The notes under the pieces were generated by a model, which saw only the letters and a list, made by a program, of their open reading frames with translations, was not told where the DNA came from and did not search any database. A program made the translations under genes and the position numbers. Positions 1 to 60,047 of a stretch of 60,047 nt of DNA are shown here, piece after piece. The DNA comes from a candidate division SR1 bacterium (lineage in GTDB: Bacteria > Patescibacteriota > Gracilibacteria > Absconditabacterales > Absconditicoccaceae), in assembly GCA_007115995.1 (NCBI GenBank), contig SKJI01000029.1:1-60047 (forward strand). Direction: 5' to 3'. Every line of letters starts with the position of its first letter. Positions within the stretch are counted from its first letter, which is position 1.

Positions 1-1850
1 AGGAATTCATCTTTACTGATATATTCTTTTTCTTTGAGTAATTGCGCCATTTTATCGATAATTTTTTTGTTCTTTTTGATAAGCACTAATGCTTTGTTAT
101 ATGCTTCTTGAACAAGTTCCTGAATTTTTTCGTCTACTTTTTGTGCAAATTTTTCACTGAATGGCTTGAAGTGATACATCTCAGTCTTTTCTTTGTCATA
201 CCAGAGTAATGTTCAAATTTCTGGATCCATTCAATATTTGAGAATCATATTACTCGCGATTTTTGTTACTTTTTCAAAATCATTTGATGCTCATGTAGTT
301 ATTTCATCTTCTCAGAAGAAGACCTCTTCTGCTGCTCTTCATCATAAGAGTGTTACCATCTCATCCATAAATTTTGCTTTTGAGTATAGATATCTATCTT
401 CTTCTGGCATCATCCACGTTACTCCCAATGCCATTCATCTTGATACAATTGAAATTTTTTCTACAGGATCAGCATTTGGGAGGAGATATGCAGTGACTGC
501 ATGTCCAAGCTCATGATAGGTTACAATATTTCTTTCGTGTTCTTTGAGTGTTTTGATCTTTTTTTCTGGTCACATGATAACTTTCTCTAGCGCATAGTCT
601 AAATCTGCCATAGTAATTTCTTTTCTGTTCTCTTTTGCAATTTTGAGTGCTGCTTCATTGATCACATTTGCTAAATCTGCACCAACAAATCCACTTGTTC
701 TTCTTGCGAGTGTTTCTAGATCTGCATCTGATCCCAGTTTCTTGTCTTGTGTATGAATCTCCAAGATTAATTTTCTTTCTTCGAGCGTAGGATTTCACAC
801 CATGATTTTTCTATCAAACCTTCATGATCTGAGTAGTGCAGGATCTAGGATTTCTGGTCTGTTTGTTGCTGCTATCACAATCACATTACTTCACGTATCA
901 AATCAGTCCATTTCAGTGAGAATTTGGTTGAGTGTCTGTTCTTGTTCTTGGTGTCATCACGTATATCATCATCATCTTTTTCTTCAAATAGTATCGATCT
1001 CATCGATAAACACGATCGATGGAGCAGCAGCTTTTGCTTTTTTAAACAACTCTCTTACTTTTGCTGCTCACATTCATACCAACATTTCCATAAATTCTGA
1101 TCACGATGCTGAGAAAAACGCAACACGAGCCTCTCAAGCAACCGCTTTTGCAACAAGTGTTTTACCAGATCATGGAGGTCACCATAATAAGACTCATTTT
1201 GGTATTTTTGCTCATACTCTTTGATATTTTTTGGGATGCTTTAGAAAATCAACTACTTCTACGAGTTCATCTTTGACTTCTTCCATTCACGCTACGTCTT
1301 TAAATCTCGTCTGTACGTCTTTTTCCGTTCTCAGCTGTCATGCCTTGATACCAAATCATGGCATTCCTCATCATTTTGGACCAAATAATCTAAATGCAAG
1401 GACTAAAATTAAAATAAAGAAAATCAACGGAAGAATCTGTTCAAGCAAGAGTTTACTTAAAAAATTATCTTGCGTAAAGACTACTGAGATACTTGTTGCT
1501 CCTGTGAGAGAGATTCAGAGCTCAGGCAGTGATGTGTCTGCAGGTTTATTGGTTTTGAAGACGGTAAATACCTCTTCTGGTGCTGGTCATCGATTAAGGA
1601 ATCTACTTGTTGTTACTTCTCAAGTAAATGGTACATATCATTGTAGCTCAACTTGATTTTTTAAGATAATTTCTTCAAATTGTTGATCATTATAGAGTTC
1701 AAGAAACTCATTGAGATCGACTTCTTTTGTTTCGTGCTGTACGAGTTTTCTTTCTCAATCTGCTGTCGTTGTTGTGGTATCTCTCACTGTCCATAACAAT
1801 CAGGTAATAATAAACGATGCAAGGAGGAAAAAGAGTAATCCTTTTTTCAT
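1..1850 (-). CDS. ftsH: ATP-dependent zinc metalloprotease FtsH (3' end outside window)
   Basis: Membrane-anchored AAA+ protease that degrades membrane and misfolded proteins. With TGA read as Gly the frame is open from ATG 1850 to the window edge (616 codons seen; the C-terminus is missing). The N-terminus starts MKKGLLFFLLASF, a first membrane segment; a second lies near residues 125-145. The AAA module has Walker A GPPGSGKT at residues 224-231 (two of its glycines are TGA), Walker B VFIDEID and the second region of homology NRPEILDPALLRSGRFD. The zinc site HELGH is at 446-450. Single gene divergent from 2008. The family identity is certain. Confidence 0.97.
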
Positions 1851-1877
1851 AGTCTGTAGTCTAAAATAAACCGTTCT

Positions 1878-1905
1878 ACTATACTTACCCGTTGTGTATT
1901 TTCAA
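1878..1905 (-). promoter_or_regulatory. Candidate sigma-70 promoter of ftsH
   Basis: On the minus strand TTGAAA is followed after 16 bp by TATAGT, 28 bp upstream of the ftsH start. Good match to the promoter pattern seen repeatedly in this window. Confidence 0.55.
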
Positions 1906-1942
1906 GCGAGAGTTTGGAAAAAATGAGTTGAGTTGTGAAAAT

Positions 1943-1971
1943 TTGACAAATGATATATTGGTGACTATACT
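1943..1971 (+). promoter_or_regulatory. Candidate sigma-70 promoter for gene at 2008
   Basis: TTGACA, 17-bp spacer, TATACT, ending 36 bp before the ATG at 2008. It faces away from the ftsH promoter, so the 157-bp gap is a divergent promoter region. Confidence 0.65.
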
Positions 1972-2007
1972 TATTATATTCTTTTAGTATTCTTGCTTTA
2001 TATTACC

Positions 2008-2865
2008 ATGTCTTTTGAAAACTTCTGATCAAATGAGTTCTTACCTAATACTGAAAGTAGTGTTGATGATACTACAAAAAATGATTTAAGCGAATTAGCT
2101 AGTGATTTAGATCAATGAAATAATCTAAATGTTCTTAATGACCCAAAAATAAAAGAAATGCATGTTTATTTTAAAGACAATAAAGAAGAGCTTAATCCAA
2201 TTCTTGAAATTTTACAACCAAATTTCAGTATTGAATACTTAAAAAATAATTTAAAAGATGCAATTCGTCAATTAGGACGCAAAATTAAGTCTGATAACAA
2301 TAAGTCATTTAAGTATAGATTTAATACATATCTAGTAGCCCTACGTACCTATCCAGCTATTCAAGAAGCATTTAAAAAATATATATTTCACTCAATTACG
2401 AATTATTTTACATGATATCGTCAAGAAAGAGAAGATCTTTTTAATAAAAAAGAACTTGATTATAATCAATATGAATCTTTCATGAATGCAACAGAAATCG
2501 AGACATTTCTTGATGATTTGAAAGAATTAGCAGATATTTTTACATTTTCACTTATAGATCTAGATACTGATAAATCCAAAATCAAGAAACAAAGTAGTCT
2601 AGCAGAATTATTATCATTGAAATCTACAAACACATGAGATACAACTTTGAGGCAGATTAAAACTCTCCTAATTTACTATCTTAGTGATACAAAATTATTT
2701 TGATCAGAAGAAAAATCTTTATATAGTTCTCGTCAACGTATCATAAATACTAGTATATTGTGAGGTTTGATGAAAGGAATTTGAGATTCCGAGGTTGGTG
2801 AACCGCTTGAACCTTGAAAATTACCTACAAGTAAAACAGTAGATGAATTTCTCAACAACTTATAA
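2008..2865 (+). CDS. Hypothetical soluble protein, 285 aa
   Basis: I do not recognise the family. Open from ATG 2008 to TAA 2863-2865 when TGA is Gly. It is Asp/Glu/Lys-rich, mostly helical in composition, with no signal peptide and no membrane segment. Glycines are nearly all TGA, so it fits the host code. It is the first gene of the accessory block, read in the same direction as the 169-aa and 1073-aa genes that follow after separate gaps of about 250-300 bp. A promoter lies just upstream. CDS status is well supported by frame length and by a strong promoter; the function is unknown. Confidence 0.8.
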
Positions 2866-2931
2866 AAAATTTATCTCATTTTCTGTATAGTTCAAAATCA
2901 ATAGTTTTCAAGAAAACACGAATCCTAATGT

Positions 2932-2949
2932 TCTCTATCAAAATAGAGA
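2932..2949 (+). terminator. Hairpin after the 2008 gene (weak terminator candidate)
   Basis: TCTCTAT, loop CAAA, ATAGAGA: a perfect 7-bp stem with a 4-base loop, 67 bp after the stop. A T-rich stretch begins about 10 bases later rather than directly, so intrinsic termination is uncertain. Confidence 0.35.
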
Positions 2950-2955
2950 GCAGTC

Positions 2956-2983
2956 TTGCATTTTTCTTTTAGATTCCTACACT
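2956..2983 (+). promoter_or_regulatory. Candidate promoter for gene at 3118
   Basis: TTGCAT, 16-bp spacer, TACACT; a TATAAT also begins 3 bases further on. It would give a leader of roughly 125 nt before the ATG at 3118. The rest of the 2866-3117 gap shows nothing else recognisable. Confidence 0.35.
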
Positions 2984-3117
2984 ATAATCTAGTTGGGTAG
3001 AGTATATGTATTCCTCTCGTATAAGAGTAACAATTATCAGTCTCGTTGCTCTGGCGATTATTTGTAATTAATGTAAATATACATATTTAAATCAAATTTA
3101 TACGCTATTGTAATATT

Positions 3118-3627
3118 ATGTCAGATATACTATGATGATTTGATGGTATTGATCAAAGTGCAAATACTGCAGAATGATGAGAAGTCACCGCTGAACAAAT
3201 TGAGGCAGTCCAAGAGAAAGCGAAAAAAGCTGCTCAAGCATGAACAACAAAACAACAGCAATCGAAATGGGACAACCAAAATGCCAAATTATTATCATTA
3301 TTACTCAAGTATATTGATGATGACATCCTTCTTGGACACATTTCCAAACAACTTGTTGAACTGCGTGTACCACCACATCTAGTCGTAGTACAATTTTTAC
3401 CCATTATCAAAGCTTTTACTTCTATCGATAAACTCCAACCATTATATAAGCATGTTCGAGCAGAGCAGGAGCGTTGTTTATGTAGAAATTGAGATGAAAT
3501 TCGTAGTTGGTATTGAGTATTATTTAAAATGTACAATGAATTACAAGATTTACCTTCAGGATATAAAACATCATTACTCTCCGCACGATTAGAATCATGC
3601 AACCTATCAGACGAGCAGCAACAATAA
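3118..3627 (+). CDS. Hypothetical protein, 169 aa
   Basis: Not recognised. ATG 3118 to TAA 3625-3627, read with TGA as Gly. The first 55 residues are Gly/Gln/Lys-rich and look disordered (starts MSDILGGFDGID), followed by a compact helical domain with a Cys pair (CLCRNGDE) near residue 123. No signal peptide or membrane segment. It lies between the 285-aa and 1073-aa genes, all plus strand. Overlapping frames on both strands are open under the standard code, but only this frame runs with ATG to TAA and typical host codons. Confidence 0.72.
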
Positions 3628-3865
3628 TATAAAAAAGTTTTTGTATACAAGCAAATAAGAAGAGATGTAACTTTTGATGGCTCTTTTTACGAAATATCTG
3701 AAAAAGGGATAAAATTTTCTGGAATCAAATTTTTCCCGCATGAGGATCTTTCTCAAGAAACCTCTGTTTTTAGATAAATCGAGTAAATAAAGAAATTTGC
3801 AAGTATAGAAAAAATATCGTGGAGCATGAATTTTTCAGAGCTTTATTAATGTTCTATCATTTTTT

Positions 3866-3894
3866 TTGACAAAAACTCTTTAATTCTTTACACT
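3866..3894 (+). promoter_or_regulatory. Consensus-like promoter of the 1073-aa gene
   Basis: TTGACA, 17-bp spacer, TACACT, ending 35 bp before ATG 3930. The remaining 3628-3865 gap is AT-rich and I see no gene or RNA in it. Confidence 0.65.
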
Positions 3895-3929
3895 TAGAAT
3901 AGTGTATATTTTATTTGTATCAAGAAACG

Positions 3930-6900
3930 ATGGAAAAATCATTTCTAGAACAGTTAAAAGCATTTGAGGAAATATGAAAAGCTTGATCTTACTGATCTGA
4001 AGACTTTTCTAGTATCCTATATAACCTTCTAGAAAAAGCCCAAGCTGAAGAAAATGAAAAAGAGATCATAAAAGCTATATCTGAAGTTTTCTTTACTGCA
4101 ACAAATATAGTTCAACAACAAACGAAATATGCTCATCACGTATCAAAGGTTCTTTCAGATACTCTGACGTTTATTTCTTCGAGTATTGAATATAATGAGA
4201 ATGTTAGTCTAAACCTTGATCTCGAATCAGTTATTTTATACTATAAACCCAAAGTAGATGCTTTAGTAGATTCTTCAAATACATGATTATCAAGAGCAAA
4301 TACTCTGAGTATACAGCATAATAAAGTAAAAGAAGAAGATAAAGATAAAGAAGAACAAAGAGTAGTGAAAAGAAGAGTTATTCCGTTCATATGAACATCT
4401 GAATCATCTTGATTATCTTATTGACCTACATGATCACCTTCATTACCCACAACATGAAGTGATCGACAATCTTTACTCAGGAGTATATCTGATTGATGAT
4501 ATGAAAAATTGTCTTTAGAAGAAAAAATACTGGCTCGTCAGGCTATTCTCATTATTATAGAAGATGTATATATAGCATCAAAAGGAAAATCATCATTTAT
4601 TACCATGGATGATTTATATGATAAATTTCAACATAAGTATTGAAGTATTGATCAATCCGTATTTACGATGCTTCTCAAAGATCTCCAAGATGATACTATT
4701 TTGAAGATTGATACCGAAAAACCTCGTATTAATATTAATTGATGGTTATTAGATTTTAAAAGAAAATGGTATCAAGCATGAGTAGCATGTGCAGAAGCAT
4801 TGAAGAGTAAATCATATCAAGAAAAACGAGAAGAAAAAATTGAGGAGTATGAGCAAGAAAAGCATAAAGCAGACGATGTAATACACAATCCATTAGTATC
4901 AGTTCATACTGCACGTCAGTCTGCAGTAACGTGATATTTTTCTAGAAAACTGCAGTTTGCTAAGTCAATGGTTTGAGTTGATACTGTTTCAAAGCAACTC
5001 AAATCATATAAGTCATCTCCACTATGAGATAATCATCGTATATCATTTACTAATCCAGAACGACATACAAATCAACTGTTTGATTATAAGAATGCATACA
5101 ACCACAATCAGTTAACATTTCTTGCATCACAGCTTATTAAGGATTTGAGCCTTGTTTCATCAGTAAGCACTGACCTCTTATGACCATCAAATACGAGAAA
5201 TCTCCAAGAACTTCTCGACGCTGTCAAAAATGATTGAATACTAGGAATTTGTCCAACAGATCATTTTGCACAACTCAAACTACTGCGTCCATTTATTCAT
5301 GGAACAACATACCATGCACTTCTGAAAACAAGAAAAAAAATGCTTGCTGGGGCAGAAAAGAATATGATATCAAAATTACATGAAAAGGACGAAATGACTC
5401 AACGAATTCGTACATATCTGAAAGAGGAGCTCTTTGCTTCAAGACTGTATAATAATGATGATTTGACTAGTAAACTTACTGATGATCATGCAGCTGATAT
5501 ATATGAGTTTATTCGTACGTGAATATGATTTTTTACCAAGAAACCAACCATCGAAGACACATTACACTATATGCTTCATCATCTTGATCTGGATGATACA
5601 AAAAAGCATACTAGTACATATAATCTATCATATCAAGACTATGATTCAGATGAACGATTAGCGATTGCAATGGAACATGTTTTCAATGCTCATAAAAAAA
5701 AACTGCTCGATAAAGTATGAATATTTACTCCAACGATATGACATGAAAATAGTGAATTTGGTAGCTATATGCACCAGATCGCAAAAAAAAGAGAGAAAGA
5801 TCGTTCATCATCTACAGAGAGGAAGCGTTGGAGTGTTTTGAAGGATGCTGATAATTATACAGGTAGTTTAGAGAATGATATTTGAGAGTCTATTGAATAT
5901 ACATATACTCTTAGCAATACACACGAGAAAAATGAACAATTCAAGATATATATCAAAGATACTACCTATACTCCCTCTTGATATACTAAGACACTTACTG
6001 CATGAAGTACAGAAGAATTACTTGCAAAAATTTATTCGATGAAAGAGTTAGTTGAGTGATTCAAGATCCCTCTTGCGTATAATTTGATACATGCAATAAA
6101 AAAATCGATTGCAGAGCAACAATGAGTTACTGATTGCTCATGGTGAGATACATATAAGTGATATAATGACAAGAATGAAGAAGTCTATCAGGACGGTAAA
6201 ACATTTGATATTTCGCTAAGATCACTACAACATCAATCACCAGCTTCTTGACTGACGATGCTGTTGATGTATCATGATGCAGTGATGTACTCTGTACGTG
6301 AACATGCTGATGAAATTCTTGAAGCATATAAGAAGCTTGATAAAACATCACTCATACCTCAGGCAGATAAAGGGAAAATCCTCAATGAATGGATGAGCTA
6401 TTTTGATAATCCAGCAAGAAAAATATCTGAACCGATAAGAAATACATTAGATAATTGAAATGAAGAAGAACAGACAATCTATAATCTCCCAGTAGAAGAA
6501 TCATTGCAGTATTATGTCTTCAAGACTCAATGATCTACCATTAAGCATTTTGTCTATGATTGAAAAATATATGTCTGAAAAATCTTAGCTAATGAACGTT
6601 CATCTTCATTCATACTTGATCAAGTAGAGGTTTATGAGAATCTTGATGCTTATATCAAAGCACATGCAACTACCGATACCTCATCGGCTATAGATGCGTA
6701 CACGAGAAAGACAATCAATATATTTTTTCAGCATGAACGTATCAGAACAAAGGAAAGGCAGTTTATTATCAAAGATATTGATGGATGATGGATTCGTATG
6801 TATCGGAATGATACTGAAGCACGCGTGCAATATGATAAAATTACTGATCTGTGAACTGCTGATCCTACTGACAGTAACTTTCTTAAAGAAAAAAAGAATC

Positions 6901-7151
6901 GCCTTCCAGTTTGTAAATCATGCGATGACGATGCACAAGAAATGTTTTATGTTGACTGATATAGTATTAAAAGAAAGTGATTTTTATCATATTTCCTTTC
7001 TAGTCCTTCTGAAACTACTCAACCACATGTCAATCTGCAAAGAGACTATAATATGAAAATAACAAATCACCCAAATCACAGGTATATAACGAGAAATATT
7101 ATTCTTGCTCAGCGTATTCTGACCTGACTCCAACAATCTCTTACAAAATAG
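3930..7151 (+). CDS. Large hypothetical protein, 1073 aa
   Basis: Unrecognised. One continuous frame from ATG 3930 to TAG 7149-7151 with many TGA-Gly codons. No signal peptide and no convincing membrane helix, so probably soluble. An acidic/basic linker rich in Lys, Glu and Asp lies near residues 128-145, followed by a Gly/Ser/Thr-rich linker to about residue 185. The rest is helical, with a Cys pair (VCKSCDDD) near residue 1000. It is followed by two further giant genes of almost the same length (1074 and 1078 aa), although I see no clear repeat relationship between them. Its own strong promoter suggests it starts a transcription unit. Probably a structural or secreted component of the accessory locus (inference). 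Confidence 0.85.
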
Positions 7152-7161
7152 TCTCAAAAAT

Positions 7162-7189
7162 TTGACAGAAAATTAAAAATTAATAAAAT
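7162..7189 (+). promoter_or_regulatory. Promoter of the 1074-aa gene
   Basis: TTGACA, 16-bp spacer, TAAAAT, 33 bp before the ATG at 7223 and directly after the stop of the previous gene. Confidence 0.6.
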
Positions 7190-7222
7190 ATAGTGTGCAA
7201 AAACTTTTAACCACCCAATACA

Positions 7223-10200
7223 ATGCCTATAGATACGAAATGATTAGTTAATTTATGAAAAGAAGTAACTTGAGCTGATGCTAAGAAGAAATTTTTTGGT
7301 AAAGTTATAGATATGAAAAGTCAATGAAAAATTATTAATGCACCAATTTCATGATCTGAATATCTTAAAATTATCAATGATAATTTTACAGGTGAAATAG
7401 AACAATCATCAAAGAAAAAATGATTTATCTTCAAAAAATCAGTTGATGAACATCGTATTATTGTTTCCTATGATGATGAACCAATCTGATTCTTTGAACT
7501 CGATGATAATAGTAGAAAAATATATTGAGAATTTATCAAAAGTCTCGTAGAATTTGAAGAAGATACGGCAACGTTACAAGTTAAAAAGTTTATTGAAGAA
7601 TGCCTGCGACTAGTTCTCTCACAGGATGAACTGAGAGACCTTGCATGAAAAATAATAACACCAGGTAAGAAAGAATTCCAGCGTAAAACAAAACAAGATA
7701 GAAAACAGGCAAAGAAAAATGATAAAATTAACAAAGCATATAGTAAAAATTTAAGTATGCAGACACTGATATTATCACAAGATTTAACGACTACGTTATT
7801 AACCCTACAGGATCATAGAATTCAACTCTTTACTTCTGACTTGGTAAGATATGTTAAAGAATTAAATCAGCTTACCAATAAGGTCAGCGCATGAGATCTT
7901 GATAATCGAAAGCCAAAATACAATGAGATCAGTAATAATATAATTCTTACAACATGTAGGATAAAACTTGTGCTTGATGAATCGAAATCATCATTAGCAA
8001 AAGACTATCAATTAGTCTCGGTATTATATAATCTATGATTTAAGAGATGATGGAGAGATAGAGAAATTAAAGCAATTATGAAATGGTTAAAACAAGAGAA
8101 ACTTTGAGTAGGTATGATGTGAACAACAAAACAATCTGAGACTTGACCAGTACAAGGTCAGCAAGCTGCTATGCAACAGCAATATCCTACATATCAACAA
8201 ATACAATCTCAATGAGTGCCTCCTATAACTCCATATGGAAGTCCGTCTTCTTGACAAACTGCATCACAAGCAGTGATAGCAACAGCAGCATGACAAACAA
8301 CAATTACTACATGAACATGATCGAAAGAGACAATTAAGCAAACACCATGAATTAATCAATCAGTTGAGAGGAATTGAGATGTTTATGCAACGATTGATGT
8401 GACAAAGGTTACTGCAGAATGATTGGTCGCATGATATGTTGCTGCAGCAGAAAACGCTGCGAAGCAAGACACAGCACCTAATGCAATCAATAATCTTTAT
8501 AATTATTCATTAGCTATTGTTTTGCGTGTTATTGAACGACCAAATGAGAAGAACCAGATATTGACGATGCTTGGTTGATGAGATAGAATAAAAGGAAATC
8601 AACTATTTCTCAATGATATTATGAAGAGAGTATTTTTGGATCAAGATATGCAGAAAAAAATCAAAGCAACATACGCATATCTCAAAAGAGAAAGAGATCA
8701 TAATAGGTATCCTCCAGAATGGGATGTTGGAAATCCAGATGCAAGAAAAGATAGTGATGATTGGTTGTTACAAGTTGCCTTTACAAGAGCTATTCCAGAT
8801 CAAATCCGTTATTTACGTTCGTATTTTCAAAGAAATACAGATTGAAATCAATCATGATGATGGACAGAGAGTATGAAGGTAGCTCATTTCTTATGAAGTT
8901 TATGAGTCAATAGTATTGCTGATTATGTAAGGAATAATGTCTCTGATGATTTAGACTTAGAATGAAATATTACTGCTTGAGAAGCATTTGAGTGATGATG
9001 AATATCACAACCATGATGAATAATTGACTATGCAGAACACGAGATAAAGGATTGGATTGATGAAGTTGTTCCATATAAGTGAGTCGCGAGTATGATGAAA
9101 TGAACTGTCTGAATATTGAGTAAATGAGCAAAATGAGCAACAAAATTCGCTCCACTAGCTCTTTTGACATATTGAGCACGAAAAGTATGATCTTGAGTGT
9201 TTAAGACTGTATGAGCAATGTTTTCCAAACCACCAGAATGAAAAAATCGATTCCAAAATGTATGATGAACTATGAAGGATTCATTTTTGAGTTGGTGAAC
9301 GGTGTTGCCATTTGCTTGATGGTTATGACTCTCAACACTCGATAAAAGACCTGGAACAAAAAAAGTACGAGAATCAGTTGCAGAATTATGGGATGATGAT
9401 GTCGCTGCAAAAAAGAAAGCACTTGATGATAATCTAAGAGCGGTGAGTATTGATAGAGAAACATACTCAACTGAGAATGTGTTACAGCTGTATTTGTGAG
9501 ATAAATCATTGCGCGCACTTCAGAACATGAATTGAATTATTTTTGATACGTCTGAAACCATTGTTAATCTCAATAGTTTTCCTCAAGAAGAGTTACAAAA
9601 AGTACCAGGAATTTATAATGTTAGGAGAGACAAAAAATGGGAAACAATTCAGAAAAACCTTGGAAGTCACCTCCGTCAGGAATATAATCTAGATAAAGAG
9701 ATGCGAGATCATCTGATGCAAAGATACCCAGATGAGCCATTACAAGTACTCTTGGATAGATACAAAAAGCAATCAGTCTATCCAATCATGCAAATATGAC
9801 AATTAGGTATTGATGAATCTATCATCTCAACCAAGGAATTGAAGCAATTAGCATATTTGCCTGAATATCTCTTTCAAGAAAAGGTGCTCGATCTTGCATT
9901 TATTACTCAGCAATATCAAAAACTCAACCATCCAGTACTTTTAGAAACATTTGTGACAAATACATGAATGCCATTGCCATGCACTCCTTGATCTAACCCT
10001 CCGACCCAAATGAGTGCAAACGAATTTTTATCTCATGTCAAGTCAACTCAAGATTCAACATGATCAACATTTGCTCAATGGTTCAAAGAACAATGTAAAT
10101 TGATCGCCCAGTTTGATCCAGCAGATTGAAATGGTAGGAGTACACAAAGCCTCAAACTCTTGCAATGATTATATTGTGCTATAAGCCAGCAAGATTTATT

Positions 10201-10447
10201 TGTTGAGGATTGAAATGGAAATCTTAATACTGCATGGAGTACTGATCCAGTTGTATTGGCAACAGGTGACAAAAACGCACTTGGTATTTTCTTCTGTGAT
10301 CCTACCATATGAAATGGTGGAGTCAGCACACAACCATTACTGACCCGTACTGCTCAATGATTATGAAATATTCCTGTAAGCAAGTTTACTAATTATTTTA
10401 TAGAGCAGTTTGTTACAAGACAAGGTACACGAACGTGGCCTCACTAA
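7223..10447 (+). CDS. Large hypothetical protein with Gln-rich linker and amphipathic Gly/Lys segment, 1074 aa
   Basis: Unrecognised. ATG 7223 to TAA 10445-10447. Visible parts, in order: a charged N-terminal region of about 300 residues with a Lys-rich stretch near 155-170; a low-complexity Gln/Pro/Thr/Gly linker (about 300-375); a helical domain (about 390-560); a Gly/Lys-rich amphipathic or weakly hydrophobic segment near 620-700 with repeated G-A-K and G-x-L patterns; and a C-terminal region of about 350 residues carrying four or five cysteines. No N-terminal signal peptide. The alternation of linkers and domains resembles large surface or delivered proteins, but that is inference only. 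It precedes, across a small inserted minus-strand gene, the M23 peptidase gene. Confidence 0.85.
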
Positions 10448-10457
10448 GATGTACTAT

Positions 10458-10494
10458 AAAAAAAAGACAGCTGATGGAAACCCCATCAGCTGTC
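10458..10494 (-). terminator. Rho-independent terminator (minus strand)
   Basis: A perfect 12-bp stem, GACAGCTGATGG / CCATCAGCTGTC, with a 5-base loop. On the minus strand it is followed by eight T, three bases after the stop of the 10497-10982 gene. It also sits 18 bp after the stop of the plus-strand 1074-aa gene, where it lacks a T-run, so it serves mainly the minus gene. Confidence 0.85.
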
Positions 10495-10496
10495 TG

Positions 10497-10982
10497 TTAG
10501 TATAGCTTTCTCATCAGCCAAAAGATGATGATAATTACAATACTAACCAATATCCCTTTAGCCCATCTCTGAGCAGTTTCGGATCTTTTTATCCGAGAAC
10601 ATAGTATGTTCTCATAAAAATTTTCCCAAAAGTACTTTTCGGTATAATAAAAACCAAAAAATACAACTGCTAGGAGAGGAGGGAAAAAAACTTGTTTCCA
10701 TATCAGTTGGGTAATTGACCCATTAAAGATTATGGAAAAAAGGGTTATCGCACTGATTATCTTGATGATGATCTGTGTCCAGAAAGCTGGTCCCCACAAT
10801 TGTGGTGCCCAGTTTGCGCGTGGGATAAATATCCCTAAGAGAATACTTACTGCCCACACAATTGGGATCCAAATCATTCCACTGAGGAATGATAATGATA
10901 TTGGATTTATAAACCATCCAATAAGAGAACTTAGAGCAATTACGATTATAATCGCAATAAGATCTTGTATTTGATTTTTCAT
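10497..10982 (-). CDS. Small polytopic membrane protein, 161 aa, without UGA codons
   Basis: Unrecognised integral membrane protein with four or so hydrophobic segments (residues about 8-30, 30-55, 75-95, 105-125 and a C-terminal segment near 140-157), rich in Ile and Trp, ending RKLY. I chose ATG 10982 (MKNQIQDL) over the upstream ATG at 11135 because a TTGACA-TACATT promoter lies between them. All seven glycines are GGN and none is TGA, unlike every neighbour, and codons such as CCC, CGC and GGG are more common. This suggests either recent acquisition or constraint. A strong terminator follows directly. It is inserted on the opposite strand between two giant plus-strand genes. Confidence 0.75.
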   Translation of the reverse strand: MKNQIQDLIAIIIVIALSSLIGWFINPISLSFLSGMIWIPIVWAVSILLGIFIPRANWAPQLWGPAFWTQIIIKIISAITLFSIIFNGSITQLIWKQVFFPPLLAVVFFGFYYTEKYFWENFYENILCSRIKRSETAQRWAKGILVSIVIIIIFWLMRKLY

Positions 10983-11020
10983 AACAAGAATTTTTATATT
11001 TATTGCAATATTGCATCTAC

Positions 11021-11048
11021 AATGTAAATATTTTATATAAAATGTCAA
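11021..11048 (-). promoter_or_regulatory. Promoter of the 161-aa membrane gene
   Basis: On the minus strand TTGACA, 16-bp spacer, TACATT, ending 39 bp before ATG 10982. Supports the shorter start. Confidence 0.55.
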
Positions 11049-11175
11049 TACTTTATATTTTTTTAGTTGAGCAATCATTGCTGTTAGATAATTCTTGGTT
11101 ATACTTATAGTGTATGAGTATTGTCTGTATAGCATACTCTATCGTTTTTTACCAGAAGAGGGGAGAGGAGTCTTC

Positions 11176-11204
11176 TTGAAGAACGATGAACTCAGGTGTA
11201 TCAT
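11176..11204 (+). promoter_or_regulatory. Promoter of the M23 peptidase gene
   Basis: TTGAAG, 17-bp spacer, TATCAT, 30 bp before ATG 11234. Confidence 0.5.
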
Positions 11205-11233
11205 ACAGGTTTATTTAATTTTATTAGAGTAGT

Positions 11234-14200
11234 ATGAATCTAGAATTGAAACAGTTTTTATCAGAGAGATTCTCTGAAAAACAAGCGCTTACGCTTTTGC
11301 AACTCCAAATAGAGCCTCCAGTTTTTCAGTTAGAGTGATTATTATCTCAGACTCATACATGTAGAGTAATTAGTGATAAAAATAGATATGCACCTACATA
11401 TACCCTACAAGTGCTCAATCAATATTGAACAGTAGAGTGGTCTTGGCGTGTTGATATGAGTATGATCAACACTGATGATTTTACTGTAGTATGATCGTGA
11501 ATTGTCCTTAATGCATCATGAGAGAAGTATGATATGCTTGTGATGAAGCGCTGAGAGTCGTTTATTCTTTCTGTACAAGACCATCAGGTATCATCAGTAT
11601 CAGTGCCAACCACACCACCATCACCATCTACTCAGCCACAGAACAGGATTGATATGCTTGCTGAGCAGTTAGTATATAGTTATAGAATTGAGAGTAATGA
11701 TGGTAGAATATGGACTGTGAGAGATCCAAACGATCCTACGAAACCTCTGACTGACCAAGATGTGTTTAGATCAACAACAACATTACTGATTTGATATGAA
11801 GATCAAGAAGGTATTGTGCAGACATTTTCTGTAAATCTTCCAAACGTACACAATACATCGCCTGCTCGATTTAGTTCAGAGACTACACTGCAGATAGATA
11901 ATGCAGACTTTAAGCTTATGCATACCAATAATACTGCATGACGTATTGTAAAATTTTCTCTTCATGCTGTAGATAAACAATGAATTGTGATAGACAGTAA
12001 GAAGCAAACACAGCATCCAGAAGTGCTTGTTGGGTGAGATATTGACTGGTATAAAAAATTCTTTTATGATAATACTCATGCACCACGCACGCCAGCAAAT
12101 AAAATGTTTTATGGTCACTATAGGAAACCACGTTATGATGGTACTGCACCATTATCGCAAGTATGACAACAATGTGTCGATAATCTAGTGATAAAAAAAC
12201 TCTCTGATAATTATGTGATACATTGAACCAGACCAGATCGTCGATTCAAAGAATATCTAGCTGAATTTACAGTTGATGATATTCAGAAAATGACGCAAAT
12301 AAATGCTACTACATATCAATGAGTCGTCTATAATCATGATAAATCATTGCAACGAAATATTACTCTTTCATTTCCAACGGTTGATGAAAAGTCTGTTATG
12401 CATCTAGCTATCAACTCATATCCACCATCGTTGTGACTGTCTGAAGATGATGAAAAGATCAAACAGAAGGATATTACCCGATTTGATTGAGCATATAATT
12501 TGACATTTCAGTGATTACCAATCTTATGAACGTGAGCACAAAAAGTAGAACTCCGATGATTTGAGAATAAACATACGACGACGCCTGTTGCGTACGAATG
12601 AACAGATTATATCTCTGAAGAACAAAAAAACCATATCGAATCGTTATTTCTTACACAAAAAGATGCAAATACTCCTCACATCCTGACCCTTAAATGAAAC
12701 AACAAGTTTTTTGGATGAACGCTCATACCATCAACAATTTGTGAGATAGATCTGCACGATACAAGTAAATGGTCGTATGTTGATTGACATTGGTGTTATA
12801 CAACGCTCGATGCAAATGATGAAGAAATTGTCATGCAAGCACGCACTCATCCAGAAAATCTTACAAAAACCCATCAATGACCCGTCCTCTCAATTGCAAT
12901 CCTCAAAGTAGGACCAAGATTTGGTGAAGCATTCTCAATCAAGGATATACCTGTTTTGCCAGTTGATTTTTCAGGTATTTCTGATACACTCAAAAAAACC
13001 TATCATGATATAAAGGACTCAGACGATTTTAAAAATTGGCTTAAGGAAGTAAATAAGTATTATGAAAAGATGAAAGATGCCCTTTCTGATGTCGTTGTCG
13101 AAAGAATTTCAGAAAAGAATATCAACAAGTTATCATGAGAAGAGCTGAGTAAGTTTTGAGCTGAAGTTGCGACACACTATGATACAAAAATCTATCCACT
13201 CTGATCTAATGTGACAGCTGATGATCTGAGATTTTTAGAATGTCAGGATGGTTCAGATGATAAGGATATGTATTTAAGATTCAATAAACCTTGAGTTTTC
13301 TGAACAGATAAAATTGCTGATATTCCTTATAAGAGTGGCGCAAGCAATCCACAATCGTATAGTGTTGATGTGACAGATCTTACTATAGATACAAAAAATT
13401 TTTGAGCTGATAGGAGGTATACTTTTTCTGGTACGATAAGATGGATGTATCAGTATGAAGTAACGACAATGGTTAATGCTGATTGAAAAGAAAAAAAGGT
13501 TATAAGAATTTCTGTTCAACCACCACAAGAGTATATTGATTTTATGCGCAATGAATTTGAACCAAAACTCGAAGGGTGATTAGATAAGTTACAGAACAAA
13601 CTGACCTTCCCTGCAACCAGTAAAATAATCACTGCTCCATACAATGAAATTAGATCCTGAAGACGTCATAAATGAATCGATATAGGAAAAGATTGAGGAG
13701 ATCTCCATGCATTAGCAGCATATGATTGAGTCGTTACTCATGTGCAAACACAAACTGATGCACAGTGAAACATTACTTGATATGGTACCTATGTTATCGT
13801 CCAACACGAGTATCAATGAAAGAAATTTAGAACAGTCTATGCACATCTCAATCAAGAATGATTAGTCAGTGTTTGAGATACAGTATCTGCTTGAAAGAAA
13901 ATATGACGTGCTGAACATCGCTCTGATAAACGATGAACAGCAACATGACAACACGTCCATTTTGAACTGAGAGTCCAGGATGCAACACATAAAGAGTCAG
14001 TCAAAACACATACTCATGACTGACGAAGAGATGTCGATCCGATGCTGTATTTTACAAATACATGAGCACGTTGAGGGTGACAAAATCCTGAAAGAAATCA
14101 AAGAAATCCACATGGGCATCCAATATTTAATAATGATTTTACAACAAGAAGTATTGATCAATGATGATATACAATTTCATTTAGTATGAAGCCAAATCTT

Positions 14201-14470
14201 TTGTTTTATGATAATAATATAGCTGAAAAGTACATTATTTCATATACGGAAAAAAATTGAACTGAGAAAACATATACATTTGATCAGATAAGTTGAATAA
14301 ATAATCCAAACAATCTTCATCCTAAATATAAAAATCAGGATTGAGAAGATTCTGAGGTCTCAAATCAATATGCACGAGAAATTCCAGATATAAAACCATG
14401 AACAACAATAACTATTACCTGACCAAACAATATTCCTTCACCAGTAAATATATCTCATGAAGTCAAGTAA
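11234..14470 (+). CDS. Large protein with C-terminal M23 (LytM-type) endopeptidase domain, 1078 aa
   Basis: Predicted zinc endopeptidase that cuts peptidoglycan cross-bridges. ATG 11234 to TAA 14468-14470. The N-terminal two thirds (to about residue 780) is unrecognised, beta-rich in composition, with a short Pro/Thr linker near 117-130. The peptidase domain spans about 795-925: the HKGID motif gives H812 and D816, YAHL lies in between, and HVHFE gives H907 and H909, so all the usual zinc ligands are present. A 150-residue tail follows. There is no signal peptide: the start MNLELKQFLSERFSE is charged. Export must use another route, or the domain acts in a delivered particle. The last 14 bases overlap the next gene, suggesting translational coupling. 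Confidence 0.9.
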
Positions 14471-17222
14471 TATATCTGTATACCATTCTCAAACTGATAA
14501 TCGTATAGAACGTCAGCATAGTGATGTAGAGTTTTTTGAGACACTAATAGAAGCACACAAGCGAGAACAGCAGTTTTTTTATCTTGAACAGCTGGTGTCT
14601 GATGCAGAGAGTCATGAAATTATCGATCATTTTTTTCAGCTCAAAGAGCATTACTTACAATTTCTTGAAGTAATGTTTACAGCAGTTTGATTACAGCCTC
14701 AAGATAATATCTATTATCAGGCAGACAAAGAACGATATGAACAATTGTTCTGTAGTTCAGTAGATGATACATTTGGTGATCAGTTTCTTGAAGCATTTAA
14801 GAATTCCATAACACACTGATTACCAATGATGATTCAAACTGTATGAGCTCATGTTTCTTTAACAAACGATAATTTGCATCAGTCCAAACAACCTATACAC
14901 TATGCTGATCGTATTAGTACAGCATCGTGGAAATTTCTCCGTTTTACAAATACTATGAAGGAAGAGTCTATACAATTTATTGGAAGTCATGAATTAGCAC
15001 TACTGAAACAGGAACTTAATAATTCTCCTGACTCAATCAATGAAGCAACAGTGATGGCTGAAACAATTGAAAAGGATATCCAAGCATGATATTCTTATCT
15101 TGCAATATTGTGACGCTTGATGAAAGAAAAATATTTTATTCTTTGATGACAGATAGCTCCTGCTCATACGCCTACTATCGAGGTAAGGTTTCAATGAATA
15201 GCATTTACAGTTGCAAAGCAATCTGATTTTAACTATCAATCATTAAAAGTTCTACCACCAGAAATTAAAGCACTTGTTGATATGGAAATAGAAGCACTAA
15301 ATTTATTGAAAGATCAAACTAAAGATACTTTACAAAAAAAAAAATTGAATGATGCGATTATAAAGGCTAAAAAAATTTTAAGGAAGAAGAATAACCAAGA
15401 GAAAGCAATAGTAGCATATCAAAAATACTGTCAGAGCAAGAAAATTCGTATGAATAACATTCGTTGATCAATATGAATTGCTTGATGACATTTTCAAAAT
15501 GAAACATATCGCGCCTTCAATAAAATGAGTAGAAGAGCACTATTACAGATAAAAAATATCGGTCAGCAGATTGATGTTCTACAAAAATCAATGAGAGAAA
15601 CTATACAATATCGAGTAACACGATGAAGAGCAAACCCAACAATGTTAAGACAAGCACAGCATGAAATTACTAAACAAACACAAGCAACAAACAAAAAAAT
15701 TCTTACGATGCAACAAACTGCACTTAATCAAATGCGTCATCTAGATACAAAAACTATATTACGTGAAGCACAAAAACCATGATTTATTAATTCGTTCTTA
15801 CATTTTAATAAACATGCACAGAATATACATTGATGAATACAAAAAATAGCAACACACAAAAAAAGTAAATATGCTGTATGATTTCTTTTATGAATGTGAG
15901 TTTGGACATATATTCATGCAGGATGATCCGAAGTATTAGATAATGATGCTATGATGCGTACATTATGAAATGATCTCTGAGATATGATTGTGTGATTTAT
16001 TCCTATAGTCTGATGAGTCAATGATTTGTATATTGCAATAGTATGAACAGATTGGAATAAGAGAGCATTAACATCTGGAGCACGTGCTGAAAGAGTGTTA
16101 TTTGGTATTGTCGGATTATTACCGTGAGTATGAACACTTATAAAAGTATCAAAGAATTCGAAAAAAGCCCTTGCTCTAATAAAGGCATTGGAGTGAATAC
16201 AAAAGCTTTCTCCAGGCCTGTATACTATGTCATGAACGTATGCAGTATGAAAATTATGACTTGTTGGTCTTGCATCAACAGGAGAACTTGCTAGTGCACT
16301 CTATACGTGATTATGAACAGGGTTGCATGCGCTATTTCATGATAAATGATTAGATGAAATATCAATACCTGAACCTGAGTTTGTTGCATCTGAGTGAATT
16401 GAGTTCTCTACAATCTCTAACCATGTGGACTCATTTATAACATGATTTTTTGCTTTGTCTGCTAAATACAACGAGTTTAATTCCATTAATCAACTCATAA
16501 AAATTTTTGAAGAGACTCTTGTAAGACCCTTTCATGATGCAGTTGTTAGAGAGTATCCTCAGGAATCTCAAGATCTTATTTCTTTGTATAGAAAGCTTTT
16601 CTTACAATCTTTGTATTATCAATGATTCTTTACTAGCTCAACTGCATCTTTGCCTAAGGAATATGATAAAGAGTATGAACCATATCGTAAGGAACTTGAG
16701 GTATTACCAATTCGTAGTATGCGTATTGTGTTACCGTGATGATCTATTATATGAGAGAGAGAAAGTAAACTTTACCAAGATTACGCTCATGCATCATATT
16801 CAATGTGACCATTATGATCAATTATAATTGCACACCCACCAACTATTCCATATGATGGGATGAAATTATTTGTTTATGATACATCTTTAGATTTTGTTGC
16901 TAAGACAGAGTATGAACAAAGATATGCTGATCATCTTACAGAATATGTTGCTTGAAATTATGCTTTTTGATACAATATTCAAGGTACTACAACTCACACT
17001 ATGCAATGAATACTCTTTCGTGATGTATGATTAGTTGAACATAATGGAAAGCAGTTTTTTTCATGTGATATTTTTGATGCATGAAAAGTGACCACATGCT
17101 TAATCCCAATGATTCACTTTGCATGATCAGCGCAGCATGGCGAGCCGTTTATCCTTGATCTTTCAAATGCAAGCACGCAATGGTATGTCAATCATTGTAT
17201 AGCAGCTGCATTCCAGCAATAA
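14457..17222 (+). CDS. Hypothetical 921-aa protein with pre-toxin-like Gly-rich module
   Basis: Starts inside the end of the M23 gene (ATG 14457, 14-bp overlap) and ends at TAA 17220-17222. Order of parts: helical N-terminus (1-250); Lys/Gln-rich coiled-coil-like region (about 270-440); a hydrophobic segment near 477-495; then GFIPIVGG (513-520), DLYIAIVG, and LLPGVG ending at 559. This Ile-Pro/Gly/Asp-Leu-Tyr arrangement resembles the pre-toxin regions found before C-terminal domains of polymorphic toxins. The C-terminal 350 residues would be the effector position, but I recognise no catalytic motif there. No signal peptide. A related hydrophobic module occurs in the 1164-aa protein on the other side of the 30-bp convergent gap. 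The toxin link is inference. Confidence 0.85.
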
Positions 17223-17229
17223 TTTCCTT

Positions 17230-17241
17230 TACAAGCTTGTA
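17230..17241. repeat. 12-bp perfect palindrome between convergent genes
   Basis: TACAAGCTTGTA fills much of the 29-bp gap between the stops at 17222 and 17252. No loop and no T-run, so not a classic terminator; it could be a protein site or chance. Confidence 0.4.
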
Positions 17242-17251
17242 GTCTGTTATA

Positions 17252-20200
17252 TTACTGAACTTTTTTTCTGTCACGAAGTATTGCAGGCATATTATGGTTG
17301 ATTCGAGTTTTTATTCGTTCTTGCTCGTATCTAGCGCCGTCTTTTTTCTGAATACTATCATACACAAACGCAATAAAATCATTGTCAAATGCGTTTTTAA
17401 TACTTTCATTGTTTTGGTATGATCTATCTAGCTCAACGAGATATGCTTCTTGATCATCTACTACATCAAATTTATCTGAAAGAAATTGTTGTAATGTCAA
17501 CTCAAATGCAATTCTTCAGTAGTAGAATGATTTCAGATCGTTCTTAAAGCGAATTGAACTATTTTCAGGAAGTAATGACAGTATATGTTCTTTTGCTCAG
17601 CTACTAAATGCTCAATATTCTTCTCGTCATAACATTTCTGTTGATGCAAGTTCTACCATAATCATTCAACTATGATCAATGGATGTACGGAAGAGTGAAG
17701 GCTTATTACTACGATATGTTCCATCGTGAGTTTGCACAGGGGTTGCATGATAGAGTTCTTGTGCATAGTATGTAAGTTCTCGTTGCAAAATTTGTTCTTT
17801 ATTTCATATCGGCATTTCTTCTCGATATTGAGCAAGAAATTCTTTTGCTCATGCTTCTCATGACTTTCATTCATACTTTCTTTTTCACGATCTTATTTCT
17901 ATGTATGATCTTACCTTTTCAAAATGTGAATAATCTAATCATTTTTTTATACCAAAAATACTTACTCATACAACCGCTGATACCATTCACACTCTAGCTA
18001 ATGCTGTTTGTAGTGCTCAGGATTCTTTAGCAATTTTTGCGGCATTACTTGCAATGTTCGTTCATGTTTGTGCGGTATGTAACGGACTGACAACCATATT
18101 TTTCGTTGCAATGAAAGGATCAAAGAGCAGTTCAACTGCTTTCATTCATCATGCTACTGCTCATCTAGAACTAAATGGTCATCAATATTTGAGTGTTGCT
18201 CGTCATATGACTCATATTTCTAATCACAAGAAAAATGTTCATAGAGCAAGCTCTCAAAATTTGATTCATTGGCTACCAAGTGCATCATCAATAATAAGAC
18301 ATGGTCATATAATTGGAATAAGCATTCATGCAAGTTTTCATAACTCAAGTTGAGTTTCCTCACTACTTTTTGCTTGAATCATAAATGCTATTGGAGAAGA
18401 TCTAACAATATTTCAGATAAACTGTGGGAAGTACTTGAGTCATGTCTGCATCATTGCATTAAACTCTTTGATATCTGCAGCAGATCAAAATTTCACAAAT
18501 CATTGTTTAGATTGTTGTGTCAGTTCATTGACCCAAGAAAAGAATCTAGCATTGTTAATTACTGCTCATCAGGTTAATGTCCAAATTCTTCATACTCATC
18601 TATACGATTGCAGTGTGAAATGTTGTTTAAAGATCAATGCTATATCTGATGTAGTATTTATAATATTACTTACACTATTACGTAAGAATGTATATAAACC
18701 TCTATCTCAAAGAAATGTTTTTATTTTATTATGATTCTTCAGCGAATCTACGAGTCAAGATTGTTTCTCTGCAATACTTTGTGAAATAAACAAACCGATT
18801 TGTTTTTTTCGTCCATGTGGCGTTTGTCGATCTGTATAACCTTTCATGGCATCGCTAAAATCCTGCAATCGTTTTGTTCGCTTTTCATCAAGTGGTATTC
18901 ATTTGCGTTGTAAGAATGCTTGCAATGATTTTGTTGCCTCTTCAGCACTTTCAATTGTTGTATTGGTAAGACTTTGTTCCCATGCTACAAGTAATCATGA
19001 TCATTGGATATGCATAAAGACATCATCAATATACTTACTCATTGTTCATTGTGGTCACATAATATGATCAAGTTCTGCAATATTACTTTGTCAGAGTTGT
19101 TCCCCCACAACACTCAATAATTCATAGAATCTACTGTGTTCATTTGCCATGTTTCTTTTGAGTCATTTGAGTCAGTGCAATGCATTCCCTATTTCTCATC
19201 GTCCATCTTTTAGACCTACCGACATGATACTTGTTGTCATATTCACAAGTCAATTTGTAAGTGCTGCTCAATATTTTCCTATTACTCTAGATTGTCTAAA
19301 GATAATCGCAAGGATTGCTTCTTTACTGTTTGTATCTAGTCAAAATAGCAAGGTATTTTGGAGTTCATGTTCCATATCGATTGATACTCATGGTGAAATC
19401 AAAACGTTCATTCGTGCAGATGTTGACACCTTTACTGACTTCAACGACATATGTAGCATTTTTTTTCAGTTGTAGACTCACATACTTCGTGCAATATCAG
19501 CTGTTGAATCAAACACATTATGCCTAATGAGCAGTGATAGGAGTTGAGGAGCATGTTTTATTCATCAAAAAAATCTATCCAATGGTGTCACATTCTTTTC
19601 TTGATCTGTTAGCATTGCTCACTTGGTAATTTTTTTGTATCTCACAAAAAAATCATTGAGAAATGCTTCTTTTGCTGTTCATTCAAGTTTCTTTCATCAG
19701 ACAACAAGAGCCTCATTAAGAATGTTTTCTCATAAACGATTCATTGCATCGCGTTCTCAATCTATCAGGAGCTTTTCCTTTTTTTGTTGCACCTTGCTTA
19801 TAAATGTTGATACCTCTTCTACGCTATGTTTTGCTAAATGCTGTCCATACTCTTGATGCATTTCTAGTAATACTTGATATCTTTTTAGTATTTCTTGCTG
19901 CTCAGTAGGTACCTTATTACTTGGTTTTATAGTAATAGTTTCGTCTCTTCAGAGGAGGATATCTAGCAATCTTCTAATCTTTCCTTTTCATTGTTCTTTA
20001 TCTAACTCATTTTTGACCTCATCAGTTGCGTTTTCAAAAATGTTTGGCATACGAAGAATACTTTCTTGTATAGTAACGATATCTGTAGCAAGCTTTGATT
20101 GTTGTGCTGTGTATTTTTTATATATTTTTTCATATTGTTCAATTGTTGCAAGTTGATCTGGATGGGTTGCTTCTTCGAGAGATTTGTTAATCAAATACTC

Positions 20201-20746
20201 TCATATACGAATATCCATTTCAGTAATGTAATGAATGAGATATTCATTGAGTATATGAAGATCTCGTATTGCTTCAATATCATTTTCTTCTACGTTTGAT
20301 TCTATTTTCTCATACGAACCTATAATATCATTAAAAAGATTATTAATATTTGGATAGAGTGTATCTGATCTTTTAATTCACATTTTTTTGCAGAGAATAT
20401 CTGTACGAGATAGATTAGAGCTTAGTTGTTTAAAAAAATATGCATATTTCTCTTCAAATGTATAAGCACTGTTTCTGTCTGCAAGGGTTGTTATAATTTT
20501 GTCCTTTGTTTTTTCAAACAATGTAAGAATAACTTGTGCTCTTTCAAGAACATGCTCTTTGTGTTCTAATATAGATATTGCTGATGCATGCGGCTTTTTT
20601 ATATCGTGTATTTTTTTTCGTAATTCATCAGGCGTACTTGTTGCCAATGCTAGCATTGCAATTTTTTCCTGAATGAGTTCATTTTTTGTATTTTCTAATA
20701 ATCTATCCACCAGATCTGATTCAACTGTTTGGATTTTTTCAACCAT
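17252..20746 (-). CDS. Large hypothetical 1164-aa protein with Gly-rich hydrophobic module
   Basis: Unrecognised. ATG 20746 to TAA 17254-17252; every triplet of this frame was read and holds no TAA or TAG. The N-terminal 350 residues are Lys/Glu-rich and coiled-coil-like. The middle is mixed helical. Near 805-860 a hydrophobic module reads LIPIIGP (IPIIG at 810-814), IDDALG and GLEIGVIGRA, which resembles the IPIVGG module of the 921-aa protein. A further short hydrophobic stretch (MVSAVVGVSIFGIKKG) lies near 925-940, followed by a charged C-terminus. No signal peptide. It is the last gene of a minus-strand unit with the frame-shifted gene and the 671-aa gene. Possibly a partner or effector of the same system (inference). 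Confidence 0.88.
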
Positions 20747-20780
20747 AGTTTCTTGTTATAAACATATAAAATGTCTAATG

Positions 20781-21343
20781 CTAGTTTGCAAACGATCTAC
20801 TCAAATACCTATCTGACCATCATGGCTTTTCGTTCTTTCACGTCGGATCATATATTCTTTCTCATGTTTTGAAATACGACATATCTTTTCAATGTACTCA
20901 TTGAACTGTAAACTCTCAAGCTCTTAAAAAACGTCATATTCATTCAAATCCAGCACCAATGCCTCATACTGTACTATTCCATAATCATGCAACAGCTTCC
21001 TTTGCTTTCTTCCATTGAGACTACAAGCAGCACTCACGAGTCCAGAACCGTGTCAGATGATGTTTTTTGCTATATTGATCGTTGCAGGAAAAACAAGCTT
21101 ATCAATGCTCTTACCTTCAAGGAGAACATATGATCAAAAAAAATATGGAATAAAGTATTGAAGTATTGAGTCAATGGAGCATTTATTGCTGGAACGTTTT
21201 GGCCTTATGCTTTTTTTTGATGAGTTCCAATTTTTCGTTCATTCGACGATATTAAATGGTCATTCAACCAAATTAGAAACTCAATTTACAACTCAATCTA
21301 GTCAGTCTCATATCTTTCCGAGTGCTTTAGGCATAGTTAACAT
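20781..21343 (-). pseudogene. Gly-rich small protein gene with apparent frameshift
   Basis: The first half reads from ATG 21343 (or 21334, MPKALGKIGDGLDG) in one frame, through VVNGVSNLVEG and IINAKN-like text, up to about 21000. From there the convincing host-like sequence (AVAGLWNSTVGGIGAGFEG, rich in TGA-Gly) continues in another frame to TAG 20783-20781. The first frame itself runs on to TAA 20926-20924 with less plausible sequence. The second frame is blocked upstream by TAG at 21023-21021 and has no good start of its own. A single-base indel between about 20930 and 21020 joins them (about 187 aa). The start overlaps the end of the 671-aa gene by 17 bp, so coupling is likely. A sequencing error, a real decay event or a programmed shift are all possible. 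Confidence 0.6.
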
Positions 21344-23342
21344 TGTTATTATTACTAAAATGTGGGTTTGCTTGATTATCCTGATACATTTTGTTGAGTA
21401 GTTTGATTAGAGCAGTATTTTTTGGATCACGAAATGCTTCTGGTTTTGAAATATGCTTAAAAAGTGTAGGGTAGAACGCTTTATTTTTTGGATTATTGTA
21501 TAGTTGTTTTTCATTTCCAAACTTTTTATTGATACTGTTAAATCAAAGAGTGAAACCAAATCAATCAGTTATTACAGTATATGGACTTGATGTTTGACCT
21601 AAATTATGATTATGTTTGGCTAATCTATTAAAAAGGTTCGCATGCAGACATCACTCTAAGAGTAGATCTTCATTGTTTTTGTGCCTATGTCATAAGTGTT
21701 TTCTTGATGCTGAAAGAAAATAATCTTCTCAGTATCAGTTAAATAGAATTCTCTCATAAACTCAGCTAGGAGATTTCATGACAGTGATTTGTTTCATCTT
21801 GTCGTAAGATTTAATCGCAATCACATCTTTGGTTTGTGATGCCTCAATATGTTCATAATCTAACTTTCTCTGTCATCGTTCTTGTTTCCATTCATTTCTC
21901 TCACTTATTTTTTTTATCATATCTCTCATTGCTTGTCAATATATAGTTTTATCATCTTCAAAATTATTGTCAGGTCATTTTTGTTTCCAACATCAAAGTT
22001 GATTGAGATAAGTACAAAATAATGCTCTTGATTTTCTCGTATCATTGATTTCTGGGCAGATGCTACTTAACGTAGAAAATCGTCATCAAGAAAGAATTTT
22101 CTTTGAGTTTCACTGGGCATTTACCATAACTATATTTCAATTAAACTGATTAACACTAAATGGTTCATTATCTCTGCTTGTATAAGCAAGATTTTCTTGT
22201 ATATAATTTATAAAATTGGCTGCATGGATGAGACTTTCATATGATTTAAACGTGACTGAATCAAATCATTGAATTTTTTTAGCATTGTAATTGATTAGTG
22301 TTCTTTTGTTATTATAACTCACTATAGATCAATCTCACTCGTCATACTTTACTCAATCAAATCATTTTTTTATTGATTTTTCACTAATATTATGCATCAC
22401 TTGATTATCAACATATGCTAACGCTTCTTCAAAAGTTAGTTGCTTTTTTTCAAACATTCTCATTATTGCCATACTGATTACTCATCAGGCTGTTCACAGT
22501 GATCATGCAGTTAGAATATCTTTTCATATTCAGAGAGCATTTTCAGTAAATCAAGTTCTTTTCGTGCTTTTCTTAAAAATCATATATGCTCAACTACACA
22601 ATAGTCATAATCATAATCACATTGCATTTCTTTTTTCTTTTGGCGATGAATTGTCTCGTTCCTCTGCTGCAGTATCAAAATCAAAGTTTCAATCTTTGAT
22701 CAATCTAAATAATTTTCAAAAAAATCATCATTTTTTGGGACGGTCTTCTTGGTTCTTTTCACTTTCACTTTGACTTTCATTAACAAGTGTGTTATATTGT
22801 TTTGCATAGTCGATGGATGCATTTTTTATACTCTTTACAAGATGAATGAGACGTGCATCTCTCCATCATGACATTAAGGTTCATGAATGCCCAAGAAGCT
22901 CTGTCAGTATCTTACTTTGTCTGTCTAGTTGTCACACTGAAGTAGTATATAAGTTTGTAATTCATGCTGCATTATTCATTGTTAACTGTTTTATTCCTTC
23001 TTGATATGCATCGATATCGATAAGTCATGTTGACTCGACTTTAGTTGCATACATTTGTTTGACCAAAATAGGCATGAGCACGAGTCTTGTAAGCATAAAC
23101 TCGTAACTCATAAACGTTCAACTCTCTACAGTATTATATTCGTTATCTAGCTGATCCTTGAGTGGTATAATATCATCAAAAAAACGAGAAATTTCTTGCT
23201 GCTGAATAAATTCAGCACTATTTTTTATCGCATCTAATTCTAACTGCATTTCAACATCAGTCTTGTATTTTTGGAGATCTGCGATAAGTGTATCGAGAGT
23301 ACTTTCATTATATTTTGGCTCTTCAATCGATTTGTTGTTCAT
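21327..23342 (-). CDS. Hypothetical 671-aa protein with one or two membrane segments
   Basis: Unrecognised. ATG 23342 to TAA 21329-21327; all triplets were checked for stops. The N-terminal 75 residues are acidic and helical. A hydrophobic Gly-rich segment (LGLGLLCSGAYMIF) lies near residue 225 and a second (TAGGVISMAIMRMF) near 265. The C-terminal half is soluble and Asn/Lys-rich. Preceded by an excellent minus-strand promoter at 23370-23397. First gene of the minus-strand unit that continues with the frame-shifted gene and the 1164-aa gene, divergent from the GH73/M15 pair. Confidence 0.85.
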
Positions 23343-23369
23343 AGAAATGAGTAATATAAATACAATCTA

Positions 23370-23397
23370 ATTATACATAGAGAACATATAATGTCAA
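23370..23397 (-). promoter_or_regulatory. Consensus promoter of the 671-aa gene unit
   Basis: On the minus strand TTGACA, 16-bp spacer, TATAAT: both hexamers are perfect. The start codon is 27 bp downstream. Confidence 0.8.
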
Positions 23398-23484
23398 AAA
23401 AATACGGCATGAAATCAATATTGAGTGAATAATACACAGATAAATCTAAGAGAAAAAAGACTAATTGTCTCTACCGCTAAAAAT

Positions 23485-23513
23485 TTGACTATAGTAGAGT
23501 TTATATATATAAT
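23485..23513 (+). promoter_or_regulatory. Consensus promoter of the GH73/M15 pair
   Basis: TTGACT, exactly 17 bp, TATAAT, with the ATG at 23520 only 6 bp after the -10 box, so the transcript may be leaderless or nearly so. Confidence 0.75.
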
Positions 23514-23519
23514 TATTGT

Positions 23520-24647
23520 ATGGAACAAGCTAATTTTCAAAGCTCATTCGAAACACTATTAGTTGATAATGAGTTTAATGAGAGTACTCAAGTATTATTA
23601 CAACAGCTTCACAATGAAATTTGTGATAATTTAGATACACCAATATTAGATACACCAAGAACAAATTATGAAAAAATAAGGAGTTTACTCGATGAAATGA
23701 AGCAATATATTACAACTGAATCCAAATGATTTCATGAATATCAACAGGCTTTAGAAGATCTTATTATAGAGAAACAAAAAGAGGAATGAATAATAACTGA
23801 TGAGGCATGACGAATGCTTGAGAACTATCAAGAAGAAATCATTGTCTCGAATCAGGCAGATGATACAGAATCATCATGAACAAATCGATTTAGTCAAACA
23901 ATACAGCAAATTTCAGATTTTTTTGATGAAAAAGCTTTACTTTTTGGTGTATCATTTGAATCTATTCGTTCGTTTGTACCTGACACAATACGATCACCAG
24001 TTAAAGAAACATTTTCACAAATCAAGGAGTGAGCTGTCTGATTGTATGATACACTTATCTGATTCTTTTGATGAAAAAAAGAAAAGGAAAATAAAACAAG
24101 AACAAAAAAAGAAATTATTAAAAAATTTGCAATTCAATCATCGGTAGATTATGATCCTTCACGTACCTATACAGCAAATGAATATTTTACAATGATTTGG
24201 CCGTTAGCGTTGGAAATAGAACAAAAGTTTGGTATTCCTGCATCAATCGTTGCTGCTCAATCTGCATTGGAGTCATGATATTGAAACAGTTGATTAACAC
24301 AGAAATGATTTAACTTCTTTGGATTCAAAAAAAGTTCAACTCGACCATATGAGACAATAACACTTATTGATAATTGAGAAGAAAAATCTTCACCATTCAA
24401 AAAATTTATTTGTCCAGAAGAGAGTTTTTTTGATTATGCACAATCACTAAAAAATCTATCAAGATATGAGCAATTATTTACTTATGAACAATGATCTTAC
24501 AAACAACGAGCACAATGATTGGAAGATGCATGATATGCTTGAAAGTCGCAAGCACACAACACTCAACAAATGAGCTATGCAGAAAAACTGATATGGATTA
24601 TTGAAAAATACGATTTAGATGATAAGCGTGCAGCAAATGAATGCTAA
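23520..24647 (+). CDS. Peptidoglycan glucosaminidase, GH73 (FlgJ/LytG-type), 375 aa
   Basis: Predicted to hydrolyse N-acetylglucosaminyl bonds of peptidoglycan. ATG 23520 to TAA 24645-24647. Residues 1-200 form an acidic helical region with a Lys-rich linker near 185-205. The catalytic domain (about 225-370) has FGIPASIVAAQSALESGYG, where E251 matches the family's catalytic Glu, then KGFNFFGFK, TYEQGSYKQRA and AGYAGKSQ, in the usual GH73 order. No signal peptide, which is unusual for a wall hydrolase. Its 3' end overlaps the M15-like gene by 29 bp. The pair is divergent from the 671-aa unit. Together with the M23 protein the locus encodes three different wall-cutting activities. Confidence 0.93.
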
Positions 24648-25695
24648 TACGTATGAGCAATCTAAGGAATCACTATTGGATGCATCTAATAAGATAGAGA
24701 GTCGCAAATTTCGTAATGAACTCAAAAAACTAGCAGATGCAATTGATAAAAACCGTCAAAATAATACATCAATTGATGATTATGACCGTCTTTTTAATGC
24801 ATTTGAAGAAAAAATAGTACATGAGTATACTGATGCTGTAACTAGTGCATTTAATAATATTTATAATCACTATAAAAGTACTGTAATTCTTGATTATAAA
24901 GCATCATTGGAGAGTCATAAAGCAGATATACAACAATCGCAAGAGAATAGCTGATGATTCTTCTCCAAGGTTTGAGAAAATACGAAGAAGTTTTTTTGAT
25001 TTTTTTCTTTATCAGGTTTAGCGCTATGAGTATCATGATCGGTCCTTGGACACTTTTGATATAAAAAATACGAAAAAGCTATTAAGGAATTCTCATATTC
25101 CATAAAATCAAAATTTTATGATGCATATGTTTCTGTTGCTGATTTCTTTTGATTTGAGGTGTTAGATAAGGATGAACTGATTGAAGAAATAGATGATACA
25201 AATGACTTTTTGTTAGACGACGAAGATATCTGATTGAGAGTAGGTGAAACATTAGACTACATCGAAGCCAAAAACCGATTACGTGAGTATTATCTTATAA
25301 GCTCAAGAGCAAAATGATACAATGAAGATTGATCAAGCAAACAGAAAGATCGTACATGCTTAGAGTGATTGCAAGCATCTACTATAATATGAGCTCGCGA
25401 GCTTGCAAGATTGATTAATAATAAATATAAAATACAAAAAGCTCCAACAATTACTTGATGAACAGAAGATTGACATGCTTGATGAACGCTGAGTCATGCA
25501 AACTGATATAAACTTGATATAAGATCTACAGATGAACGATGAAAGCAATGTATCACGCATTTCTGATTAAAATTCGGAGAGACTAAAACAATAACCTTAA
25601 ATGGTCAAAAAATAACATTATATTATCATTGAGCGCATCCCCATTTAGACATAACGTTTCATCCAATTCGCACAGTTTCTGCGTTAGCTGCATAG
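24619..25695 (+). CDS. Membrane-anchored M15-like D,D-peptidase, 358 aa
   Basis: Predicted zinc peptidase acting on peptidoglycan peptides. ATG 24619 (or 24637, in frame) to TAG 25693-25695. Residues 1-110 are helical and soluble; a Gly/Phe-rich membrane helix spans about 118-140; a coiled linker follows. The C-terminal domain carries TITGGTEDGHAGGTLSHANG, with H293 and D300 of the SHANGYKLDI motif, and the closing HPHLDI with H342. This matches the HxxxxxxD...HxH zinc pattern of the M15 group. The lack of a signal peptide with an internal membrane helix would leave either end outside. Translationally coupled to the GH73 gene. Confidence 0.85.
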
Positions 25696-25727
25696 TTACT
25701 TGCTTATAAAATTTTTCACAGTATATA

Positions 25728-26486
25728 TTACTGAATTTCTACTTTATATATAGATCAGTCAAGTCATATTCATGTAATATAGGCTCTATCGATTCAATCT
25801 GGGAAATTGATATCCTGCTTAAACATGCTTCAAGTAGAGCTACTCGGTAATGTAAATGTTCATAGTGTTACAGTACTATTCGGAATACGATTACCAGAAG
25901 TATCGAAGAATTCAAAATTAACCTGTCTCATAATATATGTACATTCATCAGGATTTTGAAGGGTGAATGTTACAGGAACTTTTCATGGTTGAATCGATCA
26001 ATCTGCTCATCTTTTATATCCAAGATGTAATGAATATTGTGCACATCATTCTCATGCAGTTTCAAAAACATACACTCTACCAGTAGTATCTATATCTGTA
26101 TTAGTATCGTCTTGTCTATCAATGCAAGTTTTTTTTGATCAATTATTATGTATTACTTCTACACATTCACATTCATTTTCTGAAGATAAACGTCATACAT
26201 TCAACCTGACTTCTTCTCAGGTTTCAAAGTTTACTAGATGCTGACGAAAAAGTGTATCTCATTCACAATCAATAACTCTGAGGTTTCTAACTTGTCAGGT
26301 ACATCATCTATTTCAATCTCATGATATTGTTAAGGTAATATGTTTAGTTTCGTTAATTTCTAAGTTTAAATTGGGTGATACTCTCGTACAAGGAAAAAAA
26401 TCATACTCCTTATTACATCAACTCATCAAAAGAACCAGTGATGATCCAAATATTATCGTATAATCTTTCGCTCAATTAAACACCAT
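25728..26486 (-). CDS. Cys-rich lipoprotein, 252 aa
   Basis: Start chosen at ATG 26486 because it gives a classic lipoprotein signal: MVFNGAKDYT, hydrophobic core, then LVLLMSGC with the lipidated Cys at residue 24. An upstream in-frame ATG at 26591 would add 35 charged residues and spoil the signal. Stop TAA 25730-25728. The mature part is beta-rich and contains about ten cysteines (for example CTGQ, IDCEG, ENECECVE, TCIDR, GCAQY, DECTY), so disulfide bonding outside the membrane is likely. The fold is unrecognised. Lgt and a CcdA/DsbD-like protein, needed for lipidation and disulfide chemistry, are encoded at 36-37.6 kb. It converges on the M15 gene. Confidence 0.8.
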
Positions 26487-26651
26487 ATGTAGATATTCTT
26501 TTGTTCACTGTAAACTTTTACGAATTCTATCAATTGGCTTTCATGTTACATCATTAATTTGATTATTTTGTTCTAGTCTCAATCAACTCATTGTGTCTGA
26601 TAAGAAATTAAATAATGAATATATACATATTTATTATAAAAAGTCAAATCA

Positions 26652-27254
26652 TTATTTATCACTGAGTATTGTTTCTTGTGTTTTCATATCAGATAGAGTT
26701 GGTGATAGCTTGTGATAGTGATTATAAGCAAGAACATAAAGCATATAAGTAACAAATGCAAACGACCAATATAGGTGTGATATTCAAACAATATCAGATT
26801 GGATCTCGATAAAAGTTCTATTCATACCTAGAAGAGTGTATTCAAGGAGTGGTATAAACGAAAAGAAACATCATAAAAGCGCAAAGATATATTTTTTTCT
26901 TATACTCTTTGTTTTGAGACTAATAAGTATAAATATATTTGCTAACCATGCATATTGAAGAATTCATGATTCTCACCAAAATATTGATGCAAGCATGTAG
27001 ATTGGTCACATTAAATAATATACAATTCCATTATCATGAAGTAAGGATAAAAGAAAAAAAACTAAAAGTAGTATCAGAAGCACTATGAGCAACAAGCGTC
27101 ATGCTCATTGTGTTCAAAAGAGGTTGAGAATTTTTCTGACAACGCTATGTATTAATGCTAGGAGTATAAAAATTCATCATCCTATTCAAATTATAAATAT
27201 CATTATATACGACACTATAAGACAAATAAATATGTAAGAAAGTATTATAAACAC
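26652..27254 (-). CDS. Polytopic membrane protein, 200 aa
   Basis: Unrecognised. About five or six hydrophobic segments dominated by Ile, Leu and Phe, ending in a short charged tail (SDMKTQETILSDK). GTG 27254 is the first usable start in this frame, with AGAAGG eight bases upstream; stop TAA 26654-26652. A stronger start signal, AGGAGG plus ATG, lies at 27278, but that frame stops after seven codons (MKTYRRI). A 2-bp TA difference would join MKTYRRI to the main frame in a natural-looking N-terminus. It precedes the lipoprotein gene. Confidence 0.75.
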
Positions 27255-27427
27255 AGCTATATCCTTCTATATGTTTTCATCCTCCTTTTAAGCAACCTCT
27301 GAATAATGTATTATACTACTTTTTTATTTAATTGTGCATTATAGTATGTACTTTCTCATATAAAGCACATTAGTTCCTTGAGGGATGCATCATGTGAGAA
27401 ACATTTCATCTTATAAATTATTCTTTC

Positions 27428-28885
27428 TTATTCAGTCTTTGCTTCATCTTCACTATTATAAATATCACCCTCAAGACCATCATTATAAGATCATTTACGA
27501 GATTCTACTAATGTAAGAATACGTGATAATTCATCTTGATTTCAATCAGACTGATTTCATAATGATTCTGTATAAATACCTAAGTTTGTTAGATTATTTT
27601 CCAGTGTAGAATCCTTATCATACAATCATTTCAACTGCAATAATGCAGTATAGAGTCCATAATTCCAATTTGGAAAATATGGTGTATCATTTGAGAGTGG
27701 TCCTTCCCATTGTTCTCACTGTATTGTATTGATCAGAGTATATGGGAAACGTGCATTGACTGATACACCTACATCTCCTGCTTTTGCTGGAATATGTAAT
27801 CAATGAGTTAAAACTACAAGTACAAAATCATCAAATTCATTATCACCAAAAGAAGCATTATCTACAAATGATTCAATGATATTATATTTATCTTCAAGCC
27901 TTGTATTAGGATTGACAAGCATCTTATCAAAATTCTCAGAATCGATTGGTGAAAACAAATTTTCTTCAAACTTTTCAGAATTAAACTCTTGTGGGAACAA
28001 TCATGTGGTTCGATTTTGTGGTATGATTTCTTCCCAGGTGATCTGAGGATATTTATCAGGGTAGTACACTGTCTTTCATAATACTGTAGGATCAGGAGAA
28101 GATTCCACGAATTCATCGAGTTCAGCTAATTTTTCTTCAGTTTTTGAAAATCAGAAAAATCATGCAACCATTTGAGCAATCTCAGTAATTCACGTCCTTT
28201 TTAAAAAACTACTTATTCAATCTTTAAAATTTTGTGTTTTGAGGTTTTTTGATTTCTTTTTAAAGAATCAAATAATAGAGTCTACAAGTCATGAGAATGA
28301 ATTATCTTTTTCTTCGATTTCTTGTTCTTTTTCTTTTTGTTTCTGTGTTTGTTCCTGTGTTTGTTCTTCACTTTCACTTTCTTTCTCTTTTGTAGACTCT
28401 GTGGTTTCATTTGGTATTTCACTAACGTCTTTCTTAATTTCCTTAAAAACAATGCTAAGCGTATCGATTTTTTCATTATCTAATGCTAATTTTTTTTGTA
28501 ATAATTTTTTAAATAATCCTTCTAAGAAAGATTTATCCTGTATTGCAAAAACCTCTCATCAAGGGATATGGAGATAATAAATACCATTGTCAATATATAT
28601 ATCAAAGAGATCAGTGAGCTTCTTTCAGAGTTGTTCAAAATTATTTGTATTATCTTGCTCATTATTATCTAATACTTCTTCTCTCAAGGAACTAAGGTCA
28701 TATTTTAAATCATCAAAAAGTTTTTGTAACTCAGTATTTTTCTCATCTTCTAATATATTTATTGCCTCATCAAATGCTTTATCAAATGAATCTTTTGTTA
28801 TTTGAGTCGATTCTTTTCTGGTATGATCAGTTGATTCATAATTTTTGACTCATAGAGTAAGTGTGTTGTTTATTGATCAGCTCAT
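27428..28885 (-). CDS. Hypothetical 485-aa protein with charged coiled-coil region
   Basis: Unrecognised. ATG 28885 to TAA 27430-27428. The N-terminal 110 residues are acidic; at about 175-215 there is a very Glu/Lys/Gln-rich stretch; then a weakly hydrophobic region with Gly from TGA (about 215-265), followed by a soluble C-terminal domain of about 200 residues including GDVGVSVNARFPYTL. No signal peptide. The frame is open further upstream without an ATG. The domain order (charged coiled coil, small amphipathic segment, C-terminal domain) is similar in style to the other proteins of the accessory block. Confidence 0.8.
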
Positions 28886-29024
28886 AGATCAAGTGTGAAA
28901 AAATAAAGATAATGTTTCCTTTACTCTTCTCAAAATCTTTTTAGATTGACTAGAGTAGAGTATAAAAATCAAAAATACAGATAATTTATTCTTTGTACTA
29001 CAAGAAGTAAATCATTCTGCTACA

Positions 29025-29052
29025 ATTATATTGAAATAATTTTATATGTCAA
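29025..29052 (-). promoter_or_regulatory. Consensus promoter for the 485-aa gene
   Basis: On the minus strand TTGACA, 16-bp spacer, TATAAT, both perfect. It lies 140 bp before ATG 28885, leaving a long leader or an unrecognised upstream start. Confidence 0.65.
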
Positions 29053-29103
29053 AAAACACCTTATTATTCAAAATGTTATAAAGTACAAGTACGGAAGAGT
29101 TGT

Positions 29104-29994
29104 CTACTTTTTACGTGTTACTTTTACAATTTTGATATTAAAGTGAAAGGTTTTGACAGCTTCAAAATGGTAAAATGCTCAATATTCTTGTTCTAATACT
29201 CATATTTGCCGGGTCATCATCTCCAAAAATTGTGTGTGATGCACGGGTGATTGCTGATACATTCTAAGAAGTTGATCAAACATAATTCTATACCAGTCAA
29301 GTCAGTCATCTCATCAAACAAATGCTATTTTAGGCTCATGATCATGAACACTACGATCAGTATTTTCATCAAAAAGATCATTTGGTATATAGGGCAGATT
29401 GGCTACAATGAGTACTCCTGCTTCTGCTTTTGCTGCTCATTTCCAATGAGTAATAAATGATTCGTGAGCTAAAAGATCAGCTATAAAAAAACTAATGTTA
29501 GTCGCATGTGTATCTCATAAGACAAGTTCTTTGTTAGACTGAGCAACATCTAATGCATCAGGACTGATATCACTCATGAGTGCATCAGTAAAAATATTAG
29601 GATTATGATATAGAACTGATAGACCCAAAACTCAACATCATGTTCAGATATCATACAGTCATTGAGGTTGCTTTTTGCACGTTGTTAACCACTCCTTAAT
29701 TGCAAGGAGCATATACTCAGTTTCAGGACGAGGAATCAAGGTGTGTTGATTGACAGTAAACTGTACACCCAAAAAAGCAACATGTCAGATTATATATTCT
29801 AATGGCTTTGCATTGTTTATATATTCATTATATCAGCTGTTTATTCGTGCAAGATCGCTATCATCAATAAGCTTTTCATGATGCATAAAAAGCTCTTCTT
29901 TAGTAAGTTTACACCTATGTATAAGAAGTTTCTCTAGCACTGATTTTTTTTCATACTGAGGATTACTCAAAAGAGCATATACTGTTTGACTCAT
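29104..29994 (-). CDS. prmC: Peptide chain release factor glutamine methyltransferase PrmC (HemK), 296 aa
   Basis: SAM-dependent enzyme that methylates the Gln of the GGQ motif of release factors. ATG 29994 (an in-frame TTG at 30015 is less likely); stop TAG 29106-29104. The sequence shows the linker motif LIPRPETE near 87-94, the SAM-binding DIGTGCGVLGLS (about 115-126) and the active-site motif as NLPYIP rather than the more common NPPY. Follows the nif3-like gene by 43 bp, same strand. Of special interest in a code-25 organism, where only UAA and UAG terminate and RF2 is not expected, so RF1 would be the sole substrate. Confidence 0.93.
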
Positions 29995-30037
29995 TTCATA
30001 ACCAGTAAAGAACAAAAAAATTGCATTTGCATATCAT

Positions 30038-30820
30038 CTATTGAATGCCAATATCAATACCTATAATTGGAATATTGTATGCTGTACTTATATGTTCTGA
30101 TAATGCGCGAACTCCACAACGTTCAGTTTCATAATGTCATCATAATAAGACAGATTGCTGTATCTCTTTTGCATAAGTAGACTCATAATGTACAAGCTCA
30201 CCAGTCACAAAGAGATCAATATTGTTCTTACGTGCTTCACTGATAAGTTGTATATTTCACTTTCCGGAAACAAAGGCAAGGGATTGCACCTGCTTTTGTT
30301 CTCAATAATTATATATATTAGGTATGATACCTATAAATTTACAATATCATGCTATTGCATCAAGGTTTATTGGATTCTTAAATCTCACAGACCATCATAT
30401 CGAGGTGGTATTTTCTATCAAACCAAATCTTTTGATATCAAATTCTTCTAGATTGAAGTAGCTTATAAAGTCTTGCATAAGTAACCAGTTATTTCCATAC
30501 TTTTCGTGCGCATCAATAGGTAAATGAGAGCAATAAAGAGCTATATCATTTTTTAACAGTTTCTGCAATTTTTTATAATGCATTCAAAGAACAGGCTGCT
30601 CAACTCACCAAAATAATCAATGATGCACAATAAGAAAATTACTGCCATTCGCAACTGCTTGGTCAATAATATAATCTGTACAATCAACTGCATAACTTAT
30701 TTGGGAAATGTTCTCACACTCTGAATCGACTTGGAGTCAATTGCATGATGCATCTACCTTGAGATACTTATCTGCTTGTAAGAGTGCATCTATATACTCT
30801 ATAAGTATTATTTTATTCAT
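30038..30820 (-). CDS. Nif3-like (YbgI/YqfO) dinuclear metal protein, 260 aa
   Basis: Member of the Nif3/NGG1p-interacting family, annotated in databases as GTP cyclohydrolase 1 type 2 homologue; the true role is uncertain. ATG 30820 to TAG 30040-30038. Diagnostic motifs: CNGLQVDSE near 26-34, YAVDCTDYIIDQAV, IVHHGLFWG (metal-binding His pair), and the C-terminal VTGELVHYE and GGHYETERCGV. Length agrees with single-domain members. First gene of the nif3-prmC pair. Confidence 0.9.
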
Positions 30821-30855
30821 AATCAAAGCATATATATATAAGTAAGAATTACAAG

Positions 30856-30879
30856 ACATCATAGTTTACATCATAGTTA
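30856..30879. repeat. Tandem 12-bp repeat
   Basis: ACATCATAGTTT followed directly by ACATCATAGTTA, 36 bp upstream of the nif3-like start in the gap before the exonuclease gene. Might be an operator; may be chance in AT-rich DNA. Confidence 0.5.
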
Positions 30880-31015
30880 GCTAAATAATTTCTCCTTGAA
30901 AAACTCTGAACGTTCACTACACACTAAGAGAGCTATATGTTCCAAATAAGATACGTATATATTGTATACATATTCTCCACATGCTTTTGATTTATATCAT
31001 AATTCATAATACGCA

Positions 31016-31738
31016 ATGTATAAGGCTAATCTCTCATCAGTTTTGTTTTTAGATATTGAATGTGTTCCTCAACAACCAAGTTTTTTTGATCTTGATGAAG
31101 GTCTACAAGAGCTTCGAGAAAAAAAATCAGCAAGATTATTACAATCACCTTCCATTGAGAATACTACATCAGTTGACGAATTATACGACAATCGTAGCTG
31201 AATTTTTGCAGAGTTTTGAAAGATAATTGTCATTTCAGTATGATATATTCAGAATATTGAATGAACACAAACTTTCCGTGCAAAATCATTTTCATGAGAC
31301 GATGAGAAGAAGCTGTTAGAAGAATTTTTTGATATGCTCAATACCCATTATACTAAATCTGATCAAACAATATGTGGGCATAATATCAAAGAATTTGACA
31401 TCCCGTATATCTGCAGAAGAGCACTCATTCATTGACTTCGTTTACCTACAATATTAGATTCTACTCACAAAAAACCTTGGGAAATTAATCATTTAGATAC
31501 ACTTGAAATGCGAAGATTTGGTGAAAGAAGATCATTTATTTCACTTGACTTATTATGTAGAATACTTAATATTCCAACACCAAAAACAGATATTTCATGA
31601 GAACAAGTAGCTCGTGTCTATCGAGATGAAAAAGACTTATCTAGAATTCAACAATATTGTGAACGTGATATCTATGCAGTTGCTCAAGTCTTACTAAAAT
31701 TCCTCTATAATGATCAATATCTAGCATACGAGGAGTAG
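31016..31738 (+). CDS. DEDD-type 3'-5' exonuclease, 240 aa
   Basis: Predicted ribonuclease H-fold 3'-5' exonuclease of the PolB/DnaQ-like group. ATG 31016 to TAG 31736-31738. Exo I motif FLDIECVP gives D13 and E15; Exo II is CGHNIKEFDIPY; Exo III is YCERDIYAVAQV. A conserved middle block (LDTLEMRRFGE, SLDLLCRIL) matches stand-alone predicted exonucleases. No polymerase domain. Probably DNA repair or RNA processing. Monocistronic, divergent from nif3. Confidence 0.88.
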
Positions 31739-31868
31739 CATCTAGATTAGCATATAGAGTAGTATCTCTTATCATACACAATAGCTTTATGTCTCTCTCT
31801 AGTTTTTGATTTTTTTAGTAAAACAATTTTTTATCATTCTTTTATCAAGAAATTTACCATTATACTGT

Positions 31869-32597
31869 ATGAATAAAAACAACAATCCTCATCATTTTTC
31901 CTTACAACAAAAACTACCTACACCAAAAATATGACATATTGAGCTTACAGCATCTAATCATATAGACAATATATCTGCATGGAAAAAAGCTATTATTTTT
32001 CATATTCAAGCTACTGAGAAAAAAAACAATGATGCATTTCGAAAAAATATTCATGATACATTAGAAGCTACATGATCAATAATAGTCAAATATTCTCTTC
32101 AGTCAGCTAGTAATCACTATGATAAAAATGCTGTACGTGATGAAATGAAATATCTCAATAAAACAATAAAAGAGTTTCTCTCACAATCAAGTTGTTACAA
32201 TCATCTTATTTATCTAACAGATAGTACAGATATTCAATATCTTGCAACAGAAAAAACTCACTTGTTTAATAGAATTTTCAAAGGAAAAATACTTTCTACA
32301 CTGATTTCACACAATCCATCTCGAGCTTGAGAAAACCTAGATAAGCATGATACTAAACAATCATGAAGAAAAAATAGTCATCAAATAAAGTCAAATGATA
32401 TCTTACATTGATTTGATCAGACATTTGCTCTCTTGACTAAGAAAATAAATAATGCTGACAATAATGCATTTTCTAATACATATATATTCAATAGATATGA
32501 TGAGCAGACTAATCTTATCCTGGCACAAGCAGAACTCTACGCTTTGCTTAATAATGTATTATTAAACAAAAAAAATAGTCATCCAAGAAAAATCTAG
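31869..32597 (+). CDS. Hypothetical 242-aa protein
   Basis: Not recognised. ATG 31869 to TAG 32595-32597. Asn/His/Lys-rich, helical, no signal peptide or membrane helix. It includes runs of Asn and a few TGA-Gly codons. The frame stays open for a further 270 bp after the TAG, but that stretch is better explained by the convergent minus-strand gene. Confidence 0.7.
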
Positions 32598-32625
32598 GGT
32601 ATACGATGAAGACACTGGAACATTA

Positions 32626-33507
32626 TTATTTATGAGAAAACACTCAAACGAGTTGTTCTACTCAAAATCATGCTTGCTCATAAAAATAGTCTGGATGTAA
32701 AGTTGTTATTCATTCATATATTGGAGTTACAAGCTGTATATCAATATCATATAAACTCTGTGAGTAGAGTAAATTTTTTGCATACATATCCAAAAATACT
32801 CAATCATGATCTCAAACTAATACAAGACGTTCGGTTTGTAACAATGAATCTCTTATTTGATCCGTGATAGTCAAAAATGCACTCAATCAAAAAAAACAGT
32901 CATATCATCATCATTGTTCTTGGTTTATATGAAGAGCATGAAGGCACTCATGAGTAATACGACCAAAACAGAGTACTGTTCATTGATTTCATTGTAGTCA
33001 ATACGGTGCTACAGAGACATACTGATCACGTTCAATATTTTTATCTATGAGCTGCTGTGGGTACTCTCATGGTTGGATTCTACAATATATAGGGTTCTGC
33101 TTATCTACAAGAATATTCTGAAAACTCTGTAGATCAACAGGATCTAGACAGTGTATTGCTCTACCAAACACAACTCATAAATCACGACGCTGTGCAATAT
33201 GATTTGTGTTAAGAATAAGAAGAGGTGCATAGTTTGTAATTGCATCAAGATCATCAGAAATCTCATTGAGAGAAGTTTCTGTCATAATAAAAATAATATG
33301 ACGATGCTGTTTAGCTAAGCTGAGCAGTTTTCATCATATTCAGCATCATTGCATTGAGCGTAATGAGACTAGTTTATGATTATTATTTTCATCAATTTGA
33401 TCAGGGAGATCGGTATCAAATACGATACATTGATCATCACAAGGAGCAGGTATATCTTGTAGAAACATTCATTGTTCTACGTATTTCTTAAGGTGTAGCG
33501 TGTTCAT
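32626..33507 (-). CDS. Hypothetical 293-aa protein with weak transketolase C-domain resemblance
   Basis: ATG 33507 to TAA 32628-32626. No signal peptide. The second half has features reminiscent of the C-terminal domain of transketolase/E1-beta-type enzymes (a GEYP turn, FGRITHECLHAL, then LVLVGDHDGVFLDMY and GVEQLVGVF), but the thiamine-binding domains are absent, so this is only a suggestion. The start lies 9 bp after the stop of the 126-aa endonuclease-like gene, suggesting an operon. It displaces a 66-codon open frame on the plus strand at 32670. Confidence 0.75.
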
Positions 33508-33516
33508 AAGCAGTAG

Positions 33517-33897
33517 TTATATTCTTAAAAGCTCATATGATACTTTTCTTGCATCTATGGTTGATTTAATTTGTTTTTCATTGGTGTTGAGTCTTGATTT
33601 TCATGTCTTAATCTCCAAAAAAACAATATTTTTTAGTGATCAGCTACTTAATCAGTCAAAAACAATATAATCTACTCCTTTTCATAAAAACATCAAGTCT
33701 TTATAATTGTATGGAAATCATGGAAGAAGAGGAGCAATCTGTTCACTCACATACCCTAATGTGACTGCTTTTGATTGTTGCACAGCTCTTTTGTTTTTTT
33801 TGCGTATATGTTTATAGTAAAGGATCTTTGCAAACATAAATCAAAGTAGAGCTCAAATGACTCATCATAGTACTGCTCATATTATAATTTCATTCAT
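33517..33897 (-). CDS. Membrane-anchored Holliday junction resolvase-like endonuclease, 126 aa
   Basis: ATG 33897 to TAA 33519-33517. One N-terminal membrane helix (residues about 3-27) followed by a PD-(D/E)xK-like core: VDYIVFDGLSSGSLKNIVF, then LEIKTGKSRLN, matching the E-x-K pattern of the Holliday-junction-resolvase-related family (Pfam Endonuc_Holl), and a closing NEKQIKSTIDARKVSYE. Divergent from serS; start of a two-gene minus unit. Confidence 0.82.
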
Positions 33898-33964
33898 TGA
33901 TGTTTGCAATTATTATTCAAATATATATATACTACTTGTCCTTTAATTATTTGCAAGTGTATTG

Positions 33965-35254
33965 ATGATAGATATAAAACAGTACCGTTTAGACAAAGAA
34001 CATTACAAACAATGAGCAAAAAGTAAATGAGTGGATGTAGATTGGGAACGTTTTGATCAACTCGATGAATCTATTAGAACACAAAAAACACAACATGAAA
34101 ATAATCTAAAAAAAAGAAATGAACTCTCACAACAGATTCATCATAAACAAAAAACAGGTAATGATACAACAGAAGAAATTAAACAAGTAAAGATGCTCAA
34201 AGCACAGATTCAAAAACAAGAAGCTACTCTTGCGCAGTTACAAGAACAACGACAAAAAATACTGCTTACTATACCAAATCCACCACTCTCTGATGTTATT
34301 ATTTGATGATCTGATAAAGACAACAAAATTATAGAAACTGTCTGATCGCTTCCAACGTTTGATTTTGAACCAAAACCTCATTGGGAGATTTTAGAAAAAA
34401 AATGATATCTTGATCAAGATAGAGCTGTTAAGTTATCATGATCGAGATTTCAAATAGTAAAATGATGACTTGCTCAGTTAGAATTTGCACTTATTCAATG
34501 GGCTATACAAAAGCTAACGGCAAAATGATTTGAATTACTCTTAGTACCACAGCTTGTACAAGGGAAAGCCCTAGAGATTACTTGATTTTTACCAAACGAT
34601 TCTACAAACTTGTATAGAGTTAATCCTGCATCAACCGTTCCACAAGAAGATCGAGAAGAAGATGATCTCTGGCTTATTTGAACTGCAGAGGTTGCACTAG
34701 TAGCACAGCATGCTGACGAACTATTTACTCAAGAAGAACTCCCAAAAAGATATGTATGATTTTCTTCGTGTTATAGGAGAGAAGCTTGAACGTACTGAAA
34801 AGATACTAAAGGACTCATCAGGTTACATCAATTTGAAAAAATTGAAATGGTTAGTTTTGTTAATCCTTGAGAGAGTGCCCTTGAACATGAATTATTACGT
34901 GAGATTGAAGAAGAAATCTATCAAGAACTTGGTATACCATATAATCGTATAGATATTTGTAGCTGAGATCTTTGAGCTCCAGCAGCCAAAAAATACGACC
35001 TTGAAGCATGGTTTCCATGAATATGACTCTTTAAAGAAGTAACAAGTACATCAAATACTACTGATTTTCAAACACGTAGAGGAAACATAAAAGTACAACA
35101 AGGAAAAGAAAAACACTACGCACACTCTCTCAACGGAACAGCAATTGCTCTTTGAAGAACACTCGCCGCAATCGTTGAAAATTATCAGACCAAAGAGTGA
35201 GATATTCGTGTACCTGACGTACTACAAGTATATATTTGAACTGATTTACTTTAA
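33965..35254 (+). CDS. serS: Seryl-tRNA synthetase, 429 aa
   Basis: Charges tRNA-Ser. ATG 33965 to TAA 35252-35254; full family length. The N-terminal long coiled coil (about 25-100) binds the tRNA arm. Class II motifs follow: GTAEVALVAQHADELF, then CYRREAGTYGKDTKGLIR (motif 2), and the motif 3 area LNGTAIALGRTLAAIVENY. Several invariant glycines are TGA. The xseB-like gene follows 15 bp later. Confidence 0.97.
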
Positions 35255-35269
35255 TATCACGACACCTTG

Positions 35270-35452
35270 ATGAGTTTTACAGACGCGTATTTACGTTTAG
35301 AACAAATCCAGCAACTTCTTCAAAATGCAGAAAATCTTCACCTTGAAGAACTTGTTGCACTACAGAAAGAAGCAACAGAGTGTTATGAACAATGCAAATG
35401 ATCACTTGAAAAACATGAAGACATATTACTAGATCACCATAAAGAAGATTAA
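35270..35452 (+). CDS. xseB: Exodeoxyribonuclease VII small subunit-like protein, 60 aa
   Basis: ATG 35270 to TAA 35450-35452. Short, helical: AYLRLEQIQQLL then a central LEELVALQKEATECYEQCK, the pattern expected of XseB (a two-helix protein that binds the large subunit). Length fits. The large subunit xseA is not adjacent; it lies at 44403. Function is inferred from size and pattern, and this family is easily confused with other small coiled coils. Confidence 0.65.
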
Positions 35453-35458
35453 ATGCTT

Positions 35459-35974
35459 TTAGCTTTCATGGAAAATAATATCTGGTCTAGCATCGATAAG
35501 ACCCATAACATACATTTTTCGTGCAACACAATGATTTATAAATCTTACTTGTTTTTTCCATAAATTCTTTTTTCTTCTCCCATCAAAAAACATACCAAGC
35601 CGATGAATAAGAGTAATCAAGCATATTCGTGTTTTCCAGAGTAGTATTATTGGTATTTGTAAAAGCAACCAAAAGACACGAAAAATAAATAAGCGAGATA
35701 CTTTTCTTGAATATTCAACCTGCATTGAAACCATTGATCAATCCTGTGATGGGAATATGTTATTTGTGATTGATTCCACTCATTCTCATACAGACTCAAT
35801 AGTATCTGCAAATGCTTCAGCAGTTTTTCAGACATTAGTGAGCGTTTTTTTTGCTTGAGGAGATAACTTTTGATCAATGATTATATGGGTGTCATGCATT
35901 GCTTGATCAAATTGTTTTTCTATTTTTTTTGAGGTACTTTGTAATTTGTTTGTTGATGATTTTTGTTTTGCCAT
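35459..35974 (-). CDS. Hypothetical membrane-associated protein, 171 aa
   Basis: Not recognised. ATG 35974 to TAA 35461-35459, convergent with xseB at 6 bp. Lys/Ser/Thr-rich helical N-terminus, then one hydrophobic segment (about 98-125: FRVFWLLLQIPIILLW) and a basic C-terminus (GRRKKNLWKKQVRF). The C-terminal half contains few TGA codons. A good promoter lies upstream. Confidence 0.75.
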
Positions 35975-36017
35975 TGTAGAGATAATATTTATAAATAAAG
36001 AATAATATCTTTAAACA

Positions 36018-36046
36018 ATTATATAAATAATCTCATAAATTTGCAA
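36018..36046 (-). promoter_or_regulatory. Promoter of the 171-aa gene
   Basis: On the minus strand TTGCAA, 17-bp spacer, perfect TATAAT, 43 bp before ATG 35974. Confidence 0.55.
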
Positions 36047-36068
36047 ATTTTTAGTTTCATTTATTCCT

Positions 36069-36896
36069 ATGGTTGCATTTTCAGTTTTTTGAGTATCAGT
36101 ATATCGATATTGAATATTTTACTTGATAACATTTCTTTATTGATATCGATTTTTGTGATTACTTTGATCAGTATGATGCTTTAAAAAATTTCCATGAGTG
36201 CAGCATATTCTTACTAATGGCAAAGATGATTTTATCCTTGGAGCAGTCTTATGAGTGCTACTCTGATGAAGATTGTGACATGTGTTCTTTTATGAGTGGT
36301 CATATTATGCAACTAATCTATTAGATATATTACGTTTTGATCAATGATGAATGAGCTTTGTATGATGAGTCCTTGGGGTATCTCTCTTTCTTTTATATTT
36401 AATGATAAGGAAGAAAATAACGTGAACTGAATTAAAAGTATTATGAGATATTGTTTTATGTATTGTTCCAGTATGAATCTTACTTTGAAGAATATGAAAC
36501 TTTCTCAATCAAGAATTACGATGAAAACCAATACATGAGATTGCTCCATCACAAGCTCATATACTTCAAACTTTATGATTAACAACAACCTATGAGTCAG
36601 TTGATGACCAATTGAGAGTAAATACCAATATAATCCAAGCAATACTCGAATGAGCTTTACTCCTTATAACAAATAATGTTATTGCATGGAAGATGATTAA
36701 AAAATCATTACGAACACCATGAACAATTACATGAGTGTTTCTTATAGTATATTGAATCGTTAGATTTTTTATTGAATGGTTCAAAGATCTACCAGCACAC
36801 GAAATATATGGGATATTTTCAATTTCTCAGTATATGATGATACGATTTCTTATAGCGTGATGCGTTATTTTACTTACTTCATATTCTGATAAATAA
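36069..36896 (+). CDS. lgt: Prolipoprotein diacylglyceryl transferase Lgt, 275 aa
   Basis: Transfers diacylglycerol to the lipobox Cys of prolipoproteins in the cytoplasmic membrane. ATG 36069 to TAA 36894-36896. Seven or so membrane helices. Family signatures: GGRLGHVFFYEW, GGMSFVGG, GRIGNFLNQELRGKP (the strongest Lgt motif) and YGIVRFFIEWFKD near the end. It shares one base with the next start (TAATG), so the two are translationally coupled. Relevant substrate in this window: the lipoprotein at 25728. Confidence 0.95.
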
Positions 36897-37642
36897 TGTC
36901 ACTACTTCTCTTATCATTTACTGCATGAGTACTTACTGTCTTAGCACCGTGTGTTCTCCCTATTTTGCCAGTTATATTATGATGATCGACAATAAATTGA
37001 CGTTCTTCATCTCCATTTCGTATTATAGCTGCCTTTGCAATCTCAGTTATTGTCTTCACACTTATACTCAAAGTACTTATGAATAGATGGTGAATACAGC
37101 ATTATGAGATTATTAGCTATGCTGCATGGATCTTGATATGATTTGGTCTTGTATTACTTTTCCCAGCAATATGGCAATGGGTGATGCAAAAAACATGAAT
37201 TGAGCACATAATACTTCAATCACAATGACTACAAGAAAAAACCAAAAACTGAGTACGATCAGATATTCTCCTGTGAGCAACTTTATGACCTGTTTTAAAT
37301 AGTTGTTCCCCAACGTTTGCATTGATTATTTTTACAATCTTACCATGATCAATATGGGCATGATTTTTCAATATCTTAGCATATACACTCTGATTAAGCT
37401 TGATGTTATTACTCATAGCTCGATGATGACATACCTTTACCAGAAAAATAGCACGAGCGAGTAATCCGCACTGATGGTTTAGAAAATTGATTGCATTACT
37501 TATTATGTTTGTTTGAATAGCAATTCTCTTTTGACGAGATAAGGTAGTAGAAAGACAACTTGCACAACGAGAGTTTATGCAAAGCATTACTCGTTGGGAA
37601 ATAGAAAGGAGGTTAGAACGGCAAGAGCGTCAATTAGAGTAG
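36896..37642 (+). CDS. CcdA/DsbD-like thiol-disulfide transmembrane protein, 248 aa
   Basis: Moves reducing equivalents across the membrane. ATG 36896 to TAG 37640-37642. Six predicted helices; redox cysteines in the hallmark positions LAPCVLPILP near residue 18 and LGPVLNSCSPTFALI in the second half. No fused thioredoxin or periplasmic domain. Coupled to lgt. The last 9 bp overlap the end of ruvB on the other strand. Confidence 0.9.
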
Positions 37643-38581
37643 TTTTCTTCATCTTGGAGTTTTTTCGATTTTACCAAGGGCAAAGAGTAAAGGTTCAATA
37701 TCCTTTTCTATAGCTTTTTCGTTCATACCCAATAATGCAGCAAGTGTTCATAATCATACAGGATGTGTTCAATACGTTTCCAAGATTGATAAATAACGAA
37801 CATGAATAGCTTGTAGTCATCACTCATTGATATTATTCCCAGAAAAAAATCATTGTCGTAGTTCATGAGAAATCGTGCGATCTCAATCTCAATGAACAAT
37901 ACAGTAGTCTCTTAGCTGAATAATTAGCGTAGTAATCTCTCTAGGAGTTGAAGAGACATGCTGCGCTATAAGATCAATAATGGTGTTATCAGTATATGTA
38001 AGTCAATTAACTGTAAGATAACGGTGAATAATTGCTTTTTTTTCTTCAAGTGTATACGGAAGGAGATGAAATGTATAGACAAATCTATTTTTTAATGGCT
38101 CACTTAATGATTCACTTTTTGTTGTCGCTCAAATCAAGGTAAATGGTTCTATTGGTAGTCTCACATGATGTCAATCTGGCATCACCATATCTATACAATT
38201 ATCCTCCATAGCAATGTAGAGGACTTCTTGAAGTGCAGGCTTTAATCTATGTATTTCATCGATAAATAAAATATCGGAAGACTTAAGGGTGTTGAGTAAC
38301 GAGACTAGATCGGAAGGCTTAGTAAGAGCATATCAGGTAACAGTGTGTGTTGTAGTTTGTAAAGTGGCTCAGAGTATTGTAGCTAATGTTGTTTTTCAGT
38401 ATCAGCTTTGACCACAAAAGAGAATATGTCACAAAGCATGGCCATTTATTGATGCACTCTGAATGGCTGTATTGAGTGTCTGTTTGATTGCATCTTGACC
38501 AATAAAATCATTAAAATTACTTGGCCTTTGTGTATACGAATCAGTAAATGTCTGTCATAATCATATTGATTGTTTTATCAT
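37634..38581 (-). CDS. ruvB: Holliday junction branch migration helicase RuvB, 315 aa
   Basis: AAA+ motor of the RuvABC resolvasome. ATG 38581 to TAA 37636-37634. [11 protein letters not shown] opens the ATPase; Walker A GQSGYGKT at 57-64; Walker [11 protein letters not shown]; sensor 1 LIGATTKSE; arginine-finger region LSEPLKNRF; the C-terminal winged helix ends in the typical EKTPRGRKLL. Slightly shorter than usual. ruvA and ruvC are not in the window. Confidence 0.95.
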
Positions 38582-38707
38582 CTGATAGATCTACCTATTA
38601 AATTCTTTATTGTTTTATAATGTAGTGGAGTATAGTAGAAAGACAAGAGTAAATATTTATTACTCAGCGCTTCTTAGAGTTTCAATAATACAGAAATCTT
38701 TATCAAA

Positions 38708-38738
38708 CTCTTGCAAAGAGCTTATAAAATGCTATTAT
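38708..38738 (+). promoter_or_regulatory. hrcA promoter with overlapping palindrome (possible HrcA operator)
   Basis: Promoter TTGCAA (38711-38716), 16 bp, TATTAT (38733-38738). The -35 box is centred in the inverted repeat CTCTT-GCA-AAGAG (38708-38720). HrcA proteins usually repress their own operon through CIRCE; no full CIRCE is present. A degenerate pair ACTC/GAGT with 11-bp spacing lies at 38657-38685. Autoregulation is inference. Confidence 0.4.
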
Positions 38739-38745
38739 ATAAACA

Positions 38746-39429
38746 ATGAAAGAAGATAAACTAAAAAAACTCTTATGAATTGTTATTGAACATTATATCG
38801 ATAAATGAGAACCTATTTGATCGAAATTTTTGCATACACTCGATAGTACAGATTATGCACCTTCTACACTAAGAAAGTATCTTAATCTGCTAGAGCAAGA
38901 ATGATTACTCTATCAACCTTATAATAGTGCTTGAAGAGTCCCTACAAAAGAATGATTATCTAACTATATAGATTCAATTCTGCTCGTCTCACAAGAATGA
39001 AACGAACAATTTGACGAGATGGCATTTGATGTTGATTATGCTAGAAATGATTTAAGGTCTATTGTAGAGACCTTATGAGAATGGATGGATTGAGCAGTAG
39101 TATGATTTCTTAAAGAAGACGAGTATTACTATCTTTGAATCAACAACTTATTAAAAGAAAATCTTTTATCTGATGTTGAAACAACCAAATATCTCATTGA
39201 TTTTATTGAGCATAAGCACATTATTCCTGAATTAGACACAAAAATGCTCAAACATTGAAAAATCTATTATTCATTTATAGAAAGTGATGAAAAGTTGATA
39301 TCAGCCTTATATACAAAAATTTTAGTAAACTCATATGATGCAATGCTTTGTGTATTATGACCATCCAGAGTTGATCATAAAAAAAACGTAACGATACTCA
39401 AAAAATTTATGAACTCATTTTTATGATAA
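38746..39429 (+). CDS. hrcA: Heat-inducible transcription repressor HrcA-like, 227 aa
   Basis: DNA-binding repressor of heat-shock genes. ATG 38746 to TAA 39427-39429. The N-terminal winged helix is typical: YIDKGEPIGSKFL, APSTLRKYLNLLEQEGLLY, NSAGRVPTKEGL. The rest (about 100-227) is shorter than the usual HrcA dimerisation/inserted domains (families normally about 340 aa), so this is a reduced form. No groES/groEL, dnaK or recognisable grpE follows, only a 176-aa unknown. Confidence 0.85.
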
Positions 39430-39443
39430 TTGATTAAGAAACT

Positions 39444-39974
39444 ATGGAATCAATAAAAAACAGTAAGAATATTGAATCTTCAAAAGATACTCTACAGCAA
39501 GAAACCAAAAAATATCTTGATAACTTATTAAGAGATCTGCTGAAAGAGCAAAATATTCTTGCTCAGTCTCCTGAACAAACAAATGAAAACATAAGCGATT
39601 TGCTCGATCTCCTTGTATGAAAAATTAAACATAATGTAGAACTTACATTTGCAGTCAAAAAAGAATTTACTTTGCTTATTGAAAAAATTGCTACATGAGC
39701 AGAAAAAACTAAGAACAAATCAATTGAAAATCCTTCATGAAATAATGAAATCGAAAAACAATTGTCATGACTACTTAATAATGTTGTTGCAACGCTTTAT
39801 AATGCATGAAGAAGCTACTATCAAAAACTCCTCGAAGAGCATGCAGCTGTAAACAAACATGCGGCAGCAGAGTATGTCCAAGGGCCATTACTTAATCAAA
39901 CCACTAAGTTTCTCTGACCAGTTTTATGATCTTTTGTTCAATACCTTCGCAATAAAGATGCGAACACAAACTAA
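39444..39974 (+). CDS. Hypothetical helical protein downstream of hrcA, 176 aa
   Basis: ATG 39444 to TAA 39972-39974, 14 bp after hrcA. Lys/Glu/Asn-rich, predicted coiled coil in the first 70 residues, and a weakly hydrophobic C-terminal part (QTTKFLGPVLGSFVQYL). Position suggests grpE, but I cannot find the GrpE beta-domain signature, so I leave it unnamed. Confidence 0.75.
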
Positions 39975-39995
39975 TTTTATTTTTTGCTTATCTAC

Positions 39996-40481
39996 ATGGT
40001 TGACAAAATCCAAAGTGCTTGAGGAATTGTTTATTATATAGACAATGATACTCCTAAATATCTCCTTATAAAAAGACATGCTCTGTCCAAAAAAGTCGAA
40101 CGAATAGCACCAAAATGAAAAATCAATCCTTGAGAAACCAAAGAACAAGCTGCAATGAGAGAAGTTAGTGAAGAAACGTGATTGGATGCTCAGCATTTAC
40201 AAATCAAGGATAAGATCGACACACTCTCTCTGCAGTTATACAATAATCAGTGAGAACTCTGAATAGACAAAGATATAACGTTTTTTCTTATGCACTATAC
40301 AGGAGATAGAGACAATGTAACAATCCAAAAAAATGAGTGATTTTTATGAATGTACAAATGGGCCACTATCAGAGAGGTTATTGGCCTAGTGTTATATAAA
40401 GATCTGAGAGAAATTTATAGAACTGCGCATAATAAGATCTCTACCATAGCAGTCAAAGATAAATTTTTAGAAAGTTTTTAA
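39996..40481 (+). CDS. Nudix hydrolase, 161 aa
   Basis: Hydrolyses a nucleoside diphosphate linked to another moiety; substrate unknown. ATG 39996 to TAA 40479-40481. Complete Nudix box at residues 41-63 (G-x5-E-x7-REVSEE-x-GL, with G41, E47, R55, E56, E59, E60, G62); three glycines, including G46 and G62, are TGA. Preceded by the typical GGIVYY strand. 21 bp after the 176-aa gene, 8 bp before the next, so part of an operon. Confidence 0.95.
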
Positions 40482-40489
40482 GCGATATT

Positions 40490-41182
40490 ATGATAGAATT
40501 ACGTTATCACGGACACTCATTTATAGAAATTATTGCACAGGATTGTAGAATCTATATAGATCCATTTATTACCAATAATCCGAAATGTTCCCTCTCATTT
40601 GACGATGCTTGCAACAATAAGCCAAATTATATTATCGTGACACACTGACATGAAGATCATGTATGAGATACTATTAATCTTTGTAAAAACACATGAGCAC
40701 AACTCATCACTACGTATGAGATAGCGTTATGGGCAAAAGATCAATGAGTCCAAGAGATCTCTGAACAATGAATATGATGAGTTGTTTCATATACAGATTA
40801 TCTGCGCGTTAAATTCACAGCAGCACTCCATAGTTGATGATCAATGATCCCATGATCAACTGCTGCCTGAGTCTTAGTATATCTAGATGAGCATACTATT
40901 TTTCACGCAGGAGACAGCTGACTCACTGTTGAGTATAAACTACTCTGAGAGTACGAAACACTGAGTTGTGCTTTTCTTCCTATATGAGATAGATATACTA
41001 TGTGAGTTACTGACGCTGTGAGAGCAGCATCAATGCTCAAATCACAGTATATAGTACCAATTCACTATAATACATGGCCCGACATTACAGCTGATCCAGT
41101 AGCCTTTGCAAGAGAAGTTATGCTCAATAACTATTGAGTTCCTAAAGTGTTATCACCTTGACAGTTACTTGTCTTGGAATAG
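40490..41182 (+). CDS. Metallo-beta-lactamase-fold hydrolase (UPF0173-like), 230 aa
   Basis: Predicted metal-dependent hydrolase. ATG 40490 to TAG 41180-41182. N-terminal YHGHSFIEI; metal motif THGHEDHVGD at 51-60 (HxHxDH); further ligands in FTAALHSGG, FHAGDSG and IVPIHYNTWP. The whole order matches the UPF0173/UlaG-like family. Substrate unknown. Confidence 0.93.
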
Positions 41183-41203
41183 TTTATTTCTTACTGTTCA
41201 TTT

Positions 41204-41731
41204 ATGAAACGAAAATGATACTCTGCTTCAAATGGTCTCCAAAACAAAAATACATCAGTAGATGTACAATCAACACGCCAAGAAAGCGATAAAATAGAAG
41301 CATTACAGACATGATATACAAATAGAATAAAAAAACTCCCAATGAATATTATAGAATTTTTCATTTGAGTGTGATTACTTTTATTCTCACGATCGTATAT
41401 TCAAAATAATCCTGCAGAAAGATTATCATTATTTAACTGAATTGAAAGTGTTATGCAAAATATTCAAATTAAATATCTTCAACGAACAAGATGAACATGA
41501 AGTGAGATCTTACAACAAAGACAACTGGTACAAACATTTGATTCTATTATTTCAACTGCTGAAAATTTTGTTTGATGTTTAGAAGAAAGAGATATTAGTA
41601 GAATTCGTCGTGCAAGAGATAGCTTGCAAGCACTCACTGTTGAAGAATTTACTGTCCAGCAACAATCATATACGACAGTAGCAAATATTTATTACACAAA
41701 AATTCAGGAAGAATGCATTATCCACAACTAA
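41204..41731 (+). CDS. Hypothetical single-pass membrane protein, 175 aa
   Basis: ATG 41204 to TAA 41729-41731. A Lys/Gln/Ser-rich cytoplasmic head, one membrane segment at about residues 47-60 (IIEFFIGVGLLLF), then a helical extracytoplasmic part. Resembles LemA-like topology only superficially. Its last 19 bp overlap cysS, so it is probably translationally coupled to it. Confidence 0.75.
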
Positions 41732-43200
41732 CACTCTATAATACAGCTACACAAAAGAAAGAACGTTTTGTCCCAATAAAAAAAAATGAAGTTCGTGTAT
41801 ACAGTTGTTGACCAACAGTATACTCTAGACAACATTTATGAAATCTTAGAGCTGCATTTTATGTTGATTTTTTAAGACGTGTCTTACATCATATATGCTG
41901 ATATGAGGTTATGCATGTTATGAATGTTACAGATGTATGACATTTAACGGGAGATAATGAGTGAGATGCTAGTCAATGAGAAGATCGTATGGAAAAATGA
42001 GCACGTTTAGAATGAGTAAGCGCACGGGATGTCGCAAAAAAATATGCATGATTATACTATAAAGATCTTGATCTACTACATATTACTACAACAACTAAAC
42101 AAGAAGATCGATCGAGCAATGCTATTCTTATGACCTATGCGACAGAACATATTCAGGAACAAATTACTATGATAAAAAAATTTGAGGAACAATGACTCAC
42201 TTATATTATACCAAGTGATGGTGTCTATATGGATACATCACGCATAGAAAATTATGGCTGTTTGTTGTGTGAAGAGCACCTCGATGGAATTCACCAATGA
42301 GCAAGAATCAAATGAACTGAAAAGAAAAATCCAACCGACTTCGCATTATGGAAATTTAATCTGACTGGGAAGAAAAGAGATATGGAACGAGAAAGTCCAC
42401 GATGAGTTTGATTTCCTTGACGACACATAGAGTGTAGTGCAATGGCAATTGCATATTTAGGTGAACAGTTTGATATACATACATGATGAATGGAACATAT
42501 TCCTGTTCATCATACAAATGAAATTGCTCAATCTGAGGCATTTACTTCAACATCACCACGAGTTAAGTACTGGTTTCATTACCAATGGTTGATGATGAAT
42601 AATCAAAAGATTGCAAAGTCTACTGGTAATATAGCTCTTATGGATGATGTTATTGAACGTTGATATACTTGAGAGGATATGAGATTTTTCTATCTTCAAG
42701 CACAATATAGATCGTTTCATGATTTTACACGAGAAAGACTTGATGCCGCAGCAAAAGCAAGAAAATGACTCATCAAAAAAATCGTTGATTATTATCGTAC
42801 TGAGCAAACACCTTGTGTCTTTGATACAAATATGACCGTGCAAACAAATAAATACTATCAACACTTAGTCACAATACTCTGTGATGATCTTGCAACGCCA
42901 CAACTTTTGAGTGAGATATTTGATCGTATTAAAAACAATCCAAACAAAGAATGTATTGAAGCAATACTTACACTAGATATGAGTCTTTTTAGTTGTGGAA
43001 TCATTGAAGGAGTCAAAAAATGACTACAAGTAAATCCTGTATCAATTCCTGAAGAGATAGAACTGCTTGCACAAAAACGTCTTACAGCAAAAAATAACAA
43101 AGATTACGCGCTCGCAGATAGATTAAGAGAAGAAGCAAAAAAGCAATGATGGCTACTGATAGATACACCATCATGACAGTCTATAGAACCTCTATGCTAA
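41713..43200 (+). CDS. cysS: Cysteinyl-tRNA synthetase, 495 aa
   Basis: Charges tRNA-Cys. ATG 41713 to TAA 43198-43200. VYSCGPTVY (zinc Cys; the Gly is TGA), HIGH-type motif HLGN from residue 41, GFPGRHIECSAM, the zinc-binding HTGGMEHIPVHHTNEIAQ block and the KMSKS equivalent KIAKS at 299-303, then the DALR tRNA-binding region (EFLADRL-like YALADRLREEAKKQG). Full length. Confidence 0.97.
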
Positions 43201-43250
43201 ATACTTTTGAGTACATAATACAATACTCTATGCTTATTAGAGCAGGTATT

Positions 43251-44291
43251 TTACTGATAATCAGCATCTCATGCTCCTTCTTCAGGAAGGGGAGCAAAAA
43301 AATTTTGATAAATTGTTCTCCATGTTATAGTATGCTGTGGAATTTCATTCTGTCATGACTGAAAGAGTCAAACAAGTTGAGACCAAATTGATTGGTTACG
43401 ATAACGAATGTTTACAGTGATTTCCATATTTCCTCAAGTATGATACAAGATTCAAGTAAGCTCTAAAGTATTTCTTTGTGGAAAATGAAACGTTCATGTA
43501 AACTGCTTTATTGATCATAATCAAAGATCATCTCATAAAATAAGCAGAGTTCAAACATCATTATTGATATACTGCAATGATCACGTAAAATTATAAAATG
43601 GTACAGTAAATCATCAAGATAGAACATCAGTAGCTATGTTGTATGTTCAACTAAAATCAAAACTTGTTCATTGAATTTCAATATATTGTTCATCACGTGT
43701 GAGTTCCAATAAGCGTATATTTTTTGTAGATTGTTCTATCATTGCCATTGGAGAGAGCAGGCTCTCTTCTATCTTTATGGTTCTTCCTAAAAAGCTATTA
43801 AGTAATCATTGCCAGAGCAGTACTGTATCAATTACTTCTAAAGGTTGATGAACAGAAAATGTATCAATTGTTACATACACATCATTATCCTTATAATGGC
43901 TACTTATTGAGATATCACTTAATAATCAATAATTGAGGATATTATGAGTAAATTGCTCGTGAAAGAGAGCAATCTGATGTATTCATTGTTCTCGATACTC
44001 GCTATAATCCAAATGAAAATTTCAATTATATGTGAGTGTAAGAGTATTATTTGTATCCGACAGTACTCAATCTTTTCATAAAAACAATCAGTCTATTGTT
44101 GCATCTATATAAAGAGTTTTATTTTTTTCATGTCATAATTCATAAAAGAAACGTAGAAAAGAGTTTGATTGAAGACGAGGAGTTCATAGCAATGAAATTG
44201 TTGTATCTAGTTGAAAAGAGTATACTCATAGAGTTATAAGTATAAGAATAATGAGTACTCATAGTAACGTTTTTTGGCGTTTGGAGTTCAT
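43251..44291 (-). CDS. Hypothetical membrane-anchored, beta-rich protein, 346 aa
   Basis: Unrecognised. ATG 44291 to TAA 43253-43251. A basic start (MNSKRQK), one membrane helix (about 9-25, LLGVLIILILITLGV), then an exported region of about 320 residues, beta-rich in composition with many Thr/Asn and Gly. Convergent with cysS and divergent from xseA. It could be a surface protein held by its N-terminal anchor. Confidence 0.8.
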
Positions 44292-44315
44292 GAGTATAAA
44301 ATGCAAAATGATTAT

Positions 44316-44345
44316 ATTAAATAAGAGCGTAATGATAAGTGTCAA
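44316..44345 (-). promoter_or_regulatory. Candidate promoter of the 346-aa gene
   Basis: On the minus strand TTGACA, 18-bp spacer, TTTAAT, 25 bp before ATG 44291. Confidence 0.45.
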
Positions 44346-44366
44346 CAATGCAAGTCTATTATTCTC

Positions 44367-44394
44367 TTGCAAGAAAACAACTCTTCAATACAGT
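44367..44394 (+). promoter_or_regulatory. Candidate promoter of xseA
   Basis: TTGCAA, 16-bp spacer, TACAGT; only 8 bp from ATG 44403, so the message would be nearly leaderless. Confidence 0.4.
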
Positions 44395-44402
44395 AAATTA
44401 AT

Positions 44403-45527
44403 ATGGAAAAGTCAACAATATATTCATTATCAGCGCTTGCAAATATTATTGAATGATCAATTCATCAGCTATTTGATGATTTTTTATTTTGGGTGAAAGC
44501 TGATCTTTGATCGATTAAGCCATATAAGAATAGATATTACCTCGATCTCTTTGAGTATGATTGATTATGAGCAGTCAAAACAAAAATAACGTGAATTATA
44601 CGAAAGAGCAAAATTCTTGATACGTTTTTAGATAATACTAATAACACGCTTCATACTATTACTTGAAAAGAAATACTTATACAGTGATATGTCTCATATA
44701 GTGTACAATGGTGACTGAGTATTTCTATTATATGATTCTCAAAACAGTATGAACAATGAGTACAACAAAACGCCTTACAAGATCTAGTAACAACCCTCAA
44801 GAAAAAAAATCTCTACCAAGCTAATAAGATAAAAACACTTCCGCTCTTGCCGAAAAATATCGCACTAATTTCATCTGAAACATCTCAATGATTAAAGGAT
44901 TTCATGAGTATTCTCAAAGATTATCCATATCCAATAGTTCCAACCTTATTTTCAGCATATGTTGAGGGTGACAAAGCAATAAATTCTGTTGCAAATGCAC
45001 TTGAAACCATTGAACAGCAGCAAACAGCAACTGAATGCTTTGATTGTGTAATTATATTGAGATGATGAGGCTGATCTGAATGATTTATGCGACAAAATAA
45101 TGAAAAAATAGTCTATAAAGTTGCCCAAGCTTCACTACCAGTGATTGTCGCAATATGACATACAAATGACAGGTCCCTCCTTGATGAAATAGCGTATAGA
45201 TCTTGTAAAACTCCAAGTGAGGCAGCTACAATGCTTCTTGAAAAGTACTCATATATAGAGCAAAAATTACTAAACATCCATACAAGTATTGGAAATTTAG
45301 TAAGAGAGCACTATACTAGATTACAACATAATGTAGAAAAATTTTACACTCTTATCAAAACAGTATCAATTGATAATATTCTTGCTCTATGATATGCATT
45401 ACTCAAAAAGGAAGAAACGATACTTTGAAGAAAGGCATTAAAGAATCTAAAAAAATGAGAACAAATACAAGTTGAAACAACGGACAAGATTTATACAGTC
45501 ACGATCGTTTCTCAAGAAGAGAAATAA
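44403..45527 (+). CDS. xseA: Exodeoxyribonuclease VII large subunit, 374 aa
   Basis: Single-strand-specific DNase subunit. ATG 44403 to TAA 45525-45527. The N-terminal OB-fold ends near residue 125; the catalytic block contains PKNIALISSETSQGLKDF, VIILRGGGGSEGFM (conserved RGGG) and VAIGHTNDRSLLDEIA with TPSEAA, followed by a shortened coiled coil and a C-terminal GYALLKKEETILGR segment. The partner xseB-like gene is 9 kb upstream. Confidence 0.93.
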
Positions 45528-45560
45528 GTATGCATTTTCTTTATTCTAATACTATAAAGC

Positions 45561-46598
45561 ATGACATTATTGCAAATTATTCTTTCAGTAGCAGGGTTTG
45601 TTTTCCTCCTTGTTGCTATTGATTTGTATCAAAGAAAGAAATTTACCATTATTCACTTTCTTGTGTTTTTTCTAGGATCGTTATTTATTGTATTATTTGC
45701 ATTTAATCATACATTTTTAGATAGATTTTGAAATTTTTTTGGTGTCGCAAGATGAGCAGATTTAATTGTATATATAGGAATTATCTCATTATTCTATTTT
45801 TATTTCGATCTCCTTAATCAAATACATAAAAGAGAACTTGCTACAACAGCACTTGCAAGAGCTCATAGTCTTACCCATGCACAATGAACTATAGGCCAAA
45901 AGGATATTATTTTGATTATTCCTTGTTATTGAGAAGATAACACAGCATTGGAAACAGTGAGTAGTGCACTTAATGCATGATATTGAGTTGTTTGTGTAGA
46001 TGATGGTAACAATAGTGCTGATTTCACGCCACTAACACAAAAAAATGACTATAAAGGAAGTTTTGTATTACTTAAACATCCATATAATTTGTGACAAGGG
46101 GCAGCACTTGAAACATGATCACAATATATTCAACAATACTGTCATGATTGTAGATATGCAGTTCATTTTGATGCAGACTGACAAATGCAGCTTTCTGATA
46201 TACCAGTTTTATTACAAGCGTTTCATAATAATCAACAGCTTGATATAGCTTTATGATCAAGATACCTATGAAAAGAAGAAAATATTCCACTTTTGAGAAA
46301 AGTAATGAAATATTTTGCTCGTCTATTTATGAGATATTTCGTTTGATTACGTCTGACAGATACCCATAACTGATTTCGTATGATCAAAGCATCAGCACTA
46401 CCATCATTACAGATCACCCTCAACCGTATGGCTCATGCATCAGAAATAGAATATATTATTGCAGAGAATAAACTCAACTACACAGAGGTGCCAGTCCATA
46501 TTCTCTATACGGAATACTCACTGCACAAATGACAAAAAATTACCTGACTACGAAAAGTCTTTAAGGATTTTGTATGGAAAACCTTATTTTATAAATAA
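45561..46598 (+). CDS. Family 2 glycosyltransferase fused to DUF2304-like membrane domain, 345 aa
   Basis: ATG 45561 to TAA 46596-46598. Residues 1-105 hold three hydrophobic helices typical of DUF2304; then a GT-A domain: DIILIIPCYGED near 113-124, VVCVDDG, NLGQGAALETG, the metal-binding HFDADGQM and TDTHNGFRM, as in dolichyl/polyprenyl-phosphate sugar transferases. Likely transfers a sugar to a lipid carrier or envelope polymer. The acceptor is unknown. Confidence 0.92.
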
Positions 46599-46603
46599 AC
46601 CTA

Positions 46604-48751
46604 TTATCCAACTTTGAGCCATTTAGGCTCCATTTTTCTTACACCAAATTTACTATTCTCAAATCTTACAATAACGGTATTTCATCGATTTTCCATAATA
46701 ACTCATCTACCAAACAGCTTATGTGTTACTGTATCTCACTCATCAAACTGTGTTGTATTTCATCTATCAGTAGGTTTTTGCATATCATAATGCTTTTTAA
46801 TTTCTTTAGGAATTTCTTCTATAAATCTAGATGGAGGATTATATTTTATCTGTCATCGCTGCTGTCTGGAGTGAGCATATGAGATAAAGAGATGATCTTT
46901 TGCCCTTGTTATAGCTACATACATTCATCTACGTTCTTCTTCAAGTTCTGCATCATCAAACTTAGCTTTGGGCAAAGGAAATACTCACTCTTCAACTCAC
47001 ACCAAAAATACATAAGGAAATTCTAATCCCTTTGATGCATGAACACTCATTAGTCTAATAAGATCATTTTGTTCACCAACTTGCTTGTCTTCAAAAGAGC
47101 TCATTAAAGAGACTTCATCAATAAATTCAGTTAATGCTCATACTCACACATCATTGTACTTATAAGCAATATTAATAAGCTGTCAAATATTTTCCATTCT
47201 TTCCTCAGCTTTCTCTTTTCAGTCAGTCTTAGTAATATACTCGTTATAACGCACTCCCTCGACTATTTGCTCAAGCAGCTGCCCTGGTGACAACATCGGT
47301 ACTAACCCTAGAAGTGTCTGTATAATAGTTTGAAACTGTTTTACTTTACTTTGTACTGCTGAAGGTAAATAGTGAGCATAACTATCAATACTTGTTACTA
47401 GTTCAGCAAATGAGATACATTGTTGCTGTGCGACTTGCTCAAGCTGTTCTAGAGATGTTTTTCAAATTTTTCTATTTGGAGTATTGATAATTCTTTGGAG
47501 AGCAAGTGAATCTTTGGGGTTGATAAGAAATCTGATATATGAAATCATGTCCTTTATTTCAACTCTTTCAAAAAACTTAAATGCTCATAACACACTATAC
47601 GGAATTCATTCTGTTAATAAAATTTGTTCAAATGGGCTAGATTGTGCGTTTGTTCTATATAAAATAGTAAAATCAGACCATTGTTTATTCTGTTCTTCCT
47701 TAATCTTCGTAATAAGCTCAATAATCTGCTGAGCTTCATCAATCTCATCTGCAAAAGTAAAAATACGAATTGTATCTTCTCAATTTCTATGAGCTATTAG
47801 TTCTTTGTCATATTGTTTTTTGTTTTGTTGGATAACTGCATTTCAGGCTGTGACAATATGAGGCTTTGATCTATAATTCATTTGAAGCTTAAAAATTTTT
47901 ATTGATGGCCATCGTTGTCTGAGATTCAAAAAATTATCCATAACTGCTCAACGCCAACGATATATACTCTGATAATCATCACCAATAAACGTAATGGTAG
48001 CATCACTAGAAGCAATCTGTTTCATTAATTCAAATTGAATTGTATTGGTATCCTGAGCCTCATCTACTAAAATATGCTCAAATTGTTGTTGTCGTTTTTC
48101 TTTACATGCTTGTTGTGTATCAAAAAGTATTTTACTCAGTAATAAGAGATCATCAAAATCCAATGCATTTGAGCTTTCGAGTGCATCTTGATATTTTGTA
48201 TAAAGAACACTTGCTCGTTCTTCCATTTGTGAAGAGCAGTGGAGTCATGCTTGTTCTGGCAACCATCACTTATTCTTCCAAAGACTTATAAATCTTTTAA
48301 CTTCTCTATATTCCAAACGATCTTGCATTCATGTGTCTTTAATAAGTTTCTTCAGTAACGATCAAGAATCAGATGCATCGTACACAGTAAATCAACTGGT
48401 GTATTTTTTTCATAAGAGTTCTATGTCTTGCTTGAGAATTTTAAGAAAAATACTATGAAAAGTTCATGTTCGCTGAAAATCTCGTGGCTTGTACGAGCTT
48501 TCTAAATCATCTAAGATTTCAACAAGTCTTTCTTTCATTTCATTAGCAGCCTTGTTCGTAAACGTTACTGCCAAAATACGATCAGGCTTTACTCAATATG
48601 CTACAATTAGGTTCGCTATTTTGTAGGTTAGTGTCCTCGTTTTTCAGGATCATGCTCATGCAAGAATAAGACTGTTTCACGTTATATATGATGCAGCTTC
48701 ATATTGCTCATTGTTAAGTTTCTTTTTTAGATAGTCCTGAATATCGGCCAT
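46604..48751 (-). CDS. UvrD/PcrA-type superfamily 1 DNA helicase, 715 aa
   Basis: 3'-5' helicase for repair and replication restart. ATG 48751 to TAA 46606-46604. N-terminal LNNEQYEAA (Q motif region), Walker A LILAGAGSGKTRTL with three TGA-coded glycines, motif Ia VTFTNKAANEMKER, motif II ILVDEAQDTN, motif III FIGDDYQSIYRWR, motif IV region LQMNYRS, and the C-terminal TVTHKLFGRGV fold typical of PcrA/UvrD. Last gene of the minus-strand run that starts at 53590; 14 bp after the GNAT gene. Confidence 0.95.
46616..46637 (+). terminator. Intrinsic terminator of the glycosyltransferase gene
   Basis: GAGCC, loop ATTTA, GGCTC, then CATTTTT. It lies 18 bp after the GT stop and inside the last codons of the convergent uvrD gene, so the hairpin must also encode protein. 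Confidence 0.55.
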
Positions 48752-48765
48752 AAAACACTATTATG

Positions 48766-49140
48766 TTATAAAAAATGAGATATATATGCGCTGTTCTCTT
48801 GAGCATAGCGTATTGCTTGTTGTAAAAGAGCAGTTCATATTCACTGTCATTGAAAACTTTCATCTACTGCAAGATCTTCAATATGCGCTGCTATGACTCA
48901 TCATCTAATCAGTTTATGTTCGAGCAGTATACTAACTACTCAACATATACAACAATCAGACTGTGAAGTATCTGAACTAAAAGCTTCTAAGACATGAATG
49001 CCTTGTTCCTGCATTAAAAGAAATGTTTTTTTCATTGCATCCAAAGAAACTTTAGGTGTTGTTACAAGCGCTTGATAGGTCTTGTGTAACGATACTCAAA
49101 AACGATCAATGTGCTGAGGCGTCAGTGGTTTAATATGCAT
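48766..49140 (-). CDS. GNAT acetyltransferase, 124 aa
   Basis: Acetyl-CoA-dependent N-acetyltransferase; acceptor unknown. ATG 49140 to TAA 48768-48766. Acetyl-CoA site: HIEDLAVDESFQGQGIGTAL with the R/Q-x-x-G-x-G/A loop (QGQGIG), followed by QAIRYAQENS. Length and order resemble small glucosamine-phosphate acetyltransferase-like proteins. Its start overlaps the yidC stop by one base (TAATG). Confidence 0.9.
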
Positions 49141-49940
49141 TATTCTTCTGATCATTCTATAATTTCTGGATTTCATCTTCGAGCAAGATATTTAGCACGA
49201 AGGAGGGAGCGATATTGGTAAGCCATTTGGGCAACTCAAAATAATGTTGTCGTGATAATATATATTCAAATTGCTCAAGGCATAGTCCATACAAATCATC
49301 ACATCATTATCACAAAAAATATGTTCATATATCACATCATATTTCACATGTTAGGCATATTAGCTCATCAAAGTCATCATAATGACGGTGCTTTCATAGG
49401 CTTTACCATAGTTGTAAATTTCATTTGAATATACATAAGTCACGCTGCAAGCACAGTTAAGAGTATATTATTTGTTGCAATGAGGTCAATACCATAAAAT
49501 AACGTATTTATAGCTTCAAAGTCAACAGAAAATTTATTATATAAGAACGAATATATTGATGTAGAAACAGTTCAGAGTGCTATATCTCTTACGGTAAAAA
49601 ACAATCAGAGAAAGACCGGTATTTGAACAATCATTGTGAGGCATCATTTGAGTGGTCATCATCATGATGTCTTAAAAAGATTCATCATTTCTTGTGACAT
49701 ACGTTGGGGATCATCAGCATATTTTTCTTGTATTTCTTGCATTTTAGGTTGCAATGCTCACATCGATCATTGCATATTCGCAGCAGCTGCAGAACTTTTT
49801 ATCAAGAGGAGCCTAATAATCAATGTTAATCATATAATTGCTCGTCATAAATTTCATCAAAATACTGCGAGCATTACCACAAGAATATTAAAAATTGGGC
49901 GTTTGATGATTTCTACTCGAAGAATAGTAAATGGATTCAT
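49140..49940 (-). CDS. yidC: Membrane protein insertase YidC/Oxa1, 266 aa
   Basis: Inserts membrane proteins, including ATP synthase subunits. ATG 49940 to TAA 49142-49140. Short (Oxa1-like) form without the large periplasmic domain. Conserved core LQPKMQEIQEKYADDPQRMSQEMM, then GCLTMIVQIPVFLGLFFTVRD, and the late hydrophobic pair near YGIDLIATNN and PGAIGIYIITTTLFGVAQ. A Met/Gly-rich loop lies between. Located between atpD and the GNAT gene in a tight run. Confidence 0.94.
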
Positions 49941-49963
49941 TACTCATAGAAAATAATAAAAAA

Positions 49964-51367
<1,404 letters not shown>

Positions 51368-51462
51368 ATGCGTAATAATATATTTTATAAAAGTAAATAC
51401 TAAATTTAGATATCTTACAGACTATTGCAGATTTATCATACTGCGATGATTGATGAGTTACT

Positions 51463-52083
51463 CTACAGTCTTGATTGTTTTTTTTCAACATATTCACTGA
51501 CTGCTTCTCCAAGTGCTTCAACAAGTAACTCATACTTATCTTTTCATTCAGGGAGTATTTCGTTCTCTGAGTAATGATGTCTTCAGAGAATTTTTTGTTT
51601 TCGATTGATTATATAGCTTACCTTTTCTGCTGGTCTATTTGCATCTTTAAATGAGTATGCATTATCTTCGACTGTTATTTTTATATCTCACTTTTTGAAG
51701 AGTGTATCTCGAAATGTTTGTTGCTCATACATAATTGTTTCTGTAGAAACCCACTGCATATTAACAACTGTTTGTTTGAAGAGTCAATCCCAAGTAAATA
51801 ATAATAATCACATGTTTGTAATCAGTAATGCATCTAAGTATCTGTCTAGAATATCTACTGTTCATTTTCAGTATAAACCAATAAGCAAGACTGAAAAAGT
51901 GTATTTTGAATAGACTGACGATCAAATGGTTGCTTCTAATCACCACCATAAAAGAACAAGCACAGCTATTAATGAGACGTATCCAAGAATAATTTTAATA
52001 TAGACAGTAATATCATGTCAGATAAACTCATAGACTTCTTCGTCTTGAAGATATGATCTAATAATAGACTCTTTGATAGACAT
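51463..52083 (-). CDS. Hypothetical membrane protein, 206 aa
   Basis: ATG 52083 to TAG 51465-51463. Two hydrophobic segments (about 28-50 and 63-100) with a short Gly-rich turn, then a charged C-terminal domain containing RQKILGRHHYSENEI and a final helical AEYVEKKQSRL-like tail. Arrangement recalls PH-domain-like membrane proteins but no motif is decisive. Between rpmE and atpD. Confidence 0.78.
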
Positions 52084-52103
52084 GATAAACTCTATGAGTA
52101 AAA

Positions 52104-52331
52104 CTATTTAGATTGCATAGCATCGATTCTCTTTTGCTTCTCTAAGAATTTTTCTATTCTTCATTTCACAATCTTTGTTTCTTTCTTTCCAGTGTATGTT
52201 GGATGACATGCAGGACAACTTTCTACTTTGATAGGTCATGCTACAGAAGAAGAAACAGTAAAGGTGTTTCAACATATACAAATAACTTCAACATTATTAT
52301 TATATGTTGGATGAATTCAAGCTTTTGCCAT
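52104..52331 (-). CDS. rpmE: Ribosomal protein L31, 75 aa
   Basis: Large-subunit protein. ATG 52331 to TAG 52106-52104. Starts MAKAGIHPTYNNNVEV, has the zinc-type cysteines ICICGNTF and CPACHPTYTGKK and a basic C-terminal helix. Zinc-containing (C+) form. 20 bp before the next gene. Confidence 0.95.
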
Positions 52332-52383
52332 AAGAATATAAGGTAATTAAATAAAAGTTATGGAGATACTGCTCGCACTATAA

Positions 52384-52806
52384 TTACGTATACTGAACAA
52401 CAGAAATTCAAGAAAAGAATCTTTCTTTTTCTGCACGTGCATCTTCAAGATTTTCAGAAGCATGGACAATATTATTATCGATTGTTAATGCGTAATCTCA
52501 TCTCACTGTTCATGGTGTAGCTTCTGCAGGATTTGTTGCTCAATTTGCTTTTCTTACTGCGGCAACAGCATTTTCTCATTCCCATAACTGTACCATAACT
52601 GGTGCAGAGGTCATATACGAGACAATTTTAGGAAAAAATGGTTTATCAGCTAAGTGTGCATAATGTTCCTTGAGAAGATCCTCAGTGAGATTTTCCATAC
52701 TTGATGCTATTAAGCGTAAACCCAAAGATTCGTATCTTTGTATAACATTTCATATCAATCATCTTACAACACAATCTGGTTTAAGAATAACGACTGTTTG
52801 TTCCAT
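52384..52806 (-). CDS. ndk: Nucleoside diphosphate kinase, 140 aa
   Basis: Balances NTP pools by phosphate transfer through a His intermediate. ATG 52806 to TAA 52386-52384. TVVILKPDCVVRGLIG, HYAHLADKPFFP, the TVRGDYAL loop and the active site NIVHASE with catalytic H115. Typical length. Confidence 0.97.
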
Positions 52807-52905
52807 TACTACATAGATATTATAAGGTAAAAACTTTGCGAGTATAGTAATATCTTTCTATAAAACAAGCCAAAATGAGATTATATATATTTATTGTTGA
52901 ACTAC

Positions 52906-52932
52906 TGCACAGTTCAGTCTGTATTCTGTGCA
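52906..52932 (-). terminator. Hairpin after the 214-aa membrane gene
   Basis: TGCACAG / CTGTGCA, a 7-bp stem with a 13-base loop, 14 bp after the minus-strand stop at 52946. No T-run, so either a weak terminator or a processing site in the operon. The 52807-52945 gap holds no gene. Confidence 0.4.
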
Positions 52933-52945
52933 TACAAGTAATACT

Positions 52946-53590
52946 CTAAGGTCATCTTCTCTCTATTTCATCATCTCAATCATCATCAAAATCTAGCACA
53001 AATTCTTTTTTGACTGCTGTATCATCTTTTCTTAGGGCAAATCATGCAACAATTACTGTGACAAGTCATGGAAGGATAATCCATAATGGTGTCAACATAA
53101 CAAAATTATATAATGCAGGATACTCTCACACATACATTGCTAAGTCCTGTAGTTCAGTAAGATTAATGACTTGATTTCAAAATATAGCAAGCGCTATAGA
53201 AAATGCTATACTAATTATCGTACATGGCAAAAAAACAAGAGTAAGAATAAATCTCAGTGCTTCATTTTTCACTTTTCATATACCAATATGTGATTTTGTT
53301 ACCAATACCAAAAGCAAAACAAAATAAATGGTCAACAACAATGTTGGTTTTCATGCGACGAGAAATCTTCAAATTCGATTTTGTAATCAGTCAACTCGTC
53401 TTTCAGCTGAGTCACCTATGAGTAAACGTTGGACAATAAGTTCTACAAAATTACCTACTCATAAAAGTATACTTGAAATAAGGTAGTTTGCCATAATGAT
53501 TCTGATCATTCTCTCTAGTCACAGCAAAAGTGACAGCAATGCCAGCATTCATCCAAAAGCAATGACAACTGTATGTATATAACTTTCCAT
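52946..53590 (-). CDS. Polytopic membrane protein, 214 aa
   Basis: Unrecognised. ATG 53590 to TAG 52948-52946. Four or five membrane helices (about 5-25, 35-60, 85-105, 115-140, 170-190), then an acidic tail (LDFDDDGDDEIERRGP). A TGA-rich Gly content fits the host code. First gene of the minus-strand run that leads to ndk, rpmE, atpD and yidC; divergent from relA. Confidence 0.8.
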
Positions 53591-53598
53591 AGCAACAC

Positions 53599-53626
53599 TT
53601 GCAACTAAAACAACTATCAGTACACT
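53599..53626 (+). promoter_or_regulatory. Candidate promoter of relA/spoT
   Basis: TTGCAA, 16-bp spacer, TACACT, 55 bp before ATG 53682. A Shine-Dalgarno-like AGAAGG directly precedes the ATG. Confidence 0.45.
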
Positions 53627-53681
53627 TATAAGACGTATAGAATATATACTACACTTCTTTACTTAAAGTGCAATAGAAGGT

Positions 53682-55901
53682 ATGGATATTTGAAAAATTC
53701 AATCATTTATAAGTTATGTCAGTAATTTTACTGATAACCCACAAGAAGAACTTGAGGAAATATTAGACACATTGGACTATCTCACTGAGTCTGAAAAAGA
53801 CGAAGTAAGAGAGGTATATGAGTACACATATTCATTCCATAAATGAGTCAAAAGACTCTCGTGAGAACCATATATCATTCATCCCGTTAGAGTATTGGGT
53901 TTTTTATCATCAGTTTCTCCTGACTTACCATCAATCAAGGCTGCACTGATGCATGATCTTATAGAAGATACTGATGTAACCTATGAGGATGTGTATGAAC
54001 GTTATGGAGAAGAAGTAGCTGTTTTATGTGAATGATTAGTCAAAGTTTCTAAAGTAAGATATAGATGAGAAGATAGACAAATTGAAACGCTCAAAAAAAC
54101 CTTTATGGCTATGGCAAGTGATCTCAGAGTTATTATTATTAAGCTAGCAGATCGTATCCATAATATTCAAACGTTACATTTTCATCCCAAAAAAGAAAAA
54201 CAAACAAGAATCGCAGAAGAAACTTTAAAAATTTTTGTGCCAATAGCAAAAAGACTGTGACTGTATGAGTTTCAATGATATTTGGAAAATGGTGCGTTTT
54301 CTGTCTTACATCCAAGAGAATATAAAAAAATTGCCTCGCACGTTATCAAACAGTATTGAAATGCTGAGATGTACAAGGATGCTTGAATTTATCGCTTGGA
54401 GATGCTGTGCAAAGAAGAATGAATAGCCTATGAAAAAATTATCTGAAGACTCAAAAGTCCTTATAGAATACGAAAGAAAATGTGAAAATATGATTTTGAT
54501 CTTGCAAAAATTATGGATATTTTGGCATTTAGAATATTGACGAATACGGTGACTGACTGTTATACAATACTATGAATTATTCACAAGCACTATACACCTA
54601 TTTTTTCGAAAATGAAAGATTATATAGCACTACCCAAACCCAATGGCTATAAAAGCCTCCATACAACGGTATTATGAATGTTTGATTTTCCAATAGAAAT
54701 TCAAGTAAGAACCAAAAAAATGGATAAGGTAGCAAACTACTGAGTAGCAGCACATTATGTCTATTCTGATGAAACACAAGATAATGTCTCCAATGCACAA
54801 TGAGAATGGATCAAAAGACTCCAAGAAATCGTCAAAAAATACTCTAAAGTAAACGATCAGGAATCGTTTAAGAAAGAGTTAGATATTGAAATTCTTCAAA
54901 AAAACATCTTTGTGTACACCCCAAAAGGAGACGTACTTGAACTACCTCAGTGAAGCACAGTACTGGATTTTGCATTTAGAGTGCATACAAATATTGGATT
55001 GAAATTTAAGAACGCCTTTATAAATGGAAATATCGTGCCAATTGATTATCAAATCAAAACAGGAGATATTGTCTCTATAGAAACCTTTAAGGGAAAGTAT
55101 ACTGCAAACAATTCTTGGGTACGTTTCTTGCACACACCATCAGCAAAAAATAAACTCTTGAGATGCTTGAGAAATGCAGAAAAAGAAACTATTATGAAAC
55201 AGGTTATAGCAAAGCTCAATAAAAAACTCAAAGAGTTTAAACTGCCACCTTTTGGAGCTAAATGAGACGTGCTCTCCAAGCGTTATCAGCATGAAGAACT
55301 CGAAAAAATACTCTATAAACTTCGTGATAAACAAATCACGATGACAAAATTTATTAGAGAAAATTATCCTGATGTAGAATTTGAAGAGACAAACAAAAAA
55401 AGTAAAACCACACAACAAAAAAATGAACATACTAGTACCCTTGCATCTGTTATTTCAGATCATGGTATACTCATTGATGGAAATGTGATCAAGGATATCG
55501 TACTTTGTCCAGAATGTAAACCAAAAAGATGAGAAAAAATTATCTGAAAATCATGAAAAGATGCGATCAAAATTCACACACTGAGTTGCACATCACTCAA
55601 GACTATTGCATATAAAAAACTCCTCGAAGCACACCGAATTGGAGAAGAGTTCAAAAAATATGATTTGGAATTTACGTTTTTGGCAACGCATAAGCCGTGA
55701 ATGCTGCTCAAGATATTTAAAGAAATTGAATTTTTGGGTATAAATATTGTTGATATTGGCACATGACCAGAAAATAATGCATGAATGAAAGAAGTTGTTT
55801 TGAGATTATCATTTATGCATCCATCTAAAATCTGATTTTTTATCAATGAGATGAAAAAATTTAGAGATGATATAAAAATTTTATCTTCTACTATATTGTA
55901 G
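53682..55901 (+). CDS. Bifunctional (p)ppGpp synthetase/hydrolase RelA/SpoT, 739 aa
   Basis: Makes and degrades the alarmone (p)ppGpp. ATG 53682 to TAG 55899-55901. The hydrolase HD domain is intact: IIHPVRVLGF, MHDLIEDTD (H91, D92, E95, D96) and KLADRIHNIQTL. The synthetase domain has GRLKSPYRIRKKM, ILAFRIL, DYIALPKPNGYKSLHTTV and EIQVRTKKMD. A TGS domain follows (FVYTPKGDVLELP, LDFAFRVHTNIG), then a zinc/helical region and a C-terminal ACT-like part. Both activities are therefore predicted. The downstream zinc-ribbon gene begins 2 bp later. Confidence 0.96.
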
Positions 55902-55903
55902 GC

Positions 55904-56320
55904 ATGAGTATTCTTATGTGATCTGACTATTATCAACTTTTCTTGTTTTTATTTATTGTGTTTATGTGATTTTATATTTATAGTATCATTTGGGTTGCGA
56001 AAGATATTTCACGAAGGACAAACGCATTACATTTTCAGATATGATGCATTATCAGTATAGTTTTCCTGACACCGTTACTCTGACTGCCATTGTATTTTTT
56101 TATAAGACCAGTACAACGTTATGATACACGATGAAAAATCATTGCACAGAAAGAGCACAAGATTATTTGTGCAGGCTGTGGCAAGAAGAATGAAACAGGA
56201 TACGAGTTTTGTCCGTATTGCTGAGATGAGGTAACACAACAGTGTCAATGATGTATGACCATCTTGCCTCATGATTACTACTACTGTCCGTTTTGCGGTA
56301 ATCATTTGAAAGAGATATAA
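55904..56320 (+). CDS. Zinc-ribbon membrane protein, 138 aa
   Basis: ATG 55904 to TAA 56318-56320. Two membrane helices (about 9-30 and 48-68), then a cytoplasmic double zinc ribbon with CAGCGKKNETGYEFCPYCG and CQGCMTILPHDYYYCPFCG. Four CxxC pairs would bind two zinc ions. Known as a common architecture of small membrane proteins; role unknown. Tightly linked to relA (2-bp gap). Confidence 0.85.
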
Positions 56321-56358
56321 CCTTCTATGTATCAATATTTTACTTTTGTTGCTCCGTT

Positions 56359-57843
56359 ATGCAGTTCTGATTTGCAAATCCTCCTACATACAGACAATTT
56401 CGTCCAACATTAGTAATTATCCTTGTTGTCGTAACAGTTTTGAGTATTTTTTTGGTCAAATTTATAGGGTTGGTTCGTAGTAGTATTTTTGCTAGAGATC
56501 TCACTGGCATGATAGAATCATTACAAACTGCATCTGTATCTATTGCGTGATTATCACCAAATCTTGCACAAAGCGGAATTATTCTCGATAGCATCATCCA
56601 AGGAGAAAGCTATGACCTAACAGGCGACGATCTCAGAGTGTTATTGGAGACAATGAGTAATAATGCTATACTCTGATTGCTGCCAGATACGTTTGATTGA
56701 TTAAAACCTATGCTCAAAGAGATAAGTCAATTTTCTGATGATATCTACTCACTACTGTGATTTACACAAGAGCAGTCATATCTTGTGGTCTTACAAAACA
56801 CCAATGAATCAAGACCTAATTGATGATTTTTTGGCTCATTTGCACTGGTGAGAATATACCAATGAATGCCAACATATATAGAAATCATGGACAGCTATTT
56901 ACCTGATTTTGATAGACCAAACACCTATATTACTGGGCCTCAATGGCTTGATAATTTTTTACCACATCGTCAAATTCATTTTATCTGAGCAAATAAAGTA
57001 TGATTTACGTATCATGACTGAGCAAATATCAAAACACTCTATGAAAAAACCTATCCGTGACAAAGAATTAGAGGAGTAGTCTTTCTTACAACAGATATGT
57101 TTGATCTTTTATTGGATGATTTTGAAGAACAGAAATGGGAGTGGCAGTTTGCAAATGCATCGATAGATTTGATTAGAGGGGAGTCAACATGGTGAAAAAA
57201 AGAACACTTTTTGGAGTGATCACAAATATATTTTGAAAAAAATAGAACAAAGATTTTTTCTGGTCTTGTAGAACATTTTGATACAATTCGCAAGAATCAT
57301 CGAATCAATATGTATCTTGTTGATATTTCTTGACCGTTGCATGGATTTATACGTAGAAATAATTTTACCACAAGGTTTGAGTCTGATAGAATGTATATCT
57401 GGGAGAGCAATATTTCGTTTAATAAAATCGATAATTTTGTAGAAAAAACAGTATGGTGTTTTGATGAAGCATGACGTGATGTGTTGACTGAGACAGAGAA
57501 ACATATTTTCTCTTTTGATGCTTTTACGCAATGAACATATACATGTAAAATTTCATATAAACTCAATGTTACTGAAGAACATTTTGAGCGTATAGAAAGA
57601 CTTGAAGCATTATATGAGATAACGCTCACTAGTAGAGAACAACATATCTTGTGAGCCAGTCCAAATCGAGACACAAGAACCATTATACATCTACCAGAAC
57701 ATGCGCTCATAACAGGTATTTCATGAGATATCTATGATCATGAGATATTTTCAACACCATTTTCATCTGCATGAATGTTCAAAACATTTATACCAGAGAA
57801 TCAATGAACAGCAGATATTTTCTTTAGTTTTACTCTACAGTAA
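56359..57843 (+). CDS. DUF4012-family membrane-anchored protein, 494 aa
   Basis: ATG 56359 to TAA 57841-57843. One N-terminal membrane helix (about 16-36: LVIILVVVTVLSIFLVKF), then a large outside region. The DUF4012 hallmark NTNESRPNGGFFGSFALV lies near 150-167. The family is common in Gram-positive and CPR genomes and is usually linked to cell-surface polysaccharide or LytR-like functions, not experimentally fixed. Third gene of the relA unit, 38 bp after the zinc-ribbon gene. Confidence 0.88.
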
Positions 57844-57886
57844 GCAGAGCAGGATGCTCACAGAAAGCAAGATTGCTAGATAATAA

Positions 57887-57937
57887 AAAAATCAGCACAG
57901 CTCATACAAAGAAACGGTATGCAATGTACTGATTTTT
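57887..57937. terminator. Nested stem-loop between DUF4012 gene and tRNA
   Basis: Outer stem AAAAATCAG / CTGATTTTT with an inner CATAC / GTATG stem; T-run on both strands. It can terminate the relA unit and, from the other side, the tRNA transcript. Confidence 0.5.
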
Positions 57938-57965
57938 CACCTTATTCTACTCCTGATTATATTCA

Positions 57966-58039
57966 TAGGTCACCTGGGATTCGAACCCAGGACCTTGGGC
58001 TTAAGAGGCCCCTGCTCTAACCAGCTGAGCTAGTGACCC
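57966..58039 (-). tRNA. tRNA-Lys (anticodon CUU)
   Basis: Full cloverleaf on the minus strand: acceptor GGGTCAC with GTGACCT, D arm GCTC-AGCTGGTTA-GAGC, anticodon loop CTCTTAA with anticodon CTT, variable loop AGGTC, T arm CTGGG-TTCGAAT-CCCAG, discriminator A, CCA not encoded. The first acceptor pair is a G-U wobble and the outermost anticodon-stem pair is G-A. It reads AAG codons. Confidence 0.93.
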
Positions 58040-58139
58040 AGACAGGTATAGTTGATATAGAAAATGATAATAAATGCAAGTGATAGTTTCAAGAAAGAAG
58101 GTATGAATGTCGTATAGAATCATCTCATTATCCCGCATT

Positions 58140-58979
58140 TTACTGTTTTTTGGTTGTTCTTAATGCATGCATCAGCGCTCATTTGATAGCGAGATCTTCA
58201 TGGGTATCGTATAAAAAGTTGGTTGTAGGTGTATGACGTGGTTGGATCGATGCGAGTGTGTTGAGAAACTCTACGAGATGGTGTAGAGTAGTGGAAGAAA
58301 GAGATGTAAGATGATCAAGGAACATATCCTTCTTCCAGTAGTATCGGTACTGATCGTGTTCTAAAGGAAGATGCAACGCAAGTTTTTTAGGGATATTTGC
58401 TCATTGTTTGTGGTATGCAAATTCGCTATACTCTTGTTTGATCAGCCTAATCTGTTTTTTTTGTTTTTCAAATCAGAGTATACTCGCGAGAAGAAACATA
58501 CAGGTATATGGATACATTCACAAGGTTGTTTGGAGCTTATTGAATACGATTGGATCTGCTTTAGATCGTAATGCTACAATATCCAAGGAATCTTTATTGC
58601 AATAGAGTCATGCTTTCATTGAACAACCTCCTCACTGATTCGTTTGCAATGAAAGCTCAATTCATGAGTCAGTCTCATACATACCGGCATGTAATCAGAG
58701 TGTATAGGTGTTTTTTCAGAATTTTGTCATAACCTGGTATCACTCCCGCTTCGTTCAGGTCACTCAGAGTATATCAAATTTCTCTCTCTCATTGTACAAG
58801 GTACGATAGAGTTGCTCTTGAGCGTTTGGTGCACTACTTCATACTGGCTCTCATCATAAACGATAAATAATACTATGCTTTAAAATCGTTGGAAGATACC
58901 TATCCAACGTTGCAATATGTTTCATTTCTGTCGAATAGAATCGTTTGTCCATCAGCGAGATACGTAAGTAAAGTGCCAT
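58140..58979 (-). CDS. Hypothetical protein, 279 aa
   Basis: Unrecognised. ATG 58979 (MALYLRISLMDKRFY) to TAA 58142-58140. Mixed composition, no signal peptide and no membrane helix, basic and His-rich C-terminal third (LEHDQYRYYWKKDMF, TLHHLVEFL). Starts with a compact domain, then a region with SLQTNQGGGCSMKAG and a helical end. Possibly nucleic-acid related by charge only. Transcribed towards the tRNA. Confidence 0.75.
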
Positions 58980-59113
58980 ACTAGGTTGTTGTATCTAGTA
59001 TTCAAACAAGATTGTTTGTAAATAATGTATTTATTATTATTATTTTGTCAATACAGTTATGAGGATGTTAGGTATTGGATGCTCTATAGATTTATTCTTT
59101 ATACTCTAAGAAA

Positions 59114-59854
59114 ATGTTTTTACAAATTATTACTATCTTATGATGAGTTATCATCCTCATTGTATTTATTGCATCTATTAAGGAAATACCAAATCATACA
59201 GAAAAGAAGATTGTAAATCTTGATGATTACTATCATATCATACAAAAATTGAGAGAATTATCTCCAAGAGATTTTGAAAGATATGTTTGATATATTTATG
59301 GTCTCCAATGATATAGCATACTACAATCAGCGCAACGAAGAAAAGTATAATGATGACGGAGACCGTTAAAAGACAAATGAATTGATCTCATTGTGGAAAA
59401 AAACTGAAGAAAAGCATATATTCAAATTAAAAAGTATCTCAATAAACAAGTACCAGCCAATGAGGTAAGATCGTTTTATGGAGCGATAGTACATAGACTT
59501 CAACCAGAAGATAAAATTATTTTTATTACGACTTCAATTTTTTCACACGATTCTCAGGATTTCTGCAATAATCACAGTATAAAAATGCTTGATTACAATG
59601 CATTACTTCAACAACTTGCATACATGAAAGACAAACACAACGATGCACTTCTTGATTTTATCAATAGTCTTTCACCAACAACTCATAAATCAGTTATATA
59701 CCCACAAACATGTCCAAAATGCTATGCTCCATTAGTGAAAAGAACGAAGAATAGACATCAATTTTATTGATGCATGAACTATCATTTCACCTGATGTAGC
59801 TATAATGAGGAGTATGGAAGAGAAAGGAAGGTGGGAGCAGTACAGTATGCGTAG
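59114..59854 (+). pseudogene. Mrr-like restriction endonuclease with zinc ribbon, interrupted by in-frame TAA
   Basis: Frame from ATG 59114 to TAG 59852-59854 (246 codons) with one TAA at 59348-59350 (codon 79). Parts: N-terminal membrane helix (about 2-22), then LSPRDFERYVGYIYGLQGY (typical start of the Mrr_cat fold), the break, KGIDLIVEKN and AYIQIKKYL (the D...QxK active-site pattern), VRSFYGAIVH, and a C-terminal topoisomerase-type zinc ribbon (CPKCYAPLVKR, FYGCMNYHFTGCSY). Both sides of the TAA are coherent in the same frame, so this is a nonsense change, paired small indels or a sequence error. Confidence 0.75.
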
Positions 59855-60047
59855 GGGAGAGTGGTGATCCTGTTAGATAAGAAGAGAAAGTATATACTCT
59901 CAATTTTCTACAAAAACTTGTTATTATTGTTAAACCTCAGTAGAAATGTCAGTAGTTATAACTCAAGTTAAATTGACATAAATATACAGATTTAAGGATG
60001 GATCACAACTAATAAGGAAGTATTTTATAATTTAGGTTTGTTTCTCA
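59855..60047. other. No gene recognised at the window end
   Basis: AT-rich, with scattered stops in all frames I tried. No RNA gene or repeat seen. Confidence 0.5.

Follow-up and report, generated by a model that had tools for sequence, protein, structure and literature searches.

The window, by which we mean the whole 60,047-base stretch of DNA analysed, is one of the 50 contigs of a genome that totals 1,005,022 bases and is 94.5% complete, with an estimated contamination of 1.88%. That this bacterium reads UGA as glycine is well founded, because family searches of the genome found release factor 1, whereas release factor 2 gave no match that passed its cut-off, and because TGA makes up 68% of the glycine codons in 404 filtered open reading frames (ORFs). 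A small marker gene (3142-3597, plus strand) is followed on the same strand by giant genes for proteins of 1078 aa (3915-7151, 40 of 49 glycines written as TGA), 1074 aa (7223-10447, 65 of 85), 1078 aa with an M23 peptidase domain (11234-14470, 56 of 74) and 921 aa with a match to the Pre-toxin TG domain (14457-17222; 27.3 bits against a Pfam cut-off of 23.5, E 3.7e-6), and by a further giant of 1164 aa on the minus strand (17252-20746). Between the second and the third of these lies a minus-strand gene without a single in-frame TGA (10497-10982), convergent with the 1074-aa giant and divergent from the M23 giant. A tRNA is the sole match of Rfam in the window at gathering thresholds.

Of 49 family genomes, 45 gave a match to the marker (E up to 0.01), and the giants are seldom recognisable, so that the locus looks both core and fast-evolving. 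Recognisable copies of three giants were seen in one genome of the same family, here called G101, and in none of 36 further relatives surveyed at the marker locus; at L179 and L125 one window giant each was matched, weakly. A PHROGs scan of six neighbours (P0002-P0007) gave strong matches to peptidase, to endolysin and to one tape-measure family, all on the M23 domain, the others having E 0.028 or worse. Near the giants, at 23520-24647, a glucosaminidase domain (PF01832, E 4.2e-27) is encoded by another recoded gene, and taken with the M23 domain it suggests, from domain content, a role in cutting cell walls. Excerpts of PMC8080830 give 1392-4163 aa for the ten longest proteins of Vampirococcus, inferred there to be membrane proteins; the window's giants (921-1164 aa) belong to the same lineage and are also very long, a likeness of length.

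The initial annotation had placed a membrane gene in this gap, and at those coordinates an ORF does run from an ATG at 10982 to a TAA ending at 10497. It encodes a protein of 161 aa (P0001) with five hydrophobic, predicted membrane segments (residues 7-25, 35-53, 71-89, 93-111 and 143-161). Dinucleotide shuffling of the 786-base gap, repeated 5000 times, never produced an ORF of 161 codons, and none of 2000 dinucleotide shuffles of the gene itself, with unreadable codons set to alanine, reached either its 10 tryptophans or its five segments. The frame is open upstream as far as 11135, but 10982 is the likelier start codon because the promoter match described below falls within this extension. 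A single-sequence structure model is all helix at low confidence (pLDDT 67.9, pTM 0.29), and the structure comparison proposed at the outset yielded no match in the PDB and no useful match in BFVD. Searches of Pfam, NCBIfam and PADLOC gave no family match. PDB sequence matches to plant SOS1 (E 0.0078) and to a Na+/H+ antiporter (E 0.026) were judged to be hydrophobic chance. The ORF is best explained as a genuine gene, whose small polytopic product would reside in the inner membrane.

All seven glycines of P0001 are encoded by GGN (GGA 3, GGG 3, GGT 1), as first annotated, whereas the neighbours do mostly use TGA, which accounts for 276 of 354 glycines (78%) in five flanking giant genes. It also accounts for 518 of 700 (74%) in 25 native membrane genes, which argues against an effect of membrane proteins as such. 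TGA counts across the ORF are 0, 5 and 1 in the sense frames and 3, 2 and 7 in the antisense frames; the five other frames thus hold 18, and zero is reached solely in the reading frame, although the third sense frame is also low (1 TGA in 162 codons, compared with 5.2 per 100 in native genes). The initial annotation had held that equally long native genes without TGA would speak against a foreign origin. In 547 kb of the genome, the sample used for codon and terminator counts, 413 ORFs of at least 100 aa have seven or more glycines, and three of these are TGA-free: the P0001 gene and two adjacent ones at the end of contig C25. At 13 TGA-rich loci of relatives the count is 1 of 156. A beta-binomial fit, which allows for overdispersion, gives P = 0.0028 for none of seven and predicts that the whole sample would contain about 0.08 (0.076) genes of this kind by chance, so that the glycine signal is strong and suggestive but not decisive alone.

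Several other TGA-free genes were seen. The two on C25 (L082 141-3277) lie at the end of a 79-kb contig, one of them has PEP synthase-type domains and 45 glycines, and the pair may reflect either transfer or a chimera. The second TGA-free gene noted in the window's genome (L080 7461-7865; 134 aa, 5 glycines) lies on another contig, has its own strong terminator and looks lipoprotein-like by eye; the genes around it are recoded, and ORFs resembling restriction-modification genes are found close by. A TGA-rich relative holds two TGA-free ORFs at L179 (marker-oriented 7773-8351 and 14285-14683), each with 5 glycines and a strong terminator. The TGA-free ORF at L092 111-485 resembles its TGA-using neighbour by eye, which means that TGA-free genes need not be foreign.

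Composition beyond glycine is unevenly atypical. Tryptophan reaches 6.2% in P0001 against 0.8% in native ORFs, but a likely spurious ORF (L042 19317-19730) has 5.8%, so that high tryptophan alone is no mark of foreignness. GC by codon position is flat in the TGA-free gene (0.36/0.354/0.354, compared with 0.428/0.342/0.235 in native genes), with third-position GC of about 35% against about 24%. Synonymous use outside glycine is just mildly odd (z -3.19), 23 of 225 native genes being odder. In the codon-usage check proposed initially, glycine, GGG and third-position GC stand out, the other synonymous codons mildly. As to the three codons that had been called richer, GGG is (3 of 7 glycines, against 4%), CGC is not confirmed, with one single codon, and for CCC the claim was wrong, as it encodes none of the 7 prolines. 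The native sets were filtered with a home-made codon score that kept 225 of 270 and 404 of 462 ORFs and that rejects P0001 itself (coding score -0.05, below the native-gene filter); the first ORF set omitted frames open at contig ends. Shine-Dalgarno-like sites are rare in this genome (a 4-nt match at 7 of 357 native genes, 16 of 357 after shuffling), and the missing site of the TGA-free gene was dropped as a foreign mark because native genes also go without one.

The gene ends in an intrinsic terminator on the minus strand (10465-10495), a 14-bp stem followed by a T run that folds, from 10495 to 10465, at -23.3 kcal/mol with a z of -7.2. Since the T run is on the minus strand, it serves the TGA-free gene and not the convergent giant, which bears out the earlier claim of an own terminator. 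With very few TGA-free genes behind every comparison, strong terminators follow 2 of 4 TGA-free and 4 of 378 TGA-using genes in the 547-kb sample (Fisher 0.0012), and three looser settings leave 2 of 4 against 8, 10 and 11 of 378 (Fisher 0.0036-0.0062). Of 36 marker loci in relatives, the 13 that are TGA-rich (TGA at least 50%) show 2 of 3 and 8 of 172 (Fisher 0.0086); no significant excess is seen in G101 (1 of 7 and 9 of 135, Fisher 0.41; 0.18 at the loosest setting). The test excludes TGA-free ORFs with fewer than 5 glycines and genes less than 120 nt from the end of a stretch, the TGA-free L092 111-485 among them. The own promoter claimed alongside stands less firmly: a candidate sigma-70-type promoter, TTGACA-16-TACATT, is present at 11048-11021 on the minus strand, but the evidence is weak, since the region holds 56 such matches, a slight excess over chance (mean 38.7, sd 6.8).

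These results bear on the main rival to transfer, in which the gene is native or arose de novo as a hydrophobic ORF in the gap, and has no TGA by chance or because of its youth. The mildly atypical codon use outside glycine, the flat GC by codon position together with the negative coding score, the P of 0.0028, the example of L092 and the lack of any homologue in our searches would all fit such a gene. The shuffles speak against it, as neither the gap yielded such an ORF nor the gene such a tryptophan count or segment number, and so does the rarity of strong terminators after TGA-using genes. We consider a chance or young native gene unlikely, at something like one-fifth of the weight.

Of the 49 genomes of the order that were searched, several of them incomplete, only its own contained P0001. 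No credible relative appeared among 288 genomes of the class or 379 of the phylum (10 weak partial matches), sets that overlap with each other and with that of the order. Phages, plasmids and viral contigs gave no relative either (best PHROGs match E 0.57), and a pattern scan of genome contigs, which reaches close relatives only and was the sole coverage for most phyla beyond the window's own, gave none. Weak partial matches in 24, 11, 10 and 1 other genomes, from overlapping searches, were rejected as a group from the result tables, being below 20 bits, partial and often interrupted by stops; the best of the weak matches (E 2.9e-4) has one TGA and three TAA inside, and an order-wide weak match (E 0.0039) two internal TAG. 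As to the distribution checks named by the initial annotation, the gene is absent from the 48 other genomes of the order that were searched, and no credible homologue in a standard-code donor lineage turned up in the genomes, phages, plasmids and viral contigs searched.

The same place is occupied in G101, in which the homologues of the M23, Pre-toxin and 1164-aa giants keep the order and orientation of the window at 25-30% identity. The slot before its M23 giant holds three TGA-free genes, two of them for apparently secreted products, with 48 glycines and no TGA (L073 6980-8840): one on the minus strand for a 162-aa membrane protein (P0008), one for an apparently secreted protein of 229 aa and, last, one for a lipoprotein-like protein of 148 aa. 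The last is followed by an 11-bp hairpin and a T run, which counts as a terminator only at a setting that allows 3 GC pairs. In the giants that flank the slot of G101, TGA encodes 154 of 360 glycines, which gives 2.3e-12 for none of 48, but G101 is heterogeneous in its use of TGA, with many TGA-poor ORFs, and under a genome-wide model the value is about 0.02 for each gene. The giants on the far side of the slot show no clear homology between the window and G101, so that the two slots correspond on a single side. P0001 and P0008 share strand, place, length and tryptophan content; homology was not supported, since 1108 of 2000 shuffles reach the global alignment score and 1834 of 2000 the local one (unreadable codons again set to alanine). 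Family, phage and plasmid searches with the slot genes of G101 and the L080 gene gave nothing credible.

By eye we take the secreted slot protein to resemble an outer-membrane barrel and another a lipoprotein, and both presumably resemble envelope proteins of Bacteroidota, with no match in family or database searches; P0009, from the same slot, folded poorly (pLDDT 34.7), so that no barrel is shown. In a cell that presumably has a single membrane, a barrel or a lipoprotein would be an odd product. That the relative's gap also holds TGA-free genes indicates that the gap between the giants tolerates insertions, and it may favour them. We regard as highly improbable a reading in which a core Absconditabacterales locus reserves the gap before the M23 giant for cargo and keeps it filled with code-neutral envelope genes that carry their own signals, because their products would be made, or would also have to be readable, in standard-code partner cells.

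The comparison with G101 also weighs on two further readings. An assembly or binning artefact, in which a fragment of another organism was joined into the contig, would find some room in a genome of 50 contigs with 1.88% estimated contamination, one that has another TGA-free pair (L082) at a contig end, where chimeras are likelier. However, the gene is embedded about 10 kb deep in a contig of 60 kb, with both boundaries intergenic, and the same slot in G101 likewise holds TGA-free genes, which makes an artefact very unlikely. The initial annotation had thought of an immunity or regulatory protein. Small membrane proteins can act as immunity proteins, and the Pre-toxin TG match in the giant at 14457-17222 exceeds the Pfam cut-off, so that protection against a polymorphic toxin of the neighbouring giants comes to mind. 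The TGA-free gene is, however, neither adjacent to nor co-directional with the Pre-toxin TG gene: it lies upstream on the opposite strand, with the M23 gene in between, and has a terminator of its own. No immunity family in Pfam, NCBIfam or PADLOC matches P0001, and G101 keeps the homologue of the Pre-toxin giant (PT-TG just E 0.34) with slot genes in which no homology to P0001 was detected. An immunity role is accordingly doubtful in the extreme, and the suggestion was not borne out.

Horizontal transfer remains our preferred reading, namely that the TGA-free gene came from a donor with the standard code as a self-insulated cassette of one gene, to which we give a probability of roughly two in three. 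Several signs that are fairly independent of one another speak for it: the lack of in-frame TGA, high tryptophan, raised third-position GC, a strong terminator of its own in a genome where such terminators are rare, and presence in 1 of 49 genomes of the order. The same cassette had been proposed initially, and codons, tryptophan, terminator and distribution uphold that part of the proposal; as no donor homologue was found, we infer the donor. A single-gene cassette from a standard-code organism would have entered the UGA=Gly bacterium recently enough for its glycine codons not yet to have drifted to TGA. Since it lacks in-frame TGA and ends in TAA, it would give the identical protein under both codes, and so would be functional on arrival without recoding. 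The strong terminator would stop its transcript ahead of an antisense run into the convergent giant. Entry may have been by DNA uptake, as proposed for Vampirococcus, which we infer in the same way as the transfer and its direction.

Gene transfer into the Absconditabacteria lineage is already known: excerpts of PMC8080830 report 126 horizontally acquired genes in Vampirococcus lugosii, propose uptake of host DNA via ComEC and pili, and discuss recoding as a barrier. As far as that excerpted account goes, the P0001 gene would share with those genes an origin outside the lineage and a UGA=Gly epibiont as recipient; they were found by phylogeny with homologues, whereas this one, for which our searches yielded no homologue, was recognised by its code-neutral codons and own terminator. 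Code-11-compatible, TGA-free phages of Gracilibacteria and Absconditabacteria are also known, alongside prophages dense in TGA (excerpts of PMC10746230). The likeness to these phages, as described there, is the lack of in-frame TGA and the identical reading in both codes; unlike them, the present case is a single gene among recoded genes, with a best PHROGs match of only E 0.57. Among the titles listed in our literature search, none other than PMC10746230 dealt with terminators or with genes free of TGA in genomes of this kind.

In a genome that reads UGA as glycine, a gene that lacks in-frame TGA and has a terminator to itself might be recognised, without recourse to homology, as a recent gain across a code boundary. 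Such gains are relevant to the question, posed in the excerpts of PMC8080830, of whether recoding cuts these epibionts off from their hosts, and a slot common to two genomes of one family leads to a testable prediction of where such genes land.
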